NCBI RefSeq assembly: GCF_005160265.1
Contig: NZ_CP039865.1
Location: 2,318,828 to 2,382,827, forward strand
Source: Phreatobacter aquaticus
GTDB lineage: Bacteria; Pseudomonadota; Alphaproteobacteria; Rhizobiales; Phreatobacteraceae
DNA length: 64,000 nt
Reading direction: 5' to 3'
Positions within the stretch are counted from its first letter, which is position 1. Each line of letters starts with the position of its first letter. This document shows positions 1 through 64,000 of this stretch, in pieces. The translations under genes were made by a program, and so were the position numbers. A model generated the notes under the pieces. It was given only the letters and a program-made list of their open reading frames with translations. It was not told where the DNA came from and searched no databases.

Positions 1-1089
1 TAGTCCCGTTGGAAAGACGGCATCCGCAATTGCGCCTAGTCCAGTTGCGACCGCGAAGCGGACCGACTTTGTGGGCAACTTATCAGCCCATGTCTGGCTC
101 GTAGCAGAACGATGATAGTGTTGGACTAGCCCTTCGTTCGGATTCGTGACTTGAATCCATTGTTTAAAACGGTCAGCTTTCTCTAGTAATGCAGAAAATT
201 CACTAAATGAACGATCTCCGTTGTTTATAGATTCACGAATTAGCGGAAAATTTGGTAAAATAATATCATGAAACAAGGCAATCTCATTGTCATGAGATCT
301 CCGACGAACAAGGAACTCCATATGTTTTTCTTGGATTATCTCGCTATAAAGGGGGGATATAACAGGTTCTGACATATAATACGCAGAAAAGAACGTGTCT
401 GCTCTCGCGGTAACGAAATGTGACATAATGTAGGCGGGAGATAGCGTGCTGTGGCTGGGTGGTATTTTTTTGTGATAAATTTCATTTGCCAAATCAAAGT
501 CAATATTTGTATCTATTGCGTATCCATCATTAATTTTTATTAAGTCAAAACGGAAATTGTTGTCGATAATGTAATCGGGAGTAAGGTGTCTAATTATTTT
601 CCTTGCTATTTCATTAGAGAAATTGACATCGATTAAATCGTCCTGACATATTTTTATTATCGATTCTGGTCTGTTATCTCCAGAATATCTGTGAGGCCTC
701 GCCTTGTCGGCAATGAGAGTTGCAATTCGTTGGGCGTCATCGCGTCCCTTAAGGGCTCTCTCAACGGTCTCAAATATAGCCTCGCGGTAGTCCCCCTTCC
801 TCGGAGGTCTCTTGCCAGCGCCAATTGTAGCGGAGATAAATTGATGGCTCTTGGGTAGCCCTGCCGAGACAACCCCGAAAAAATTCGGGAGATAGGTTAG
901 CTGTACATTGGGATTTTTCAGAAGTATATCAAGGTCGGGGCCGCTAAATGCGGTCGCTAGTGAGGCTATTGCCCCGCGATGCATTAGAAGATGGGTTTTC
1001 CCGTAGAAAAATAGCGTTTCAGCAATCAGGCCAATGTCAATCTGGTCTTGATCGCCGGTACCCCGGAAAATCAGAGCGCTTTCAAACAT
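1..1089 (-). CDS. AT-rich hypothetical protein, C-terminus cut by window edge
   Basis: The minus-strand frame has no stop from position 1098 down to base 1, giving about 363 residues from an ATG at 1087-1089, with an in-frame TGA four codons upstream (1099-1101) supporting this start. The protein is soluble-looking, with many Asn, Ile, Asp and Lys; its last visible part (FAVATGLGAIADAVFP) resembles a Gly/Ala helix. I recognise no family. Base composition is far more AT-rich than every other gene here, with AT-ending codons such as AAT, ATT and TTT, which suggests recent acquisition. No strong ribosome site precedes the start. The stop lies beyond the left edge. An alternative internal start is the ATG at 982-984. 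Confidence 0.75.
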   Translation of the reverse strand, partial: MFESALIFRGTGDQDQIDIGLIAETLFFYGKTHLLMHRGAIASLATAFSGPDLDILLKNPNVQLTYLPNFFGVVSAGLPKSHQFISATIGAGKRPPRKGDYREAIFETVERALKGRDDAQRIATLIADKARPHRYSGDNRPESIIKICQDDLIDVNFSNEIARKIIRHLTPDYIIDNNFRFDLIKINDGYAIDTNIDFDLANEIYHKKIPPSHSTLSPAYIMSHFVTARADTFFSAYYMSEPVISPLYSEIIQEKHMEFLVRRRSHDNEIALFHDIILPNFPLIRESINNGDRSFSEFSALLEKADRFKQWIQVTNPNEGLVQHYHRSATSQTWADKLPTKSVRFAVATGLGAIADAVFPTGL

Positions 1090-1198
1090 TTGTCGCTGTC
1101 ACGCATCTGGTCATTGACTTAGAACTCACCTCAACATAGCAAAAATGATAAATATAATCTAGCCTATTAGCCAATATTCGCTTGCTCGCTTCGAGGCG

Positions 1199-1729
1199 TC
1201 ATCCCAACCTCCCCTCCTCATCCCACACCACCACCTTCTGCCTCTCCCCACCCCAACGCCACAGCACCAGATTCCGCATCCCCTCCGTCGCCCCATTGGC
1301 GAAGCTCGGCACCAGCGCACCCGCCGCGCCTTCGCGCCTCAGCCGTTCCGCCAGCGTCCATGAGGCCGGCTTGCGGCCTTCGGCGCGGTCCAGCGCCCAG
1401 GGGCAGGCAATTGCGGCGCGCGTCGTGCCGGCTTCTCCGCGGCCCGCCTCCGTCGCAAGGTCCACGATGTCGTCGCAGTCCACGTCATAGGTCACCACCG
1501 TCAGCGGCGGGAAGCGGCGGGCAAAGCCGTGGCTGACCTCGGCGAACATGCCTTCGATGGTCAGCGCCAGATAGAGCGCGGGCGTGCCCTTCGCGTTGAA
1601 CCGCCCGCCATGGATCGCCGCGCCCTCGCCCGACAGCGGCGTCCACGCCCAGCGCGGGTCATGCGCCCGGTAGGCAAGGCCGGTCCAGCGGATGAGCTTC
1701 ACCTCAGGCGAAACCGCCGGTGGCGACAT
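1199..1729 (-). CDS. RES-domain toxin of a type II toxin-antitoxin pair
   Basis: A 176-residue RES-family protein. Known RES toxins degrade cellular NAD+ and are neutralised by a partner Xre-type antitoxin. The conserved polar positions of the family are visible: R21 in YRAHD, R43 in GGRFN, Y53 in LYLAL and E64 in AEVSHG. The gene follows its antitoxin on the same strand; with the ATG used here the two overlap by 26 bases. A GTG at 1700-1702 (VKLIRW) just past the antitoxin stop also fits the usual family N-terminus and would remove the overlap. Function is assigned from family membership and the gene pairing. Confidence 0.85.
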   Translation of the reverse strand: MSPPAVSPEVKLIRWTGLAYRAHDPRWAWTPLSGEGAAIHGGRFNAKGTPALYLALTIEGMFAEVSHGFARRFPPLTVVTYDVDCDDIVDLATEAGRGEAGTTRAAIACPWALDRAEGRKPASWTLAERLRREGAAGALVPSFANGATEGMRNLVLWRWGGERQKVVVWDEEGRLG

Positions 1730-2135
1730 GGTCCAGCCAGTCGCGCAAGGGCCCGGCCTTGCCGTCCTTGACCAGGCTTTCCGCCGTCCGCCCGCCAAAG
1801 GCGGGCAGGGGCTCGGCGCGATACCAGGCCAGCGCCTGTTTCTCGCCGCCGGCCCAATCGCTCACGCGCGCAACGATCTCGACCATCTCGGTAACGCGTC
1901 CTTGCGTCTTCGGAGCGTTCGCCCGGGCAGTTCGATGGAATGTCTCCGGCTTCACGCCCATCGTGTCGGCCAGCTGCGCCTTCGACACGCCGAAGCGGTC
2001 CGCGACACGTTCGATGACGACCAGGCCATCCTTGCCGAAATAGCTGGCAGTACGGACCGTCCCGCGTGGGCCGACGGTCACGAACTGGCCCGTTGTGGAC
2101 TTGCGAGAAATCGTCTTTCCAGTCTTGGGAGCCAT
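1704..2135 (-). CDS. Xre/MbcA/ParS-type antitoxin of the RES toxin
   Basis: A 143-residue protein. The middle (about 55-105) looks like the Xre-like helical region of this family, and the C-terminal 45 residues carry the DUF2384 signature (ALAWYRAEPLPAFGGRT...ESLVKDG), the toxin-binding part. Antitoxin-first order, shared strand and overlap with the toxin gene are typical of res-xre loci, which usually autoregulate through the antitoxin-toxin complex. The ATG at 2135 is chosen because the upstream 18 residues are hydrophobic and atypical. No operator could be pinned down by eye. Confidence 0.82.
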   Translation of the reverse strand: MAPKTGKTISRKSTTGQFVTVGPRGTVRTASYFGKDGLVVIERVADRFGVSKAQLADTMGVKPETFHRTARANAPKTQGRVTEMVEIVARVSDWAGGEKQALAWYRAEPLPAFGGRTAESLVKDGKAGPLRDWLDHVATGGFA

Positions 2136-2208
2136 TGGTGAGCCATCTCGGTCGACAGAGAACAATGACAGAATATATGGCAGGTGCATCTGGGCGGCAA
2201 GCCGCCCC

Positions 2209-2895
2209 CTACCTCACGCCTTTGGCAAACCCCGCCACCGTCCCCACCACGCGTCCATCCTGCCCGGCAAAGCCGTGATAGCCCGCCGCCTGGCAGGGAT
2301 CGCCGCGATCCTGGCCACCGTCCATCCAGACCACCCTGACACGCGCGCCGCCCCAGGCCTTGAACGGCTCGACGCCGGAGGGCGGGGTGAAGCGGCAGCC
2401 ATCCTGCCGGTGGTGCACGACCAGCGTCGGCGGCAGGCTGGCCGCTGAGCCGATCTGGCCGCGGATTTCGTTGAGGAACCCCGCGGTGATCGCCATGCCG
2501 TTCGGCCGCGCCGACAAGGCACCGGCGAGCTGCAGCGTGCCGCGGCTGGTCGCGACCACCGTCACCGGCTTGTTGAACCGCGTGCGGAGATAGGTGATGG
2601 CGGATGAAGCCGACACGCCGGCATCGATCACCAGCGAGGCGACACCCGCCGAGGCATAGGCGGCGCGCGTGCGCACCAGCTGATTGCCGCGAAGCCCCGA
2701 GAACGAGCCATCCGGCCGGATGCCGAGATAGCCATTGCCGCCGGGGATCAGCACCACCGCCGCGCTCGGCCGGGCCGGAGCGTTCAACAACCCATAGCCG
2801 CCGGAGAGCTGCACCGCCTCTTCGGCGGCGGCCGCGGGCAGGGCGCCAAGAGTCAGGATCAGGAGGGCTGCACGGAGCGTGGCTGCGCGGGGCAT
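2209..2895 (-). CDS. exported alpha/beta-hydrolase-like protein
   Basis: 228 residues with a Sec signal peptide (hydrophobic 8-20, Ala-rich cleavage near residue 24). The mature part has alpha/beta-hydrolase hallmarks: an early strand ending in IPGGNG (possible oxyanion loop), a nucleophile-elbow-like TSRGT with S117, a later HHRQDGCRF segment that could hold the acid, and a YHGF near residue 209 as candidate catalytic His. The elbow lacks the usual G-X-S-X-G spacing, so activity is uncertain. A GAAGGA ribosome site lies 7 bases before the start. It stands alone between the toxin-antitoxin pair and a drug exporter. The substrate is unknown. Confidence 0.6.
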   Translation of the reverse strand: MPRAATLRAALLILTLGALPAAAAEEAVQLSGGYGLLNAPARPSAAVVLIPGGNGYLGIRPDGSFSGLRGNQLVRTRAAYASAGVASLVIDAGVSASSAITYLRTRFNKPVTVVATSRGTLQLAGALSARPNGMAITAGFLNEIRGQIGSAASLPPTLVVHHRQDGCRFTPPSGVEPFKAWGGARVRVVWMDGGQDRGDPCQAAGYHGFAGQDGRVVGTVAGFAKGVR

Positions 2896-2983
2896 GGCGT
2901 CGTCCTTCGCCTCTCGGGGGACGCGAAGGCTCGCATATCGGGTGGGCCGACGCCCGCCCGGATGACTACGGAACGCCCCTACC

Positions 2984-4222
2984 TCACGGGCCCTTCTGCG
3001 GGCGGAACAGCTTGCCGCGCTCCGCCACCAGAACCATGGCCAGCGCCAGCCAGCCGCAGACCGCGAACCCCGCTACGATCGGCAGCGCCGTGCCGTCGAA
3101 ATGCTGGCCGATCCAGAAGCCGATGAGGGCCGCACCCACCGTCGAGACGAAGCCCTGCACCGACGAGGCCGTGCCGGCGACATGGCCGAGCGGGTCCATC
3201 GCCATGGCGCCGAAATTCGACACCATCAGGCCGAAGCAGAACATGGTGGCGCACTGGAACAGCGAGAAGGTCCACAGCGTCTCGTGGCCGGTGAAGGCCA
3301 CCAGCGCATGCAGCGCGGTGACGGTGAGATAGCCAAGAAGCGCGCCATGCGACACGCGGCGCATGCCAAAGCGCTCGACGATCTTCGAATTGAGGAACGA
3401 GGCGAGCGCCATGAAGCCCGCCACCACGGCGAAGATCACGGTGAAGATGTCGCCCGCCTTGAACACGTCGACGAACAATTGCTGCGCGGCATTGATGAAG
3501 CCGAAAAGGCCGCCCACCATGAAGGTCATGGCCAGCATGTAGCCGACCGGCACGCGCAGCGTGAGGCAGAGCCGGAAGGCGGCGAGGATCGGCTTCACCT
3601 CGATCGGCGAGCGGTCGTCGGCATGCAGCGTCTCCGGCAGCTTGGCGATCACCCAGGCCGACACGACGACGCCGAACAGGCCGAGCAGGATGAAGATCCA
3701 GCGCCAGGGCGCCACCAGCACGATGGCCTGGCCGATGGAAGGCGCGAGGATCGGCACGGCCAGGAACACGATGAAGGTGAGCGACATCACCCGCGCCATC
3801 TGCCGTCCCGAATAGGTGTCGCGGACGATCGACACGGCGAGCACGCGGGTGCCGGCTGCGCCGATGCCCTGCACCACGCGGGCAATCATCATGGTGGTGA
3901 AGTCGGGCGCGAAGGCTGCCGCCAGGCTCGCCAGCGCATAGATAGCGAGGCCGCCGAGCAGGATGGGGCGGCGGCCGAACCGGTCGGCGAGCGTGCCATA
4001 GATGATCTGCGCCGCGCCAAAGCCCAAGAGATAGGACGTGATCACCCATTGCCGGTCGTTGGCGGAGGTGATGCCGAGCGCGTCCCCGATCTCCGGCAGC
4101 GCCGGCAGCATGGAATCGATGGCGAGCGCATTGGTCGCCATGAGGGCGGCCATCAGCGCGACGAACTGGCGGAAGCCCAGCCCCGGATAGGGCCCGGCGG
4201 CCGGTGTCTCTGTCTGGGTCAT
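2984..4222 (-). CDS. Bcr/CflA-type MFS drug efflux transporter
   Basis: 412 residues, twelve predicted membrane segments, the usual length for the Bcr/CflA subfamily of the major facilitator superfamily. Helix 1 carries NALAIDSMLPALPEIG (family: acidic residue in TM1), and the loop between helices 2 and 3 has the MFS motif GTLADRFGRRP. Members export drugs such as bicyclomycin or chloramphenicol by proton antiport in the inner membrane. The start MTQTETP is chosen because the 25 upstream in-frame residues are basic and unlike the family. No regulator lies immediately adjacent. The substrate is not predictable. Confidence 0.88.
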   Translation of the reverse strand: MTQTETPAAGPYPGLGFRQFVALMAALMATNALAIDSMLPALPEIGDALGITSANDRQWVITSYLLGFGAAQIIYGTLADRFGRRPILLGGLAIYALASLAAAFAPDFTTMMIARVVQGIGAAGTRVLAVSIVRDTYSGRQMARVMSLTFIVFLAVPILAPSIGQAIVLVAPWRWIFILLGLFGVVVSAWVIAKLPETLHADDRSPIEVKPILAAFRLCLTLRVPVGYMLAMTFMVGGLFGFINAAQQLFVDVFKAGDIFTVIFAVVAGFMALASFLNSKIVERFGMRRVSHGALLGYLTVTALHALVAFTGHETLWTFSLFQCATMFCFGLMVSNFGAMAMDPLGHVAGTASSVQGFVSTVGAALIGFWIGQHFDGTALPIVAGFAVCGWLALAMVLVAERGKLFRPQKGP

Positions 4223-4366
4223 GGTTCTTGTACAGCCGGGGATGCGGAGGCCGCTCGAGCTTCGGGAGCGGTCCAGGCGCAGAATATTGCACTGCAATAA
4301 CCGCTTGCGGCGGCCATGGCTAGCACCCTGCGGTAGGCCGGCCCCGCGTCAGGCGGGGTGCTGCCC

Positions 4367-5236
4367 CTAACCCGCGACCAGTCTCGGCCGCATCTGCCGC
4401 GTCAGCCTGGGGTCGACGACGTCGAGCCGGAACACCGCATCGGCCAACTGGCGATCGGGCTCGATGGTCAGTGTTTCCGCTTCATTGGGCAGGAGCACCG
4501 CGACATCCCGAATGCCGAGATCGGCCAGCTGGAACGGCGTGCCGTGACCATATTCCAGATGGCCCCGGCCAATGATGCCGATCACCAGCGGCGGCTCGGG
4601 CACGGCGCGGGCTCGCGCAATGTTGCAGGCAAAGGCCCGGTCCCAGCATTGCTGGGCGCGCACGAAACGGTCGAAGCCGGGATCGTCGGGCGAGCGGACC
4701 GGGCCGGTGGGGCCAGGCGCGCGGCCACCGGCACCCGTCAGGTCGAACAGATAGCGGCGATAGGCCGGCGTTGCGGTGGCAGACGGCGTCAGCCCGTCGC
4801 GCTCAGCTTCCGGGATCGCGTCCCAGCCATCCTTGCCGACGCGCGTCACCAGTGGGCGATGGCAGTTCAGCGCCAGCATGGGCACACGCTGCTGCCGGCA
4901 GAAATGGAACAGCGGCAGGTAGATTTCCGGCGGAAAGCCCCAGACCGTCTGCCATTCGCTGGCCTCGAGAAAGGCCCGGGTGTCGAACGCACCCGCCACC
5001 CAGTGGTCGAGCACGGGCTGGACGCGCCTTGGGAACATCTCGAATCCCAGGGCGATGTTCGGATTGTGCGCGGCGATCATCACCGCGACATGCAACTGCC
5101 AACGATGGATCTCGGCCACGTCATGGCTCTCGCCAATAAGCACGACCTGCTTTTGCGCCAGCTCCGCCATGAGGGTGCCCTGGTCGAGTACGGTTCCGCT
5201 GCGCGGATCGAGCCATGTGGCGGGCTGATGGATCAT
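4367..5236 (-). CDS. ChaN-family (DUF399) iron/heme-related protein
   Basis: 289 residues matching the ChaN family (uncharacterised iron-regulated proteins; Campylobacter ChaN is a heme-binding lipoprotein). Visible signatures are VVLIGESHDVAEIHRWQ near the N-terminus, ALGFEMFPRRVQPVLD, the EWQTVWGF segment and IGIIGRGHLEYGHGTPFQL near the C-terminus. Unlike ChaN itself, no signal peptide or lipobox is seen at this start, so this copy may be cytosolic or the true start may differ. It is on the same strand as the MFS gene but 144 bases separate them. Family assignment is good; biochemical role is inferred only. Confidence 0.75.
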   Translation of the reverse strand: MIHQPATWLDPRSGTVLDQGTLMAELAQKQVVLIGESHDVAEIHRWQLHVAVMIAAHNPNIALGFEMFPRRVQPVLDHWVAGAFDTRAFLEASEWQTVWGFPPEIYLPLFHFCRQQRVPMLALNCHRPLVTRVGKDGWDAIPEAERDGLTPSATATPAYRRYLFDLTGAGGRAPGPTGPVRSPDDPGFDRFVRAQQCWDRAFACNIARARAVPEPPLVIGIIGRGHLEYGHGTPFQLADLGIRDVAVLLPNEAETLTIEPDRQLADAVFRLDVVDPRLTRQMRPRLVAG

Positions 5237-5443
5237 GAACGGCCTGGTCTTGGAGATTGATGGAGATTAGCGGCGCGAATCCAATAAAATCTTGATGAAA
5301 TTTGTCAAGTTAACCGGCGCCGCACGGCAGGTGCTGCAGATGACGTCCGGCATGGGCCGCTCGGAGGGCTTGCCGCCGTGCTGGAAATGCCATTCTCTCT
5401 TGTCTGAAATATCGTTTCAAAAACGCTTCAGGAGAGACGCTCG

Positions 5444-6421
5444 ATGCCGCCCCATAGCCGCCGGACCATCCTTGCCGCCACTGCCGGCCTAGCCGCGGCC
5501 CATGTTTTGCCAGCCCGCGCGCAATCCTTTCCCGATCGCCGCGTGACGCTGATCGTGCCGTTCCCGCCTGGCGGTCCGGTGGACCTGACAGCCCGCGAGA
5601 TCGGGCAGAAGCTGTCGAGCTACTGGAACCAGCCGGTGATCATCGAGAACCGTCCGGGCGCCGATGCGGTCATCGGGGCGCAGGCGGTCTCCAAGGCCGC
5701 GCCCGACGGCTACACCATGCTGGTCTGCGCCATCCATCATTCGGTCCATCCGAGCCTCAAGCCGAACCTGCCCTACAATTTCCTCGAGGACTTTCTGCCC
5801 ATCAGCGGCGCGGGCATCTTTCCGATCATCGTCTGCGCTCATCCCTCACTGCCGTTCCAGGACATCAAGGGCCTGATCGCCCATGCCAAGGCCAATCCGG
5901 GCAAGCTCTCGTTCGGGTCCGCGGGGATGGGCGGCGGCACCCATCTGGCGGGCGAATTGTTCAAGAGCATCACCGGCACCGACATGCTGCATGTCGCCCA
6001 TCGCGGCAGCGCGCCGGCCATGGCGAGCCTGCTCGGAAACCATGTGCAGCTGATGTTCGCCGATGGTCCGACAGCCGTTCCCCAGGTGGAGGCCAAGACG
6101 GTCCGCGCCCTGGGCATCTCGCCGGCGCGGCTGCCGCTTCTGCCCGATATCCCCACCATGGCGGAAGCCGGCCTGCCGACTTTCGACGCCCATTCCTGGT
6201 CTGGCATCGTCGTGCCGAAAGGCACGCCTGCCGACGTCGTCGCCAAGCTCAATGCCGATGTCGTGCGCGCGCTGAAAGAGCCGGACACCAGCGAGCGGCT
6301 GCTGCGTTTCGCGGCCCAGCCGGCGCCGATGTCGACCGAGCAGTTCGGCGCCTTCCTCAAGGCCGAGACGGCGAAATGGGCGGCGGTCATCAAGGCGGCG
6401 AATATTCCCATGCAGCAATGA
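5444..6421 (+). CDS. Bug/TctC-family periplasmic solute-binding protein
   Basis: 325 residues. The N-terminus PHSRRTILAATAGLAAA...ARA is a signal peptide with a twin-arginine-like pair. The mature start FPDRRVTLIVPFPPGGPVDLTAR is the classic Bug (tripartite tricarboxylate transporter receptor) opening, with the PFPPGG ligand loop, followed by IIENRPGADAVIGAQAV, also diagnostic. Such proteins bind carboxylates or amides and usually work with TctAB membrane subunits, but none is encoded nearby, so it is an orphan receptor as in many Bug families. Strong AGGAGAG ribosome site 7 bases before the ATG. Confidence 0.9.
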   Translation: MPPHSRRTILAATAGLAAAHVLPARAQSFPDRRVTLIVPFPPGGPVDLTAREIGQKLSSYWNQPVIIENRPGADAVIGAQAVSKAAPDGYTMLVCAIHHSVHPSLKPNLPYNFLEDFLPISGAGIFPIIVCAHPSLPFQDIKGLIAHAKANPGKLSFGSAGMGGGTHLAGELFKSITGTDMLHVAHRGSAPAMASLLGNHVQLMFADGPTAVPQVEAKTVRALGISPARLPLLPDIPTMAEAGLPTFDAHSWSGIVVPKGTPADVVAKLNADVVRALKEPDTSERLLRFAAQPAPMSTEQFGAFLKAETAKWAAVIKAANIPMQQ

Positions 6422-6526
6422 CAGCGAGCGCGGGTTCGGCGGCCGACATGCCGCGCCGTTGAACCTTGGTTGTCGCGACGGCGACCCATGGCTGGCACGT
6501 GACATCACGGTGCCCCGGAGCCTGCC

Positions 6527-7009
6527 ATGATCCGCCTCGTTCTCGCATTCCTGCTGTCCTTGACTGCGACCTGGCCGATCACGGCCGCCGAGGCCCCGCG
6601 TCAGCCGGGCCCGGTGGATGCGATCCAGGCGATCTATGTGGCCTATCGGGGCGCCACGCTCGGCGGCCCGGCTCTCCGCCAGGTCTACAGCGCGCGGCTG
6701 ACCCGCCTCATCGCGGCCGATGAAGCCGCGACCCCTGAGGGCGAGGTCGGAACCATCGACTGGGATGTGTTCGTCAACGGCAATGATTGGCGGCTGGGAC
6801 CGGTCACCGTCGATCTCATCGCCCAGTCCGGCGATCGTGCCGAAGTGCGCGCCCGCTTCACCAATCACGAACAGCCGCGCGAGAACCGGTTCGACTTGGT
6901 CCGCGAGGGCGGCCGCTGGCTGGTCGACGACATCCGCACGACCAACTCGCAAGGTCCCTGGTCGATGGTGAAAACGCTCACGGACGCGGCCTCCCGCCCT
7001 CCCCAATAG
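6527..7009 (+). CDS. small exported protein, DUF3828-like
   Basis: 160 residues with a clear Sec signal peptide (1-21, cleavage after ITA or TAA). The mature part, with AIQAIYVAY, VDLIAQSGDRAEVRARF and LVREGGRWLVDDI, has the layout of DUF3828 proteins, a small cystatin/NTF2-like fold of unknown function in the periplasm. A GGAG ribosome site sits 6 bases upstream. It is 105 bases behind the Bug protein and 93 bases ahead of the ArsR gene, so its operon membership is unclear. I am fairly sure of export but only moderately of the family. Confidence 0.6.
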   Translation: MIRLVLAFLLSLTATWPITAAEAPRQPGPVDAIQAIYVAYRGATLGGPALRQVYSARLTRLIAADEAATPEGEVGTIDWDVFVNGNDWRLGPVTVDLIAQSGDRAEVRARFTNHEQPRENRFDLVREGGRWLVDDIRTTNSQGPWSMVKTLTDAASRPPQ

Positions 7010-7101
7010 ACGGCGAAGCGATACCCAGGCTGACGCCTTGACGCGCCGATAGGATCTTTGTATTTAACCGATGAGTTAATTACAGGGGCAATGTCCATCG
7101 C

Positions 7102-7449
7102 ATGGCAGCCGACCAGCTGAGCCTCACCCTGTCGGCCCTCGCGGATCCGACACGCCGGGCGATCCTTGCGCGGCTGTCGCAAGGCGAGGCCTCCGTCACC
7201 GATCTTGCCGAGCCGTTTGCCATGAGCCTTCCGGCGGTCTCCAAACATCTCAAGGTGCTGGAACGGGCGGGCCTGATCAGCCGCGGGCGGGAAGCGCAAT
7301 GGCGACCGTGCCGGCTGGAGGCGGCCCCGCTGGGCGAAGTCGCAGGCTGGCTCGACCATTACCGCCGCTTCTGGGACGCAAGTTTCGACCGCCTCGACGC
7401 GTACCTGCAAGCGCTTCAGAAAGGATCCCCCGATGACCGCAACCACTGA
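7102..7449 (+). CDS. ArsR-family winged-helix regulator
   Basis: 115 residues covering one ArsR/SmtB winged helix: ALADPTRRAILARLSQGEASVTDLA followed by recognition helix SLPAVSKHLKVLERAGLI. There is no metal-binding Cys pair (no ELCVCDL), so it belongs to the non-metal subgroup that typically precedes SRPBCC (AHSA1) genes and represses its own operon. It overlaps the next gene by 17 bases, giving translational coupling. An AT-rich stretch, tttgtatttaaccgatgagttaa beginning near 7059, lies just upstream and probably contains the promoter and operator. Confidence 0.88.
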   Translation: MAADQLSLTLSALADPTRRAILARLSQGEASVTDLAEPFAMSLPAVSKHLKVLERAGLISRGREAQWRPCRLEAAPLGEVAGWLDHYRRFWDASFDRLDAYLQALQKGSPDDRNH

Positions 7450-7954
7450 CCGTCTGACCGGCGATTTCGCCATATCCCGCGAGGTCCAGGCGTCTCTGGC
7501 GCTGGTCTGGAAGGTCTGGACCGAAGCCGATCACCTCGCACGCTGGTTCGGCCCTGTCGGGTTCACCGTTGTTGGCAGCACGCTGGACCTCAAGCCCGGT
7601 GGCCGCTTCCACTACGGCATGCGCGCGCCGGGCGGCGCGACGATGTGGGGATTGTGGACGTTCCGCGAGATCGTGGAGAATGAACGTCTGGTCTTTGTCG
7701 CGGGCTTTTCCGACGAGGCGGGTGGGGTGACCGTCCATCCGATGGCGCCGACCTGGCCGCGCGAAATGCTGTCCACCGTGATCTTCACGGAAACGGCCCG
7801 AGGCACGATGTTGCGGCTCGAGGCTCGGGCACTCAATCCGACGGAGATCGAGGCCCAGACCTTCGACCAGGGCAAGGCCGGCATGACCCAGGGCTGGGGC
7901 GGAACGTTCGGCCAGCTGGAGACCTATCTGCGATCGGTGCAGGATAAGGCCTGA
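7433..7954 (+). CDS. SRPBCC (AHSA1-type) domain protein
   Basis: 173 residues, one START/Bet v1-like AHSA1 domain: opening strand ISREVQASLALVWKVWTEADHLARWFGP, then LDLKPGGRFHYGM and GWGGTFGQLETYL at the C-terminal helix. These proteins bind hydrophobic ligands; individual functions are mostly unknown. It is cotranscribed with the ArsR gene (17-base overlap) and its stop shares a base with the next start (TGATG). The ArsR-SRPBCC pairing is a very common arrangement in soil proteobacteria. Confidence 0.85.
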   Translation: MTATTDRLTGDFAISREVQASLALVWKVWTEADHLARWFGPVGFTVVGSTLDLKPGGRFHYGMRAPGGATMWGLWTFREIVENERLVFVAGFSDEAGGVTVHPMAPTWPREMLSTVIFTETARGTMLRLEARALNPTEIEAQTFDQGKAGMTQGWGGTFGQLETYLRSVQDKA

Positions 7955-8496
7955 TGGCAAGGAGCTTCCGGATCATGACCTACGCCCTGATCACGCTCGT
8001 CGTTCTGATTGCCGGCCTCTGCGCCTACGCGACGACCCGGCCCGATTCCTTCCGGCTGGAGCGATCCATCGTCATCGCCGCATCGCCTGAGAAAATCCTG
8101 CCGCTGATCGCCAACTTCCACCGTTGGGCGGAGTGGTCGCCGTTCGAAAAGATCGACCCGACCATGACCCGCACTTTCGGCGGGCAGCCGAGTGGTGTCG
8201 GCGCCACCTATGGCTGGGCCGGCACCGGCAAGGCGGGCGCCGGACGGATGGAGATCACCGGCCAGACGCCCGAGAGTGTCACGATCAAGCTCGATTTCTC
8301 CAAACCCTTCGAGGCCCACAACATCGCCGAGTTCACCATCCGGCCCGAGGGGGGTGGCACGCGTGTCACGTGGGCGATGCATGGCCCGAGCCCGTTCATC
8401 ACCAAGCTGATCACGATCTTCGTCAGCATGGACCGCATGGTCGGCAAGGATTTCGAGGCGGGCCTGGCCAGCATGAAGCAGGTTGCCGAGCGCTAG
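7954..8496 (+). CDS. membrane-anchored SRPBCC (polyketide cyclase-like) protein
   Basis: 180 residues. An N-terminal hydrophobic helix (about 8-26, TYALITLVVLIAGLCAY) is followed by a Bet v1-like domain with IVIAASPEKILPLIANFHRWAEWSPFEK, typical of the YndB/polyketide-cyclase branch. The helix makes it a likely inner-membrane-anchored protein facing the periplasm. A second in-frame ATG at 7975, preceded by AGGAG, would shorten the N-terminus by seven residues and keep the helix. It is coupled to the preceding SRPBCC gene by a one-base overlap. Ligand unknown. Confidence 0.78.
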   Translation: MARSFRIMTYALITLVVLIAGLCAYATTRPDSFRLERSIVIAASPEKILPLIANFHRWAEWSPFEKIDPTMTRTFGGQPSGVGATYGWAGTGKAGAGRMEITGQTPESVTIKLDFSKPFEAHNIAEFTIRPEGGGTRVTWAMHGPSPFITKLITIFVSMDRMVGKDFEAGLASMKQVAER

Positions 8497-8582
8497 TCCC
8501 AACCTCCCGCAATTATTGCAGCAGTGTCGCGACCGGCGGCGGGCTGCTGCGTTGACCCTCAACATCTGCGGAGTTTCTTCCG

Positions 8583-9002
8583 ATGGCTGCAATGATCCTG
8601 TCTCCCTACCTCGGCTTTGATGGACAGTGCGAGGAGGCGTTCCGCTTCTACCAGACCGTGCTCAACGGCCAGATCACGGCGATGATTCCCTTTGGCGAGA
8701 CACCGGCCGCCTCGGCCATGCCGGCTGACAAGCAGAACGCGATCGTCCACGCCCGGATGGAGTTCGGCGGCAATGTGCTGATGGGGGGTGACGCACCGCC
8801 CGGCGTTCACACCGGCACCAAGGGCGTGTGCATCTCGCTGGTGATCAACGATGAGGCCGAGGCCGAGCGCGTCTTCACGGCTCTGGCCGAGGGCGGCACG
8901 ATCCAGATGCCGTTCGCCCAGACCTTCTGGGCGCATCGCTTCGGCATGGCGACCGACCGCTTCGGCACGCCCTGGATGGTCAATTGCGAGACCGCGGCCT
9001 GA
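8583..9002 (+). CDS. VOC/PhnB-like glyoxalase-fold protein
   Basis: 139 residues of the VOC superfamily, PhnB/3-demethylubiquinone-like group: LSPYLGFDGQCEEAFRFYQTVLNG at the start, VHARMEFGGNVLMGGDAPPG in the middle and PFAQTFWAHRFGMATDRFGTPWMVN at the end, which matches the usual ending of the family. Members are dimeric beta-alpha-beta-beta-beta enzymes or binding proteins of mostly unknown substrate. It is flanked by SRPBCC genes on the same strand and is probably part of the ArsR-led cluster, 86 bases downstream of the previous gene. Confidence 0.85.
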   Translation: MAAMILSPYLGFDGQCEEAFRFYQTVLNGQITAMIPFGETPAASAMPADKQNAIVHARMEFGGNVLMGGDAPPGVHTGTKGVCISLVINDEAEAERVFTALAEGGTIQMPFAQTFWAHRFGMATDRFGTPWMVNCETAA

Positions 9003-9033
9003 CGGCCCGTCCCGCCCTCAACGGAGAATGCCA

Positions 9034-9522
9034 ATGACCCCGGCAGCGCAACCCGACCACCAGCCGGTTCCCGGGGCCGGCGACGAGCTCCTGCTCACAC
9101 GCCTGTTCGATGCGCCACGCGAACTGGTGTTTCGGCTCTGGACCGATCCGGTCCACGCCATGCGCTGGTGGGGGCCGGTCGAGCACCCTGCCGTCGAGAT
9201 GCATATGGATGTGCGCGAGGGGGGCCGGTGGCGCCATTGTCTGCGCGCCGTGGAGACCGGCGAACTGCTCTGGCAGGGTGGCGAGTTCCGGGAAGTGACG
9301 CCTCCCGAGCGTCTCGTGTTCACATTCGCGTGGGATGAGCAAGGCGAGCGCGGACTGGAAACCCTGGTCACCGTGCTGTTCGCCGATGAGGGTGACAAGA
9401 CCCGCATGACCTTCCGCCAGTCTCCATTCCGCTCGAATACCCAGCGAGATGGCCACGGTTATGGCTGGACCAGCAGCTTCGGGCGCCTGGATGGCCTGCT
9501 TGAGAGCGGCGGCTTCGCCTGA
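9034..9522 (+). CDS. SRPBCC (AHSA1-type) domain protein, third in cluster
   Basis: 162 residues, AHSA1 fold: LLTRLFDAPRELVFRLWTDPVHAMRWWGP, VREGGRWRHCL and a C-terminal GYGWTSSFGRLDGLLES helix. The start at 9034 is preferred over an ATG six bases earlier because the GGAG at 9023 is then correctly spaced (7 bases). Third SRPBCC protein of the cluster after the VOC gene, with only 31 bases between them. A long hairpin follows 26 bases after its stop, ending the transcription unit. Ligand and role unknown. Confidence 0.85.
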   Translation: MTPAAQPDHQPVPGAGDELLLTRLFDAPRELVFRLWTDPVHAMRWWGPVEHPAVEMHMDVREGGRWRHCLRAVETGELLWQGGEFREVTPPERLVFTFAWDEQGERGLETLVTVLFADEGDKTRMTFRQSPFRSNTQRDGHGYGWTSSFGRLDGLLESGGFA

Positions 9523-9548
9523 GTGTCTCGCGTCGTTGTCGGTAAAAA

Positions 9549-9585
9549 GCGACGAAAATCGGCCGGAATAGCCGGTTTTTGTCGC
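9549..9585 (+). terminator. long hairpin after the SRPBCC cluster
   Basis: Two 15-base arms (9549-9563 and 9571-9585) pair with only two G-T type wobbles around a 7-base loop; five T lie inside the right arm. It probably terminates the ArsR-SRPBCC-VOC-SRPBCC unit, though there is no T run after the stem. Confidence 0.45.
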
Positions 9586-9717
9586 GTTGCAGCGTCTATT
9601 TGCGTGCAATGCAGCACATTATCGCGTTGACGTTGCAGGGGGCTGTGCCATAGTCAGTCCACATTTGTCCGCCAGGTTGTCCTTTCATTGGAATGACGAG
9701 CGAGAAGGAGCTGCCCT

Positions 9718-10011
9718 ATGCCACGCGCCCTCGCAGGCCTCGACATGAATGAAGTCTTCACGAGCGAAGACATGGACGAAATGACGGTGGCTTTCGATGC
9801 CGCCGTGCACCGCCTGGACGACGTCCTGGCCGACAGCATCAGCCATCACGCCATCGCCTCGGTCATTGTCCAGCACTATGCCCTCGGCATTCGCGACAAG
9901 ATGGTTCTGATGGCCTCGGCCGTCGATGCAGCGCGTGGCGCCCATGGCGAAACGCCGCGTGGTGCGATCGCCTGGCGCGGCCAGCGCGAGACGGCTTTGA
10001 CGGCGGCCTGA
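9718..10011 (+). CDS. small acidic protein of unknown function
   Basis: 97 residues, no signal peptide or membrane segment, first half acidic and helical (MNEVFTSEDMDEMTVAFDAAVHRLDDVLAD), second half rich in Ala. An AAGGAG ribosome site is 8 bases before the ATG and a strong terminator follows 22 bases after the stop, so it is a stand-alone expressed gene. I recognise no family. The helical pattern suggests a small helical bundle or adaptor. Codon use matches the neighbours. Confidence 0.65.
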   Translation: MPRALAGLDMNEVFTSEDMDEMTVAFDAAVHRLDDVLADSISHHAIASVIVQHYALGIRDKMVLMASAVDAARGAHGETPRGAIAWRGQRETALTAA

Positions 10012-10033
10012 CCACTTCACACGTGGCGACCAG

Positions 10034-10063
10034 CAATGCCGCCTCCGGGCGGCATTGTCTTTT
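10034..10063 (+). terminator. rho-independent terminator
   Basis: A perfect 10-bp stem (caatgccgcc / ggcggcattg) with a 4-base loop followed by tcttttg. It ends the small gene at 9718-10011 and lies between convergent units. Confidence 0.8.
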
Positions 10064-10074
10064 GTGGCGTGGGC

Positions 10075-10272
10075 TCAGCCCTGGTCGTCGTCGTCGCCCT
10101 GGTCATCCTCGCGAGCGGGGATCGCGTAGACGCCCTTCATCCAGCGATTGAGATCGACATCGGCGCAACGCTTCGAGCAGAACGGCTTGAAGCGCACCAG
10201 TGCCGGCTTGCCACAGATCGGGCAGGCGACGGGCGGCTCGACAGGCTTGTCGTTATCATTGACCGGGTTCAT
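10075..10272 (-). CDS. yacG: DNA gyrase inhibitor YacG
   Basis: 65 residues, a short zinc-ribbon protein. The metal site is visible as CPICGKP and, further on, FCSKRCADVDL with NRW, the exact YacG pattern; the tail is acidic (DDDDQG). In E. coli YacG binds GyrB and blocks DNA binding. It lies 4 bases downstream of maf on the same strand, an arrangement common in alphaproteobacteria, so the two are surely cotranscribed. Confidence 0.92.
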   Translation of the reverse strand: MNPVNDNDKPVEPPVACPICGKPALVRFKPFCSKRCADVDLNRWMKGVYAIPAREDDQGDDDDQG

Positions 10273-10276
10273 CGCA

Positions 10277-10918
10277 TCAACCCTGGCTGATCCAGCCGAG
10301 CGTCACCGGATAGCCCGCCGATCCGATCATCCCGACCGCCTCGGTCAGCGGCAGCCCGACCACATTCGTGTAGGAACCCGACAACGACACGACGAACGCG
10401 CCAGCTATGCCCTGGATCGCATAGCCGCCAGCCTTGCCGCGCCATTCGCCCGACGCGAGATAGGCCTCGATCTCGCCCTTCGACAGGCGCTTGAAGCGCA
10501 CGCGGGTCTCGATCAGCTTGGTGCGCGCCCGCTCGGCCTGATCGACCATGCAGAGCCCGGTATAGACGCGGTGTGAGCGTCCGGAGAGCAGGCGGATGCA
10601 GGCCGCAGCCTCCTCGATCGTCTCCGCCTTCGGCAGGATGCGCCGGCCGACGCAGACAACCGTATCCGCCGACAGCAGGATCGACCCGACGGGTGCCTCG
10701 GGATCGTCGCGCAGGCGCTTGACCGCTTCGGCGGCCTTCTCGCGCGCAAGCCTGAGAGCCAGCTTGCGCGGGCTTTCGCGCGGCCAGGGCGTCTCGTCGA
10801 TCTCGGCCGGCAGCAACCGGTCCGGCTCGATGCCGGCCTGTTGCAGCAGGGCCAGCCGGCGCGGCGAGCCGGAGGCGAGGATCAGATAGGGCCGGCCGGG
10901 TATCGATGTCGGAGCCAT
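10277..10918 (-). CDS. maf: Maf-like nucleotide pyrophosphatase
   Basis: 213 residues. The opening [20 protein letters not shown] is the Maf signature with the SGSPRR phosphate loop; [19 protein letters not shown] and [13 protein letters not shown] with [10 protein letters not shown] are also conserved. Family members hydrolyse dTTP/UTP or modified nucleotides in the cytosol and have been linked to septum inhibition. The reading frame stays open far upstream, but that part is antisense to the hydratase gene; the ATG at 10918, giving [11 protein letters not shown], matches the family length. It leads the maf-yacG pair. Confidence 0.92.
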
Positions 10919-11104
10919 GGTCGCCTTGGTGGAACAGGCCGCCCTGAACGGCGGTTCGTGGCGCCGATCGATAGCCGATCGATCCGGCTTTGGGAACTCG
11001 GCCACGGGTGCGAGATCACAGACGGGGTCGATCCCCCGTTCGGGCTGCTTGGACTTCGCACTGCAGCACGGCATAGACTGGCCGCTCAACGAGGAGGACC
11101 CGCC

Positions 11105-12154
11105 ATGCCGAAGACCAGTCCCGGCCGCTTCTTCGAGGATTTCAGCCTCGGCGACACGCTGCGCCATGCCACGCCCCGCACGGTGACCCATGGCGACGTC
11201 GCGCTCTATACCGCGCTCTATGGGCCGCGTTTCGCCGTCCAGTCGTCCGACGCCTTTGCGCGCGCAATCGGCTATCCGCATAGCCCGGTCGACGATTTCC
11301 TGGTCTTTCACATCGTCTTCGGCAAGACCGTCCCCGATGTCTCGCTGAATGCTGTCGCCAATCTCGGTTATGCCGGCTGCCGGTTCCTGGCGCCTGTCTA
11401 TCCCGGCGACACGCTGTCGACCGTCTCCGAGGTGATCGGCCTGAAGGAGAACTCGAACGGCAAGACCGGCGTCGTCTATGTCCGTTCCATCGGCGTCAAC
11501 CAGAACGGTACGCAGGTGCTCGACTATGTGCGCTGGGTCATGGTGAGGAAGCGCGTGGAATCGGCGCGGGCGCCCGGCGAACTCGTGCCGGCCTTGCCCA
11601 AGGCGCTGGAACCGGCCGAACTCGGCGATGCCTGCCCAGTCATCGATCCCCAGGCCTATGACACCGGTCTCTCCGGCCAGCGCCATCGCCTCCGCGACTA
11701 TGTGGCTGGCGAGATGATCGACCATGTCGACGGCACGACGGTGGAAGAAGCCGAACACATGATGGCGACCAGGCTCTATCAGAACACCGCCAAGGTGCAT
11801 TTCAACCAGTTCACCGAGGGCCAGGGCCGCTTCGGGCGCCGGCTGATCTATGGCGGCCATGTCATCTCGATCGCCCGCGCGCTGTCGTTCAACGGTCTGG
11901 CCAACGCGTTCCACATCGCTGCGATCAATGGGGGCCGGCATGTCGCTCCGCTCTTTGCCGGCAATACCGTCTTCGCCTGGTCGGAGATCCTCGACGTGCA
12001 GGACCTGCCCGGACGCGACGATGTCGGCGCGCTGCGCGTGCGCACCATCGCGACGAAGGACCGCCCTTGCGGCGATTTCCCCCGCCGCACCGGCGAGGAC
12101 TATGACCCCTCGGTCATTCTCGACCTCGACTATTGGGCGCTCATTCCGCGCTGA
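11105..12154 (+). CDS. mcd: mesaconyl-CoA hydratase (beta-methylmalyl-CoA dehydratase)
   Basis: 349 residues with two MaoC-like hot-dog domains. The N-terminal half ([74 protein letters not shown]) matches mesaconyl-C1-CoA hydratases, which interconvert mesaconyl-CoA and beta-methylmalyl-CoA in the ethylmalonyl-CoA pathway. That pathway replaces the glyoxylate bypass during growth on acetate or C1 compounds in many Rhizobiales. A very strong gaggagga ribosome site precedes the ATG at 11105. Other pathway genes are not in this window. Identification is from remembered family sequence. Confidence 0.87.
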
Positions 12155-12347
12155 GCCCTGTCGCGCGCTCGCCATCAGGTGGCCCGAATGACGCTCGACA
12201 AGGGTCTGGAAGGTTGACCTAGGGCTAGGTTCCGTCATGGTACGGCCTGCCCGATCCACATGTCGGAAAAGATTCTTCAGATGGCTCTTGAACCTTTCCC
12301 GCGCTCGCCGCGACTGACCATACGAGCCCACCGGCTCGGAAGTGACG

Positions 12348-12908
12348 ATGCAGTCTGACAGCGACCAGGACCTAATCCTCCGCGTTGCCAAGGGCGATCG
12401 TCTCGCCTTCAGGGCCCTCTACGCCCGTCACAATGTCCGCGTGTTCCGGTTCATTCTCCGGTTCATCAAGGACGAAGGGACGGCCGAGGACCTGATCGGC
12501 GAAGTCTTCCTCGACGTGTGGCGGCAGGCTGACAGGTTCGAGGGGCGCTCCAGCGTCTCGACCTGGATCCTCGGAATGGCCCGATTCAAGGCGTTGTCGA
12601 AGTTGCGGCGACCCAGGGAAGAGGCCCTCGACGAGGAACAGGCTGGCGCCATAGCAGACGAGGCGGACACGCCCGAGGTGGTGGCTCAGAAAGTTGACAA
12701 GGCGCAGGCGATCCGTCGCTGCATCGACCAGCTTTCACCCGAGCACCGGGAAATTGTCGATCTCGTCTACTACCAGGAGAAATCGATCTCCGAAGTGGCC
12801 GAAATCGTCGGTATCCCGGAAAACACCGTCAAGACGCGCATGTTCTATGCGCGCAAAAAACTCCAGGAGCTCATGCAGAGCGCGGGAGTTGATCGAGGTT
12901 GGCCATGA
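12348..12908 (+). CDS. ECF-type RNA polymerase sigma factor
   Basis: 186 residues with only regions 2 and 4. Region 2 (about 20-90): [22 protein letters not shown]...[21 protein letters not shown]; region 4 (about 125-175): [44 protein letters not shown] with a typical helix-turn-helix. The ATG at 12348 is used because GGAAG lies 5 bases upstream; a GTG two codons earlier is possible. The stop overlaps the anti-sigma start as ATGA, so the two are translationally coupled. It most likely directs transcription of this operon and others, but I could not identify a promoter. Confidence 0.93.
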
Positions 12909-13603
12909 CGACGCGCAATCCCATCGAGACTTCATCCGAGCGCCGGGCCATTTCCGAGCTGCTTCCCTGGTATGCAGCCGGCACGCTCAACGCCGCCGAC
13001 AAGGCGCGCGTCGAGGCCGCCATGGCTGCCGATCCGACGCTGCGCGAGGAGCTTGAACTCGTTCGCGACGACCAGCACGCAACCCTTCAGCTCGCCGACT
13101 ACGCCCCGGTTCCCTCGGCGCGGGTGCTCGACGACCTGATGCGCAAGGTGGATGCCGAGCCGGCCCGCTTCGCCCATGTGGCGTCCCGTGCCAAGGCCGG
13201 CTTCGCCGACTGGCTCGGTTCCAAGCTCGCGGCCTTCCAGCCGCGGACCCTGGCCTATGCGGCGGGCGCGGCGGCTGTTGCCCTCGTCCTCCAGGCTGGT
13301 GTCATTGGCTCGGCCTATCTGGGCGAAGGCGCGACCTTCCGCACGGCATCCTATTCCACCGACAATGCGGTTCATGCCGTTGGCACCTTCGTGCTGGTCG
13401 GCTTCACCAACCAGGCCACCACGTCCGACATGACGATGTTGCTGCAGCAGAACCAGGCGATCATCGTCGAGGGGCCGCGCCAGGGTGGCGTCTACAAGGT
13501 GCGCATCGGCGCTCGCGGCATGGCACAGGCCGATGTCGAGCGGGTCGTCGGCCAGCTGCGCGCCAAGTCCGACATCGTGCGTTTTGTCGGGACCTCCAAC
13601 TGA
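12905..13603 (+). CDS. membrane anti-sigma factor with prodomain-like periplasmic end
   Basis: 232 residues. Cytosolic part 1-110 begins with ISELLPWYAAGTLNAADKARVEAAMAADPTLREEL, the helical anti-sigma (RskA/ChrR-like) opening without zinc ligands; one membrane helix at about 116-138; periplasmic part 139-232. Residues 161-230 show strand-helix-strand-strand-helix-strand spacing, ending DVERVVGQLRAKSDIVRFVG, that closely parallels the prodomain of the subtilase encoded next (about 298-368, ending DVPAAIRELTRDEQIAYVQ). It would hold the sigma factor at the membrane. The start is the ATG overlapping the sigma stop, with GAGG upstream. Confidence 0.85.
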   Translation: MTTRNPIETSSERRAISELLPWYAAGTLNAADKARVEAAMAADPTLREELELVRDDQHATLQLADYAPVPSARVLDDLMRKVDAEPARFAHVASRAKAGFADWLGSKLAAFQPRTLAYAAGAAAVALVLQAGVIGSAYLGEGATFRTASYSTDNAVHAVGTFVLVGFTNQATTSDMTMLLQQNQAIIVEGPRQGGVYKVRIGARGMAQADVERVVGQLRAKSDIVRFVGTSN

Positions 13604-13724
13604 GCGCGAAACACGTGTGCCGTGGGCATGCGTTTTCGCCTCAGAACCGCACCATTTGCGCATTCAAATAGAAACACTCGGTGTCTAGGGTCGCCGCGAT
13701 CGTTCGTTCGAAGGATGCAAAGCC

Positions 13725-15923
13725 ATGGTCAATGCCGACGGCGCGCGGAAAATGTCCCCGAAACGGCGTAAGCCTCTGACGTGGCTCGCGCTTTTGGCTG
13801 GCGCCATCGGCATGGTGGCGGTTGACAGCATGCCGGCTTATGCCCAGTTCGGCATCAGCATCCCAGGTCTCGGCGGCCTCGGCAATCTGACCCGCGGGCG
13901 CTCCAACGTCACGCGCGGCCGCGTCCCGAATGTCGGGCGCGCACCGACGATCGGACGCGTGCCCAACATGGGCAATGTCGGCCGGATGCCCGGCGGCAAT
14001 ATCGGTCGTGGCCCCGGCAATATCGGTCGTGGGCCCGGTGATTTTGGCCGCGGCCCCGGAAATATCGGTCGTGGTCCCGGCGATTTTGGCCGCGGTCCCG
14101 GAAACATCGGTCGTGGTCCGGGCGATTTTGGCCGCGGTCCCGGAAACATCGGTCGTGGCCCCGGCGATCTTGGTCGCGGTCCTGGAAACATCGGTCGTGG
14201 CCCGGGCGATTTTGGTCGTGGTCCTGGAAACATCGGTCGCGGGCCAGGCAATATCGGTCGCGGCCCCGGGAATATCGGTCGTGGTCCTGGGAACATCGGG
14301 CGTGGGCCCGGGAACATCGGGCGCGGTCCCGGCAATATCGGACGCGGCCCAGGCGATTTCGGCCGTGGTCCTGGCAATTTCGGACGTGGTCCCGGTAACT
14401 TCGCCGGTCGTCCTCCCGGTGGTCCGGGTGGCTTCGGTTTCGGTGGCGCTGCCAATTTCGCCGGCGCTGCCGCGGCTGCGACGGCCGCCGCGATCGCCGT
14501 TCCCGCCATCACCTCCATCATCGCAAGCTCGCGCGCCGAGGCCGGCGTCTATGCCCGCGATCCCAATTATGTGCCCGGCCTGCCGATGCCGACCGAGCGC
14601 CGCTACCAATCGGGCGAGGTCCTGTTCGTCCTGAAGCCGGACGCGCCGCGCGAGACCCTGGCCCGCGTGATCGCGCGCTACAACCTGCGCCTCATCAGCG
14701 AGGAGCGGCTCGATTTCATGGGCACGGTCGTGCATCGCTACCGCGTGCCCGACCGCCAGGACGTGCCGGCGGCCATCCGCGAACTGACGCGTGACGAACA
14801 GATCGCCTATGTCCAGCCGAACTACGCATTCGACCGGCCGGATTTCCGCTTCCGGCTGCAGAGCGCCGCCAGCACGGCGGCCTCGGGCGGATCGCTGCAA
14901 TATGTCGTCGATGCCCTGCGTCTGCAGGAAGCACATCAGATGGCGCGCGGATCGCGGATCTCGATCGCGGTGATCGATTCCGGCATCGATGCAAGCCATC
15001 CGGAAATGGCTGGCCGCGTCGTGCGCTCGTTCGATGCCGTCGGTGGCCCGTTCCTGGCCCATGAGCACGGCACGGGCATGGCGGGTGCCATCGTCGCCCA
15101 TGCCCAGCTGACCGGCGTCTCGCCCGGAGCCGACATCTATGCGGTGCGCGCCTTCGCGCCGGGCCAGGCGGCGGGCGCTTCCGGCACCAGCCTTCACATC
15201 CTCAAGGCCATGGACTGGGCGATCCGCAACAATGTGCGCATCATCAATATGAGCTTTGCCGGTCCGCGCGATCCGATGATGACCCGGGCCATCCAGGTGG
15301 CCGCCGAGCGGCGCATCACCATGATCGCAGCTATGGGCAATGAGGGGCCGAATGCCCCGCCGTCCTATCCGGCGGCAGACCAGAATGTCATCGCGGTGAC
15401 CGCAACCGACCGCAACGGCAACCTGTTCGAAGCGGCAACGCGCGGCAATCACGTGTCGGTCGCCGCGCCCGGCGTCGAGGTCCTGCTGCCGGCCCCGCAG
15501 GGCGGCTACCAGATCTCGTCGGGCACCTCGGTGGCGGCTGCCCATGTCAGCGGCATCGCGGCCCTGATCCTCGAGCGGCAGCCTGATCTCGATCCGGCCG
15601 ATCTCCGCCGCATCCTGCAGGAAACCGCGCGTCATGGCGCGACCGTCAATCCGCAGCTTGGCGCAGGCGTTGCCGATCCGGTGCCAGCCATCAACGCGGC
15701 GGCCAATGCGCCGGCGCCGGGCTCCAGCACGCCGATGGCAACCGCCCCGACGCCGGGTGTCCGCTCGCCCGAGCGGGCCGATGCCCAGCCGCCCCAGCAG
15801 CAGCCGGGTCCGCGCCAGGCGATCATCCAGCCCGAACAGGCCGCGCCGCGCCCGGCGACGACCCAGCCGGGTGTGCCGGTGCCCGCCCCGCAGGCGACCT
15901 CGCCGAAGGCGACCAAGCAGTAA
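13725..15923 (+). CDS. secreted S8 subtilisin-like serine protease with GRGPG repeats
   Basis: 732 residues. Signal peptide about 10-40 (ending AYA); a basic Gly/Arg-rich region with 19 copies of GRGPG(N/D)(I/F/L) at 94-226; a hydrophobic Ala/Gly stretch about 240-272; a fervidolysin-like prodomain about 292-368; then the S8 catalytic domain. The triad is intact: D418 (AVIDSGID), H448 (HEHGTGMAG) and S602 (SSGTSVAAAH), with the oxyanion Asn in AMGNEGPN. The C-terminal 70 residues are Pro/Ala/Gln-rich. It lies 121 bases behind the anti-sigma gene on the same strand, with AAGGA before the ATG. Probably periplasmic or surface-bound and possibly part of the sigma-factor signalling. Confidence 0.92.
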   Translation: MVNADGARKMSPKRRKPLTWLALLAGAIGMVAVDSMPAYAQFGISIPGLGGLGNLTRGRSNVTRGRVPNVGRAPTIGRVPNMGNVGRMPGGNIGRGPGNIGRGPGDFGRGPGNIGRGPGDFGRGPGNIGRGPGDFGRGPGNIGRGPGDLGRGPGNIGRGPGDFGRGPGNIGRGPGNIGRGPGNIGRGPGNIGRGPGNIGRGPGNIGRGPGDFGRGPGNFGRGPGNFAGRPPGGPGGFGFGGAANFAGAAAAATAAAIAVPAITSIIASSRAEAGVYARDPNYVPGLPMPTERRYQSGEVLFVLKPDAPRETLARVIARYNLRLISEERLDFMGTVVHRYRVPDRQDVPAAIRELTRDEQIAYVQPNYAFDRPDFRFRLQSAASTAASGGSLQYVVDALRLQEAHQMARGSRISIAVIDSGIDASHPEMAGRVVRSFDAVGGPFLAHEHGTGMAGAIVAHAQLTGVSPGADIYAVRAFAPGQAAGASGTSLHILKAMDWAIRNNVRIINMSFAGPRDPMMTRAIQVAAERRITMIAAMGNEGPNAPPSYPAADQNVIAVTATDRNGNLFEAATRGNHVSVAAPGVEVLLPAPQGGYQISSGTSVAAAHVSGIAALILERQPDLDPADLRRILQETARHGATVNPQLGAGVADPVPAINAAANAPAPGSSTPMATAPTPGVRSPERADAQPPQQQPGPRQAIIQPEQAAPRPATTQPGVPVPAPQATSPKATKQ
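14004..14402 (+). repeat. 19 tandem 21-bp units encoding GRGPG(N/D)(I/F/L)
   Basis: In-frame tandem repeat inside the subtilase gene. Units alternate NI and DF in the first part (a 42-bp higher-order period), then become six NI units in a row, then DF, NF, NF. Synonymous third-base changes among units show it is not brand new, but the uniform middle block suggests recent expansion or homogenisation. Confidence 0.95.
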
Positions 15924-15947
15924 TCGGCGTCACGCGTCGTCCTGAAG

Positions 15948-15972
15948 CCCGCGCAAAAAAACTTTGCGCGGG
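15948..15972 (+). terminator. hairpin after the subtilase gene
   Basis: A perfect 10-bp stem (cccgcgcaaa / tttgcgcggg) around five bases, 24 bases past the protease stop. There is no proper T run after it, so termination is plausible rather than certain. Confidence 0.45.
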
Positions 15973-16049
15973 TTCGAACCTTTCTCTCTGTCACCGCGAC
16001 CCATGTTCAAGAGGGCTGTTGAGGGCCTTCGCCGAACCGGAGAGAGATC

Positions 16050-16313
16050 ATGAGCCGCTTGAAGACCCTGGCCATCGCCGCCGTCGCCGCCTCTGCGCTC
16101 ACCCTTGCCGTCACGCCGAAGGCAGAAGCCGCCTACTTCCCCTGGGGCGCCGTTGTCGCCGGTGTGGTGGTCGGCGGAGCCGCTGTCGCCATCGCCAATT
16201 CGCGCTCCGCCCACGCTGATCCGCTGCCGGCCTATGGCAGCTGCTACATGGTGCGCCGCTGGGTCGAGACACCCTACGGCCCCGCTGTCCGCCGCATCCG
16301 TGTCTGCGACTGA
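16050..16313 (+). CDS. small exported protein of unknown function
   Basis: 87 residues. A signal peptide (SRLKTLAIAAVAASALTLAV...AEA) is followed by a short hydrophobic Gly/Val segment VVAGVVVGGAAVAIA and a C-terminal motif YGSCYMVRRWVETPYGPAVRRIRVCD with two Cys that could form a disulfide. This ending (CY-RR-V-T-YGP--R-I-VC) is a recurring pattern among small Rhizobiales exported proteins of unknown role. GGAGAG ribosome site about 7 bases upstream. Monocistronic, with a hairpin downstream. Confidence 0.75.
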   Translation: MSRLKTLAIAAVAASALTLAVTPKAEAAYFPWGAVVAGVVVGGAAVAIANSRSAHADPLPAYGSCYMVRRWVETPYGPAVRRIRVCD

Positions 16314-16353
16314 TCCTACGTTTTCTCTGCCTCCACACTCCTGACCATGCCTC

Positions 16354-16382
16354 GAACCCCTGGCCCGCAAGGACCGGGGTTC
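16354..16382. terminator. hairpin between convergent genes
   Basis: Arms gaacccc and ggggttc pair perfectly, extended inward by imperfect pairs. It sits between the small exported gene (+) and the DJ-1 gene (-), so it could serve either. Confidence 0.45.
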
Positions 16383-16408
16383 TTGGGCGTTGGCGCCAGG
16401 CGCTTGCG

Positions 16409-17092
16409 TCAGAGAAGGGCCGCCGCGGCCTCCGCTTCCGCACGCCGCTTCGCGACGATTGGCGTGACGGTCGCGTGATAGCGCGCCAGGACATCCGGCG
16501 GCGCGAGTTCCGGCCGTCCGGCGGAGAATGGCGGCGCAGGCGCATATTCCAGGCCGAGCTGGATTGCCTGCGCGACCGCGGGGCCTGAGATCTCCGCCAG
16601 CACCGTCAGCGCGAAGTCGATGCCCGCCGTGACGCCGCCGCCGGTGATCGTGTTGCCGTCGCGCACGACGCGGGCCTCGTCGGGGACGGCGCCAAACAGC
16701 GGCAAGAGATCGCGCCAGGCCCAGTGGCAGGCGGCGCGCTTGCCCTTGAGCAGCCCGGCGGCGCCCAGGATCAGCGACCCCGTGCAGACCGAGGTGACAT
16801 AGCTGGCGCCAGCGACGAGCCGCTTCAGCTCGGTCATGAAAACCAGGTCCTGCGGCACCTGGGTCGCGGCCATGCCGCCGGGCACGCAGACCAGGTCGCA
16901 GGTCTCGACCTCGGAAAGTGTCACCGTATCGGCGAAGACCAGCCCATCGGCGGGCACCGCGCCGCCCGCCGAACTGGCGACGATGGTCCGGCTGTTCGGC
17001 ATGCGGCTGAGGAACTGGTGCGGGCCGGTAAAGTCGAGATGGGTCATGCCGGGATAGATGGCGAAGACGATGACGAAGGGCGGGGCAGACAT
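16409..17092 (-). CDS. DJ-1/PfpI-family protein (isonitrile hydratase-like)
   Basis: 227 residues of the DJ-1/PfpI superfamily: FVIVFAIYPGMTHLDFTGPHQFLSRMP at the start, CVPGGMAATQVPQD, and the nucleophile elbow TSVCTGSLILGAAGLL with the active-site Cys, followed by ACHWAWRDLL. The spacing matches isonitrile (cyclohexyl isocyanide) hydratases such as InhA, though that activity is inferred. It is transcribed divergently from a GlxA-type regulator 98 bases away, which likely controls it. GGAGG sits 8 bases before the ATG. Confidence 0.85.
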   Translation of the reverse strand: MSAPPFVIVFAIYPGMTHLDFTGPHQFLSRMPNSRTIVASSAGGAVPADGLVFADTVTLSEVETCDLVCVPGGMAATQVPQDLVFMTELKRLVAGASYVTSVCTGSLILGAAGLLKGKRAACHWAWRDLLPLFGAVPDEARVVRDGNTITGGGVTAGIDFALTVLAEISGPAVAQAIQLGLEYAPAPPFSAGRPELAPPDVLARYHATVTPIVAKRRAEAEAAAALL

Positions 17093-17190
17093 GGCGAGGA
17101 CCTCCGAAAAGGGGCTGGTTGACGCCTCACGATCCCCGATCCATCGTCTATCCGAAATGACTCTGTTCCCTCGTTTTCAGCCAGAGCGTC

Positions 17191-18147
17191 ATGGCCCGCA
17201 CGATCGCCTTCCTGATCTTTGACGATTTCCAACTGCTCGACGCAGCCGGACCGATCGCGGCCTTCGAAATGCCCGCACGTGGGATGCAGCCGGTGCCCTA
17301 TCGCCTGTCCCTTATCGCGGCTTCCGCAGGGCCGGTCAGGAGTTCGTCGGGCGTGACGATGCAGGCGGAAGCCATGGATGCCGTCGGACCGATCGATACG
17401 CTGATCATCGCGGGCGGGCAGGGCACGATTGCCGCGATGGACTGCCCTGCCATCCGCGGCTTCGTCCAGCGCGAGGCGGCTCGGGTGCGCCGGCTGTGCA
17501 GTGTCTGCTCCGGCGCCTATGTGCTCGCCGCGGCCGGACTGCTCGACGGGCGGCGGGCCACCACCCATTGGCGCCGCTCGCCGCATTTCGCCAGGCGGTT
17601 TCCGCAGGTGAAACTTGAGCCGGACCGCATCTTCATCCGCGACGGACATGTCTGGACGGCGGCGGGCATCACCGCCGGCATCGATCTCTCCCTGGCCCTG
17701 ATCGGCGAGGACCTGGGCGAGGCCGTCGCACGGCAGGTGGCGCAGGAACTGGTGGTCTTTCACCGCCGTCCGGGAGGCCAGTCGCAGTTCTCGGCGCTGC
17801 TGGACATCGGCGCTCCGGAGGGCCGGCTTGCGACCGTGCTCGGCTGGATCCGCGAACATGTCGGCGAGGCGCTGACCGTCGAGCGCCTGGCCGAGCAGAG
17901 CCACATGAGCCCGCGCAATTTCGCCCGGGCCTTCACCCGCGAGATCGGCATGACGCCCGCGAAGGCGGTTGAGCGCATTCGGCTGGAAGTGGCCCGAGAG
18001 CGCATCGAGAGCTCCGCCGCGCCGATCGAGCAGGTGGCAGCGATCACCGGCTTTCGCGATCCCGAGCGCATGCGCCGGGCTTTCCTGCGCGCCTTTGGCC
18101 AGCCTCCGCAGGCCTTGCGCCGGGCGGCGCGCGCGGCGACAGGGTGA
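17191..18147 (+). CDS. GlxA-family regulator (DJ-1 domain plus AraC helix-turn-helix)
   Basis: 318 residues. The N-terminal DJ-1/PfpI-like domain (1-190; IAFLIFDDFQLLDAAGPIAAFE, then VCSGAYVLAAAGLLDGRRATTHW) retains a Cys at the elbow. The C-terminal 100 residues form a double AraC helix-turn-helix: LTVERLAEQSHMSPRNFARAFTREIGMTPAKAVERIR and IEQVAAITGFRDPERMRRAFLRAFGQPPQALRR. Such regulators activate adjacent operons in response to small ligands. It is divergent from the DJ-1 enzyme gene, a typical regulator-target layout. Confidence 0.9.
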   Translation: MARTIAFLIFDDFQLLDAAGPIAAFEMPARGMQPVPYRLSLIAASAGPVRSSSGVTMQAEAMDAVGPIDTLIIAGGQGTIAAMDCPAIRGFVQREAARVRRLCSVCSGAYVLAAAGLLDGRRATTHWRRSPHFARRFPQVKLEPDRIFIRDGHVWTAAGITAGIDLSLALIGEDLGEAVARQVAQELVVFHRRPGGQSQFSALLDIGAPEGRLATVLGWIREHVGEALTVERLAEQSHMSPRNFARAFTREIGMTPAKAVERIRLEVARERIESSAAPIEQVAAITGFRDPERMRRAFLRAFGQPPQALRRAARAATG

Positions 18148-18173
18148 CGGCAGGACTGGACCCATAACGAAAA

Positions 18174-18198
18174 GGCGGCGGGCTTTTGGCCCACCGCC
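18174..18198. terminator. convergent bidirectional hairpin
   Basis: Stem ggcggcgggc / gcccaccgcc (one C-A mismatch) with a T-rich loop, lying between the GlxA gene and the facing small exported gene. Confidence 0.55.
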
Positions 18199-18223
18199 TC
18201 GTCATGCCGGTCCGATCAGACGA

Positions 18224-18523
18224 TCAGCGGCGGAAGGTGCGCTCGCAGACCATGGTCTGGTAGTAGCGGCTGAACGTGCAGACCTCGCCGTAACCACCGG
18301 CTTCCGTGTGTGTCGCGCGGGTGCGCTGGTGCGTCGGCGGCAGATTGATCTGCGCCGGGGGGAGGCGGTCGATGCTCGAGAAATCGCCCGGGCCACCGGC
18401 GCCACCGCCACCACCACCGCCGCCACCGGCGGTCTGGGCCGAGGCCATGCCGGTCAGGGCAGCGGAAAGGCCGATCGCGAGCGTGGCGGCCAGAGCGAAA
18501 GTCGAGATGCGGGACTTGGTCAT
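18224..18523 (-). CDS. small exported Gly-rich protein
   Basis: 99 residues. The signal peptide MTKSRISTFALAATLAIGLSAALTGMASAQ is followed by a run of nine Gly, a linker with SSIDRLPPAQINLPP and a C-terminal segment YGEVCTFSRYYQTMVCERTFRR with two Cys that may pair. The ATG at 18523 is chosen for its signal peptide and the GAGGA site upstream; in-frame residues further upstream look non-coding. No family recognised; the C-terminal Cys pair recalls the small exported protein at 16050-16313. Likely periplasmic. Confidence 0.7.
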   Translation of the reverse strand: MTKSRISTFALAATLAIGLSAALTGMASAQTAGGGGGGGGGAGGPGDFSSIDRLPPAQINLPPTHQRTRATHTEAGGYGEVCTFSRYYQTMVCERTFRR

Positions 18524-18666
18524 TGGGTCATTCCTCGTGAAGGTTGCTTGGAGCGTCAGGTCTCTGACGCCTTCGATGTCCATGGGTCGGTCGGCTAGCC
18601 CCTTTGGTTCAATCGACGCGGAAGATTCTTGATCGCGCTCTCCCGGTTGGTCTTCACGCCAAAGCA

Positions 18667-18693
18667 AAAGGCCCGGCATCGAGCCGGGCCTTT
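18667..18693 (-). terminator. rho-independent terminator of the lpdA unit
   Basis: A perfect 11-bp stem (aaaggcccggc / gccgggccttt) with a 5-base loop; read on the minus strand it ends in cctttt followed by gcttt. It lies 58 bases past the lpdA stop and closes the TCA block. Confidence 0.8.
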
Positions 18694-18750
18694 CTCAGTC
18701 ATGGGCACCGTCAACCCCACGAAGGGGCGCGGGCAGGCGGCACTGGAGCC

Positions 18751-20148
18751 TCAGATATGGATCGCGCGCTTCTCGACGGCGAGCGCTGCTTCCTTGACCG
18801 CTTCCGACATGGTCGGATGGGCGTGCGTCGAACGCGCAAGATCCTCGGATGAACCGCCGAACTCCATCAGCACCACGGCCTCGTGGATCATCTCGCCGGC
18901 GCCGGCGCCGACAATGTGGACGCCCAGCACCCGGTCGGTCGTGGCATCGGCCAGAACCTTGACGAAGCCGTCGGTCGCCCGATTGGCGCGGGCGCGGCCA
19001 TTGGCGGTGAACGGGAACTTGCCGACATTGTAGGCGATGCCGGCGGCCTTGAGGTCCTCTTCCGACTTGCCGACGGTTGCGACCTCGGGGAACGTGTAGA
19101 CCACGCCCGGAATGGCGTCGTAATTCACATGGCCCGCCTTGCCGGCGAGGATCTCGGCCACCGCCATGCCCTCGTCCTCGGCCTTGTGGGCGAGCATCGG
19201 GCCGCGCACCACGTCGCCGATGGCATAGATGCCGGGAACATTGGTGGCGAAATGGTTGTCGATCACCACACGCCCGCGCTCCATGGCGACGCCTGCGGCC
19301 TCAAGGCCGAGACCCTCGGTATAGGGACGCCGGCCGATCGCCACGAGGACGATATCGGCCTCGATGCTCGCTGCCTCGCCACCGGCCGAGTGTTCCACCG
19401 TCAGGGTGACGCCCTTCTTGGCGGCCTTGGCTGCGGTCACCTTGGAGCCGAGCTGGAACGTGATGCCCTGCTTGCCGAGGATGCGCTGGAACTGCTTGGC
19501 GACATCCGCATCCATGCCCGGCAGGATGCGGTCGAGATATTCGATCACGTGCACCTCGGCGCCCAGGCGGCGCCAGACGGAGCCCAGCTCCAGACCGATG
19601 ACGCCGGCACCGATCACGACGACCTTGCCCGGAACCTTCTCAAGCTCCAGCGCACCGGTGGAGGACACGATCTGCTTCTCGTCGATGGCGACGCCCGGCA
19701 GCGGCGTCACGTCCGAGCCGGTGGCGATCACGATCGCCTTGGTCTCGAGAACCTGGCTCGAGCCATCATCAGCGGTGACCTGAACCTTGCCCGGTGCGGT
19801 GATCGTGCCAAGCCCGGTGAAGCTCTCCACCTTGTTCTTCTTCAGGAGGAACGCCACGCCATTGACGTTGGCGTCCACCGTCTCCTGCTTGTGGACCATC
19901 ATCTGCTTGAGGTTGAGCTTGGGCTTGGCGACATCGATGCCGAGGGCTGCAAAGCCATGGCCGGCCTCGTCGAACATTTCGGAGGCGTGGAGCAGCGCCT
20001 TGGACGGGATGCAGCCGATATTCAGGCAGGTGCCGCCATGGGTCTTGCGCTTCTCGACGACGGCAACCTTGAGGCCGAGCTGGGCGGCGCGAATGGCGCA
20101 GACATAGCCGCCGGGGCCGGTGCCGATGATGATCAGATCGTAGGACAT
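18751..20148 (-). CDS. lpdA: dihydrolipoyl dehydrogenase (E3)
   Basis: 465 residues, the usual length of E3. It reoxidises the dihydrolipoyl arm of SucB, passing electrons to NAD+ via FAD and a redox disulfide. Visible: FAD fold [20 protein letters not shown], redox pair C41/C46 in [20 protein letters not shown] fold [23 protein letters not shown], second FAD motif [20 protein letters not shown] and the catalytic His in [16 protein letters not shown]. No lipoyl domain is fused. It is last in the mdh-suc block, 33 bases behind the SDR gene, so this is very likely the E3 for 2-oxoglutarate dehydrogenase. Confidence 0.96.
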
Positions 20149-20181
20149 GCTGGGAATCTCCGAAAAGAAGGAGGACGGCGC

Positions 20182-20928
20182 TCAGCGCCCGCCCGAAACG
20201 GTGATGAAGGTACCGGTGGAATAGGACGCGTCGTCCGACAGGAGCCAGAGCACCGCCTTGGCGACCTCGTCGGCCGAGCCTTCGCGCTGCATCGGGATGG
20301 CCGAGCGAAACTGCACGACGCGGTCGGGCGCGCCGGCGCTGGCATGGATGTCGGTGTCGATCAGGCCGGGGCGCACGGCATTGACGCGGATGCCCTCGGC
20401 CGCGACTTCCTTGGCAAGGCCGATGGTGAATGAGTCGATCGCGCCCTTGGAGGCCGCATAGTCGACGAATTCGTTGGGCGAGCCGAGATAGGCGGCGGCT
20501 GACGACATGTTGACGATCGCGCCGCCCTTGCCGCCGTGCTTGGTCGACATCCGCTTCACCGCCTCGCGGGCGCACAGGATCGAGCCGATCACGTTGATCG
20601 CCATCATGCGGTGCAGCCGCGCGGCCGAGAAATCCTCGACGCGGGCGCGCAGGTCGACCACGCCGGCATTGTTGATGAGGCCGACCAGGGGGCCGAGCTT
20701 GTCGGCGGCGGCATAGATCGCCAGCACGTCGGCTTCCTCGGCGACATCGCCCTTCACAGCAATAGCCTGGCCGCTGGCATGGACGATCGCGTCCACCACC
20801 TCGTCGGCGGCCACCTGATTGGCGGTGTAGTTCACCACCACGGCATAGCCCTTTGCGGCCGCCTGCAGCGCGCAGGCCCGGCCGATGCCGCGGCTCGCTC
20901 CGGTGACGATGACGACGCCCTTGGACAT
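20182..20928 (-). CDS. SDR-family NAD(P)-dependent oxidoreductase
   Basis: 248 residues, classical short-chain dehydrogenase: cofactor motif VTGASRGIGRACALQ, NNAG motif LINNAGVV, catalytic Ser in VNMSSAAAYLG and YAASK (Y and K). After strand 2 the sequence VVNYTANQ lacks an acidic residue, which fits NADP preference (inference). It resembles the YgfF/glucose-1-dehydrogenase-like group. It lies between the sucB side of the block and lpdA and is probably cotranscribed; from memory a similar SDR sits there in other Rhizobiales. The substrate is unknown. Confidence 0.88.
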   Translation of the reverse strand: MSKGVVIVTGASRGIGRACALQAAAKGYAVVVNYTANQVAADEVVDAIVHASGQAIAVKGDVAEEADVLAIYAAADKLGPLVGLINNAGVVDLRARVEDFSAARLHRMMAINVIGSILCAREAVKRMSTKHGGKGGAIVNMSSAAAYLGSPNEFVDYAASKGAIDSFTIGLAKEVAAEGIRVNAVRPGLIDTDIHASAGAPDRVVQFRSAIPMQREGSADEVAKAVLWLLSDDASYSTGTFITVSGGR

Positions 20929-20975
20929 GATGTGCCTCGCTCAGACCGTTTCAGGTGACAGATGGGGTGGAAGGA

Positions 20976-21368
20976 TCAGCCGCGCACCGAAATGACCGTA
21001 GCCGGCGGATGGGCCGGCTCCGTCGAACGGCAATTCCGCGTGACCCGTGGGTTCGGATAATCGTAGGCGAGCGCGCAATAGAAACCCGGCCGGATCCGCC
21101 TGACCGTGATCTCGCGGTGGCGGCCGGAAATCTCGAGAATGTGCACGTCGCCGGAGCCACGCTGGCCGACCGTCAGGCGTTGTGCGCCAGGGATCCACGA
21201 CAGTTCGAACGGCGTGCAGGCACGGTCGAGCATGAAGCCCGTGGCCGCCACAACCAGGCAGGCGCCGGGGCCGGCCCGGAAGTCGTCATAGGGCGGAATG
21301 GCGCAGGCGGAGAGGGCGACCGCCGCCAGAAGACCGGCAGCTGACGGCAAGACCCAGGAGGTCGTCAT
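20976..21368 (-). CDS. putative lipoprotein
   Basis: 130 residues. The N-terminus ends in a lipobox (LSAC, Cys about 22) after a hydrophobic core, so it is probably an outer- or inner-membrane lipoprotein. The mature part contains PPYDDFRAGPGACLVVAATGF, ELSWIPGAQRLTVG and a late Cys (VTRNCRS). No family recognised. ggaggaa lies 8 bases before the ATG chosen, while an upstream in-frame ATG lacks the lipoprotein pattern. It is in the space between sucB and the SDR gene, same strand, with 23 bases to the gene before it. Confidence 0.65.
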   Translation of the reverse strand: MTTSWVLPSAAGLLAAVALSACAIPPYDDFRAGPGACLVVAATGFMLDRACTPFELSWIPGAQRLTVGQRGSGDVHILEISGRHREITVRRIRPGFYCALAYDYPNPRVTRNCRSTEPAHPPATVISVRG

Positions 21369-21391
21369 GGCCGTTCCTCCGCGCTCGTGCG

Positions 21392-21826
21392 TCATCGCCG
21401 TTCCAGGAGGCGCTTCATCTCGTGCTGGGGCACGATGTAGCGAAATTGCTCATAGCGGGTCTGCCAGTCGCCGACGACCGAGCAGAAGGCCTGCAGTGCC
21501 TGCGGTTCGGCGAAGCGCGGCGTCACCTTGTCGAGATCGAAGCGGCTGACGAGAGCGCCGACCGCCGCATCGGAAAGACCCGCGCCGCGCAGCAGCGTGG
21601 CCGCGTCGGCCACATCCCGCACCCAGAAGGTGCGCAGGTGGGTGACAGCTTCGGCCGGTTCAGGTCCGAGAGCCGCGCAGGCTGCAAACGCCCCGCGTTC
21701 CAGCGCCGCGCGGACCAGCACATCCTCGGCGATGCCCCGGACCAGGCCCTCCGTCGGGCGCTGCGCCGCGGCCGGACCGGCCGCGACCCATGCGAGACAC
21801 GCCAGAAGCGGGACCAGTTTGCGCAT
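21392..21826 (-). CDS. exported helical protein of unknown function
   Basis: 144 residues with a Sec signal peptide (RKLVPLLACLAWVAAGPAAAQ). The mature part is all-helical in appearance with two Cys (FAACAAL, FCSVVGDW) and a basic C-terminus MKRLLERR. I recognise no family. GGAGG precedes the ATG. It is 33 bases downstream of sucB and 23 bases upstream of the lipoprotein gene, so it probably belongs to the same transcript. Confidence 0.65.
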   Translation of the reverse strand: MRKLVPLLACLAWVAAGPAAAQRPTEGLVRGIAEDVLVRAALERGAFAACAALGPEPAEAVTHLRTFWVRDVADAATLLRGAGLSDAAVGALVSRFDLDKVTPRFAEPQALQAFCSVVGDWQTRYEQFRYIVPQHEMKRLLERR

Positions 21827-21859
21827 CGCCCAGTCCTCCCGGTCAGTTGGCCGCCCTTG

Positions 21860-23089
21860 TCAGAGATCCATCACGAGGCGGGCCGGATCTTCCAGGCTTT
21901 CCTTGACGCGCACCAGGAAGGTCACGGCTTCCTTGCCGTCGACGATCCGGTGATCGTAGGAGAGCGCCAGATACATCATCGGGCGGATCTCGATCTTGCC
22001 GCCGACCACCATCGGACGATCCTGGATCTTGTGCATGCCGAGAATGCCCGACTGCGGCGCGTTGAGGATCGGCGTCGACATCAGCGAGCCATAGACGCCG
22101 CCATTCGAGATGGTGAACGTGCCGCCCTGCATCTCGTCGATCGACAGCTTGCCGTCGCGGGCGCGCTTGCCGAAATCGGCAATGGTCTTCTCGATCTGGG
22201 CGATGCCCATCTGGTCGGCATCGCGCACCACCGGCACGACGAGGCCCTTGTCGGTGCCGACAGCGACGCCGACATGGCAGAAGTTCTTGTAGATGAGATC
22301 GGTGCCGTCGATCTCGGCGTTCACCGCCGGGATGTCCTTCAGCGCCTGCACGCAGGCCCGCACGAAGAAGCCCATGAAGCCGAGCTTGGTGCCGTGCTTC
22401 TTCTCGAACAGGTCCTTGTACTGGGCGCGCAGCGCCATCAGCTGGCCCATGTCGACCTCGTTGAAGGTCGTCAGCATGGCCGCCGTGTTCTGGGCATCCT
22501 TCAGGCGGCGCGCGATGGTCTGGCGCAGCCGGGTCATCTTCACGCGCTCTTCGCGCGGCGCGTCGGCGGCGGTCGAGGCCGCGCGGGCGGCAGGGGCTGC
22601 TGCTGCGGGGGCCGGAGCCGAGATGCCGGCAGCGATCGCGCCGAGCATGTCGCCCTTGGTCACGCGGCCATCCTTGCCGGAGCCGGCGACAGCTGCCGGG
22701 CTCACGCCGGATTCAGCGGCCATGCGGGCCACCGCCGGGCCATTGTCGGCGCTGGCGGCCTTGGCTGCGACGGGGGCCGCCGCAGCGGCGACCGGGGCAG
22801 GGGCCGCAGCCTTCGGGGCTTCCGCCTTGGGCGCGGGAGCCGCGGCCGCACCGCCTTCCGAAATCTGGCCGAGCAGCGCCGAGACGCCGACCGTCGTGCC
22901 GGAATCGGCGACGATCTCGGCGAGCGTGCCGGAGGCCGGCGCGTTCACTTCCAGCGTCACCTTGTCGGTTTCGAGCTCAAGCAGCGGCTCGTCCTTGGTC
23001 ACGGCCTCGCCGGGCTTCTTGAACCACTTGGCGACGGTCGCCTCGGTGACGGATTCGCCGAGCGTCGGAACGCGGATTTCGGTGGCCAT
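21860..23089 (-). CDS. sucB: 2-oxoglutarate dehydrogenase E2, dihydrolipoyl succinyltransferase
   Basis: 409 residues. Lipoyl domain 1-75 with the lipoylated Lys at position 43 ([12 protein letters not shown]); an Ala/Pro linker about 78-112; the E1/E3-binding domain about 115-150 ([33 protein letters not shown]); a second Ala-rich linker; and the catalytic acyltransferase domain from about 180 with the active-site motif [11 protein letters not shown] near the C-terminus. It transfers succinyl groups from E1 to CoA in the core of the complex. Located 57 bases downstream of sucA; lpdA further down supplies E3. Confidence 0.97.
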
Positions 23090-23146
23090 TGCAATCTAGT
23101 CCTCGGTCAATTCGGGAGCCGGCCCCGCCGCGGGGCCGGACGGGGA

Positions 23147-26101
23147 TCAGGCGAAGGCCTCGTCAAGGAAGGCCTGGAGCTGGGCAAGGTGACGCGACAT
23201 CAGGCCGGTGGCGGTTGCAGCCGATGCCGGGCGGCCGACATAACGCGCCCGCTTCGACTTCGATCCGGCCGTGCTCAGGACCCATTCGAGATAGGGCTCG
23301 ACGAAGCTCCAGGAGCCCATGTTCTTCGGCTCTTCCTGGCACCAGACGACATCGGCATTCTTGAAGCGGCCGATTTCGGTGGCGAGCGCCTTGAGCGGGA
23401 AGGGATAGAGCTGCTCGACACGCATCAGGTAGACGTCGTCGATGCCGCGCTTGATGCGGTCCTCGTAGAGGTCATAGTAGACCTTGCCCGAGCACAGCAC
23501 GACACGCCGGATCTTCTTGTCCTCGACGAGCTTCGTCTCCTGATTGGGCAGGATCTGCGCATCGTCCCACAGCACGCGGTGGAACGAAGTGCCGGTCACC
23601 AGTTCGTCGAGGCGCGACACGGCCCGCTTGTGGCGGAGCAGCGACTTCGGCGTCATCAGGATCAGCGGCTTGCGGATCTCGCGTTTCAGCTGGCGGCGCA
23701 GGATGTGGAAATAGTTTGCCGGCGTCGAGACATTCGCCACCTGCATATTGTCTTCCGCACACATCTGCAGGAAGCGCTCGAGGCGCGCCGAGGAATGCTC
23801 GGGACCCTGGCCCTCATACCCGTGCGGCAGCAGGCAGACGAGGCCCGAGAGCCTCAGCCACTTGCGTTCCGCCGACGAGATGAACTGGTCGAACACGACC
23901 TGGGCGCCATTGGCGAAGTCGCCGAACTGGCCTTCCCAGAGCGTCAGAGCGTTCGGCTCGGCGAGCGAATAGCCATATTCATAGCCGAGCACGGCCTCTT
24001 CCGAGAGCATCGAGTTGATGACCTCGTACTTGCCCTGGCCCTCGCGGACATGGTTGAGCGGCGTGTAGCGGCCCTCGGTCTCCTGGTCGATCAGCACCGA
24101 ATGGCGCTGCGAGAAGGTGCCGCGCTCGCAATCCTGGCCGGACAGGCGGACGCGATGGCCCTCGTCCACCAGGGTGCCGAAGGCCAGCGCCTCGCCGGTC
24201 GCCCAGTCGATGCCCTCGCCGGTGTCGATCATCTTGCCGCGGTTGTCCATGAACCGCTGGATGGTGCGGTGGGCGGTGAACCCCTCCGGAACCTTGGTGA
24301 TCGCCTTGCCGATCGCGACCAGCTTGTCGCGGTCGACGCCGGACGTGCCGCGGCGCGGATCGTCATCCGTCGAGGCGCCGCCGGTCAGGCCCGCCCACTT
24401 GCCGTCCAGCCAGTCGGCCTTGTTCGGCTTGTAGGACTGCCCGGCTTCCATCTCGGCGTCGAGACGGTTGCGCCAGTCGGTCTTCATCTTCTCGACTTCG
24501 CCCTCGGTGACGACGCCTTCGGCCACGAGCTTCGCGGTATAGACATCCAGCACCGACGCGTGGGACCGGATCTTCTTGTACATGAGCGGCTGGGTGAAAG
24601 CCGGCTCGTCGCCCTCGTTATGGCCGAAGCGCCTGTAGCACCACATGTCGATGACGACGGGCTTCTGGAACTTCTGGCGGAACTCGGTCGCGACCTTGGC
24701 GGCAAACACCACCGCTTCCGGATCGTCGCCGTTCACATGGAAGATCGGTGCTTCCACCATCTTCGCCACATCGGAAGGATAGGGCGAGGAGCGCGAATAG
24801 CGCGGATAGGTGGTGAAGCCGATCTGGTTGTTGATGATGAAGTGGAGCGAACCGCCGGTGCGGTGGCCCTTCAGGCCCGACAGGCCGAAGCATTCCGCCA
24901 CCACGCCCTGGCCGGCAAAGGCAGCATCGCCGTGGATCAGCAGCGGCATGACGGCCTTGCGATCCTCGGGCGGGCAGCCGTGCTGGTCCTGCTTGGCGCG
25001 CACCTTGCCGAGCACCACCGGATTGACGATCTCGAGATGCGACGGGTTCGGGGTCAGAGACAGATGGACCTTGTTGCCGTCGAACTCGCGGTCCGACGAG
25101 GCGCCGAGGTGGTACTTCACGTCGCCCGAGCCTTCCACGTCGTCGGGGGCGTAGGAGCCGCCCTTGAACTCGTGGAACAGCGCGCGGTGCGGCTTGCCCA
25201 TCACCTGGGTCAGCGTGTTCAGGCGGCCGCGATGGGCCATGCCCAGGCAGATTTCCTTCACGCCGAGATTGCCGCCGCGCTTGATGATCTGCTCAAGCGC
25301 CGGGATCATGCTCTCGCCGCCATCAAGGCCGAAGCGCTTGGTGCCGGTGTAGCGGACATCGAGGAACTTCTCGAAGCCCTCGGCCTCCACCAGCTTCTGC
25401 AGGATGGCGCGCTTGCCCTCCTTGGTGAAGGCGATCTCCTTGTCCGGACCTTCGATGCGCTCCTGGAGCCACGACTTCTGCGCGGGATCCGTGATGTGCA
25501 TGAACTCGACGCCGAGCGTCTGGCAATAGGTCCGCTCAAGGATGCCGACCATCTCGCGGATGGTCGCGAATTCCAGGCCCAGCACCTTGTCGATGAAGAT
25601 CTTGCGGTCGTAGTCGGCTTCCGTGAAGCCGTAGGAGCGGGGGTCGAGCTCCTCGTGGGTCTTCGGCGGATCGATGCCCAGCGGATCGAGATTGGCGTGC
25701 AGATGGCCGCGCATGCGGTAGGCGCGGATCAGCATGATCGCCCGCACCGAATCCTTGGTCGCCTGCTGGATCGTCTCGGCGGAGACCTCGGCGCCCTTGT
25801 CGGCAGCCTTGGCCTTCAGCTTGTCGCCGATGGCCTTTTCCACGAGGCCCCAATTGCCGTCGAGCGCGGAAATCGTCTCGCCATTGGCCGCGATCGGCCA
25901 GTTCGGCTTCTTCCAGGAAGCCCCCTTGGCGTTCTTCTGCACATCGGCCTTGTCGTCGCCGAGCGTCTTGAAGAAGGCCTGCCATTCGGCATCCACCGAG
26001 GAGGGATCCGTCTCGTAGCGGGCGTAGAGGTCCTCGATATAGGCAGCGTTGCCGCCATAGAGGAAGGAAGTGAGCGCGATGGTCTCGTCTTGACGTGCCA
26101 T
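23147..26101 (-). CDS. sucA: 2-oxoglutarate dehydrogenase E1
   Basis: 984 residues, full length for bacterial E1o. It decarboxylates 2-oxoglutarate with thiamine diphosphate and succinylates the lipoyl arm of SucB. Visible: N-terminal E2-binding segment FLYGGNAAYIEDLYARYETDPSSVD; substrate/TPP region ALEQIIKRGGNLGVKEICLGMAHRGRLNTL; TPP-Mg motif HGDAAFAGQGVVAEC...INNQIGFTT; C-terminal VLLPHGYEGQGPEHSSARLERFLQ and EEPKNMGSW. A hairpin 92 bases upstream of the start separates it from sucD, so sucAB may have its own promoter. An AGGA ribosome site precedes the ATG. Confidence 0.98.
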   Translation of the reverse strand: MARQDETIALTSFLYGGNAAYIEDLYARYETDPSSVDAEWQAFFKTLGDDKADVQKNAKGASWKKPNWPIAANGETISALDGNWGLVEKAIGDKLKAKAADKGAEVSAETIQQATKDSVRAIMLIRAYRMRGHLHANLDPLGIDPPKTHEELDPRSYGFTEADYDRKIFIDKVLGLEFATIREMVGILERTYCQTLGVEFMHITDPAQKSWLQERIEGPDKEIAFTKEGKRAILQKLVEAEGFEKFLDVRYTGTKRFGLDGGESMIPALEQIIKRGGNLGVKEICLGMAHRGRLNTLTQVMGKPHRALFHEFKGGSYAPDDVEGSGDVKYHLGASSDREFDGNKVHLSLTPNPSHLEIVNPVVLGKVRAKQDQHGCPPEDRKAVMPLLIHGDAAFAGQGVVAECFGLSGLKGHRTGGSLHFIINNQIGFTTYPRYSRSSPYPSDVAKMVEAPIFHVNGDDPEAVVFAAKVATEFRQKFQKPVVIDMWCYRRFGHNEGDEPAFTQPLMYKKIRSHASVLDVYTAKLVAEGVVTEGEVEKMKTDWRNRLDAEMEAGQSYKPNKADWLDGKWAGLTGGASTDDDPRRGTSGVDRDKLVAIGKAITKVPEGFTAHRTIQRFMDNRGKMIDTGEGIDWATGEALAFGTLVDEGHRVRLSGQDCERGTFSQRHSVLIDQETEGRYTPLNHVREGQGKYEVINSMLSEEAVLGYEYGYSLAEPNALTLWEGQFGDFANGAQVVFDQFISSAERKWLRLSGLVCLLPHGYEGQGPEHSSARLERFLQMCAEDNMQVANVSTPANYFHILRRQLKREIRKPLILMTPKSLLRHKRAVSRLDELVTGTSFHRVLWDDAQILPNQETKLVEDKKIRRVVLCSGKVYYDLYEDRIKRGIDDVYLMRVEQLYPFPLKALATEIGRFKNADVVWCQEEPKNMGSWSFVEPYLEWVLSTAGSKSKRARYVGRPASAATATGLMSRHLAQLQAFLDEAFA

Positions 26102-26192
26102 TGTCCGGTTCCTGCGTGCTCGACGGATACGGCGGGGACCGCTCCGGATGTCCGCTTCGAGACGCCTCTCAGTGCGTCTTCTTCGGTGGTGG

Positions 26193-26217
26193 AAATCGGC
26201 CCTGATCGGGCCGATTT
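26193..26217 (-). terminator. perfect palindrome between sucCD and sucAB
   Basis: Arms aaatcggccc and gggccgattt pair over 10 bp around five bases. It lies 45 bases past the sucD stop and 92 bases before the sucA start, with no long T run. It may act as a weak terminator or attenuator between the two halves of the block. Confidence 0.5.
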
Positions 26218-26261
26218 CATGTTCGTTGGCAAGTTTGACCGGGGCGCGTGGCCCCGAGCCT

Positions 26262-27152
26262 TCACTTCCGCTTGTTCAGGACGTCGACCAGGGTCTTGCC
26301 GAGGCGCGCCGGCGAGGGCGACACGCGGATGCCCGCGGCCTCCATCGCTGCGATCTTGTCCTCGGCGCCGCCCTTGCCGCCCGAGATGATTGCACCGGCA
26401 TGGCCCATGCGGCGGCCGGGAGGCGCGGTACGGCCCGCGATGAAGCCAACCATCGGCTTCTTGCGGCCGCGCTTGGCCTCGTCACGGATGAACTGGGCGG
26501 CATCTTCCTCGGCCGAACCGCCGATCTCGCCGATCATGATGATCGACTCGGTCTTCGGGTCCGCCAGGAACATTTCCAGCATGTCGATATATTCGGTGCC
26601 CTTGACCGGATCGCCGCCGATGCCGACAGCCGTCGTCTGGCCCAGGCCCTCGCGGGTGGTCTGGAACACCGCTTCATAGGTCAGCGTGCCGGAGCGCGAG
26701 ACGATGCCGACATTGCCCTTCTTGAAGATGTTGGCCGGCATGATGCCGATCTTCGATTCGCCGGCGGTGACCACACCGGGGCAGTTCGGGCCGATGAGGC
26801 GCGACTTCGAGCCTTCCAGCGCGCGCTTCACCTTGATCATGTCCTGCACCGGGATGCCCTCGGTGATGCAGATGATCAGCGGGATCTCGGCGTCGATGGC
26901 CTCGCAGATGGCGTCAGCGGCGCCCGGCGGCGGCACATAGACGACGGAGGCGTCAGCCCCGGTCTTCTCGCGCGCCTCGGCCACGGTGTCGAACACCGGC
27001 AGGCCGAGATGGGTGGAACCGCCCTTGCCGGGCGAGGTTCCGCCGACAACCTTGGTGCCATAGGCGATCGCCTGCTCGGAATGGAACGTGCCATTCTTGC
27101 CGGTGAAGCCCTGGGTGATGACCTTCGTCTTCTTGGTGATCAGGATCGACAT
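26262..27152 (-). CDS. sucD: succinyl-CoA synthetase alpha subunit
   Basis: 296 residues, normal length. It carries the CoA-binding Rossmann part ([28 protein letters not shown]) and the phosphorylated His in [15 protein letters not shown] near residue 250; [10 protein letters not shown] and [14 protein letters not shown] are also conserved. With SucC it converts succinyl-CoA, Pi and NDP to succinate, CoA and NTP. It starts 9 bases after sucC and is certainly cotranscribed. Nothing odd in the protein itself. Confidence 0.98.
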
Positions 27153-27161
27153 GTCAGGCTC

Positions 27162-28676
<1,515 letters not shown>

Positions 28677-28793
28677 CTTGGAGGTCCTAGCGGGAAGGAG
28701 CGAGTTGCGACTGGCGAGTGGCGTTCGGGGAAGGGCAGAAGGGGCCGCCTGCGGCGAACCCCCCGGCCATTCGCTCGTCGCCGTTCACCCAAT

Positions 28794-30198
<1,405 letters not shown>

Positions 30199-31872
30199 AT
30201 GTCGTTGCCCGCCCCCCTACACACGAGCGCGGCTGCCGCAGGTGTGCGAAGCAGTCCTGACGTCATCTGTCTGCTGATCCTTGTCGGGTCCTGGCTTGCG
30301 GCCATCGCGGTTGTCGGACCGAGGGGAGACTTTCCCATCGTCGACGACTGGGCCTATGCGGTCACCGTCAAGGCGCTCGTCCAGGACCATCGGCTGGTCT
30401 TCTCCGAGTGGATCGCGACCAACAACCTGACCAGCGCCTTGTGGGGCAGCCTGTTCGCGCTGGTCTTCGGCTTTTCGTTCGAGACCCTGCGCCTGTCGAC
30501 GCTCGTCGCCGGCTTCCTTGGCGGCGCGGCGCTCTACGGCTGGGTCAGGCAAGCCGGCTTCTCGCCAGCCAGCGCGCTGATGGCCGCCTTCTGCCTGATG
30601 TTCAATCCGATCTATTTCCAGCTGTCGTTCTCGTTCATGACCGATGTGCCGTTCACCGCGGCTCTGACCATCGCCCTGGCGCTGATCACGCGCGGTGTGC
30701 TGGCAGGACGCCCTGGCGCGACGGCCGGCGGCTGGGCGGCCGCGCTGTTCGCCCTGCTGATGCGGCAGGTCGGCATGGCGATTCCTCTCGCCCATGCGGC
30801 GGCGAACATCGTCACGCGCCGGCCCACCTGGCGCGGGATGGCCGTCGCGATCCTCCCGGTCGTCGCCTTTGTCGCCGTGCAGCGTGGCTATGCCCGCTTC
30901 CTCGCCGAGACGGGGCGGATGCCGGAACTGTACGGAATGCAGTCCGATGCCATGTGGAAGATGCTCGCCGGGCCGGTGGCCGAAAGCATCCCGGTCGCAG
31001 CGGTGTTCCTGCTGTATCTGCTGCTCTATCTCGGCCTGTTCCTGAGCCCGCTCGCGCCAGGTTTTGTCGGAGCGGCCTATCGAGACCTCGGTGCCCGGTG
31101 GCGTCCGCCCATTGTCCTCCTGGTCGTCGCCCTGACAGTCGCAACCACCGTCGCCTTGCTCGCGCTCGGGCATCCCATGCCGATCTGGCACGATGCACTC
31201 ACCGTCGGCGGGCTCGGCGTCAGCGGCGACGGGCCCCCGGCCCCCGGGGTGATGTGGGTCATCGTCACCGTCGTGTCGGCGCTGTCCGGCTGGGCTCTCT
31301 TTGTCGCGCTCATCGCCCATGGCTTCGCCTGGCGGCGTTGGTCGCCCGGCATGCCCTGGCTCATGGTGTTTGCGGGCTGCACGGCGCTGATCATCGCAGC
31401 CCCGGTGGCGTTCATTTCGTTCCGTTTCGATCGCTATCTGGTGCCGATGATGCCCTGCCTCATCATGGTTGGTGTCATCGGGGCCTGCGCGGCGAGGCCC
31501 GATGACCAGCGCGGCAGCAGCCAGGCCGCCTTCGCGATCCTCATGGCCATGATGGCCGCCTTCTCCATCGCCGGCACCAAGGATTACATGGCGTCACGCG
31601 CAGTCCACGACGCAGCCGTCAGGAGCTTGCTCGATCAGGGAATACCGAGCGAGCGCATCGACGCGGGCTGGGTGTTCAACGGCTACCGGAATTTCGGCCG
31701 CTTCGGCACGGTCCGCGACATGTATTCGTGGCTTCTCACCCCGGACTATAGGGTCGCGTCTCGTCCGGCCCCCGGCTACGACATCATCGAAAGCCGGCCG
31801 GTCCAGCGCTGGCTGCCCTGGGCGATCGGAAGGACGCCGATCCTGGTCATGCGCCGGCAGGCGGCGCCTTAG
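30199..31872 (+). CDS. GT-C membrane glycosyltransferase, duplicate copy 1
   Basis: 557 residues with about ten to twelve membrane helices, the architecture of ArnT/PMT-like GT-C glycosyltransferases that use lipid-linked sugars in the periplasm. The first periplasmic loop holds the acidic motif FPIVDDWAYA (DD typical of GT-C). A soluble C-terminal part (about 455-557) includes SERIDAGWVFNGYRNFGRFG. Nearly the same protein is encoded at 32150-33826. Sugar and acceptor are unknown; a lipopolysaccharide or membrane-lipid target is an inference. No obvious ribosome site, with tcccatacgcgctc before the ATG identical in kind to copy 2. Confidence 0.82.
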   Translation: MSLPAPLHTSAAAAGVRSSPDVICLLILVGSWLAAIAVVGPRGDFPIVDDWAYAVTVKALVQDHRLVFSEWIATNNLTSALWGSLFALVFGFSFETLRLSTLVAGFLGGAALYGWVRQAGFSPASALMAAFCLMFNPIYFQLSFSFMTDVPFTAALTIALALITRGVLAGRPGATAGGWAAALFALLMRQVGMAIPLAHAAANIVTRRPTWRGMAVAILPVVAFVAVQRGYARFLAETGRMPELYGMQSDAMWKMLAGPVAESIPVAAVFLLYLLLYLGLFLSPLAPGFVGAAYRDLGARWRPPIVLLVVALTVATTVALLALGHPMPIWHDALTVGGLGVSGDGPPAPGVMWVIVTVVSALSGWALFVALIAHGFAWRRWSPGMPWLMVFAGCTALIIAAPVAFISFRFDRYLVPMMPCLIMVGVIGACAARPDDQRGSSQAAFAILMAMMAAFSIAGTKDYMASRAVHDAAVRSLLDQGIPSERIDAGWVFNGYRNFGRFGTVRDMYSWLLTPDYRVASRPAPGYDIIESRPVQRWLPWAIGRTPILVMRRQAAP

Positions 31873-31884
31873 ACGCCGCCTTTG

Positions 31885-32077
31885 TCAGCCGAGGCAATCC
31901 ACCTTGCCGCTGGCCAGATTGTCATAGGCGCCGACGATCTTCACCTTGCCGTTGCCTGCTAGGTCGGGGATCAGCGGTCCCGTCGCCCTCAGGCGCCGCA
32001 CTTTGCGCAGGACCATTTCGCGCACCGACTGATCGACGAAATCGCCGCCCTTCGCCCACTCCGCGATGGCGGTCGGC
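31885..32077 (-). pseudogene. 3' remnant of a beta-carbonic anhydrase gene
   Basis: The frame encodes about 60 residues ending in KVKIVGAYDNLASGKVDCLG, aligning with the C-terminus of the intact anhydrase at 33843-34565 (GGDFVDQSVRE, VRRL-ATGPLI-DL and ASGKVD shared). All catalytic zinc ligands are missing because they lie in the absent N-terminal part. Similarity to the anhydrase stops at 32077, exactly where similarity to the glycosyltransferase leader starts, so this is the scar of a tandem duplication. Confidence 0.85.
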
Positions 32078-32149
32078 ACCCGGCTTGTCGCTTGGGATAA
32101 ATGTTGGCATGTCTCGGCTTGTGACCGATCTGGGATCCCACACGCGCTC

Positions 32150-33826
32150 ATGTCGTTGCCCGCCCCCCCACATACCAGCGCGGCCGCCGCGGATGTGCGA
32201 AGCAGTCCCGACATCATCTGCCTGCTGATCCTCGGTCTGTCCTGGCTCGCGGCCATCGCGGTTGTCGGGCCGCGAGGCGAGTTCCCGATCAATGACGACT
32301 GGGCCTATGCGGTCACCGTCAAGGCGCTCGTCCAGGACCATCGTCTGGTCTTCTCCGACTGGATCGCGGCCAACAACCTGACCAGCGCCCTGTGGGGCAG
32401 CCTGTTCGCACTGGTCTTCGGCTATTCGTTCGAGACCCTGCGTCTGTCGACACTGGTTGCGGGCCTCCTGGGCGGTGCCGCGCTCTATGGCTGGGCCAGG
32501 CAATCCGGCGCCTCGCCGGCCAGGTCCCTGATGGCCGCGTTCTGCCTGATGTTCAATCCGTTCTATGTCCAGCTGTCGTTCTCGTTCATGACCGATGTGC
32601 CGTTCACCGCGGCGCTGACCATCGCGATGGCGTTGATCACACGCGGAGCGCTCGGCGGACATGGTGGTGCGACGGCCGGCGGCTGGGCGGCCGCGCTGTT
32701 CGCCCTGCTGATGCGGCAGGTCGGCATGGCCATTCCTCTCGCCCATGCGGTGGCCAACATCGTCACGCGCCGGCCCACCTGGCGCTCGATGGCCTGGGCG
32801 GTCCTCCCGGTCATCGCCTTCGTCGCGGTGCAGCGTGGTTATGCCCGCTTCCTCGCGGAGACGGGGCGGATGCCGGAACTGTTCGGCACGAACTCCGAGT
32901 TGATGTTGCAGCGCCTGGCCGGTCCCTTGAGCGTGACAATTGAGGGCGCCGCGGCCTTTCTTCTCTACCTGCTGCTTTACCTTGGCCTGTTCCTTGGTCC
33001 GCTGACCGTCATGTTTGCAGCGCCGGCATTTCGCCGGCTTGGCCCGGCGATCAAACTGCGTCTGGGGGCGGTTCTTCTCGGTGCGACGCTTCTGGTGACG
33101 GTCACGATGCTGGCCCTGGGGCACCCGATGCCGGTCTGGAGCAATACGCTGACCGAAAGCGGCCTGGGTGTCGACGGCCATGGGCCGCGAGCCCCCTATC
33201 TGATGTGGGCGGCCCTGACCCTTGTCGGCTGTCTGTCCGGCTGGTCCCTTCTTGCCGCGCTCATCGTCCACTGCCTGCGTTGGCGGGAATGGCCCCCGGC
33301 CATGCGCTGGTCCATGCTGTTTGCGGGCAGTACCGCGCTGATCATTGCGGCGCCGATCGCCATCACCCCGCTGCGATTCGACCGCTATCTGCTGCCCATG
33401 TTGCCCTGCCTGATCATGCTTGCCGTCATGGGGGCGGGCGGGGGCGGGGAGCTCCGGCGCCCCGCGCGCGCTGGGGAGGTGGTGTTCTGGCTCGCAATGG
33501 CGCTAACCGCGGCCTTTTCGGTGCTCTCGACCCGGGATTACATGGCCTCCCGCAGGGTACACGATGCCGCTGTCAGTGCTCTCATCGACCAGGGAATTCC
33601 GAGCGAGCGCATCGATGCGGGCTGGGTGCTCAACGGCTATCGCAATTTCGGCCGCTTCGGCATCACCCGCGACCCGGAAACATGGCTCCTCACCCCGGAC
33701 TATGTGGTCGCGTCTCGTCCGGCCCCCGGCTACGACATCATCGAAAGCCGGCCGGTCCAGCGCTGGCTGCCCTGGGCGGTGGGGCGGACGCCGATCCTCG
33801 TCATGCGGAAGCGGTCTGTTCCCTGA
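32150..33826 (+). CDS. GT-C membrane glycosyltransferase, duplicate copy 2
   Basis: 558 residues, paralogue of the protein at 30199-31872, with the same DDWAYA loop, the same membrane layout and the same ending (PAPGYDIIESRPVQRWLPWA-GRTPILVMR). Divergence is concentrated around residues 250-350 and 425-460. The frame is open upstream, but the ATG at 32150 matches copy 1 in position and flanking bases. Divergence with maintained frames indicates both copies are under selection, perhaps with different acceptors. GT-C class assignment rests on topology and the acidic loop. Confidence 0.82.
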   Translation: MSLPAPPHTSAAAADVRSSPDIICLLILGLSWLAAIAVVGPRGEFPINDDWAYAVTVKALVQDHRLVFSDWIAANNLTSALWGSLFALVFGYSFETLRLSTLVAGLLGGAALYGWARQSGASPARSLMAAFCLMFNPFYVQLSFSFMTDVPFTAALTIAMALITRGALGGHGGATAGGWAAALFALLMRQVGMAIPLAHAVANIVTRRPTWRSMAWAVLPVIAFVAVQRGYARFLAETGRMPELFGTNSELMLQRLAGPLSVTIEGAAAFLLYLLLYLGLFLGPLTVMFAAPAFRRLGPAIKLRLGAVLLGATLLVTVTMLALGHPMPVWSNTLTESGLGVDGHGPRAPYLMWAALTLVGCLSGWSLLAALIVHCLRWREWPPAMRWSMLFAGSTALIIAAPIAITPLRFDRYLLPMLPCLIMLAVMGAGGGGELRRPARAGEVVFWLAMALTAAFSVLSTRDYMASRRVHDAAVSALIDQGIPSERIDAGWVLNGYRNFGRFGITRDPETWLLTPDYVVASRPAPGYDIIESRPVQRWLPWAVGRTPILVMRKRSVP

Positions 33827-33842
33827 CGAGGACCGGCTGATC

Positions 33843-34565
33843 TCAGACGATGAAGTCCACCTTGCCGCTGGCCAGATTGTAATAGGCGCCGACGATCTTC
33901 ACCTTGCCGCTGCCGGACAGGTCCGAGATCAGCGGCCCGGTCGCCTTGAGGCGCCGCACCGTGCGCAGGACATTCTCGCGCACAGACTGGTCGACGAAAT
34001 CGCCGCCCTTGGCGCGCGCCGCGATGGCGGCCGGCACGATCGGCTCGATCATCGGCCCGATGGCGCCGGGATAGGTGGCGTTCTTGGTCACCACATCGCA
34101 GGCGGCCGACACCGCGCCGCAGGCCTGGTGCCCCATCACCACGATCACCGGCGATTTCAGCACGGCCGCGCCATATTCCAGCGTGCCAAGCGCCGTGGTG
34201 TCCACCGTGTTGCCGGCATTGCGCACCACGAACAACTCGCCGAGGCTCAGGCCTCCGAAGATCAGTTCCGGCGGCACGCGGCTGTCGGCGCACGAGACGA
34301 TCGTCGCCCAGGGCGCCTGGCCGCCAGCGACTTCCTCGCGGCGCTTGGTCATGTTGATCACGCAGGCCTCGGGGCTTGCGACATAGCGCCGGTTGCCGGC
34401 CTCAAGCTGCGCCAGAGCCTGATCGGGCGTCAGGCTGGTTCCCGGCCCGTCGGCGGCGCGTGCCTTGCCGGTGGTCATCATGCCGGAGGCGAGGGCCGCG
34501 CCGAAACCGGCCAGCCCCAGGGCGCCGCGGCGGGTCATTCGAGAGGTGTCACACTGGTCGCACAT
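33843..34565 (-). CDS. exported beta-class carbonic anhydrase
   Basis: 240 residues. A twin-arginine signal (MTRRGALGLAGFGAALASGM, preceded by a short Cys-containing segment MCDQCDTSR) is followed by the beta-anhydrase domain: ALAQLEAGNRRYVA, zinc and dyad motif VSCADSRVPPE, and MGHQACGAVSAACD supplying His and Cys. It interconverts CO2 and bicarbonate; Tat export suggests periplasmic placement. The start at 34565 gives the Tat signal and a GGAGAT site. It converges on glycosyltransferase copy 2 with a 16-base gap; a truncated relative remains at 31885-32077. Confidence 0.9.
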   Translation of the reverse strand: MCDQCDTSRMTRRGALGLAGFGAALASGMMTTGKARAADGPGTSLTPDQALAQLEAGNRRYVASPEACVINMTKRREEVAGGQAPWATIVSCADSRVPPELIFGGLSLGELFVVRNAGNTVDTTALGTLEYGAAVLKSPVIVVMGHQACGAVSAACDVVTKNATYPGAIGPMIEPIVPAAIAARAKGGDFVDQSVRENVLRTVRRLKATGPLISDLSGSGKVKIVGAYYNLASGKVDFIV

Positions 34566-34738
34566 GGGGGGATCTCCGGCGTCTGGGCGTACGCGTATCC
34601 CTGTCGGGCCGCGAACCTTTGACAGCGGCCGGCGCATCATGCTCCGGCCGTTGACCTGCCGGACACTGCCTCAAACGCGATACCGGTATTACATGGTGCT
34701 AATGCGTATTCTCAGGGCGAGAAACGGTCCCTTCGTCA

Positions 34739-35389
34739 TCACACCCCGCCGCTCACCAGCGTCCGGATGATGATCCGCGCCATGGTGCTGAGGCGGGTCT
34801 CCACCTGCTGGCGGGTGAGGTCGCGCGTCTCGATCACCAGCGCGGGGTGGATGAAGCGCTGCATGGCGTCGGCGATGAAGGCGACGGCGCGGGCCTCGTC
34901 GCGCAGGCGGAACGGGCCGGGCTCCAGCCCCTCGTCGACGATGGTCTCCAGGAAGGCCCTGAGCCTGGCGCGATGGACCATGATGGCATCGCGCCGTTCC
35001 GCCCAGAAATCGGCGAAGGCTCCGTAGATCGCGGGGTCGCGATCCAGCCCGTCGCGCTCCGCCTTGCCCCAGGTGACGAGAAAGCGCTCCAGCTTGTCGT
35101 CGGCCGGATCCGGCGCATTGGCGATGTCACCGAGTATCACCTCCACCGAGCGGGTCCAGGCGATCACCACCGCCTCGATCAACCCCGCCTTGGAGGGGAA
35201 GAAACGATAGACATTGGCGTGGCTCATGCCGGCCTCGCGGGCAACCGCCACCACTGTCACGCGTTCGGGGCCGAAGCGGCGCACATGATCGGCGGCAATC
35301 GCCACCAGACGCGCCTGCACGCGGTCTTCCGGGGGCTGCTGCCCTTCGCGCCTTGGCGCGGTGATCCGCGCGCTAGTCCGCCTTGCCAC
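34739..35389 (-). CDS. TetR-family regulator
   Basis: 216 residues. The N-terminal helix-turn-helix is clear: AADHVRRFGPERVTVVAVAREAGMSHANVYRFFPSKAGLIEAVV. The C-terminal ligand domain contains AFADFWAERRDAIMVHRARL and is followed by IADAMQRFIHPALV, like the TetR_C_7/YcdC-type groups. Its gene overlaps the end of the DUF1003 gene by 17 bases on the same strand, so they may be cotranscribed. The target is unknown; no efflux gene is adjacent. Confidence 0.88.
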   Translation of the reverse strand: MARRTSARITAPRREGQQPPEDRVQARLVAIAADHVRRFGPERVTVVAVAREAGMSHANVYRFFPSKAGLIEAVVIAWTRSVEVILGDIANAPDPADDKLERFLVTWGKAERDGLDRDPAIYGAFADFWAERRDAIMVHRARLRAFLETIVDEGLEPGPFRLRDEARAVAFIADAMQRFIHPALVIETRDLTRQQVETRLSTMARIIIRTLVSGGV

Positions 35390-36098
35390 GGCGATCCCTC
35401 AGGTCCTGCAGCAATTCGATCTGCATCGTCTGCATTTCGGCGAGCCGCTCCCATTGCCGGCTCAGCAGATGGTCGATCTTCTCGTGGAGGTGCCGGATCT
35501 CCAGTTCCGCCTTCAGGTTGATCTGGAAGGCGTTCTCGGAGCGGCGGCGGTCCTTCGCCTCCTGACGCTTCTGGCTCATCATGATGATGGGCGCCTGAAT
35601 GGCGGCAATGCACGACAGGATCAGGTTGAGCAGGATGAACGGATAGGGATCGAAGGCCCTGGCGACCATCAGCACATTGCCAGCCATCCAGATGGCCAGC
35701 AGCGCGAAGAACGCCATGATGAAGGTCCACGAACCGCCGAACTCGGCGACGCGGTCGGCCAGCCGTTCGCCGAAGGTCCGCTCGGTCTCGATCTGGTCCT
35801 CGACATTGGTCGCCAGGATGTCCTGGCTTCGCAGGCTGTCGACGACATCGCGCTCAAGCGCGGTGATCTCGCCACGTTCGGATTTCAGCAGGTCCTCGAC
35901 ATAGCGGCCACGATAATCGGCCACCGCCGCCCGGTCGACAAAGTCGCCGGACTGAATGGACGGCACGTCCTGGCGAATCCGTTGTGCAAGGCCCGCCCGC
36001 AGCGAGCCGAACCGCACGGCGTCCCCGGGTGCGATCGGGCTGCCGGTAATGGCGCAGGACCGGAGCTGGTCGCCGTCGCCCTCGTGCGAATGTGCCAC
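35373..36098 (-). CDS. DUF1003 membrane protein
   Basis: 241 residues. Signature DUF1003 core: RTFGERLADRVAEFGGSWTFIMAFFALLAIWMAGNVLM, FDPYPFILLNLILSCIAAIQAPIIMMSQKRQEAKDR, two membrane helices separated by a short loop. A soluble N-terminal part of about 120 residues has a possible Cys (RSCAITGS), and a C-terminal coiled coil (IRHLHEKIDHLLSRQWERLAEMQ) follows. The GTG start at 36098 has GGAGGA 5 bases upstream; a GTG at 36131 overlapping the zapE stop is the alternative. Function unknown. Confidence 0.85.
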   Translation of the reverse strand: MAHSHEGDGDQLRSCAITGSPIAPGDAVRFGSLRAGLAQRIRQDVPSIQSGDFVDRAAVADYRGRYVEDLLKSERGEITALERDVVDSLRSQDILATNVEDQIETERTFGERLADRVAEFGGSWTFIMAFFALLAIWMAGNVLMVARAFDPYPFILLNLILSCIAAIQAPIIMMSQKRQEAKDRRRSENAFQINLKAELEIRHLHEKIDHLLSRQWERLAEMQTMQIELLQDLRDRRGKAD

Positions 36099-36127
36099 AG
36101 GATCCTCCGCCGGGCCGCGGCCCGCCG

Positions 36128-37303
36128 TCACGTCTCGACGATGCCGCCGGTATCCCCGACATTGTGCGGACGGCGGGCATGCGGCAAGGCCAGATATTCC
36201 TCCGAGCGCATCTCGATCAGCCGCGACGCCGTGCGGGCGAACTCGAAGGCTTCCACGCCCTCGTCGTTGAGATAGATGCCCATCGGCTCGGCGCCGGCGC
36301 TCGCCACCAGCTTTACCTGGTTGTCGTAGAGCGCATCGATCAGCGTGATGAAGCGCTTGGCCTCATTGCGCCGGGCAAGCCCTCGCAGCACGGGAATGCC
36401 GTCGATCATCACCGTGTGGAACGTGTGCGCGATGGCGAGATAGTCGGAGGCGCCCAGCGGCTTTTCGCAGAGCTCGGAAAAGGTGAAGCGCGCGATGCCG
36501 TGTGATTGCCGGGGCACCGGCACATGCCGCCCTTTGACCGGCAGCTCGGCCGGCTCTCCACGCGCCCCGCCGGTGAGCCGTGACCAGGCCTCGTCCATGG
36601 AGCGGTCGGCCTCCGGCCCGAGCGGTGTCAGCCAGACAGGCCGCCCCGACAGCTTCTCCAGCCGGAAGTCCGTGCGTGATTCGAGTTTCACCACCGCCAT
36701 GCGCTCCTGCATAAGCTTGATGAACGGCAGGAAGAGGGCACGGTTCAATCCGTCGCGATACAATTCGTCGGGCACCACGTTGGAGGTCGCGACCACCACC
36801 ACGCCCTCCTCGAACAGCCGGCCGAACAGCCGGCCGAGAATCATCGCGTCGGCAATGTCGGTGACCGAGAACTCGTCGAAGCAGAGCAGCCAGGCCTCTT
36901 CCGCCAGATCGGCCGCCACCGGCGCGATCGGGTCGTCGCCCTTCACCTCGCCGGCCTTCAGCTTCTGCCGGTAGATGTGGATGCGCTCATGGACATCGGC
37001 CATGAACTCGTGGAAATGCGCCCGCCGCTTCCGCCTGACGGGGCTTGCCGCCATGAACAGGTCCATCAGCATGGTCTTGCCGCGGCCGACCTCGCCCCAG
37101 ATGTAGAGCCCGCGAACCGGCTCGCGCTTCTCGCCGCGGGCAAACAGCCAGGACAACGCGCCGGATTTCCGGCGCGCCAGGCGATAGTCGCCGAGTTCGG
37201 CATTCAGCGCCGCGAGGCGCTTGGCGATCACCGCCTGCGCGGGATCGAACGAGATTTCGCCGGAATCGACCAGGGACTGGTAGCGGGAGAACGTGTCGGA
37301 CAT
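36128..37303 (-). CDS. zapE: cell-division ATPase ZapE (AFG1-like)
   Basis: 391 residues of the AFG1/ZapE AAA+ family. Walker A GEVGRGKTMLMDLF, then FHEFMADVHERIH, Walker B LLCFDEFSVTDIADAMILGRLF, sensor segment VVVATSNVVPDELYRDGLNRALFLPFI, and the C-terminal ARRNEAKRFITLIDALYDN. ZapE acts at the division ring in E. coli; the mitochondrial relative AFG1 aids respiratory-complex turnover, and in alphaproteobacteria the gene often lies near sdh or mdh, as here. Full length, no anomalies. Confidence 0.95.
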   Translation of the reverse strand: MSDTFSRYQSLVDSGEISFDPAQAVIAKRLAALNAELGDYRLARRKSGALSWLFARGEKREPVRGLYIWGEVGRGKTMLMDLFMAASPVRRKRRAHFHEFMADVHERIHIYRQKLKAGEVKGDDPIAPVAADLAEEAWLLCFDEFSVTDIADAMILGRLFGRLFEEGVVVVATSNVVPDELYRDGLNRALFLPFIKLMQERMAVVKLESRTDFRLEKLSGRPVWLTPLGPEADRSMDEAWSRLTGGARGEPAELPVKGRHVPVPRQSHGIARFTFSELCEKPLGASDYLAIAHTFHTVMIDGIPVLRGLARRNEAKRFITLIDALYDNQVKLVASAGAEPMGIYLNDEGVEAFEFARTASRLIEMRSEEYLALPHARRPHNVGDTGGIVET

Positions 37304-37393
37304 CGGGATCAGGACTTAGCCGGGTGGGCGAAGCGAGGCAATCCGGCGCGGGCGGGCGGCGGCTGGGCGAAAGCGTGGCAGGTTCGACAATAA

Positions 37394-37439
37394 CCCCACC
37401 CCAACCCTCCCCGTGCCAACGGGGAGGGTTGGGGCGGGG
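37394..37439. repeat. REP-like hairpin between zapE and sdhC
   Basis: Two 20-base arms (one mismatch) around six bases; core aaccctccccg / cggggagggtt resembles the heads of the other REP elements at 40-51 kb. It fills part of the 319-base gap 37304-37622, where I see no gene; the sdhC promoter should lie at about 37500-37610. Confidence 0.75.
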
Positions 37440-37622
37440 CAAAGAGCGGCGACGTCGAAACAATCCCCATGTCACACACTCCCGCGTGCCCGCCGCGCAT
37501 TTTGTCGTCTAGCTCCTTCGTCTCATTCCAGTCTACGTTGCGCCGGAGCGCCGGGTTTCGTAAACAGGCGCGTGATTTCCGGCGGCCGGTTCATCCGGCC
37601 TGTTCCGAGGACAAATTCGACG

Positions 37623-38030
37623 ATGGCCGATTCCAAGCCGATGGTTGAGCGCCCGCTCTCCCCGCACCTGCAAATCTATCGCCCGATGCTGACGATGATG
37701 ATGTCCATCGTGCATCGCGCCACGGGCATGGCGCTGTTCTTCGGCACCGTCCTGCTGGTCTGGTGGCTGATCGCCGCCGCCTCCGGGCCGACGGCCTATG
37801 CCAATTTCCAGTGGTATGCCGGCTCGTTCATCGGCCGCCTCGTGCTGCTCGGCTACACCTGGGCCCTGTTTCACCACATGCTCGGCGGCATCCGGCACTT
37901 CATCTGGGATACCGGCCGCGGCTTCGGTCCGGTCGAACGCGAATGGCTGGTGCGCGCCAATCTCATCGGTTCGGTTGTGCTGACGATCCTGACCTGGGTC
38001 GTTGCCTATGCCGTGCGCGGCGGCGTCTGA
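37623..38030 (+). CDS. sdhC: succinate dehydrogenase cytochrome b556 subunit
   Basis: 135 residues with three membrane helices. The opening RPLSPHLQIYRPMLTMMMSIVHRATGMALF is diagnostic (the Ser and HR near quinone and heme), and LFHHMLGGIRHFIWDTGRGF holds the axial heme His. It anchors SdhAB in the inner membrane and reduces ubiquinone together with SdhD. The ATG at 37623 fits the family N-terminus; the longer upstream frame is not protein-like. First gene of sdhCDA, 13 bases before sdhD. Confidence 0.96.
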   Translation: MADSKPMVERPLSPHLQIYRPMLTMMMSIVHRATGMALFFGTVLLVWWLIAAASGPTAYANFQWYAGSFIGRLVLLGYTWALFHHMLGGIRHFIWDTGRGFGPVEREWLVRANLIGSVVLTILTWVVAYAVRGGV

Positions 38031-38043
38031 GGGAGCCGGCATC

Positions 38044-38439
38044 ATGTCTCATTCGAAGTCATCCATGCGCACGCCGCTCGCCGAGGTTCGTGGCCTCGGC
38101 TCGGCCCGCTCCGGCACCCATCATTTCTGGATGCAGCGCGTCACGGCGATCGCCAACATCCCGCTGTCGCTGTTCGTCATCGGGCTGATTATTTCCACCG
38201 CCGGCTCGAACTATGCGGCGGTCAAGGCAACGCTCGGTTCGCCGCTCGTGGCGATTCCGCTGATCCTTTTCATCGGTTCCGCCATATACCACATGCGTCT
38301 CGGCATGCAGATGGTGATCGAGGACTATGTGCCGGCTGAAGGCCCGAAGGTGGCGCTGCTGCTCGTCAGCACCTTCTTCTCGGTCATCGTTGGCCTCGCC
38401 TCGGTCTTCGCCGTTCTGAAACTGTCCTTCGGCGTCTGA
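38044..38439 (+). CDS. sdhD: succinate dehydrogenase membrane anchor subunit
   Basis: 131 residues, three membrane helices. Typical segments are [36 protein letters not shown] and [15 protein letters not shown], where the latter contributes the second heme/quinone-side residues. It forms the membrane anchor with SdhC. The start at 38044 follows the sdhC stop by 13 bases (ggagccggcatc before ATG). sdhA begins 62 bases downstream. Confidence 0.95.
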
Positions 38440-38501
38440 CTTCGCTGAGACGTTCTGCCCCGGCCCGCCGGGACCCCCTTTCGATCCAGGAGCACCGCGC
38501 C

Positions 38502-40322
38502 ATGGCTCAAGCGACCAATCCCGCCGTCAACGGCCGCGCCTATGACATCACCGACCACACCTATGACGTCGTCATCGTCGGCGCCGGTGGCGCGGGCCTG
38601 AGGGCGGTCGTCGGCTGCGCGCAGGCCGGCCTGCGCACCGCCTGCATCTCCAAGGTGTTCCCCACCCGCTCGCACACGGTCGCCGCCCAGGGCGGCGTCG
38701 CCGCCTCTCTCGGCAATATGGGCGAGGACCAGTGGCAGTGGCACATGTACGACACCGTCAAGGGTTCCGACTGGCTGGGTGACCAGGACGCGATCGAATA
38801 TCTGGTGCGCAACGCGCCGGCCGCCGTCTACGAGCTCGAGCACTGGGGCGTGCCCTTCTCGCGCACCGAGAGCGGCAAGATCTATCAGCGCCCGTTCGGC
38901 GGCATGACCACCCATTTCGGTAAGGGCACGGCCCAGCGCACCTGCGCCGCCGCCGACCGCACCGGCCACGCCATGCTGCACACGCTCTATGGCCAGGCGC
39001 TGAAGAACAATGCCGAGTTCTTCATCGAGTATTTCGCCATCGACCTGATCATGGGCGAGGACGGCCGCTGCCTCGGCGTCGTCGCGCTGAAGATGGATGA
39101 CGGCACGCTGCATCGCTTCCGCGGCCGCCAGACCATTCTGGCCACCGGCGGCTATGGCCGCGCCTATTTCTCGGCGACCTCCGCCCACACCTGCACCGGC
39201 GACGGCAATGCCATGGTGCTGCGCGCCGGCCTGCCGCTGCAGGACATGGAATTCGTGCAGTTCCACCCGACCGGCATCTACGGTTCGGGCTGCCTCATCA
39301 CCGAGGGTTCACGCGGCGAGGGCGGCTATCTCACCAATTCCGAGGGCGAGCGCTTCATGGAGCGCTATGCCCCCTCGGCCAAGGACCTTGCCTCCCGTGA
39401 CGTCGTCTCGCGCTCCATGACCATGGAGATCCGCGAGGGCCGCGGTGTCGGCAAGAACAAGGATCACATCTTCCTGCACCTCGATCATCTCGATCCGAAG
39501 ATCCTCGCCGAGCGCCTGCCGGGCATTTCGGAGAGCGCCAAGATCTTCGCCGGCGTCGATGTCACCAAGGAGCCGATCCCGGTCATTCCGACCGTCCACT
39601 ACAACATGGGCGGCATCCCCACGAACTTCCACGGCGAGGTTCTGACCAAGAAGAACGGCGATCCCGACGCCATCGTCCCCGGCCTGATGGCCATCGGCGA
39701 GGCCGCCTGCGTCTCGGTCCATGGCGCGAACCGCCTCGGCTCGAACTCGCTGATCGATCTCGTGGTGTTCGGCCGCGCCGCGGGCCTGCGCGCCGCCGAG
39801 ACCGTCACCCCCGGCGAGAAGCACCAGGACCTGCCGAAGGATGCCGGCGAGCTCGCGCTCTCCCGCCTCGACAAGTTCCGCCATGCCTCCGGCGGCACGC
39901 CGACCGCGCAGCTGCGCGCCCGCATGCAGGGCGTGATGCAGTCCAACTGCGCCGTGTTCCGCACCGGCGAGGTGCTGACCGAGGGCCAGAAGCTGATCCA
40001 CGAGGTCTGGCAGGGGTCGAACGACGTCAAGACCACCGACCGCTCGCTGATCTGGAACTCGGACCTGATCGAGACACTGGAATTCGACAACCTGATCTCG
40101 CAGGCGGTCGTCACCATGGACTCCGCTGCCAACCGCCAGGAAAGCCGCGGCGCCCATGCCCGCGAGGACTTTGCGGACCGCAACGACAAGGACTGGATGA
40201 AGCACACGCTGGCCTTTGCCGACGACCAGAAGAAGCAGGTCTCGATCGACTACCGCCCGGTTCACACCTACACGATGACCAACGACATCCAGTACATCGA
40301 GCCCAAGGCCCGCGTGTACTGA
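38502..40322 (+). CDS. sdhA: succinate dehydrogenase flavoprotein subunit
   Basis: 606 residues, complete. FAD fold [19 protein letters not shown]; covalent-flavin His in [18 protein letters not shown]; substrate-site motif [45 protein letters not shown]-terminal [21 protein letters not shown]. It oxidises succinate to fumarate and passes electrons to the SdhB iron-sulfur subunit. Oddly, no sdhB follows: a strong terminator begins 27 bases after the stop, then a REP element and unrelated genes. SdhB must be encoded elsewhere in the genome. Confidence 0.98.
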
Positions 40323-40349
40323 GCGGTCCGGCCCGTCTCATATTGATCC

Positions 40350-40377
40350 GAACGCGCGGCCCTCGGGTCGCGCGTTC
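40350..40377 (+). terminator. rho-independent terminator after sdhA
   Basis: Stem gaacgcgcg / cgcgcgttc (9 bp) extended inward by a wobble and ccc/ggg, followed by tgctttt. It closes the sdhCDA transcript. Confidence 0.8.
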
Positions 40378-40430
40378 TGCTTTTGGGGGCAGGGCAGCGT
40401 CCTGTGGTGCTCCCTGTCGGCCAGCGCAGT

Positions 40431-40571
40431 CTTCCCCTCGCCCCCACGGGGAGAGGTCGACCTGGGCGAAGCCGAGGTCGGGTGAGGGGGACAGTCCTCA
40501 CCGGATAGAGCTCGCCCCCCTCTCCCGGACGCTGTCGCGTCCGACCTCTCCCCAACGGGGCGAGGTGAGGT
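40431..40571. repeat. REP-type inverted-repeat doublet
   Basis: Two GC-rich palindromic heads (around cccacggggagaggtcg and cgacctctccccaacgggg) in inverted orientation, about 140 bases overall. Same family as the elements at 44252, 45545, 49080 and 50941. It occupies the 320-base space between sdhA and the GT25 gene. Confidence 0.75.
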
Positions 40572-40642
40572 ACCGCGCCATCGGGGATGGCGATCGGTGA
40601 CGGATGGTAGAGGCAGCAGCGACGACCGCTCGTGTCCTGCCC

Positions 40643-41422
40643 TCACGCCCGTTCCAGCGACCCCAGCCCCAAGGCTCCGGATGCCGGGCCGCGCCGCGCA
40701 TGCCATTCGGCGCGCAGGCGCAGGCTTGTCTTGTAGAGAGGGCGCACCGCCGTCCGCCTGATCCGCTCCAGCGCCGGCATGGTCCGGCTGATCGTCGACC
40801 CGCCAAGCGAGGCGCCGCCATTGGCGACCACCGGCCGCACCAGGTGATGGATCGGCACGCCAGTCGCCCAGGTGAGCTGGATGAAGCTGTCGACGGGGCG
40901 GTCGAAGCACTCGCTGGCGGCGATGAGCCGCGAGGCCGCAGCCCTTGTCACGATCTGGCCGACCATCTCGACCTGCGGCAAGGTCCGGCATCCGATGAAG
41001 TCCGTGTCCGGCGATCGTTCGGGTGACCGGTGGCTGTGCAACTGAACGAAGGCCCACTGCTCCCGCTCGGCGGCCAGCCGGTCCAGCGCGGGGAGGAAAC
41101 GCGGTCCCAGCACGGCGTCGTCTTCCAGGATCAGCGCCTGGTCGTGGCCGGAGGCGACCAGCGCCTGCCAGGCTGCGCGGTGACTGAGGAAACAGCCGAT
41201 CTCGGCCGCGCCGAGGGCGAACGGGTAACGGGGCCTGAAGAGATCGGGCTGGTGGGCTGCCCGTTGATCCGGCGTCAGGCCCAGGCCGTCCACGGCATCG
41301 ATCAGGTGACCGGTCATGGGCAGGCTGTCGATCAGGCGGCGTGCATGAATGCGCCGGGCGGTTGCCCGTGGCAGGCTGATGACCAGCGCCAGGGTCCGTT
41401 CGGTCCATGTCCGCTTTGGCAT
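40643..41422 (-). CDS. glycosyltransferase family 25 (LPS-type) protein
   Basis: 259 residues. GT25 features: start LALVISLPRATARRIHARRLIDSLP, GCFLSHRAAWQALVASG, and the acidic metal-site-like motif ALILEDDAVLGPRFL; FVQLHSHRSP and VGQIVTRAAASRLI further on. Family members add galactose or similar sugars to lipooligosaccharide cores in the cytosol. GAGG before the ATG. It is divergently oriented from the carbamoyltransferase gene, suggesting both modify surface glycans (inference). Confidence 0.87.
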   Translation of the reverse strand: MPKRTWTERTLALVISLPRATARRIHARRLIDSLPMTGHLIDAVDGLGLTPDQRAAHQPDLFRPRYPFALGAAEIGCFLSHRAAWQALVASGHDQALILEDDAVLGPRFLPALDRLAAEREQWAFVQLHSHRSPERSPDTDFIGCRTLPQVEMVGQIVTRAAASRLIAASECFDRPVDSFIQLTWATGVPIHHLVRPVVANGGASLGGSTISRTMPALERIRRTAVRPLYKTSLRLRAEWHARRGPASGALGLGSLERA

Positions 41423-41636
41423 CGCAATCCTCGCAACTCGGGGGAGGCGGCAAAGGCCCGCCAGTCGCGGCGTGACATGCCGGCGACCGATCCCGAGTTG
41501 GCGGTGGGGTGGGTGCGAAAATGTGGAGCAATCCGGTACAGTGACCGGGAATCTTCGCCTGATCTGTAACGCTTGATTGCGGCTCCGTATCCAAGCGTTT
41601 AATCACGGGCGCGCCGTCACCAGAGAGCCTGACCCT

Positions 41637-43337
41637 GTGATCATTCTCGGTTTCTACCAGTCCCATGATGCCTGCGCGGCGCTCTATGACGATTATCGCT
41701 GCCTCGCCTCGGTGGCGCTGGAGCGCGTCACCCGCATCAAGACCGATGGCTATCGCTTTCCGTCCGAGGCTGTCGCCGAGTGCCTTGCGAGCGCAGGGCT
41801 GACGCCTGGCGATATCGGCGCGGTCTGCTATCCCCGCATGCGCTATCCGGCAGACGACATCCAGAACGGGTTCCACCGGTTCGGTGGCCTGTTCGGGGCG
41901 CACAAGGTCGACCCGATCGCGCATCTGCGCTCGGGCCGGGCCAAGGACCTGGCCGAGGTCGTGGATGTCAGCGCCTTCGCGGCCCGCCACGGCTGGCCGG
42001 CGGGTGCTGAGACTTTCTTCTACAACCACCACAAGGCCCACGCGCTGGCGACGCTCGCCCACATGCCAGCCGACGAGGTGCTGCTCTACACGGCCGATGG
42101 CGGCGGCGATGACGTGTTCTATTCGGCGCGGCTCCTGAAGGATGGCCAACTCACCGACCTCTTCGGCGGCGAGGCCGACACATTGGCCCGCACCGTGCCG
42201 CAGCGCCCGGGCGATTCGCTCGGCAAGCTCTACGCCTATGTGACCGAGGCGCTCGGCTTCCGCTCGCTCCGCCACGAGGGCAAGGTGCTGGGGCTCGCGG
42301 CCTTCGGCAAGCCGGTCCATGCGGAGCGCATGACCGCGCTCTATCAGGTGTCCGATGATGGCCAGATCCATTGCGCCATGCCGCGCTGGCGCGTGCGCAT
42401 GCTGGTCAATTCACTGGCCAAGAAATGCTCGCGCGAGGACATGGCAGCTTCCGTCCAGCAGACGCTGGAAAACGTCATTCTTGCAGCCCTCGCCAAACTG
42501 CTCCGCCGCGCGCCGGTCCGCCATCTCGGCCTTTCCGGCGGCGTCTTCGCCAATGTGAAGCTCACCCAGCGCATCGCCGAGCGCTTCGATCTCGACGAGA
42601 TCTTCGTCTATCCCGCCATGTCCGACCAGGGCGAGGCCGATGGTGGCGTGCTGGAATTCCTGTTGAAGCGCGACGGTCTTGCGAGCTGGCTCGGCCATCG
42701 CGAGAAGCTCGGCAATGTCTATCGCGGCCGCGACTATACCGGCGATGTCGACCGCGTCTTTGCAGCGGGTGGCGCGGTGAAACGCCCCGCCGCCGACCCG
42801 ATCGACGAAGCGGCGACCATCATTGCGGCCGGCGGCATTGTCGGCACCTATCTCGGCCGCATGGAATATGGCCCGCGCGCGCTCGGCGCCCGCTCCATCA
42901 TTGCGGCCGCCACCGACCGCTCGATCAATGACTGGCTGAACAAGCGGCTCGACCGCACCGACTTCATGCCCTTCGCCCCGGTCGTGCGCGCCGAGAAGGC
43001 GAAGGACCTGTTCCTGCTGCCGGACGAGCTCGCCTACACCGCCAATTTCATGACGGTCACCTGCGACGTGAAGCCGGAATGGCGCGAGAAGATCCCGGCC
43101 TGCGTCCATGTCGACGGCACGGCGCGGCCGCAGCTGATCCACCGCGAGCAGAACCCGGTCTATTACGACGTTCTGGCGGCCTATGAGCAGAAGACCGGCA
43201 TTCCCGCCCTGATCAACACCTCGTTCAACGTCCACGAGGAGCCGATCATCAACAAGCCCGAGGAAGCGCTGCGCGCGCTGAAGGAGGGCCGGGTGGATCA
43301 CCTGTTGTCGGAGAATGCAGTCTGGTCTCTGGGGTGA
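41637..43337 (+). CDS. NodU/CmcH-family carbamoyltransferase
   Basis: 566 residues, normal length. N-terminal ASKHA-type domain: IILGFYQSHDACAALYDDYRCLASVALERVTRIKTDG, NHHKAHALATLAHMPADEVLLYTADGGGDD, then the YrdC-like C-terminal part with EYGPRALGARSIIAAATD, LINTSFNVHEEPIINKPEEAL. The family carbamoylates sugars or antibiotics using carbamoyl phosphate and ATP (NodU acts on Nod factors, but no nod genes are here). The GTG at 41637 is chosen because the protein begins exactly at the conserved strand; an earlier TTG (41577) is less likely. Neighbouring GT25 gene suggests a glycan acceptor. Confidence 0.9.
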   Translation: MIILGFYQSHDACAALYDDYRCLASVALERVTRIKTDGYRFPSEAVAECLASAGLTPGDIGAVCYPRMRYPADDIQNGFHRFGGLFGAHKVDPIAHLRSGRAKDLAEVVDVSAFAARHGWPAGAETFFYNHHKAHALATLAHMPADEVLLYTADGGGDDVFYSARLLKDGQLTDLFGGEADTLARTVPQRPGDSLGKLYAYVTEALGFRSLRHEGKVLGLAAFGKPVHAERMTALYQVSDDGQIHCAMPRWRVRMLVNSLAKKCSREDMAASVQQTLENVILAALAKLLRRAPVRHLGLSGGVFANVKLTQRIAERFDLDEIFVYPAMSDQGEADGGVLEFLLKRDGLASWLGHREKLGNVYRGRDYTGDVDRVFAAGGAVKRPAADPIDEAATIIAAGGIVGTYLGRMEYGPRALGARSIIAAATDRSINDWLNKRLDRTDFMPFAPVVRAEKAKDLFLLPDELAYTANFMTVTCDVKPEWREKIPACVHVDGTARPQLIHREQNPVYYDVLAAYEQKTGIPALINTSFNVHEEPIINKPEEALRALKEGRVDHLLSENAVWSLG

Positions 43338-43379
43338 GGGCGCTCACGTCCCGCAGAAGCGCTGGTTGATTGAAGACGT

Positions 43380-43507
43380 CCTTCGAGGCTCGCTGACGCT
43401 CGTACCTCAGGATGTGGGTGGAGACGGTGTGCCGGAAGGCGGCCTGCCCGCCAGCGGAATCCAACCTGTCCTCATCCTGAGGTGCGAGCGTTAGCGAGCC
43501 TCGAAGG
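43380..43507. repeat. 128-bp inverted-repeat (MITE-like) element
   Basis: 35-base terminal arms at 43380-43414 and 43473-43507 pair with two mismatches; they start ccttcgaggctcgct. No coding capacity. Distinct in sequence from the gggaga-type REP family. It fills much of the 309-base gap between the carbamoyltransferase and the next membrane protein. Confidence 0.85.
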
Positions 43508-43646
43508 ACCTCTTGTTGTCGGAGCTCAGACCGCCGGAAATCGCGGCACCTCCGTCACCCCCGAAACATTCGCCCTCGCTTCCGCGCCGTCGTCCAGACA
43601 CAATGAACTGGCGAAATCGCTCATGTTCACTGCCCATGGAGCGCCG

Positions 43647-44213
43647 ATGCGCCGCTATCTGCTTCGCCCGCTGATCGTCGTCGCGGCGATCATCATCCTG
43701 ATCGAGACTTGGATCTGGGACCATCTTGGTCCCTGGGTGCGCCGCTTCGTCGAGATCCTGCCGTTCAAGGCACTGAAACAGGCGATCCATGATGGCATCG
43801 AGCGGCTGCCGCCCTATGCGACGCTGGCCGTCTTCGCCATTCCGGTCGCCGTCCTGTTCCCGTTCAAGCTCGCGGCGCTGGCGCTGATCGCCAGCGGCCA
43901 CCTCATTCTCGGCGCCCTGATCTTCTGCGCCGCCAAGGTAGTGGGCGTCGGCGTTGCCGCCTTCCTGTTCGAGGCTTGCAAGCCGAAGCTCCTGCAGATC
44001 CCGCTCTTCGTGCGGCTCTACGACATGTGGAACCGCTGGGTGGTCTGGGCGCACCACTATATCGACCCGGTCAAGAAGCGGATCGCCGGCTATACCCGCC
44101 TCGTGCGCGGCGGCCGCTCGGGCCGCTCCTTTCGCCTGCTCATGCGCTTCCGCCGCGTGCACCGCGAGCGCCGGGCGATGATGGCGCGGACCGCTGCAAC
44201 GGGGAATGCGTAG
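43647..44213 (+). CDS. putative inner-membrane protein of unknown function
   Basis: 188 residues. Two or three membrane helices are visible (LIVVAAIIILIETWIW; LAVFAIPVAVLFPFKLAALALIA; ILGALIFCAAKVVGVGVAAFL), then a basic C-terminus (YIDPVKKRIAGYTRLVRGGRSGRSFRLLMRFRRVHRERR). GGAG lies 6 bases before the ATG at 43647; the longer frame upstream overlaps the inverted repeat. No family recognised with confidence. The basic tail could face the cytosol. Confidence 0.72.
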   Translation: MRRYLLRPLIVVAAIIILIETWIWDHLGPWVRRFVEILPFKALKQAIHDGIERLPPYATLAVFAIPVAVLFPFKLAALALIASGHLILGALIFCAAKVVGVGVAAFLFEACKPKLLQIPLFVRLYDMWNRWVVWAHHYIDPVKKRIAGYTRLVRGGRSGRSFRLLMRFRRVHRERRAMMARTAATGNA

Positions 44214-44251
44214 CGGGCAAAGGGGCCTTCGAGTGTTAGTCCGGGCTGAGA

Positions 44252-44395
44252 CCTTCACCTCTCCCCGACGGGGAGAGGTCGGCGCCCGTTAGGGCGACGG
44301 GAGAGGGGGCGAGCTGCTGTTCGGTGAGAGTGATCCCCCTCTCCCGCCCTCGGCTTCGCCTCGGTCGACCTCTCCCCGTCGGGGCGAGGTGAAGG
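44252..44395. repeat. 144-bp REP-type doublet with 30-bp terminal inverted repeats
   Basis: Outer arms ccttcacctctccccgacgg... and its reverse complement pair over 30 bases with one mismatch. Each arm itself contains a self-complementary core (ctccccgacggggag). Lies between convergent genes. Confidence 0.85.
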
Positions 44396-44456
44396 GTGCG
44401 CGGGCTGACATGTCTCCCTCCAGGGGAGGGTGCAACGGCGCTCCGCCTGAGGCCCA

Positions 44457-45434
44457 TCACGCCCGGGGATGCGCGCTCTCGTAGACCTTCATCAGTGCTG
44501 CCGTATCGACCGCCGTATAGACCTGCGTCGTCGAGAGTGACGCATGGCCCAGGAGTTCCTGGATCGACCGCAGATCGCCGCCGCGCCCCAACAGATGGGT
44601 GGCGAAGGAATGGCGCAGCGCATGCGGCGTGGCGCTTGCCGGTAGCCCCAGCGCGCCCCGCAGCCGTTCCATGGCGAGCTGAATGATGCGCGGCGAGAGC
44701 TGCCCGCCCTTGACGCCGACGAACAGCGGATCGTCCGGCCCGAGGCTCCACGGGCAGAGCTTGCGGTAGTCGTCGATCGCGGTCGCGACCTTGGCAATCA
44801 CCGGCACCTGCCGGGTCTTCTGGCCCTTGCCGAGGACGGTCAGCTGCCCCTGCTCGCCTGGCTTCGGCGCGTCCTTCTGTCTGAGCCCAAGCGCCTCCGA
44901 AATGCGCAGGCCCGAGCCATAGAGCAGGGCCAGCACGGCGGAGTCGCGGGCAATCACCCAGGGGGCCGTATCCTCGTGGTCGCGCGCTTCTGCAGACACC
45001 ACCTGACGGGCTGCGCCGATGGCCAGCGGGCGGGGCAGGCGGGTGCCCGCCTTCGGCGTGCGCACGGCGGCAAAGGCGGCCATGCGGCCCTCGCCCTCGC
45101 GTTCCAGAAAGCGGGAGAAGGAGCGCACCGCCGCCAGCGCCCGGCCGATCGAGCGGGCTTCCAGCCCATCGGCGCGGCGGCGGGCCAGAAAGGCACGGAC
45201 ATCGCGCGGGTGCAGCCCGGCCATGGCGGCCAGCGAGACATTCTCGCCGAGATGGCTGGCGAGAAAGCCGAGAAAGACCCGGACATCGCGGCCATAGGCC
45301 TCCAGCGTCTTGGGCGATAGCCGCTTCTCGGTGCCGAGATAGCGCAGCCAGCGGCCGACGGCTGCCACCATGTCGGCGGCGGCGCCGGGCATCAGGAGAT
45401 CGGCGGGGGCGGAGAAATCGGCAGGGCTGGCCAT
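44457..45434 (-). CDS. xerC: tyrosine recombinase XerC
   Basis: 325 residues. N-terminal SAM-like core-binding domain (about 20-110: VGRWLRYLGTEKRLSPKTLEAYGRDVRVFLGFL) and C-terminal catalytic domain with Arg in LLYGSGLRISEALGL, His-Arg in TPHALRHSFATHLL, His in QELLGHASLSTTQ and nucleophile Tyr in VYTAVD. With XerD it resolves chromosome dimers at dif. A separate xerD is not in this window. It stands alone between REP elements. Confidence 0.93.
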   Translation of the reverse strand: MASPADFSAPADLLMPGAAADMVAAVGRWLRYLGTEKRLSPKTLEAYGRDVRVFLGFLASHLGENVSLAAMAGLHPRDVRAFLARRRADGLEARSIGRALAAVRSFSRFLEREGEGRMAAFAAVRTPKAGTRLPRPLAIGAARQVVSAEARDHEDTAPWVIARDSAVLALLYGSGLRISEALGLRQKDAPKPGEQGQLTVLGKGQKTRQVPVIAKVATAIDDYRKLCPWSLGPDDPLFVGVKGGQLSPRIIQLAMERLRGALGLPASATPHALRHSFATHLLGRGGDLRSIQELLGHASLSTTQVYTAVDTAALMKVYESAHPRA

Positions 45435-45544
45435 GAGGGGATCATGGCAGGGGAGAGTTCACGGGCGGTGAATGGGGGAGGGGCGAGGCAGGGGCGAGGC
45501 AGGGGTGCCCAACGAATGATTGTACTTCCCGCAGGCGGAGACGT

Positions 45545-45717
45545 CCCCTCTCCCCGCATGCGGGGAGAGGGTTAGGGTGAGGGGCCGTTCGGAGACTAGG
45601 GGATTGATCGGCGACGAGGGGCGACGTGCCGGCGAGCGGCTGCATTCAGCGTGGCCCCTCACCCGCCCTCGGCCTTGCCTCGGGCGACCTCTCCCCGCAG
45701 GCGGGGAGAGGTAAGGG
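45545..45717. repeat. REP-type palindromic doublet
   Basis: Left head 45545-45584 (cccctctccccgcatgcgggg... ending gttagggtgagggg) and right part 45655-45717 (cccctcacccgccctcgg... ctctccccgcaggcggggag) in inverted relation. It fills the 331-base gap between xerC and bfr; no gene there. Confidence 0.8.
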
Positions 45718-45765
45718 TATGCGCTGTCGGAAAACCGATACGCGACGAACGCGCTGTCCCCGCCC

Positions 45766-46254
45766 TCAGTGCTCGTCGCCGCCGAGCTTGCCCATATGCT
45801 TCTGCGCATAGAGCTGCTCGCCGACCTGGGCCATCAGCTCAAGCTGGGTCTCGAGGAAGTCGATATGGCCTTCCTCATCGGTCATCAGCGCGATGAACAG
45901 GTCGCGCGAGGGATAGTCCTTCACCGTCTCGCAATAGGCCGCCGCCTCCTGGTAGAGCGCACGAGCACCGATCTCGGCATTCAGGTCGGCCTGGATGACC
46001 TCCTTCACCGTCTGGCCGATCTGCAGCGGATCGAGCACCTGCAGGTTCGGATGGCCTTCCAGGAACAGGATCCGGTCGATGAACTTGTCGGCGTGCTCCA
46101 TCTCCTCGATGGATTCCTTGCGCCAGAACTTGGCGAGGTCCTTGAAGCCCCAATTGTCCAGCATGCGGAAATGCAGCCAGTACTGGCTGACCGCGGTCAG
46201 CTCGCTGCGAAGGCCCTTGTTCAGGTACTCGATGACCTTCTTGTCGCCCTTCAT
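45766..46254 (-). CDS. bfr: bacterioferritin
   Basis: 162 residues, full length. [36 protein letters not shown] carries the first ferroxidase Glu, [29 protein letters not shown] contains the E-x-x-H pair and the heme-ligand Met, and [18 protein letters not shown] the second E-x-x-H site. It stores iron as a 24-mer with heme at subunit interfaces. The 28 residues encoded upstream are not conserved, so the ATG at 46254 is used. bfd lies 109 bases upstream on the same strand. Confidence 0.95.
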
Positions 46255-46363
46255 CGCTGGCCTCCATGTCTGACAATGGCCGGCATCCTGGCCGGCAGGG
46301 GAAGCCAGATTCCAACCATTCCAGACAGGAAAAGGCAAGGCGGCAGCAGCCGGTCGTCAGGCC

Positions 46364-46615
46364 TTATTCGGCGGCGATCAGCACCGGCTCGCCGTGCGCA
46401 TGGCCGGCGCATTCGCCGACCGGGCAGGCGGCGCAACCCTGTGACACGCCGGCTTCGCGCAGGATGGCGCGGATGGTACGGGCGCAACGGCCGCAATTCG
46501 GGCTGCACCCCAGGCAGGCATAGACCTCGCCGACGGCGCGCGGGCAGTCCGGCCCATCGCCCAGGCAGGCGCGGATGTCGTGGTCACTCAGCACATTGCA
46601 ATGACAGACGATCAC
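46364..46615 (-). CDS. bfd: bacterioferritin-associated ferredoxin
   Basis: 83 residues. VIVCHCNVLSDHDIRACL and VYACLGCSPNCGRCARTIRAIL give the four-Cys [2Fe-2S] pattern (CHC ... C-x-x-C) of Bfd, which reduces bacterioferritin to release iron. Extra Cys and His near the C-terminus (GCAACPVGECAGHAHG) are an unusual extension relative to the short E. coli Bfd. The GTG at 46615 is chosen because GGAG lies 8 bases before and it matches the family start. Paired with bfr. Confidence 0.9.
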   Translation of the reverse strand: MIVCHCNVLSDHDIRACLGDGPDCPRAVGEVYACLGCSPNCGRCARTIRAILREAGVSQGCAACPVGECAGHAHGEPVLIAAE

Positions 46616-46857
46616 CGGATGTCTCCGCCCCAACCGCTGGACTGCATGGAACAGATCCGATCGAGCCATCTTGATGTAGAACAAAAGATACGTGATTTCA
46701 ATGGGTTGAGGCAATATTGGAGCCATTCCAGAGATGTGCCTAAGTGTCAGCGCGGCTGGCGCAATTCGCAGTTTGCAGAATGATTCCAGTCTGCGCGGGT
46801 CCCATCCCCCGCGCTCCGCAATTCCCTTCGCGGGCCTCCCGTGCTTTGTCTGCCGGA

Positions 46858-49035
46858 ATGACAGCGCCGCGCTACGCCGATGTCCTGATTCCCGTCGCGA
46901 TCGACCGCCCCTACAGCTACCGCGTGCCGGCGGAGCTGGAACTGGGGCCGGGCGATGTCGTCTCCGTGCCGCTCGGCAACCGCACGGCGCTCGGCGTCGT
47001 CTGGCAGCTGCGCGACGATCCCGGCGGCGTCTCGCACAACCGCCTGAAGGACGTGCTGGCCCGCTACGAGGTGCCGGCGGTGCCGGCCGCCATCCGCCGT
47101 CTGGTCGACTGGATCGCCGACTACACGCTCTCGCCGCGCGGCATGGTGCTGCGCATGGCGGTGCGCGATCCCGACCATCTGGCGCCGCCCCGCCCGCGCA
47201 TCGGCGTGCGGCTCACCGGCCAGCCGCCATCGCGGCCGACATCGGCGCGTACCAAGCTGATGGCGCTGATGGCCGATGGTCTGGCGCGTGCCAAGGGCGA
47301 GGCTGCCAAAGAAGCCGGTGTCTCCATCGGCGTGGTCGACGGGCTCATCGATGATGGCGCACTGGAGGCGATCACCCTGCCGCCGGAATCGGTGGCGGAG
47401 ACGCTCGATCCCGATCACGCCCGGCCCGCCCTCAATCCCGCACAGCACGAGGCGGCACAGGTGCTGGCCGATGGCGTCGCCGCCCGCGCCTTCCAGGTCT
47501 ATCTGGTCGATGGCGTCACCGGCTCGGGCAAGACCGAGGTCTATTTCGAGGCCGTCGCCGAGGCCATCCGCCAGGGCCGCCAGACGCTGATCCTGGTGCC
47601 GGAAATCGCGCTGACCACCCAGTTCCTCGACCGCTTCGCCGAGCGCTTCGGCCATCGCCCCGCCGCCTGGCATTCCGGCGTCGGACAGGCGCGGCGCGGC
47701 CGGGTCTGGACGGGTGTTGCCGCCGGCGAAGTGCCGGTGGTGATCGGCGCGCGCTCGGCGCTGTTCCTGCCGTTCCAGGATCTCGGCCTCATCATCGTCG
47801 ATGAGGAGCACGAGGGCGCCTACAAGCAGGACGATGGCGTCCATTATCACGCCCGCGACATGGCGGTGGTGCGCGGCCGGATGGAGGCGATCCCGGTCGT
47901 TCTCGCCTCCGCCACGCCCTCGCTCGAATCCCGCGTCAATGCCGACAAGGGGCGCTACCGCCGCCTCATCCTGCCCGAGCGCTTCGGCGGCCGCGAGATG
48001 CCGGCCATTTCCACCGTCGACATGAAGGTGCAGGGCCCGCCGCGCGGCCGCTGGATCTCACCGGCGCTCGAACTCGCCATGCGCCGCACGCTGGAGGAGA
48101 AGGAGCAGTCGCTCATCTTCCTGAACCGGCGCGGCTACGCACCGCTCACGCTCTGCCGCACCTGCGGCGAACGCATCCAGTGCCCGAACTGCTCGGCCTG
48201 GCTGGTCGATCACCGCTTCCGGCGCCGGCTCGTCTGCCACCATTGCGGCTTCTCCATGCCGCCCCTCGAACATTGCCCGAAATGCGATGCGGTCGATAGT
48301 TTCGTCGCCTGCGGCCCGGGCGTCGAGCGCATGGCGGAGGAATGCGCGACGCTGTTCCCCGAGGCGCGGCTGCTGGTTCTCTCCTCCGACATGGCCGGCG
48401 GCATCGAACGCATCCGCCAGGAGATCGAGGCCGTCGCCAAAGGCGAGGCCGACATCGTCATCGGCACCCAGCTCATCGCCAAGGGCCACAATTTCCCGCA
48501 TCTGGCTTTGGTTGGCGTGGTCGATGCCGATCTCGGCCTGCAGAACGGCGATCCCAGAGCCGGCGAGCGCACGTTCCAGCTGCTCCAGCAGGTGGTCGGC
48601 CGCGCGGGCCGCGCCAAGGACGGCTCGCGCGCGCTGATCCAGACGCACAGGCCCGACCATCCGATCATCGATGCCATCGTGAAGGGCGACCGCGAGGCCT
48701 TCTACGAGGCCGAGATCGCCATGCGCGAGGAGGCGCAATTGCCGCCGCATGGGCGTCTCGCAGCGCTTGTCGTCTCGGCCGAGGCGCAATCCGACGCCAT
48801 GGCCTATGCCCGCATGCTGGTGCGCTCGTCGCCGGCCTCGAAGGATGTGAAGGTCCTGGGCCCGGCGGAAGCGCCGCTGGCGCTGGTGCGCGGCCGCCAC
48901 CGCATGCGCATTCTCGCGCGCTCGCCCCGCGCCTTCGATCTGTCGGGCTGGCTGCGCGACTGGCTGTCGAAGGTCGAGGCGCCGAGAGGGAACGTACGGC
49001 TGGAGATCGACGTCGATCCGCAGAGTTTTCTTTAG
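46858..49035 (+). CDS. priA: primosomal helicase PriA
   Basis: 725 residues. N-terminal DNA-binding part (PRYADVLIPVAIDRPYSYRVPAELELGPGDVVSVPLG); Walker A VDGVTGSGKTEVYFEA; DEEH box LIIVDEEHEGAYKQDDGVHYHARD; zinc-binding insertion with eight Cys (CRTCGERIQCPNC, CHHCGF, CPKC); helicase motifs VIGTQLIAKGHNFPHLALVGVVDAD and QVVGRAGRAKDG. It restarts stalled replication forks. The ATG at 46858 fits the family; the 38-residue longer frame upstream has no ribosome site. Confidence 0.96.
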   Translation: MTAPRYADVLIPVAIDRPYSYRVPAELELGPGDVVSVPLGNRTALGVVWQLRDDPGGVSHNRLKDVLARYEVPAVPAAIRRLVDWIADYTLSPRGMVLRMAVRDPDHLAPPRPRIGVRLTGQPPSRPTSARTKLMALMADGLARAKGEAAKEAGVSIGVVDGLIDDGALEAITLPPESVAETLDPDHARPALNPAQHEAAQVLADGVAARAFQVYLVDGVTGSGKTEVYFEAVAEAIRQGRQTLILVPEIALTTQFLDRFAERFGHRPAAWHSGVGQARRGRVWTGVAAGEVPVVIGARSALFLPFQDLGLIIVDEEHEGAYKQDDGVHYHARDMAVVRGRMEAIPVVLASATPSLESRVNADKGRYRRLILPERFGGREMPAISTVDMKVQGPPRGRWISPALELAMRRTLEEKEQSLIFLNRRGYAPLTLCRTCGERIQCPNCSAWLVDHRFRRRLVCHHCGFSMPPLEHCPKCDAVDSFVACGPGVERMAEECATLFPEARLLVLSSDMAGGIERIRQEIEAVAKGEADIVIGTQLIAKGHNFPHLALVGVVDADLGLQNGDPRAGERTFQLLQQVVGRAGRAKDGSRALIQTHRPDHPIIDAIVKGDREAFYEAEIAMREEAQLPPHGRLAALVVSAEAQSDAMAYARMLVRSSPASKDVKVLGPAEAPLALVRGRHRMRILARSPRAFDLSGWLRDWLSKVEAPRGNVRLEIDVDPQSFL

Positions 49036-49079
49036 AGGGCAGGGCGGGATGAGAGGCAACGGTCGGTGGGGAGATCGGG

Positions 49080-49241
49080 CCCCTCACCCTAACCCTCTCC
49101 CCGCAGGCGGGGAGAGGGGATGTCTCCGCTTCCAGCGCATTCGCCTGCGCACATGATCTGGTGTCGAGAGCAGCGCGCCGGCTGAGCCGGGCGGCCTCTG
49201 TTCCCTCTCCCCGCCTGCGGGGAGAGGGCTAGGGTGAGGGG
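49080..49241. repeat. 162-bp MITE/REP doublet, copy 1 flanking the C13 gene
   Basis: Terminal inverted repeats of about 39 bp (cccctcaccctaaccctctc... and its complement with one mismatch), each containing the palindrome ctccccgcaggcggggag. The element is about 93 percent identical by eye to the one at 50941-51102 and has the same length and orientation. Confidence 0.9.
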
Positions 49242-49262
49242 CGAGCCACGGCGCTCGCCAAG

Positions 49263-50714
49263 CTACTGGCTCACGTTTGCGCCGATCCGGTTGCTGGCGA
49301 CAAGCCGGACCCATTCGTCATCCGTCCCGATCACCGCGCCGAGCCGGGTGCGCAGTCGGCTTCCCACATGGATCTGCGGCTGTGATGGAGTGAGCTTCTG
49401 CTCCGCCTCCCATTCGCCGACCAGCCTGCGCGCCACGGTGAAAGCGCCGATCAGGCTGTCGCTCTGCCGCAAGCCATTCTCCAGCAAGGCCTCGCCGAAA
49501 TAGGTCAGGCTGCGCGTGTCGGAGCAACCGAACGAGTTCCGTTCGGCCGATGACGCCGTCATGATCATCGTGTTTTCATCGGCGAGCACCGGCACGAACG
49601 TGCCCGAATAGCAGGATGACACGATGAGGATGCGGTTGCGGATGCCGGCCTCGTCGAGGGCTGTCTTGAGGCTTTCGGGCGACAGCGTCTCATAGACCAG
49701 CGCGCCGAACTCCAGCGCGAAGCCGTCGCGATTGCCATGGGATGTCATGGCGAGGACCAGCACGTCCCGTTCGGTATCCATGCGGCGGGCAATGCCTTGC
49801 AGCGCCTGAGCGAGATTCTGGATGCTGGCAATGGGCCGGCTTGCGCTCGTGCCGGGATTGTTGATCAGGGTCATGGTGCGCCCCGTCGCCCGCAGCCTGA
49901 CGGCCAGAGCGGCAACCGCCTGCTCGGCCTCGTTGAGGAAGACATTCTGTCTAGCCCATCCGGCAATCCCCAGCACGAAGACATTGGGGGCCGATGGGTC
50001 GACGGGCGCCAGGCCATCGAGCGCTGCGGTCATCAGCGCGGGCTGGGCAAGCTTCGCCTGCGCCTGCCGGCGCATATAGTCCCGCCTCTGCTCCGCCATG
50101 GCCTCGGTCTGCTGCGGCTGTGACAGACGGCTGGCAAACTCCCAGACATTGGCAGTCGAACGGTCGAAATCGCTGCCCACAAAGGCTGGCGAATAAGGGA
50201 AGGCCAGGGCCGCGGCCAGACTGGCGACGCTCAGCCCGAGCGCGCGGAGCGTCGGTCGCCGCGAGCCTGCGCCATGCAGGAAGATGCGGCGCGTCGCGAC
50301 GAAGGCAAGTGTCAGCAGGCCAAGCGCGGCGGCAGCGCTGGCGATCAGGCCGGCGATCGCGGGCCAGCCGGGCAGCCCAAGCAGGGGCAGCGCGAGCAGA
50401 ACCACCAGCGTCGCTGCTACCGTCTGGGCGAGCAGCACGATGAGCAGATGCCAGGTTACGCGCGCCGTCGGATCCCGTCCGGCAAAGGCCAGGGTGATGG
50501 CGACCAGCACGGCCACCCAGGCGATCAGGGCGTTCAGGCCATACATGTCCCAGGTGCCATCGGCACCAGATGTTGCCCAGTCGATGAGAAGAAGGCAGGC
50601 GATCATTGTGCATGTGACGGCCACCAGGCGAAACGGCGAGCGCCGGGCGGGCGGTAGAAGCGTCTTGGCGGTAACGAGGCGATATCCTGCCGCGATGGTC
50701 TGTCCAATACCCAT
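49263..50714 (-). CDS. membrane-anchored C13-family (legumain/caspase-like) peptidase
   Basis: 483 residues. N-terminal half has about five membrane helices (30-50, 62-80, 88-112, 118-142, 155-170); the C-terminal half (from about 240) is a caspase-fold domain: NVFVLGIAGWARQNVFLNEAEQAV, catalytic His in LAMTSHGNRDGFAL and catalytic Cys in LIVSSCYSGTFVPVLAD, followed by MIMTASSAERNSFGCSD. This matches bacterial C13 cysteine peptidases. The catalytic domain probably faces the periplasm or cytosol depending on helix number. Substrate unknown. It lies between two near-identical 162-bp repeats. Confidence 0.85.
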   Translation of the reverse strand: MGIGQTIAAGYRLVTAKTLLPPARRSPFRLVAVTCTMIACLLLIDWATSGADGTWDMYGLNALIAWVAVLVAITLAFAGRDPTARVTWHLLIVLLAQTVAATLVVLLALPLLGLPGWPAIAGLIASAAAALGLLTLAFVATRRIFLHGAGSRRPTLRALGLSVASLAAALAFPYSPAFVGSDFDRSTANVWEFASRLSQPQQTEAMAEQRRDYMRRQAQAKLAQPALMTAALDGLAPVDPSAPNVFVLGIAGWARQNVFLNEAEQAVAALAVRLRATGRTMTLINNPGTSASRPIASIQNLAQALQGIARRMDTERDVLVLAMTSHGNRDGFALEFGALVYETLSPESLKTALDEAGIRNRILIVSSCYSGTFVPVLADENTMIMTASSAERNSFGCSDTRSLTYFGEALLENGLRQSDSLIGAFTVARRLVGEWEAEQKLTPSQPQIHVGSRLRTRLGAVIGTDDEWVRLVASNRIGANVSQ

Positions 50715-50940
50715 GTCGCGCGCTCCCTTGCTGTCAGCTACGCACCATCGTCATGGGTATGCGTAAATAAAAAACAGCAAGAAGATGGTTGAGGTTTCAC
50801 GAAAACAGAATCTCAAACGTCTTGTTTTTCGATCTATATTGGTTGTCGTCGGGCGAAATTATGCAACCTCAAGTATTTTCCGGCGACGTCATGCCGATAG
50901 GGCAGGGCTGACGTGTGGATCATCCGATAGCGACATCAGG

Positions 50941-51102
50941 CCCCTCACCCTAACCCTCTCCCCGCAGGCGGGGAGAGGGGATGTCTCCGCTCCCGTCGCG
51001 TCAGCCTGCGCACATGATCTGGTGTCGAGAACCGCACGCTGGCTGAGCCTGGCGGCCTCTGTTCCCTCTCCCCGCCTGCGGGGAGAGGGCTAGGGTGAGG
51101 GG
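50941..51102. repeat. 162-bp MITE/REP doublet, copy 2 flanking the C13 gene
   Basis: Same length and orientation as 49080-49241, with about 11 differences, all in the middle; the terminal arms are identical between copies. It occupies part of the 426-base gap 50715-51140; the rest is an AT-rich stretch (50760-50890) probably containing the C13 promoter. Confidence 0.9.
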
Positions 51103-51140
51103 CCACTGAGCCACGAAAACGAGGCGCGCCCCGCCTTCTT

Positions 51141-52010
51141 TCAGCCAGCCTTCTCGTCCGTCATCTCTCCCGGCCAGGCAAACCTGGCCCAGTCCGGCTT
51201 CACCACCCGAACCGCAATTCCACCAGCCGTCAGCGGCTCGCCCGCGGTCATCGCATCGGCCACCTTGTCGAGGCGCAGTTTCGCCAGCGCCCGGCCGCTT
51301 CGCACCGAGCCCAGATGGCCGATGAGCCTGTCGCCGGCCACCACGTCGATGCCCTCCAGCGGCTCCGGCCCGTCATAGCCGATGGGCACGATGCGGGTGC
51401 GCGCGGTGCCGCGATGCTGCATGCGGCTCACCACTTCCTGGCCGACATAGCAGCCCTTGGTGAAGGACACGCCGTGGAGCTGGTCCATGTCGGTCTCGTG
51501 CGGGAAGGCGTCGCCATAGGCGAAGTCGCGCCCGCCCTCCGGGATGCCGATCGCCACGCGATGGGCGTCGTAATCCGCGCCCGACGCGTTCTCCACCGGC
51601 AGCGGCTGGAACATCCGCCAGCCAAGCGCGGGATGGCGCGGATCGCGGTAGAGCAGCCCGCCGACCTCCGGCGCAGTCTCGCCGCCCCAGAAGGCTGTGA
51701 CGCCCAACTGGTCCGACTGGTCCTCCACGATCACCTTGGCGCGCAGCTTGTAAAAGCCGAGCTTGCGCGCAAGGTCCGCCGCCAGCACGCGCTTCACGTC
51801 GAGGAGATAGCCGCCGCCGATCGCGTCGGGCGCGCGCACCACCAGAAAATCGACGATGATCTTGCCCTGGGGCGTCAGCAGCGCGCCGAAGCCCGCCTCG
51901 CCCTCGGCGAGAGCCTCGACATCGCAGGTGACGAGGCCCTGCAGGAAGTGCCCGGCATCCTCGCCGATCACCCTCACCACGCCGCGTTCGCCGAGATGGG
52001 CCTGCTGCAT
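51141..52010 (-). CDS. ygfZ: folate-dependent iron-sulfur assembly protein YgfZ
   Basis: 289 residues of the GcvT-like YgfZ/IBA57 family. Diagnostic motif KGCYVGQEVVSRMQHRGTARTRI with the functional Cys; the N-terminus reads GVVRVIGEDAGHFLQGLVTCDVEAL and GALLTPQGKIIVDFLV. It helps repair or build certain [4Fe-4S] enzymes with tetrahydrofolate. The ATG at 52010 (MQQAHLGERG) fits the family; the longer frame upstream runs into the inverted repeat. Monocistronic, divergent from pyrC. Confidence 0.93.
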   Translation of the reverse strand: MQQAHLGERGVVRVIGEDAGHFLQGLVTCDVEALAEGEAGFGALLTPQGKIIVDFLVVRAPDAIGGGYLLDVKRVLAADLARKLGFYKLRAKVIVEDQSDQLGVTAFWGGETAPEVGGLLYRDPRHPALGWRMFQPLPVENASGADYDAHRVAIGIPEGGRDFAYGDAFPHETDMDQLHGVSFTKGCYVGQEVVSRMQHRGTARTRIVPIGYDGPEPLEGIDVVAGDRLIGHLGSVRSGRALAKLRLDKVADAMTAGEPLTAGGIAVRVVKPDWARFAWPGEMTDEKAG

Positions 52011-52061
52011 TGTTGCGTTCCCTGTCAGTGTCTTACGTGCTTTCCCGCAACCTAGCACACA

Positions 52062-52182
52062 CGTCACCCCCGGCGAGCCCGCGAGGGCGAGGGAAGGGGG
52101 GCCAGGAATGCTGCGGCCGGACAACGCAATCGAAAGTCTGGATCCCCTTCCCTCGGCGCCTTGCGCCTCGCCGGGGATGACG
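52062..52182. repeat. 121-bp inverted-repeat (MITE-like) element
   Basis: Arms beginning cgtcacccccggcgag and ending ctcgccggggatgacg pair imperfectly over about 38 bases. Different family from the ctccccg elements. It lies in the 311-base divergent gap between ygfZ and pyrC, where no gene is seen. Confidence 0.75.
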
Positions 52183-52321
52183 ATTGTGCTCGTCTGGCGT
52201 CATGCGGACGAACGGCCATGCACTGCAGCCGCCATCTTGGCACCCTTGCCGTTCTCCGACATAAGCGTGTCGCCGCGCGGCTCAAGCCCCAAGACCATTC
52301 ATCCGACCGGAGACCTGCCCC

Positions 52322-53647
52322 ATGCCGACCTATGACGTGATCTACAGGAACGGCACTCTGGTCAATCAGGATGGCCGGACGAGCCGCGATATCGGCGTGA
52401 CCGGTGGTCGCATCGCCGCCATCGGCGACCTCAGCCAGGCCTCCGCCGGCGAGGTGGTGGACTGCACCGGTCTCCACATCCTGCCGGGCGTCATCGACAG
52501 CCAGGTCCATTTCCGCGAGCCGGGCCCCACCCACAAGGAAGATCTCGAATCGGGCTCGCGCGCCGCCGTCATGGGCGGCGTCACCGCCGTCTTCGAAATG
52601 CCCAACACCGACCCGCTGACGATCTCGGAGGCAGCGCTCGCCGACAAGGTGAAGCGCGGGACGAACCGCATGCACTGCGACTTCGCCTTCTGGGTCGGCG
52701 GCACCCATGAGAACGCCCAGCATGTCGCCGAGCTGGAGCGCCTGCCGGGTGCAGCCGGCATCAAGGTGTTCATGGGCTCGTCGACGGGATCGCTGCTGGT
52801 CGAGGACGACGAGGGCGTCGCCTCGATCCTGAAGAACACGCGCCGCCGCTCGGCCTTCCATTCCGAGGACGAATATCGCCTGCGCGACCGCAAGGGCGAA
52901 CGCATCGAGGGCGATCCGCGCTCGCACCCGGTCTGGCGCGACGAGATCGCGGCGCTCACCTGCACCGAGCGCCTTGTCGGCATAGCCAAGCGCTTCAACG
53001 CCAAGATCCACGTCCTCCACATCTCCACGGCGGAAGAGATCGACTATCTCGCAGGCCACAAGGATGTGGCGACCTGCGAGGCGACGCCCCATCACCTCAC
53101 CCTGGTCGCGCCGGACTGCTACGAGCGGCTCGGCACGCTCGCCCAGATGAACCCGCCGGTGCGCGATGCCCGCGCCCGTGCCGGCATCTGGAAGGGGATC
53201 GATCAGGGCATTGTCGACGTGCTCGGCTCCGACCACGCGCCGCACACGCTGGAGGAAAAGCAGAAGACCTATCCGGCCTCGCCCTCGGGCATGACCGGCG
53301 TCCAGACGCTGGTTGCCACCATGCTCGACCATGTGAATGCCGGCCGCCTGACGCTGGAACGCTTCGTCGATCTCTCCAGCGCCGGCCCCGCCCGCATCTT
53401 CGCCATCGCCGGCAAGGGCCGCATCGCGGTCGGCTATGACGCCGACCTCACCATTGTCGACCTGAAGCGCCGGCAGACCATCACCAACAGCTGGATCGCC
53501 TCGAAGAGCCAGTGGACGCCCTATGACGGCGTCGAGGTGACCGGCTGGCCGGTCGGCACCATCATCCGCGGCCGGCGGGTGATGTGGGAGGGTGACCTCG
53601 TCACGCCGTCAGGCGGGCAGGCCGTGCGTTTCCAGGATCAGCGCTGA
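52322..53647 (+). CDS. pyrC: dihydroorotase
   Basis: 441 residues, class I (amidohydrolase superfamily) dihydroorotase. Metal and substrate motifs: LPGVIDSQVHFREPGPTHKEDLESGSRAAVMGGVTAVFEMPNT, AGIKVFMGSSTGSLL with the bridging carboxylated Lys, LHISTAEEI, ATPHHLTL and DVLGSDHAPHTLEEK with the catalytic Asp. It catalyses the third step of pyrimidine synthesis. Substitution of the usual D-x-H-x-H opening by DSQVHFRE makes one His ligand missing, as in several amidohydrolase subgroups, so a related ureide hydrolase role is possible. Ribosome site ggag before ATG. Confidence 0.85.
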   Translation: MPTYDVIYRNGTLVNQDGRTSRDIGVTGGRIAAIGDLSQASAGEVVDCTGLHILPGVIDSQVHFREPGPTHKEDLESGSRAAVMGGVTAVFEMPNTDPLTISEAALADKVKRGTNRMHCDFAFWVGGTHENAQHVAELERLPGAAGIKVFMGSSTGSLLVEDDEGVASILKNTRRRSAFHSEDEYRLRDRKGERIEGDPRSHPVWRDEIAALTCTERLVGIAKRFNAKIHVLHISTAEEIDYLAGHKDVATCEATPHHLTLVAPDCYERLGTLAQMNPPVRDARARAGIWKGIDQGIVDVLGSDHAPHTLEEKQKTYPASPSGMTGVQTLVATMLDHVNAGRLTLERFVDLSSAGPARIFAIAGKGRIAVGYDADLTIVDLKRRQTITNSWIASKSQWTPYDGVEVTGWPVGTIIRGRRVMWEGDLVTPSGGQAVRFQDQR

Positions 53648-53662
53648 CGGGAGAGCAGGGGA

Positions 53663-53785
53663 GTGGCGCCATGGCGAGTGGGTGCGGTCGATTGCGAAGG
53701 ATGTCGTTGCACGCTCGAGCCCTGCCGGGATCAGTTGATCCGCAATGGCTTTGCATGTTTGGCCTGCCTGATCGACGAGGCGTGA
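53663..53785 (+). CDS. candidate 40-residue Cys-rich protein downstream of pyrC
   Basis: A GTG at 53663, preceded by gggagagc, opens a 40-residue frame 15 bases after the pyrC stop. It contains seven hydrophilic-spaced segments with six Cys (DCEGCRCTLEPC, ACLACL), a metal- or cluster-binding look. No family recognised. Too short for certainty; could be a chance frame. Confidence 0.3.
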   Translation: MAPWRVGAVDCEGCRCTLEPCRDQLIRNGFACLACLIDEA

Positions 53786-53929
53786 CCAAGTGAACGCCGC
53801 AAAACTCTTCAACGGGCGGAGTGGACAGCTCCAACGCTACGTAAACTCGGTGATTGTGTTGCCCTGGGGACACGCAATTGGAGATGGTTCCCTGATACGG
53901 TAGCCCATCATCACCTGAGGTTTCCCCCC

Positions 53930-54607
53930 ATGCGCCGCATTCTCCTCTCCGCCGCTTCCGCCTTGGCTCTCGTGACAGGCGCCCAGGCTGCCGATCTCGG
54001 CGTCCGCCGGGTCGAGGTCCCCTCGGCCATCATGGCATCGGGGTTCAGCTGGACCGGTTTCTACGCTGGTGTGCACGCCGGTTATGGCTGGGGCCGAAGC
54101 ACGGGCACCAACCCCTTCGGCGGTCAGTTTCCGTTGAGCACCTCCGGCGCGCTGTTGGGCGCGCAGGTCGGATACAATTATCAGATCAACAGCCTCGTTC
54201 TGGGTGTGGAGGCTGACCTCGCCTACACCACGATCGGCGGGCACACCGCCCTTGGTCTGACCGGGCGTAACAACATGCTTGGATCGCTTCGCGCCCGTGC
54301 CGGCTTTGCAGTCGACAGGTCGCTTTTCTACGTGACCGGCGGTCTCGGCATTCAGACTGCGTCTTTCACCCAGGGTGCTGGGGCGGCCGAGAAGTACACG
54401 CGCTTCGGCTGGGTTCTGGGCGCTGGCTATGAATATGCGATCACCAACAATTGGACCGTCAAGGCTGAGTACATGTACTATAACTTCGGTACACGGACTC
54501 TTGGGCCGATCTACGCCGGCACCCTTCGCTCTGATGGTCACACCGTCAAGCTCGGCGTGAACTACCTGTTCTCGACCGGCCCGTCGGCGGTCGTCGCCCG
54601 CTACTGA
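53930..54607 (+). CDS. Omp31-like outer-membrane beta-barrel protein, paralogue 1
   Basis: 225 residues. Signal peptide 1-20 (ALVTGAQA); the mature protein is an eight-stranded barrel type (FSWTGFYAGVHAGYGWG, LLGAQVGYNYQINSLVLGVEADLAYT, LRARAGFAVDRSLFYVTGGLG, TVKAEYMYYNFG, VKLGVNYLFST) ending in a terminal aromatic Tyr needed for BAM assembly. Known relatives are Omp25/Omp31 hemin- or surface proteins of Brucella. First of three tandem paralogues, each with its own terminator. GAGG before the ATG. Confidence 0.9.
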   Translation: MRRILLSAASALALVTGAQAADLGVRRVEVPSAIMASGFSWTGFYAGVHAGYGWGRSTGTNPFGGQFPLSTSGALLGAQVGYNYQINSLVLGVEADLAYTTIGGHTALGLTGRNNMLGSLRARAGFAVDRSLFYVTGGLGIQTASFTQGAGAAEKYTRFGWVLGAGYEYAITNNWTVKAEYMYYNFGTRTLGPIYAGTLRSDGHTVKLGVNYLFSTGPSAVVARY

Positions 54608-54643
54608 GCCCATCCGGCGGCTTGCCGCCCGGACATTTGCCAG

Positions 54644-54670
54644 CAAGCCCGGCCCGCAAGGCCGGGCTTG
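54644..54670 (+). terminator. rho-independent terminator of porin 1
   Basis: 11-bp perfect stem (caagcccggcc / ggccgggcttg) with a 5-base loop followed by ttgcattt. The same hairpin recurs after the other two porins. Confidence 0.7.
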
Positions 54671-54886
54671 TTGCATTTGGCATGACCGGCTACCTCGTCG
54701 TCATGTCGGGTGGGCAGCCGCGCGCCTGCCGAGGGCAGCGGTGCGCGGGCACTGTTGCGGTCGTGCAACATTGCCAACGGGTTTTGCTCCCGTAGGGGCA
54801 ACCTGACTTGTCGCGGAAACGGGACTCTTTGTAAGTGACGGTCAGCCGAAACTGACCGTGCCCTAGTCCATCGAAGTGAGATACCC

Positions 54887-55591
54887 ATGAAGAAGCTTGC
54901 ATTCGCTGCCATCGCCGCCGCCGCCATGATGGGCCAGGCCCAGGCCGCCGATCTCGGCGTGCGCCGCGTCGCCGTTCCCGCCGCCATCGCGGCGCCGGTG
55001 TTCAACTGGACCGGCTTCTATGCTGGTCTGAATGTCGGTGTCGGCATTGCCAACACCAATTTCTCGGTGCTCGCACCTGGCTTCCCCGGTTCCGGCAGCG
55101 GCTTGGTTGGCGGCGCGCAGATTGGCTACAACCACCAGATCAACAACTTCGTCATCGGCGTCGAAGGCGACCTCGGCTATTTCGGCGTGTCGCGCTCGGC
55201 CGTTGTTGGCGGCGCCACCGTCAACTGGAAGACCACCTGGGATGCCTCGCTGCGCGCCCGCGCCGGCGTCGCGATCGACCGTACGCTTCTCTACGTGACG
55301 GGCGGCGTGGCCTTTGCCGATCTCACCCTTCGTCAGACCCCCGCCGGTGGTGCGACGGTGTCCGGCAGCCAGACCCGCGTGGGCTGGACGCTGGGTGCCG
55401 GCATCGAGCACGCGCTCACCCAGAACTGGACGGTTCGCGCCGAATATCTCTATGCCAACTATGGCAGCAAGATCATCCGCAGCAACAATGGCGGCGTGAC
55501 GGACCCGGTTAGCCTGCAGGAGCACAAGGTCCGCATCGGCGTGAACTACCTGTTCTCGACCGGCCCCTCGGCGGTCGTCGCCCGCTACTGA
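54887..55591 (+). CDS. Omp31-like outer-membrane beta-barrel protein, paralogue 2
   Basis: 234 residues, with a signal peptide (KKLAFAAIAAAAMMGQAQA) and the same barrel plan as its neighbours: NWTGFYAGLNVGVGIANTNF, GAQIGYNHQINNFVIGVEGDLGYFGVS, LRARAGVAIDRTLLYVTGGVAFADL, WTVRAEYLYANYG, HKVRIGVNYLFSTGPSAVVARY. It is closer to paralogue 3 than to paralogue 1. It ends with Tyr like the others. Own terminator 39 bases downstream. A weak gtgaga precedes the ATG. Confidence 0.92.
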   Translation: MKKLAFAAIAAAAMMGQAQAADLGVRRVAVPAAIAAPVFNWTGFYAGLNVGVGIANTNFSVLAPGFPGSGSGLVGGAQIGYNHQINNFVIGVEGDLGYFGVSRSAVVGGATVNWKTTWDASLRARAGVAIDRTLLYVTGGVAFADLTLRQTPAGGATVSGSQTRVGWTLGAGIEHALTQNWTVRAEYLYANYGSKIIRSNNGGVTDPVSLQEHKVRIGVNYLFSTGPSAVVARY

Positions 55592-55630
55592 GACCATCCG
55601 GCGGCACATTGCCGCCTCCGACATTGCCAT

Positions 55631-55657
55631 CAAGCCCGGTCCACAAGGCCGGGCTTG
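55631..55657 (+). terminator. rho-independent terminator of porin 2
   Basis: Stem caagcccgg / ccgggcttg plus a wobble and further pairs, followed by ttgcattt; same design as the other porin terminators. Confidence 0.65.
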
Positions 55658-55832
55658 TTGCATTTGGGCAGGCTAACAGCGGCAGCGCGAAGCGACGAAG
55701 GCCACCTGTTGCGGCGTTGTCACAAGCCGCGGCAAAGAGCAACCCCGCGTCAGATGCCCTAGCGGAATCACTTCGCCTGAATAAAGTACACGTCTGCATT
55801 CATCATGAACCCCTTCATCTCCTGGACAAGTT

Positions 55833-56549
55833 ATGAAGAAGATCGCTCTGGGCGTGCTGACCGCCGCCGCTCTTGCCGGCAACGCTCAGGCAGCCGATCT
55901 CGGCGTTCGCCGCGTCGCCGTTCCCGCCGCAATCGCGGCGCCGGTGTTCAACTGGACCGGCTTCTATGCCGGTCTGAATATCGGCCTCGGTATCGCCAAC
56001 ACGAATTTCGGCGTTGTGATCCCCGGTGCTCCCAGCTCGGGCTCGGGGCTCGTTGCTGGCGGCCAGATCGGCTACAATCATCAGATCAACAACGTTGTCC
56101 TCGGCGTTGAAGCTGATCTCGGATATTTCGGCGTGTCGCGCACTGCGGCCATCGTTGCCGTCGGCGGCCCGACGACGATTTTCACATGGAAGACGACCTG
56201 GGACGCCTCGCTGCGCGCACGCGCCGGCGTCGCTGTCGATCGCGCCCTGCTCTACGTGACGGGCGGTGTGGCCTTTGCCGATATTGGCATCCGCCAGACC
56301 TTGCTCGCTGTCACCGCGACCGGCGGGCAGACCCGCGTGGGTTGGACGCTCGGCGCCGGCCTTGAATATGCCGTGACCCAGAACTGGACCATTCGCGGCG
56401 AGTATCTGTACGCCAATTACGGCCGCAAGGGCATTACGGCCAATACAGGTGTCACGAGCCCCCCGGTCAGCCTGCAGGAGCACAAGGTCCGCATCGGCCT
56501 GAACTACCTGTTCTCGACCGGCCCCTCGGCGGTCGTCGCCCGCTACTGA
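55833..56549 (+). CDS. Omp31-like outer-membrane beta-barrel protein, paralogue 3
   Basis: 238 residues. Signal peptide KKIALGVLTAAALAGNAQA; barrel strands NWTGFYAGLNIGLGIANTNFGV, GGQIGYNHQINNVVLGVEADLGYFGVS, LRARAGVAVDRALLYVTGGVAFADI, WTIRGEYLYANYG, HKVRIGLNYLFST. The last 14 residues, FSTGPSAVVARY among them, are the same in all three paralogues. No strong ribosome site (tggacaagtt before ATG). Third of the tandem array. Confidence 0.92.
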   Translation: MKKIALGVLTAAALAGNAQAADLGVRRVAVPAAIAAPVFNWTGFYAGLNIGLGIANTNFGVVIPGAPSSGSGLVAGGQIGYNHQINNVVLGVEADLGYFGVSRTAAIVAVGGPTTIFTWKTTWDASLRARAGVAVDRALLYVTGGVAFADIGIRQTLLAVTATGGQTRVGWTLGAGLEYAVTQNWTIRGEYLYANYGRKGITANTGVTSPPVSLQEHKVRIGLNYLFSTGPSAVVARY

Positions 56550-56588
56550 GACCATCCGGCGGCAGGCTGTCGCCACTGACATTTCCAG

Positions 56589-56615
56589 CAAGCCCGGCCC
56601 GCAAGGCCGGGCTTG
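56589..56615 (+). terminator. rho-independent terminator of porin 3
   Basis: The same 11-bp stem as after porin 1 (caagcccggcc / ggccgggcttg), with the same cgcaa-type loop and trailing ttgcattt. Confidence 0.7.
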
Positions 56616-56668
56616 TTGCATTTGGCGAAGCAGGAAGATCGTCCTATATTGTTCGCAAGGAGAATGGG

Positions 56669-57292
56669 ATGACGGTTGGACTGAACGCATCGACAGCCGG
56701 CTATGCCGAGGAAGCCGACAGGCTTGCGGTGCAATATGAAAGCATCGCTTTCGCCGACGTGCATGCGCTCGTGCTGCCGTTCTTTCCCGCCACTCCGGCG
56801 GATGTTCTGGATGTCGGCGCCGGAACGGGCCGCGATGCGGCGGCGCTGGCCGCCCTGGGCCACCGGCTCGTCGCGGCCGAGCCGACCGCCGAATTGCGCG
56901 CTCATGGCGAGCGCTTGCATGCCGCCCATCCGATCGTCTGGCTGGATGACGGCCTGCCGGATCTTGCCGGGACCCGCGCGCTCGGTCGCCGCTTTGATCT
57001 CATCCTGCTGACCGCCGTTCTGATGCACCTTGATGAGGGCGACCGGCAGACGGCGATGGCGGTGCTGGCGGGCCTGCTCAAGCCCGGGGGCCGGCTCATC
57101 CTGTCGCTGCGCCACGGTCCGGTGCCTCCGGGGCGGCAGATGTTCGATGTCCCGGCCGACGAGGTGACGGCTGTCGGCAGGCGCCATGGGCTGGTCGAAC
57201 GCCACCGGGCCACGCGCGGCGACATGTTCGATCGCGGCGGCGTCAGCTGGAGCCACCTGGTGCTGGAGACGCCGGTTGGCGGGGCAATGTGA
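56669..57292 (+). CDS. class I SAM-dependent methyltransferase
   Basis: 207 residues, single Rossmann-like domain: motif I DVLDVGAGTGRDAAALAALGHRLVAAEP, motif II-type FDLILLTAVLMHLDEGDRQTAMAVLAGLLKPGGRLILSLRHGP. Substrate unknown; small-molecule or lipid targets are usual for such short Methyltransf_25-like proteins. AAGGAG precedes the ATG at 56669. It lies downstream of the porins but has no evident functional tie. Confidence 0.88.
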   Translation: MTVGLNASTAGYAEEADRLAVQYESIAFADVHALVLPFFPATPADVLDVGAGTGRDAAALAALGHRLVAAEPTAELRAHGERLHAAHPIVWLDDGLPDLAGTRALGRRFDLILLTAVLMHLDEGDRQTAMAVLAGLLKPGGRLILSLRHGPVPPGRQMFDVPADEVTAVGRRHGLVERHRATRGDMFDRGGVSWSHLVLETPVGGAM

Positions 57293-57478
57293 TGGGCCGA
57301 TTGCCACCGGCCTTGCCGTCATGCCCGCCACGAGGGTCGGCGTGACGCAACTGCAGGATGTGCTTTCCCGTGATGTCTTGGAAGAGCGACGCCTCTCTCC
57401 TGTTCCACGAAGGCTCCGGATGACAAGCCGGGCGGATCCGGCCTCCGGAGGCCCCGCATGGAACCGGTGGCGCCGATC

Positions 57479-58300
57479 TCAGACGAAACGCACCCCGATG
57501 TGCTTGCCGTCGTGCCAGACCCTTTCACACTCACGGATCACCCCGCCATCCCTGCCGGTGAACACCAGCCGCAAGGCGCGCGGCACCTGATCGGAGGAGC
57601 CCATCCTGAGGCGGGCGCCCGTGCGCGAGACGTCGACCAGGGTGCAGGCCGCCACCATTGCGCCCTCGTCGGTCTTGAGTTCTGCCGGGTAGTAGACGGC
57701 CTTGCGCACCGACTTGCGGTGCTCGCGCAGGCGCACCTTGCGCCGCGCCTTGATGAGCTCGGGAGCGCGGTCCGAGAAGCTGGCGCCTGGATTGTGCGAC
57801 AGCGCCCGCATCACGGCCTCGTTGCCATGGACGATCAGGGCATCGGTCAGCGTGCTGGCCAGCTGCGACCGGCGGGCGACGGCCAGAAGATGGGACGGGC
57901 CGCGGCGCGAAATGATGCCAAGCAGCGCCTCGTCGTCGAGACACTCCGAATGGATCAGGATCGGCCGCGCCACCTCGATCCAGTCGTCATTGGCCAATTG
58001 CTCGACGATGCCGGCCGGCGCATCCGCCTCGGCCGCGACCCATCGGGCGATCTCTTCCTTGACGTCGGGGTCGGCGATGGCGATCAGCCGACCGATGACC
58101 TGTTCGAAAATGTCGGCTTCGGTGTCGCTGAGCGTCTCGGTATCGGCGATGAACCGGTCGATCAGGCGCCGGATCTTGCCGGCCAGCCTGTCGCGGCCCG
58201 CGTCGGCCAGCAGCTGACCGATCTCGTCCCGCGACGTCTCGCCGGGGCCGGTCGGAACTGGGGCGGACGCGGCCGCGGCTGCAGCTGATTTTTTCGACAT
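57479..58300 (-). CDS. DUF2336-like and PilZ domain protein (c-di-GMP receptor candidate)
   Basis: 273 residues. The N-terminal two-thirds is helical with DUF2336-like repeats (DEIGQLLADAGRDRLAGKIRRLIDRFIADTETLSDTEADIFEQVIGRLI; ISRRGPSHLLAVARRSQLASTLTDALIVHG). The C-terminal 90 residues are a PilZ domain with the c-di-GMP signature intact: RxxxR as RKSVR and DxSxxG as DVSRTG, then ARLRM. The ATG at 58300 is used (MSKKSAAAA). Such proteins affect motility or surface behaviour in alphaproteobacteria; ligand binding is inferred from the motif. Confidence 0.83.
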   Translation of the reverse strand: MSKKSAAAAAASAPVPTGPGETSRDEIGQLLADAGRDRLAGKIRRLIDRFIADTETLSDTEADIFEQVIGRLIAIADPDVKEEIARWVAAEADAPAGIVEQLANDDWIEVARPILIHSECLDDEALLGIISRRGPSHLLAVARRSQLASTLTDALIVHGNEAVMRALSHNPGASFSDRAPELIKARRKVRLREHRKSVRKAVYYPAELKTDEGAMVAACTLVDVSRTGARLRMGSSDQVPRALRLVFTGRDGGVIRECERVWHDGKHIGVRFV

Positions 58301-58432
58301 GGGGGACCGCTTGCCAAGGCTTCGCGACGCTACGAAATCCAGCAATCATAACGGGTTGAGCATTGCGGATTGCTTAAGCGCTGCCGCGAAAATCCGGGCT
58401 GCGGCCGGGTTCGGGCGATGGGCGTGGTCGCC

Positions 58433-59188
58433 TTATTCGCCCGCCAGGAAGAAGTGGAGCGTTCCGTCCGGGCCGATCCCAAGTCTCCAGAACACCCAGG
58501 AATTGAGCGTGCGCATGTCGCGCACGTCCTGCGCGGTCATCAGCCGGTAGAGATCCACCGATTGCTGCGGCGTCAGCGTCGCTAGCGGCACATGGGCGAG
58601 ATAGGGCCAGACATACATTTCCTGCGGCGTGCCCTTGTTGATATGGGCGGCCGGAAGATCGAGGATGTTCAAGAGGATAGCCAGGATCTCGTGGCCCTGT
58701 CCGTCGCCGGAGGCCTGCTTCCAGAAGGCGATCGGGTCGCGTTCCTGGCCGCGCGTGAACACCGGCGTCGTCTCGTTCATCTGGAACACCACGCCGAGCC
58801 GCTCGATATTGCCGGACTTCGCCGCCAGGATCAGCTTCTCGCGGGTCGCGCCGACCCGCTCGCGGAGGTCCTCGTTGTCGGGCAAGAGGTCGACCGAAAC
58901 GGTGCGTGTCGCCGGGCGAGCCGGCTGTGCGGCAGCCGCAGGCGCGGCTTGACGCGGGACTTGGGCCGCAGGGCTCGCTGGAGGGGCGGCAGGGGGTGAC
59001 GCAGGTGCGCCGTTCGGGCCGGGTGTCACATCGCGGATGGCGGGGCGCAGCGGGCCGCCGGCGGGTGCCTGCGGCTGGGCGGAGGAGGGCAGGCGCGCAC
59101 GGTCGGACGGCATGATCTGCGCCACCGCGACGCCCAGCGCCAGGGTGGAAATCACCGCTCCGACGATGGCTGCGATGCGCGGGCTCAT
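58433..59188 (-). CDS. exported protein with Pro/Ala linker, unknown function
   Basis: 251 residues. N-terminal hydrophobic anchor (IAAIVGAVISTLALGVAVAQI) followed by a Pro/Ala/Gln-rich linker to about residue 95 and a globular domain (DNEDLRERVGATREKLILAAKSGNIERLGVVFQMNETTPVF; WKQASGDGQGHEILAILLNILDLPAAHINKG; YVWPYLAHVPLATLTPQQSVDLYRLM). It resembles periplasmic domains anchored by one helix. I recognise no family, though similar conserved proteins exist in Rhizobiales as far as I recall. Confidence 0.68.
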   Translation of the reverse strand: MSPRIAAIVGAVISTLALGVAVAQIMPSDRARLPSSAQPQAPAGGPLRPAIRDVTPGPNGAPASPPAAPPASPAAQVPRQAAPAAAAQPARPATRTVSVDLLPDNEDLRERVGATREKLILAAKSGNIERLGVVFQMNETTPVFTRGQERDPIAFWKQASGDGQGHEILAILLNILDLPAAHINKGTPQEMYVWPYLAHVPLATLTPQQSVDLYRLMTAQDVRDMRTLNSWVFWRLGIGPDGTLHFFLAGE

Positions 59189-59223
59189 GCCGGTCTACCC
59201 CATGGCATCAAGACGGTGGCAGC

Positions 59224-59490
59224 TCAGTGTGACGAGCGTTCCACCGTGAACTCACCATTGCGGACGCGCTCGGCCAGCCGCTCGGCGAACACCGCGCTGG
59301 CTTCCTCGCCATAGGTCGCGACCATCTCCACGAACGAGGCGAAGATCGCGGCTTGGGCGATGCAGTCGACGTCGAGCCCGTCGAGACGCGCTTCCGCAAA
59401 GGCCTCCGAGACATAGCCCATCGCCGCCTGGCGCTGGTCCTCGGCTTCGATCGATCTTGCGTCGGTCACAGGCAGAAAATGCATCATCAC
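59224..59490 (-). CDS. small conserved helical protein, unknown function
   Basis: 88 residues, all-helical, no signal peptide. Contains QAAMGYVSEAFAEARLDGLDVDCIAQAAIFASFVEMVATYGEEASAVFAERLAERVRNGEF. Reads like a small cytosolic helical protein conserved in Rhizobiales. It is 35 bases downstream side of the exported protein on the same strand and upstream of nothing obvious. Function unknown. Confidence 0.62.
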   Translation of the reverse strand: MMMHFLPVTDARSIEAEDQRQAAMGYVSEAFAEARLDGLDVDCIAQAAIFASFVEMVATYGEEASAVFAERLAERVRNGEFTVERSSH

Positions 59491-59627
59491 GTCCGAAATC
59501 GGGCCGCAGAACTGGCCTTACCCCACGACAAGACCCTAGCATGGGTGTCCGGCGCCACGAGCCAATTCTGACCGGAAGGTTAACGCCACCCGGCAATTGC
59601 GGTGAAAATGCCGGAACGATCGCGAGG

Positions 59628-60062
59628 TCAGTTGACGAAGCGGCTGGTGATGTCGCTGACGATCCGCAGGCCCTCGTCGGCATAGCGCCGGGTGGCGACG
59701 CGGGCGGCTGCGGTGCAGGTGCGATAGGTCGCCTCGAAACCGCCATAGCCGCGGTTGAAACTCTGGGTCAGGCGGTCGCGGCGCTCGGCGGTGGTGGCTT
59801 CGGCATCGATCAGCGCCTGCATTTCGCGGCGCCAGGCACCGGTCTCCGGCGAGGGACACAGGGTGCGCAGATAGTGCAGCGCGCCCATGATCTCCGACAA
59901 TCGAATTAATTGTGGCTCGTAGGGGGCCTGGAGGAGTGCGTCCGGTACAACCGGAGGTGGTGGAGTGGGTGCTGCGGCGCGCGACTGAGCGAGGGCCGGC
60001 GCGGTGGCGAGCGTCAGTCCCAGCAGGGCGGCAAGCGTCAGGGCGGAAGCGAGGCGCAGCAT
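59628..60062 (-). CDS. TIGR02301-family exported protein
   Basis: 144 residues. A signal peptide (MLRLASALTLAALLGLTLATAPALAQ) precedes a domain with LIRLSEIMGALHYLRTLCPSPETGAWRREMQALIDAEATTAERRDRLTQSFNRGYGGFEATYRTCTAAARVATRRY, the TIGR02301 pattern with two Cys that may bond. Periplasmic, function unknown, common in Rhizobiales. An in-frame ATG at 60119 that overlaps the NUDIX stop as ATGA is an alternative start giving a longer n-region; the one used has GGGGAGG very close to it. Confidence 0.82.
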   Translation of the reverse strand: MLRLASALTLAALLGLTLATAPALAQSRAAAPTPPPPVVPDALLQAPYEPQLIRLSEIMGALHYLRTLCPSPETGAWRREMQALIDAEATTAERRDRLTQSFNRGYGGFEATYRTCTAAARVATRRYADEGLRIVSDITSRFVN

Positions 60063-60115
60063 GCCTCCCCATATGCGCCAGCGCCCGCCCGGCCGCAACA
60101 GCGGGCTGCGCCCGG

Positions 60116-60553
60116 TCATCGCGGATCGGCCAGCGCGAAGGCGGCAGCGAGCGCATCGTGCAGCCCCTCGGTGGTCGGCAGGTCTCGCGCCTCGCTGGCA
60201 CTCACCCACCGGATGTCGGAGGCCTCGGGCGACAGGACGCCTTCGCCGGCGATCCAGCGGGCGGCGAAGGTGACGACGACGAAGTGACGGGAGACCAGGC
60301 CCTCGGCGTCCCGGACGATGATGTCGCGGGCGCCGCAGAGACCCACAGGGGCTGCCGTGACCTCGACCTCTTCCATCAGTTCGCGCGCGGCCGCTTCCGC
60401 CAGCGTCTCGCCGATCTCGACCACGCCGCCGGGCAGCGAGTAGAGGCCTGCGCCCGGCGCATTGGCGCGGGCGGCAAGCAGCACGCGGCCCTCGCGGATC
60501 ACGGCGGTGGAGACCGCGAGGATCGGACGGTTCGGATAGGCGCGGTCGGACAT
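60116..60553 (-). CDS. NUDIX hydrolase
   Basis: 145 residues. The Nudix box is complete: GGVVEIGETLAEAAARELMEEVEV (G-x5-E-x7-REx2EEx). ILAVSTAVIREGRVLLAARANAPGAGLYSLPGG leads into it, as in ADP-ribose/8-oxo-dGTP-type hydrolases. Acts on a nucleoside diphosphate derivative in the cytosol; the exact substrate is not predictable. Its stop touches the TIGR02301 gene region, implying cotranscription. Confidence 0.9.
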   Translation of the reverse strand: MSDRAYPNRPILAVSTAVIREGRVLLAARANAPGAGLYSLPGGVVEIGETLAEAAARELMEEVEVTAAPVGLCGARDIIVRDAEGLVSRHFVVVTFAARWIAGEGVLSPEASDIRWVSASEARDLPTTEGLHDALAAAFALADPR

Positions 60554-60589
60554 CCGGCAGCCTCCGGGCGCGCTTAAGGGAAGCGGGCT

Positions 60590-61111
60590 CTAGCGATCCA
60601 TCAGGGCGTCGATGGCGTCCTGTGCGGAGGGCGGCGCCATCAGGTCGTCATCCTCGTCGACGACGGCGTTCATCAGCCCGACCGTGTGGGCGGCGAGCGG
60701 TTTCAGCTGGGCTGCCGCCTCGCGGGCAATGACCCCGGCGCGCGGCGTCGGGCCTGCTGCAATCAGGCCAGCGATCACATCGACCATGATCGTGTCCATC
60801 TCGGCGACCGCCGCCAGGAACTTGCGCCGGACCACGATCGGCGCCTGCTGGAAGGCAGCGATAGCCAGTTCCTTGTCGCGATAGTTGGAGCGGGCGAAAT
60901 GGTCCTCATAGGACAGGGGCGTCCAGCCGATCACGTCGTCGATGCAATCCGGCATGGACGGAATCAGCTCGAGAAGCATGATGGCTTCGTTGAAATGGTT
61001 GAGGTAATCGGTAGCCAGCCGGGTTTCCGGATGGATGTTGGCTGCCCGCAGACGCTCTGGCGTGAGCTGCGGGGGGGCTTCGTCGATCACCGGGGCAGAC
61101 ATCGAAACCAT
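60590..61111 (-). CDS. conserved hypothetical protein
   Basis: 173 residues, helical, no signal peptide. Contains ETRLATDYLNHFNEAIMLLELIPSMPDCIDDVIGWTPLSYEDHFARSNYRDKELAIAAFQQAPIVVRRKF, followed by an acidic C-terminus. The NHFNEAIMLLE and W-PLSYEDHF segments suggest a conserved Rhizobiales family that I cannot name. AAGGA precedes the ATG at 61111; an ATG at 61102 is also possible. 36 bases upstream of the NUDIX gene, same strand. Confidence 0.68.
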   Translation of the reverse strand: MVSMSAPVIDEAPPQLTPERLRAANIHPETRLATDYLNHFNEAIMLLELIPSMPDCIDDVIGWTPLSYEDHFARSNYRDKELAIAAFQQAPIVVRRKFLAAVAEMDTIMVDVIAGLIAAGPTPRAGVIAREAAAQLKPLAAHTVGLMNAVVDEDDDLMAPPSAQDAIDALMDR

Positions 61112-61220
61112 TCTGGTCCTTCGTGCTTACCCGGCAATCAGCCATGGCTACGGTGAAAGAAGCCTTAAGGAACCACAGGGTCGCCAGGGCAATTCGCATC
61201 TGACGGTAAGGGAATGCGGT

Positions 61221-61952
61221 ATGTGCAGCCGTTATGCCATCACGACAGCTCCGGAAGCCCTGCGGGCATCCTTCGGATATGTGGATCTTCCGAACTTCCC
61301 GCCGCGCTACAACATCGCCCCGACCCAGCCTGTACCGGTGATCATCTGCGATCACGGGATTCGTCATTTCACCTTGATGCGCTGGGGCTTCATGCCCAGT
61401 TGGGTCAAGGAGCCGAAAGACTACCCGCTGATCTTCAACATCCGTGCCGAGACCGCCCGCGAGAAGCCGTCGTTTCGCGCCGCGTTCCTGCGTCGCCGGG
61501 CGCTGATGCCCGCCGATGCCTTCTACGAATGGCAGCGCGAGGGGCGGGTCTCCACGCCCTGGATGATCCGCAGCACCGATGGCGCGCCCTTCGCCTTCCC
61601 CGCGCTGTGGGAGACCTGGGAGGGGCCGGAGGGGTCGGCCGTCGATACCGTCGCCCTGATCACCACGGCATCGCAGGCGCCGCTCGCGACCATCCATCCG
61701 CGCAGCCCGGTGATTCTGAACCGCGCTCTGTGGAGCGAATGGCTCGATCCCGAGACCAAGACCGAGCGGGCCGAGGCCATGCTGACAGCGCCGTCGGCTG
61801 ACAGCATCGTCCTCAGTCGCATCTCGAAGGCGGTCAACAAGGCCGCCAATGACGGACCTGAGGTTCAGGAGCCCTATCGGGAGACGGCCGAACCGCCACC
61901 GGCCCCGAAGAGCCGGAAGGTCGGCGATAGCGGGCAGGGGAGCCTGTTCTGA
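61221..61952 (+). CDS. SRAP (HMCES/YedK) abasic-site protein
   Basis: 243 residues. The start is fixed by the catalytic Met-Cys: ATG TGC encodes MCSRYAITT, with Cys2 the residue that forms a thiazolidine with abasic sites in single-stranded DNA. Further motifs: PPRYNIAPTQPVPVI, FTLMRWGFMPSWVKE, NIRAETAREKPSFRAAFLRRRALMPADAFYEWQ (catalytic Glu) and TIHPRSPVIL (His). It shields abasic lesions at forks. The tail is Pro/Lys-rich. Confidence 0.94.
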   Translation: MCSRYAITTAPEALRASFGYVDLPNFPPRYNIAPTQPVPVIICDHGIRHFTLMRWGFMPSWVKEPKDYPLIFNIRAETAREKPSFRAAFLRRRALMPADAFYEWQREGRVSTPWMIRSTDGAPFAFPALWETWEGPEGSAVDTVALITTASQAPLATIHPRSPVILNRALWSEWLDPETKTERAEAMLTAPSADSIVLSRISKAVNKAANDGPEVQEPYRETAEPPPAPKSRKVGDSGQGSLF

Positions 61953-61967
61953 CGGACAGCGCCCGGC

Positions 61968-63413
61968 TCAGAGCACCTTGCCGGGATTGAGGATGCCCTT
62001 GGGGTCGAGCACGGCCTTCAACGTCCGCATCAGGTCGAGTTCGACCGGGTCCTTCACGCCGGGCAGCAGCTCGCGCTTCATCCGGCCGATGCCATGCTCG
62101 GCCGAGATCGAGCCGTGATACTTGCCGACAATGCCGTGGACCAGCGCCTGAACCTCGTCCCACCGCCCAAGGAAGGTCGCCTTGTCCATGTCGAGCGGCT
62201 GGCTGAGATTGTAGTGGATGTTGCCGTCGCCGAGATGGCCGAACGGCACCACGCGGCAGCCGGGCATCAGCGCCTCGCAGGCGGCATTGGTTTCGGCGAT
62301 GAAGGCCGGCACCGAGGCGACGGGCACGGACACGTCGTGCTTGATCGAGCCGCCCTCCTGCTTCTGCACCTCGCTCATGCCCTCGCGGATGCGCCAGAAC
62401 GCATTGCGCTGGTCGATGCTGTCGGCAATCGCCGCGTCCTCGATCAGCCCATCCTCGAAGCCGCTGGAGAGGATCTCCTCGATCGTCTCGCGCAAGCCGC
62501 CCGCGGCGGCCGATGACAGTTCCATCAGGCAGTACCAGGGCGAGGGTTGAGCCAGCGGATCGCGCACGCCGGGCATGTGCTTCAGCACGAACTCGAACAG
62601 GTTGCGCGGCATCATCTCGAAGCCACTCACGGCCGGCCCCGCCTTCTCCTGGGCCCGCGTCAGCAACGCGAGCGATGCTTCCGGCGACGGTACGCCGACC
62701 CAGGCCGCCTCGATCGAGCGGGGTGCGGGCGAAAGCTTCAGCACGGCGCCTGTGATGATGCCGAGGGTGCCCTCGGCACCGATGAACAGGTGCTTCAGGT
62801 CGTAGCCCGTATTGTCCTTCTTGAGGGTCCGGAGCCCGTTCCAGATCCGGCCATCGGCCAGCACGACTTCCAGGCCGAGCACGAGGTCGCGGGCCAGGCC
62901 ATAGGCGACGGCCTGGGTCCCGCCGGCATTGGTGGAGAGGTTGCCGCCGACCGTGCAGGAGCCCTTGGAGCCGATGTTGAGCGGATAGAGCCGGTTGACC
63001 TCGGCAGCAGCGTCCTGCGCCTGTTGCAGCGTGACGCCGGCATCGACCGTCATGATGTTGCCGGCCGGGTCGATCGCCCGGATACGGGTCATGCGGTTGA
63101 GTGATAGGATGATCTCGGCGCCGTCCTCATGGGGCAGGTGGCCGCCGACCAGGCCCGTGCCGCCGCCCTGGGGCACGATCTTGGTATCGGTCTCGGCGGC
63201 AAGCTTGACGATGGCCGCGACCTCTTCGGTGGATCCGGGGCGGAGCACCAGCGAGGTCCGCGTGACATAGAGGTCACGCCAATCCTTCAGATAGGGCTGC
63301 TGGTCGTCCGGATCGGTGATCGCATAGCGCTCGCCGACGATCGCCGAGAAGCGCTTGACGAGGTCCTGCGGCAGCGGCGGGGCAAGATGGTCGACGGGCT
63401 TTGGCAGAGGCAT
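61968..63413 (-). CDS. FAD-linked D-2-hydroxyacid dehydrogenase (GlcD/D2HGDH-like)
   Basis: 481 residues of the VAO/FAD_binding_4 family. PCMH fold motif VPQGGGTGLVGG; NIGSKGSCTVGGNLSTNAGGTQAVAYG; IGAEGTLGIITGAVL; C-terminal oxidase part with VPFGHLGDGNIHYNLSQP and SAEHGIGRMKRELL. The length and the last motif fit D-2-hydroxyglutarate or D-lactate dehydrogenases rather than the multi-subunit glycolate oxidase, but these are hard to separate by eye. Converges on the SRAP gene, 15 bases apart. Confidence 0.88.
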   Translation of the reverse strand: MPLPKPVDHLAPPLPQDLVKRFSAIVGERYAITDPDDQQPYLKDWRDLYVTRTSLVLRPGSTEEVAAIVKLAAETDTKIVPQGGGTGLVGGHLPHEDGAEIILSLNRMTRIRAIDPAGNIMTVDAGVTLQQAQDAAAEVNRLYPLNIGSKGSCTVGGNLSTNAGGTQAVAYGLARDLVLGLEVVLADGRIWNGLRTLKKDNTGYDLKHLFIGAEGTLGIITGAVLKLSPAPRSIEAAWVGVPSPEASLALLTRAQEKAGPAVSGFEMMPRNLFEFVLKHMPGVRDPLAQPSPWYCLMELSSAAAGGLRETIEEILSSGFEDGLIEDAAIADSIDQRNAFWRIREGMSEVQKQEGGSIKHDVSVPVASVPAFIAETNAACEALMPGCRVVPFGHLGDGNIHYNLSQPLDMDKATFLGRWDEVQALVHGIVGKYHGSISAEHGIGRMKRELLPGVKDPVELDLMRTLKAVLDPKGILNPGKVL

Positions 63414-63775
63414 GGCGGACTTCGGCGTTTCGCTTCGGGGGTCTCGGTCCTTATTGGGCCGGGTGCGGGCGCGGGGTCAACCGGTCAGACCGGATGTCTG
63501 GAGTGACGCCATGCGGCCTTTGTGCCGATTGGCTCTTCCGGTTCGGGCCCGCAAGGCCTATCTTGATGACGGAGCTGCGACGTTCGTCAGGGCACAAATT
63601 TCCTCGGGGCCTTATCGATCTCTAGGGAGCTGTCCCTGCCCTTGTCCGTGGACTTGGGCACACGGCGCCCACCTACTTAGGTAGGTTCCCGGGATCGCTT
63701 GTCCAACGACGAAGCGGCTCCACTTCTCGTCCCCTGCCTCTTGACGGCTGGCGCGTCCTGCGCCACGCCTCGGCC
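63414..63775. other. intergenic region before the polyprenyl synthase
   Basis: 362 bases between divergent genes. No credible frame. It should hold both promoters. A small inverted repeat cctac...gtagg lies at 63672-63685. Nothing else stands out. Confidence 0.5.
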
Positions 63776-64000
63776 ATGGTCGATACGCCTTTCGCGGCCG
63801 CCCTTGCCGAGGTCGCAGGCCTTGTCGAGGCGGCCCTCCAGAACATTCTCGATGACGCGCCACTGCCCGGCGAAACGGCTCGGCCCGAGCGGCTGATCGG
63901 CGCCATGCGCCATGCCGTGCTGGCCGGCGGCAAGCGGCTGCGGCCGTTCCTGGTGGTCGAGACAGCGCGTCTGTTCGGCGTTCCGGATCAAAGTTCGATC
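63776..64000 (+). CDS. ispA: polyprenyl (farnesyl) diphosphate synthase, 5' part only
   Basis: 75 residues before the window ends. RLIGAMRHAVLAGGKRLRPFLVVETARLFG is region I of trans-isoprenyl diphosphate synthases (GGKRLRP). It would condense IPP with DMAPP/GPP. ispA is the best guess from N-terminal length, but octaprenyl or geranylgeranyl synthases share this region and the chain-length residues lie outside. No stop in the window. Confidence 0.8.
   Translation, partial: MVDTPFAAALAEVAGLVEAALQNILDDAPLPGETARPERLIGAMRHAVLAGGKRLRPFLVVETARLFGVPDQSSI

Follow-up and report, generated by a model that had tools for sequence, protein, structure and literature searches.

Paired REP-like doublets around a C13-family peptidase gene at the variable priA-ygfZ junction of Phreatobacter

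Between the convergent genes priA and ygfZ of the freshwater bacterium Phreatobacter sp. NMCR1094 (genome of 4,974,952 bp; PMC6742797), a gene for a C13-family cysteine peptidase lies between two near-identical inverted-repeat elements, E1 and E2, in the order priA> E1 <C13 E2 <ygfZ (Table 1). The initial annotation of this 64,000-nucleotide stretch (the window) saw in this arrangement the outline of a composite mobile unit or a cassette made by recombination, raising the question of whether the repeats brought the gene to the site. The reading preferred here, at a probability of about 0.7, is that E1 and E2 are an old REP-like pair, of a family whose doublets lie 3' of genes, around a peptidase gene that was gained or lost by ordinary recombination.

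Table 1. Features of the priA-ygfZ region, in window positions
Feature	Position	Strand	Details
Less regular member of the E1/E2 repeat family	45535-45712	.	3.4 kb upstream
priA, primosomal helicase (left neighbour)	46744-49035	+	present in 12/12 genus genomes
Spacer, priA stop codon to E1	49036-49079	+	44 bp
E1, REP-like inverted repeat	49080-49241	+	arms 49080-49118 and 49203-49241, 84-bp centre; sits 3' of both priA and the C13 gene
C13-family cysteine peptidase	49263-50714	-	483 aa; PF01650, 4.9e-20
E2, same build as E1	50941-51102	+	arms 50941-50979 and 51064-51102; 38 bp past the ygfZ stop codon, 226 bp 5' of the C13 start
ygfZ/CAF17-like folate-binding protein (right neighbour)	51141-52124	-	present in 12/12 genus genomes

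The two elements have the boundaries first described for them, a common length of 162 bp and a direct orientation, and the estimate of about 11 central differences proved exact, with all 11 falling within element positions 52-110. The 39-bp termini, annotated as identical and inverted, are identical between E1 and E2, while within each element 38 of the 39 bases pair (mismatch at position 13/150); the smaller palindrome reported for each terminus (CCCTCTCCCCGC..GCGGGGAGAGGG) is present in every arm. Across the 84 bp between the arms, the 11 differences amount to 13%. As RNA, each element is predicted to fold into a single long hairpin (E1, -124.6 kcal/mol; E2, -123.3 kcal/mol; z about -10 for both), well beyond chance, with 0 of 200 shuffles matching these energies. 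A count of compensatory changes under both folds gave no reason to infer selection on an inner structure: E2's fold holds one two-sided difference (positions 63/100) with E1 unpaired at 4/65, and E1's fold holds none with E2 unpaired at 4/66. A search of Rfam with positions 44000-52200 gave zero matches at E up to 1.

E1 and E2 are members of a dispersed family of REP doublets (RIME/REPIN-like) in NMCR1094. The genome-wide search proposed at the outset returned 96 pieces matching E1, and a scan of 34 stretches located 71 arm-like places, weak ones counted, including 19 inward-facing arm pairs (doublets). The less regular member upstream of E1 has an arm (45535-45586) that is 96% complementary to the left arm of E1. 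Across the family the arms are conserved and the centres unrelated, with the exception of the E1/E2 pair: the 190 pairs formed by 20 doublets had a median centre identity of 0.47 (the better of two orientations), compared to 0.86 for E1/E2 and 0.63 for the next best pair, in which both members contain a second nested repeat. Gene context was surveyed with a home-made hexamer predictor for 16 of the 19 inward pairs (leaving out 2694879, 3208941, and 4840337). All but one of these doublets are clear of predicted genes (15/16; 1578423 overlaps a predicted ORF), 13 of 16 have a predicted stop codon within 50 bp, and 8 of 16 sit between convergent genes, compared to 9 of 56 adjacent gene pairs in the window (raw counts). 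Matches to E1 occur in 7 of the 12 genus genomes, the host's own among them, and the 13 full copies read from relatives measure 146-155 bp.

Other repeats occur in the window. A second palindromic family (CCTCATCCTGAGG..CCTCGAAGGAC) at 43373-43514 is present elsewhere in the NMCR1094 genome, is nested in two doublets (1236255 and 2058548), and also occurs at the priA-ygfZ gap of a relative (G005). A 21-bp tandem repeat at 13953-14487 (17 registers, 62-90% alike to the reference copy) probably encodes a 7-residue protein repeat. Three tandem genes at 53930-56549 encode related proteins with outer-membrane-protein-like ends, and each is followed by one of three near-identical, GC-rich hairpins (54637, 55624, and 56582).

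The family resembles REPINs, REP doublets that form a hairpin (PMC3116915), in that E1 and E2 are inverted pairs of a REP-like palindrome, complementary at 38/39 arm positions, with a predicted long hairpin and with dispersed, extragenic copies. It differs from REPINs in that the family centres vary from copy to copy, GTAG and CTAC are absent from both 39-bp arms (by eye), and NMCR1094 lacks a RAYT. The search for the Y1_Tnp domain of such transposases, one of the follow-ups initially suggested, gave 0 matches in NMCR1094 and was positive in 5 of 14 control genomes; within the genus the domain occurs in 1 of 12 genomes (G011), which has no E1 match. RAYT copying of E1 and E2 is therefore unlikely, and RAYT-driven REPIN copying was ruled out on the absence of Y1_Tnp from the host and its single occurrence in the genus. 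The likeness to RIMEs, named in PMC2573895 as Rhizobium-specific intergenic mosaic elements, is that of intergenic palindromic repeats of Rhizobiales and was drawn with RIME1/RIME2 by description only (further literature: PMC2267715, PMC3733652). Similar arms were found in 324 rhizobial plasmid records (Rhizobium, 127; Sinorhizobium, 82), including a 128-bp family match between convergent genes on S. meliloti pSymB.

The peptidase has four N-terminal hydrophobic segments and a C13 domain with a His/Cys dyad in the motifs SHG (His326) and SCYSG (Cys368); at each of the two positions at most one of 15 aligned rows departs from the conserved residue, the row from G003 being misframed. The gene is scattered in its distribution, with C13 found in 2 of the 12 genus genomes (NMCR1094 and G003) and, across the order, in 17 of 397 sampled genomes (both genus members counted) from 10 of 141 genera. 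Matches outside the genus are 31-45% identical, and neither priA nor ygfZ was found near C13 at any of 17 searched loci outside the genus (flank up to 1.5 kb). A search of a genome-contig collection with C13 found no relative, and solved structures contained no match to it with E of 0.001 or less.

Comparison of the priA-ygfZ junction across the genus (NMCR1094, G000; eleven further genomes, G001-G011) recovered the site without the peptidase that the initial annotation had suggested seeking. priA and ygfZ are adjacent without C13 in G001, G002, G005, G006, G008, G009, G010, G011, and on contig C310 of G003; about 23 kb separates them in G004 and G007. The gap holds one doublet of another subtype and with another centre in G002, G006, G008, G010, and G003-C310. 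In G005 it is occupied by a different inverted repeat, and in G001, G009, and G011 it is a spacer of 8-28 bp. The gene together with both repeats throughout the genus, the pattern initially linked to old fixed repeats, was not seen. G003 is a mixed MAG of 480 contigs with both filled and unfilled versions of the site. Its filled allele, on C459, is a contig-edge fragment covering the priA side only, where a short gap after priA is followed directly by C13 with no doublet, after which the contig ends. The two priA ends agree at 95% of 645 aligned positions, so G003 may combine two strains from one population with different versions of the site. The priA matches on C459 (L037) and C310 (L167) are each in two pieces near query codon 720, a break that may reflect either misassembly or a genuine lesion. 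The PriA tree does not place NMCR1094 and G003 as sisters, so both a gain of C13 and an ancestral C13 with about five losses stand. In the narrow literature covered, on the Phreatobacter genome and its repeats, no report of a priA-C13-ygfZ locus was found.

Because the centres of E1 and E2 are far more alike than those of the next best pair, the comparison indicates that one element arose as a copy of the other or was converted by it. Recent copying, initially suggested from their high similarity, is not supported: the arms are conserved across the whole genome family, so that their identity is uninformative on recency, and the 13% divergence of the centres would place the copying further back. 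Likeness falls sharply at the element edge, with the left flanks about 66% alike at best compared to 87% in the centre. The spacer left of E1 and the bases left of E2 align with a 10-mer in common, a score reached at 0.0008 of random places, and the right flanks have only an 8-mer in common (a score reached at 0.35 of random places). The left flanks are the top of 496 flank pairs, yet score 31.0 compared to 30.5 for an unrelated pair; flank homology, striking against random places, was accordingly downgraded once the flanks of other elements served as the control. Since likeness is confined to the element and the flanks barely beat unrelated ones, copying or conversion of the element alone is favoured over a large duplication.

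The cassette reading, in part still viable, holds that one doublet with C13, circular or linear, entered a resident priA-ygfZ doublet by a single crossover and generated direct repeats, and that a crossover of E1 with E2 would remove C13 and return the site to a single doublet. The direct orientation and common centre of E1 and E2 suit it, as do the occurrence of C13 in so few genus genomes and the single-doublet junctions without C13 in five relatives. However, the doublets of those relatives, being of another subtype and centre, are not footprints of such a crossover, C13 is present in G003 without the priA-side doublet, and the diverged centres argue against a recent event. Moreover, no second C13 exists in the NMCR1094 genome and plasmid C13 matches are distant (37-45% identity across half or less of the protein), leaving this route unlikely. 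A segmental duplication of the priA-downstream spacer (44 bp plus the element) with C13 between the copies, possibly as tandem copies of spacer and C13 with one C13 later lost, draws on the left-flank alignment, but the 0.5-point margin over control flanks, the weaker likeness of the flanks than of the centre, and the short match on the right make it quite improbable. A composite transposon, with E1 and E2 as mobile ends jointly moving C13, has in its favour only the outline, also that of a MITE-flanked gene, of one gene with a matching, directly oriented inverted-repeat element on each side, and was rejected as very improbable: the C13 ORF is the only supported gene between the elements and no transposase gene is present there, no target-site duplication borders E1, E2, or the unit as a whole (no flank match, 1-6 bp by eye), C13 and the unit are single-copy, Y1_Tnp is absent from the genome, and C13 in G003 occupies the same site without the priA-side element.

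Under the preferred reading, an old doublet pair with C13 turned over by ordinary recombination, doublets of this family lie just downstream of genes, and several relatives have a single doublet between the convergent priA and ygfZ. In NMCR1094, C13 lies between the two 3' ends, with E1 after priA and E2 after ygfZ. The centre shared by E1 and E2 might stem from homologous recombination between neighbouring doublets through their near-identical arms, or from a local duplication; as the arms are nearly the same family-wide, arm exchange could move a centre without a transposase. C13 would have been gained, or retained amid losses elsewhere, via ordinary chromosomal recombination at a variable site, and the repeats would not be its carriers. 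Against this reading, no other adjacent doublet pair among those compared shares a centre, which means that conversion anchored in the arms is not widespread in NMCR1094, and the slight left-flank similarity of E1 and E2 would suit a larger segmental duplication. Any role of the doublets would probably be that of stable hairpins at the 3' ends of transcripts.

That near-identical REP arms provide portable homology through which neighbouring doublets recombine, allowing centre swaps and gene insertion or deletion at convergent junctions without a transposase, is a broader and decidedly doubtful proposal. Overall, the locus carries a caution, as flanking REP-like doublets can mimic a composite mobile unit though they are common 3'-end repeats, and the priA-ygfZ junction offers a small natural experiment in accessory-gene turnover between convergent housekeeping genes.
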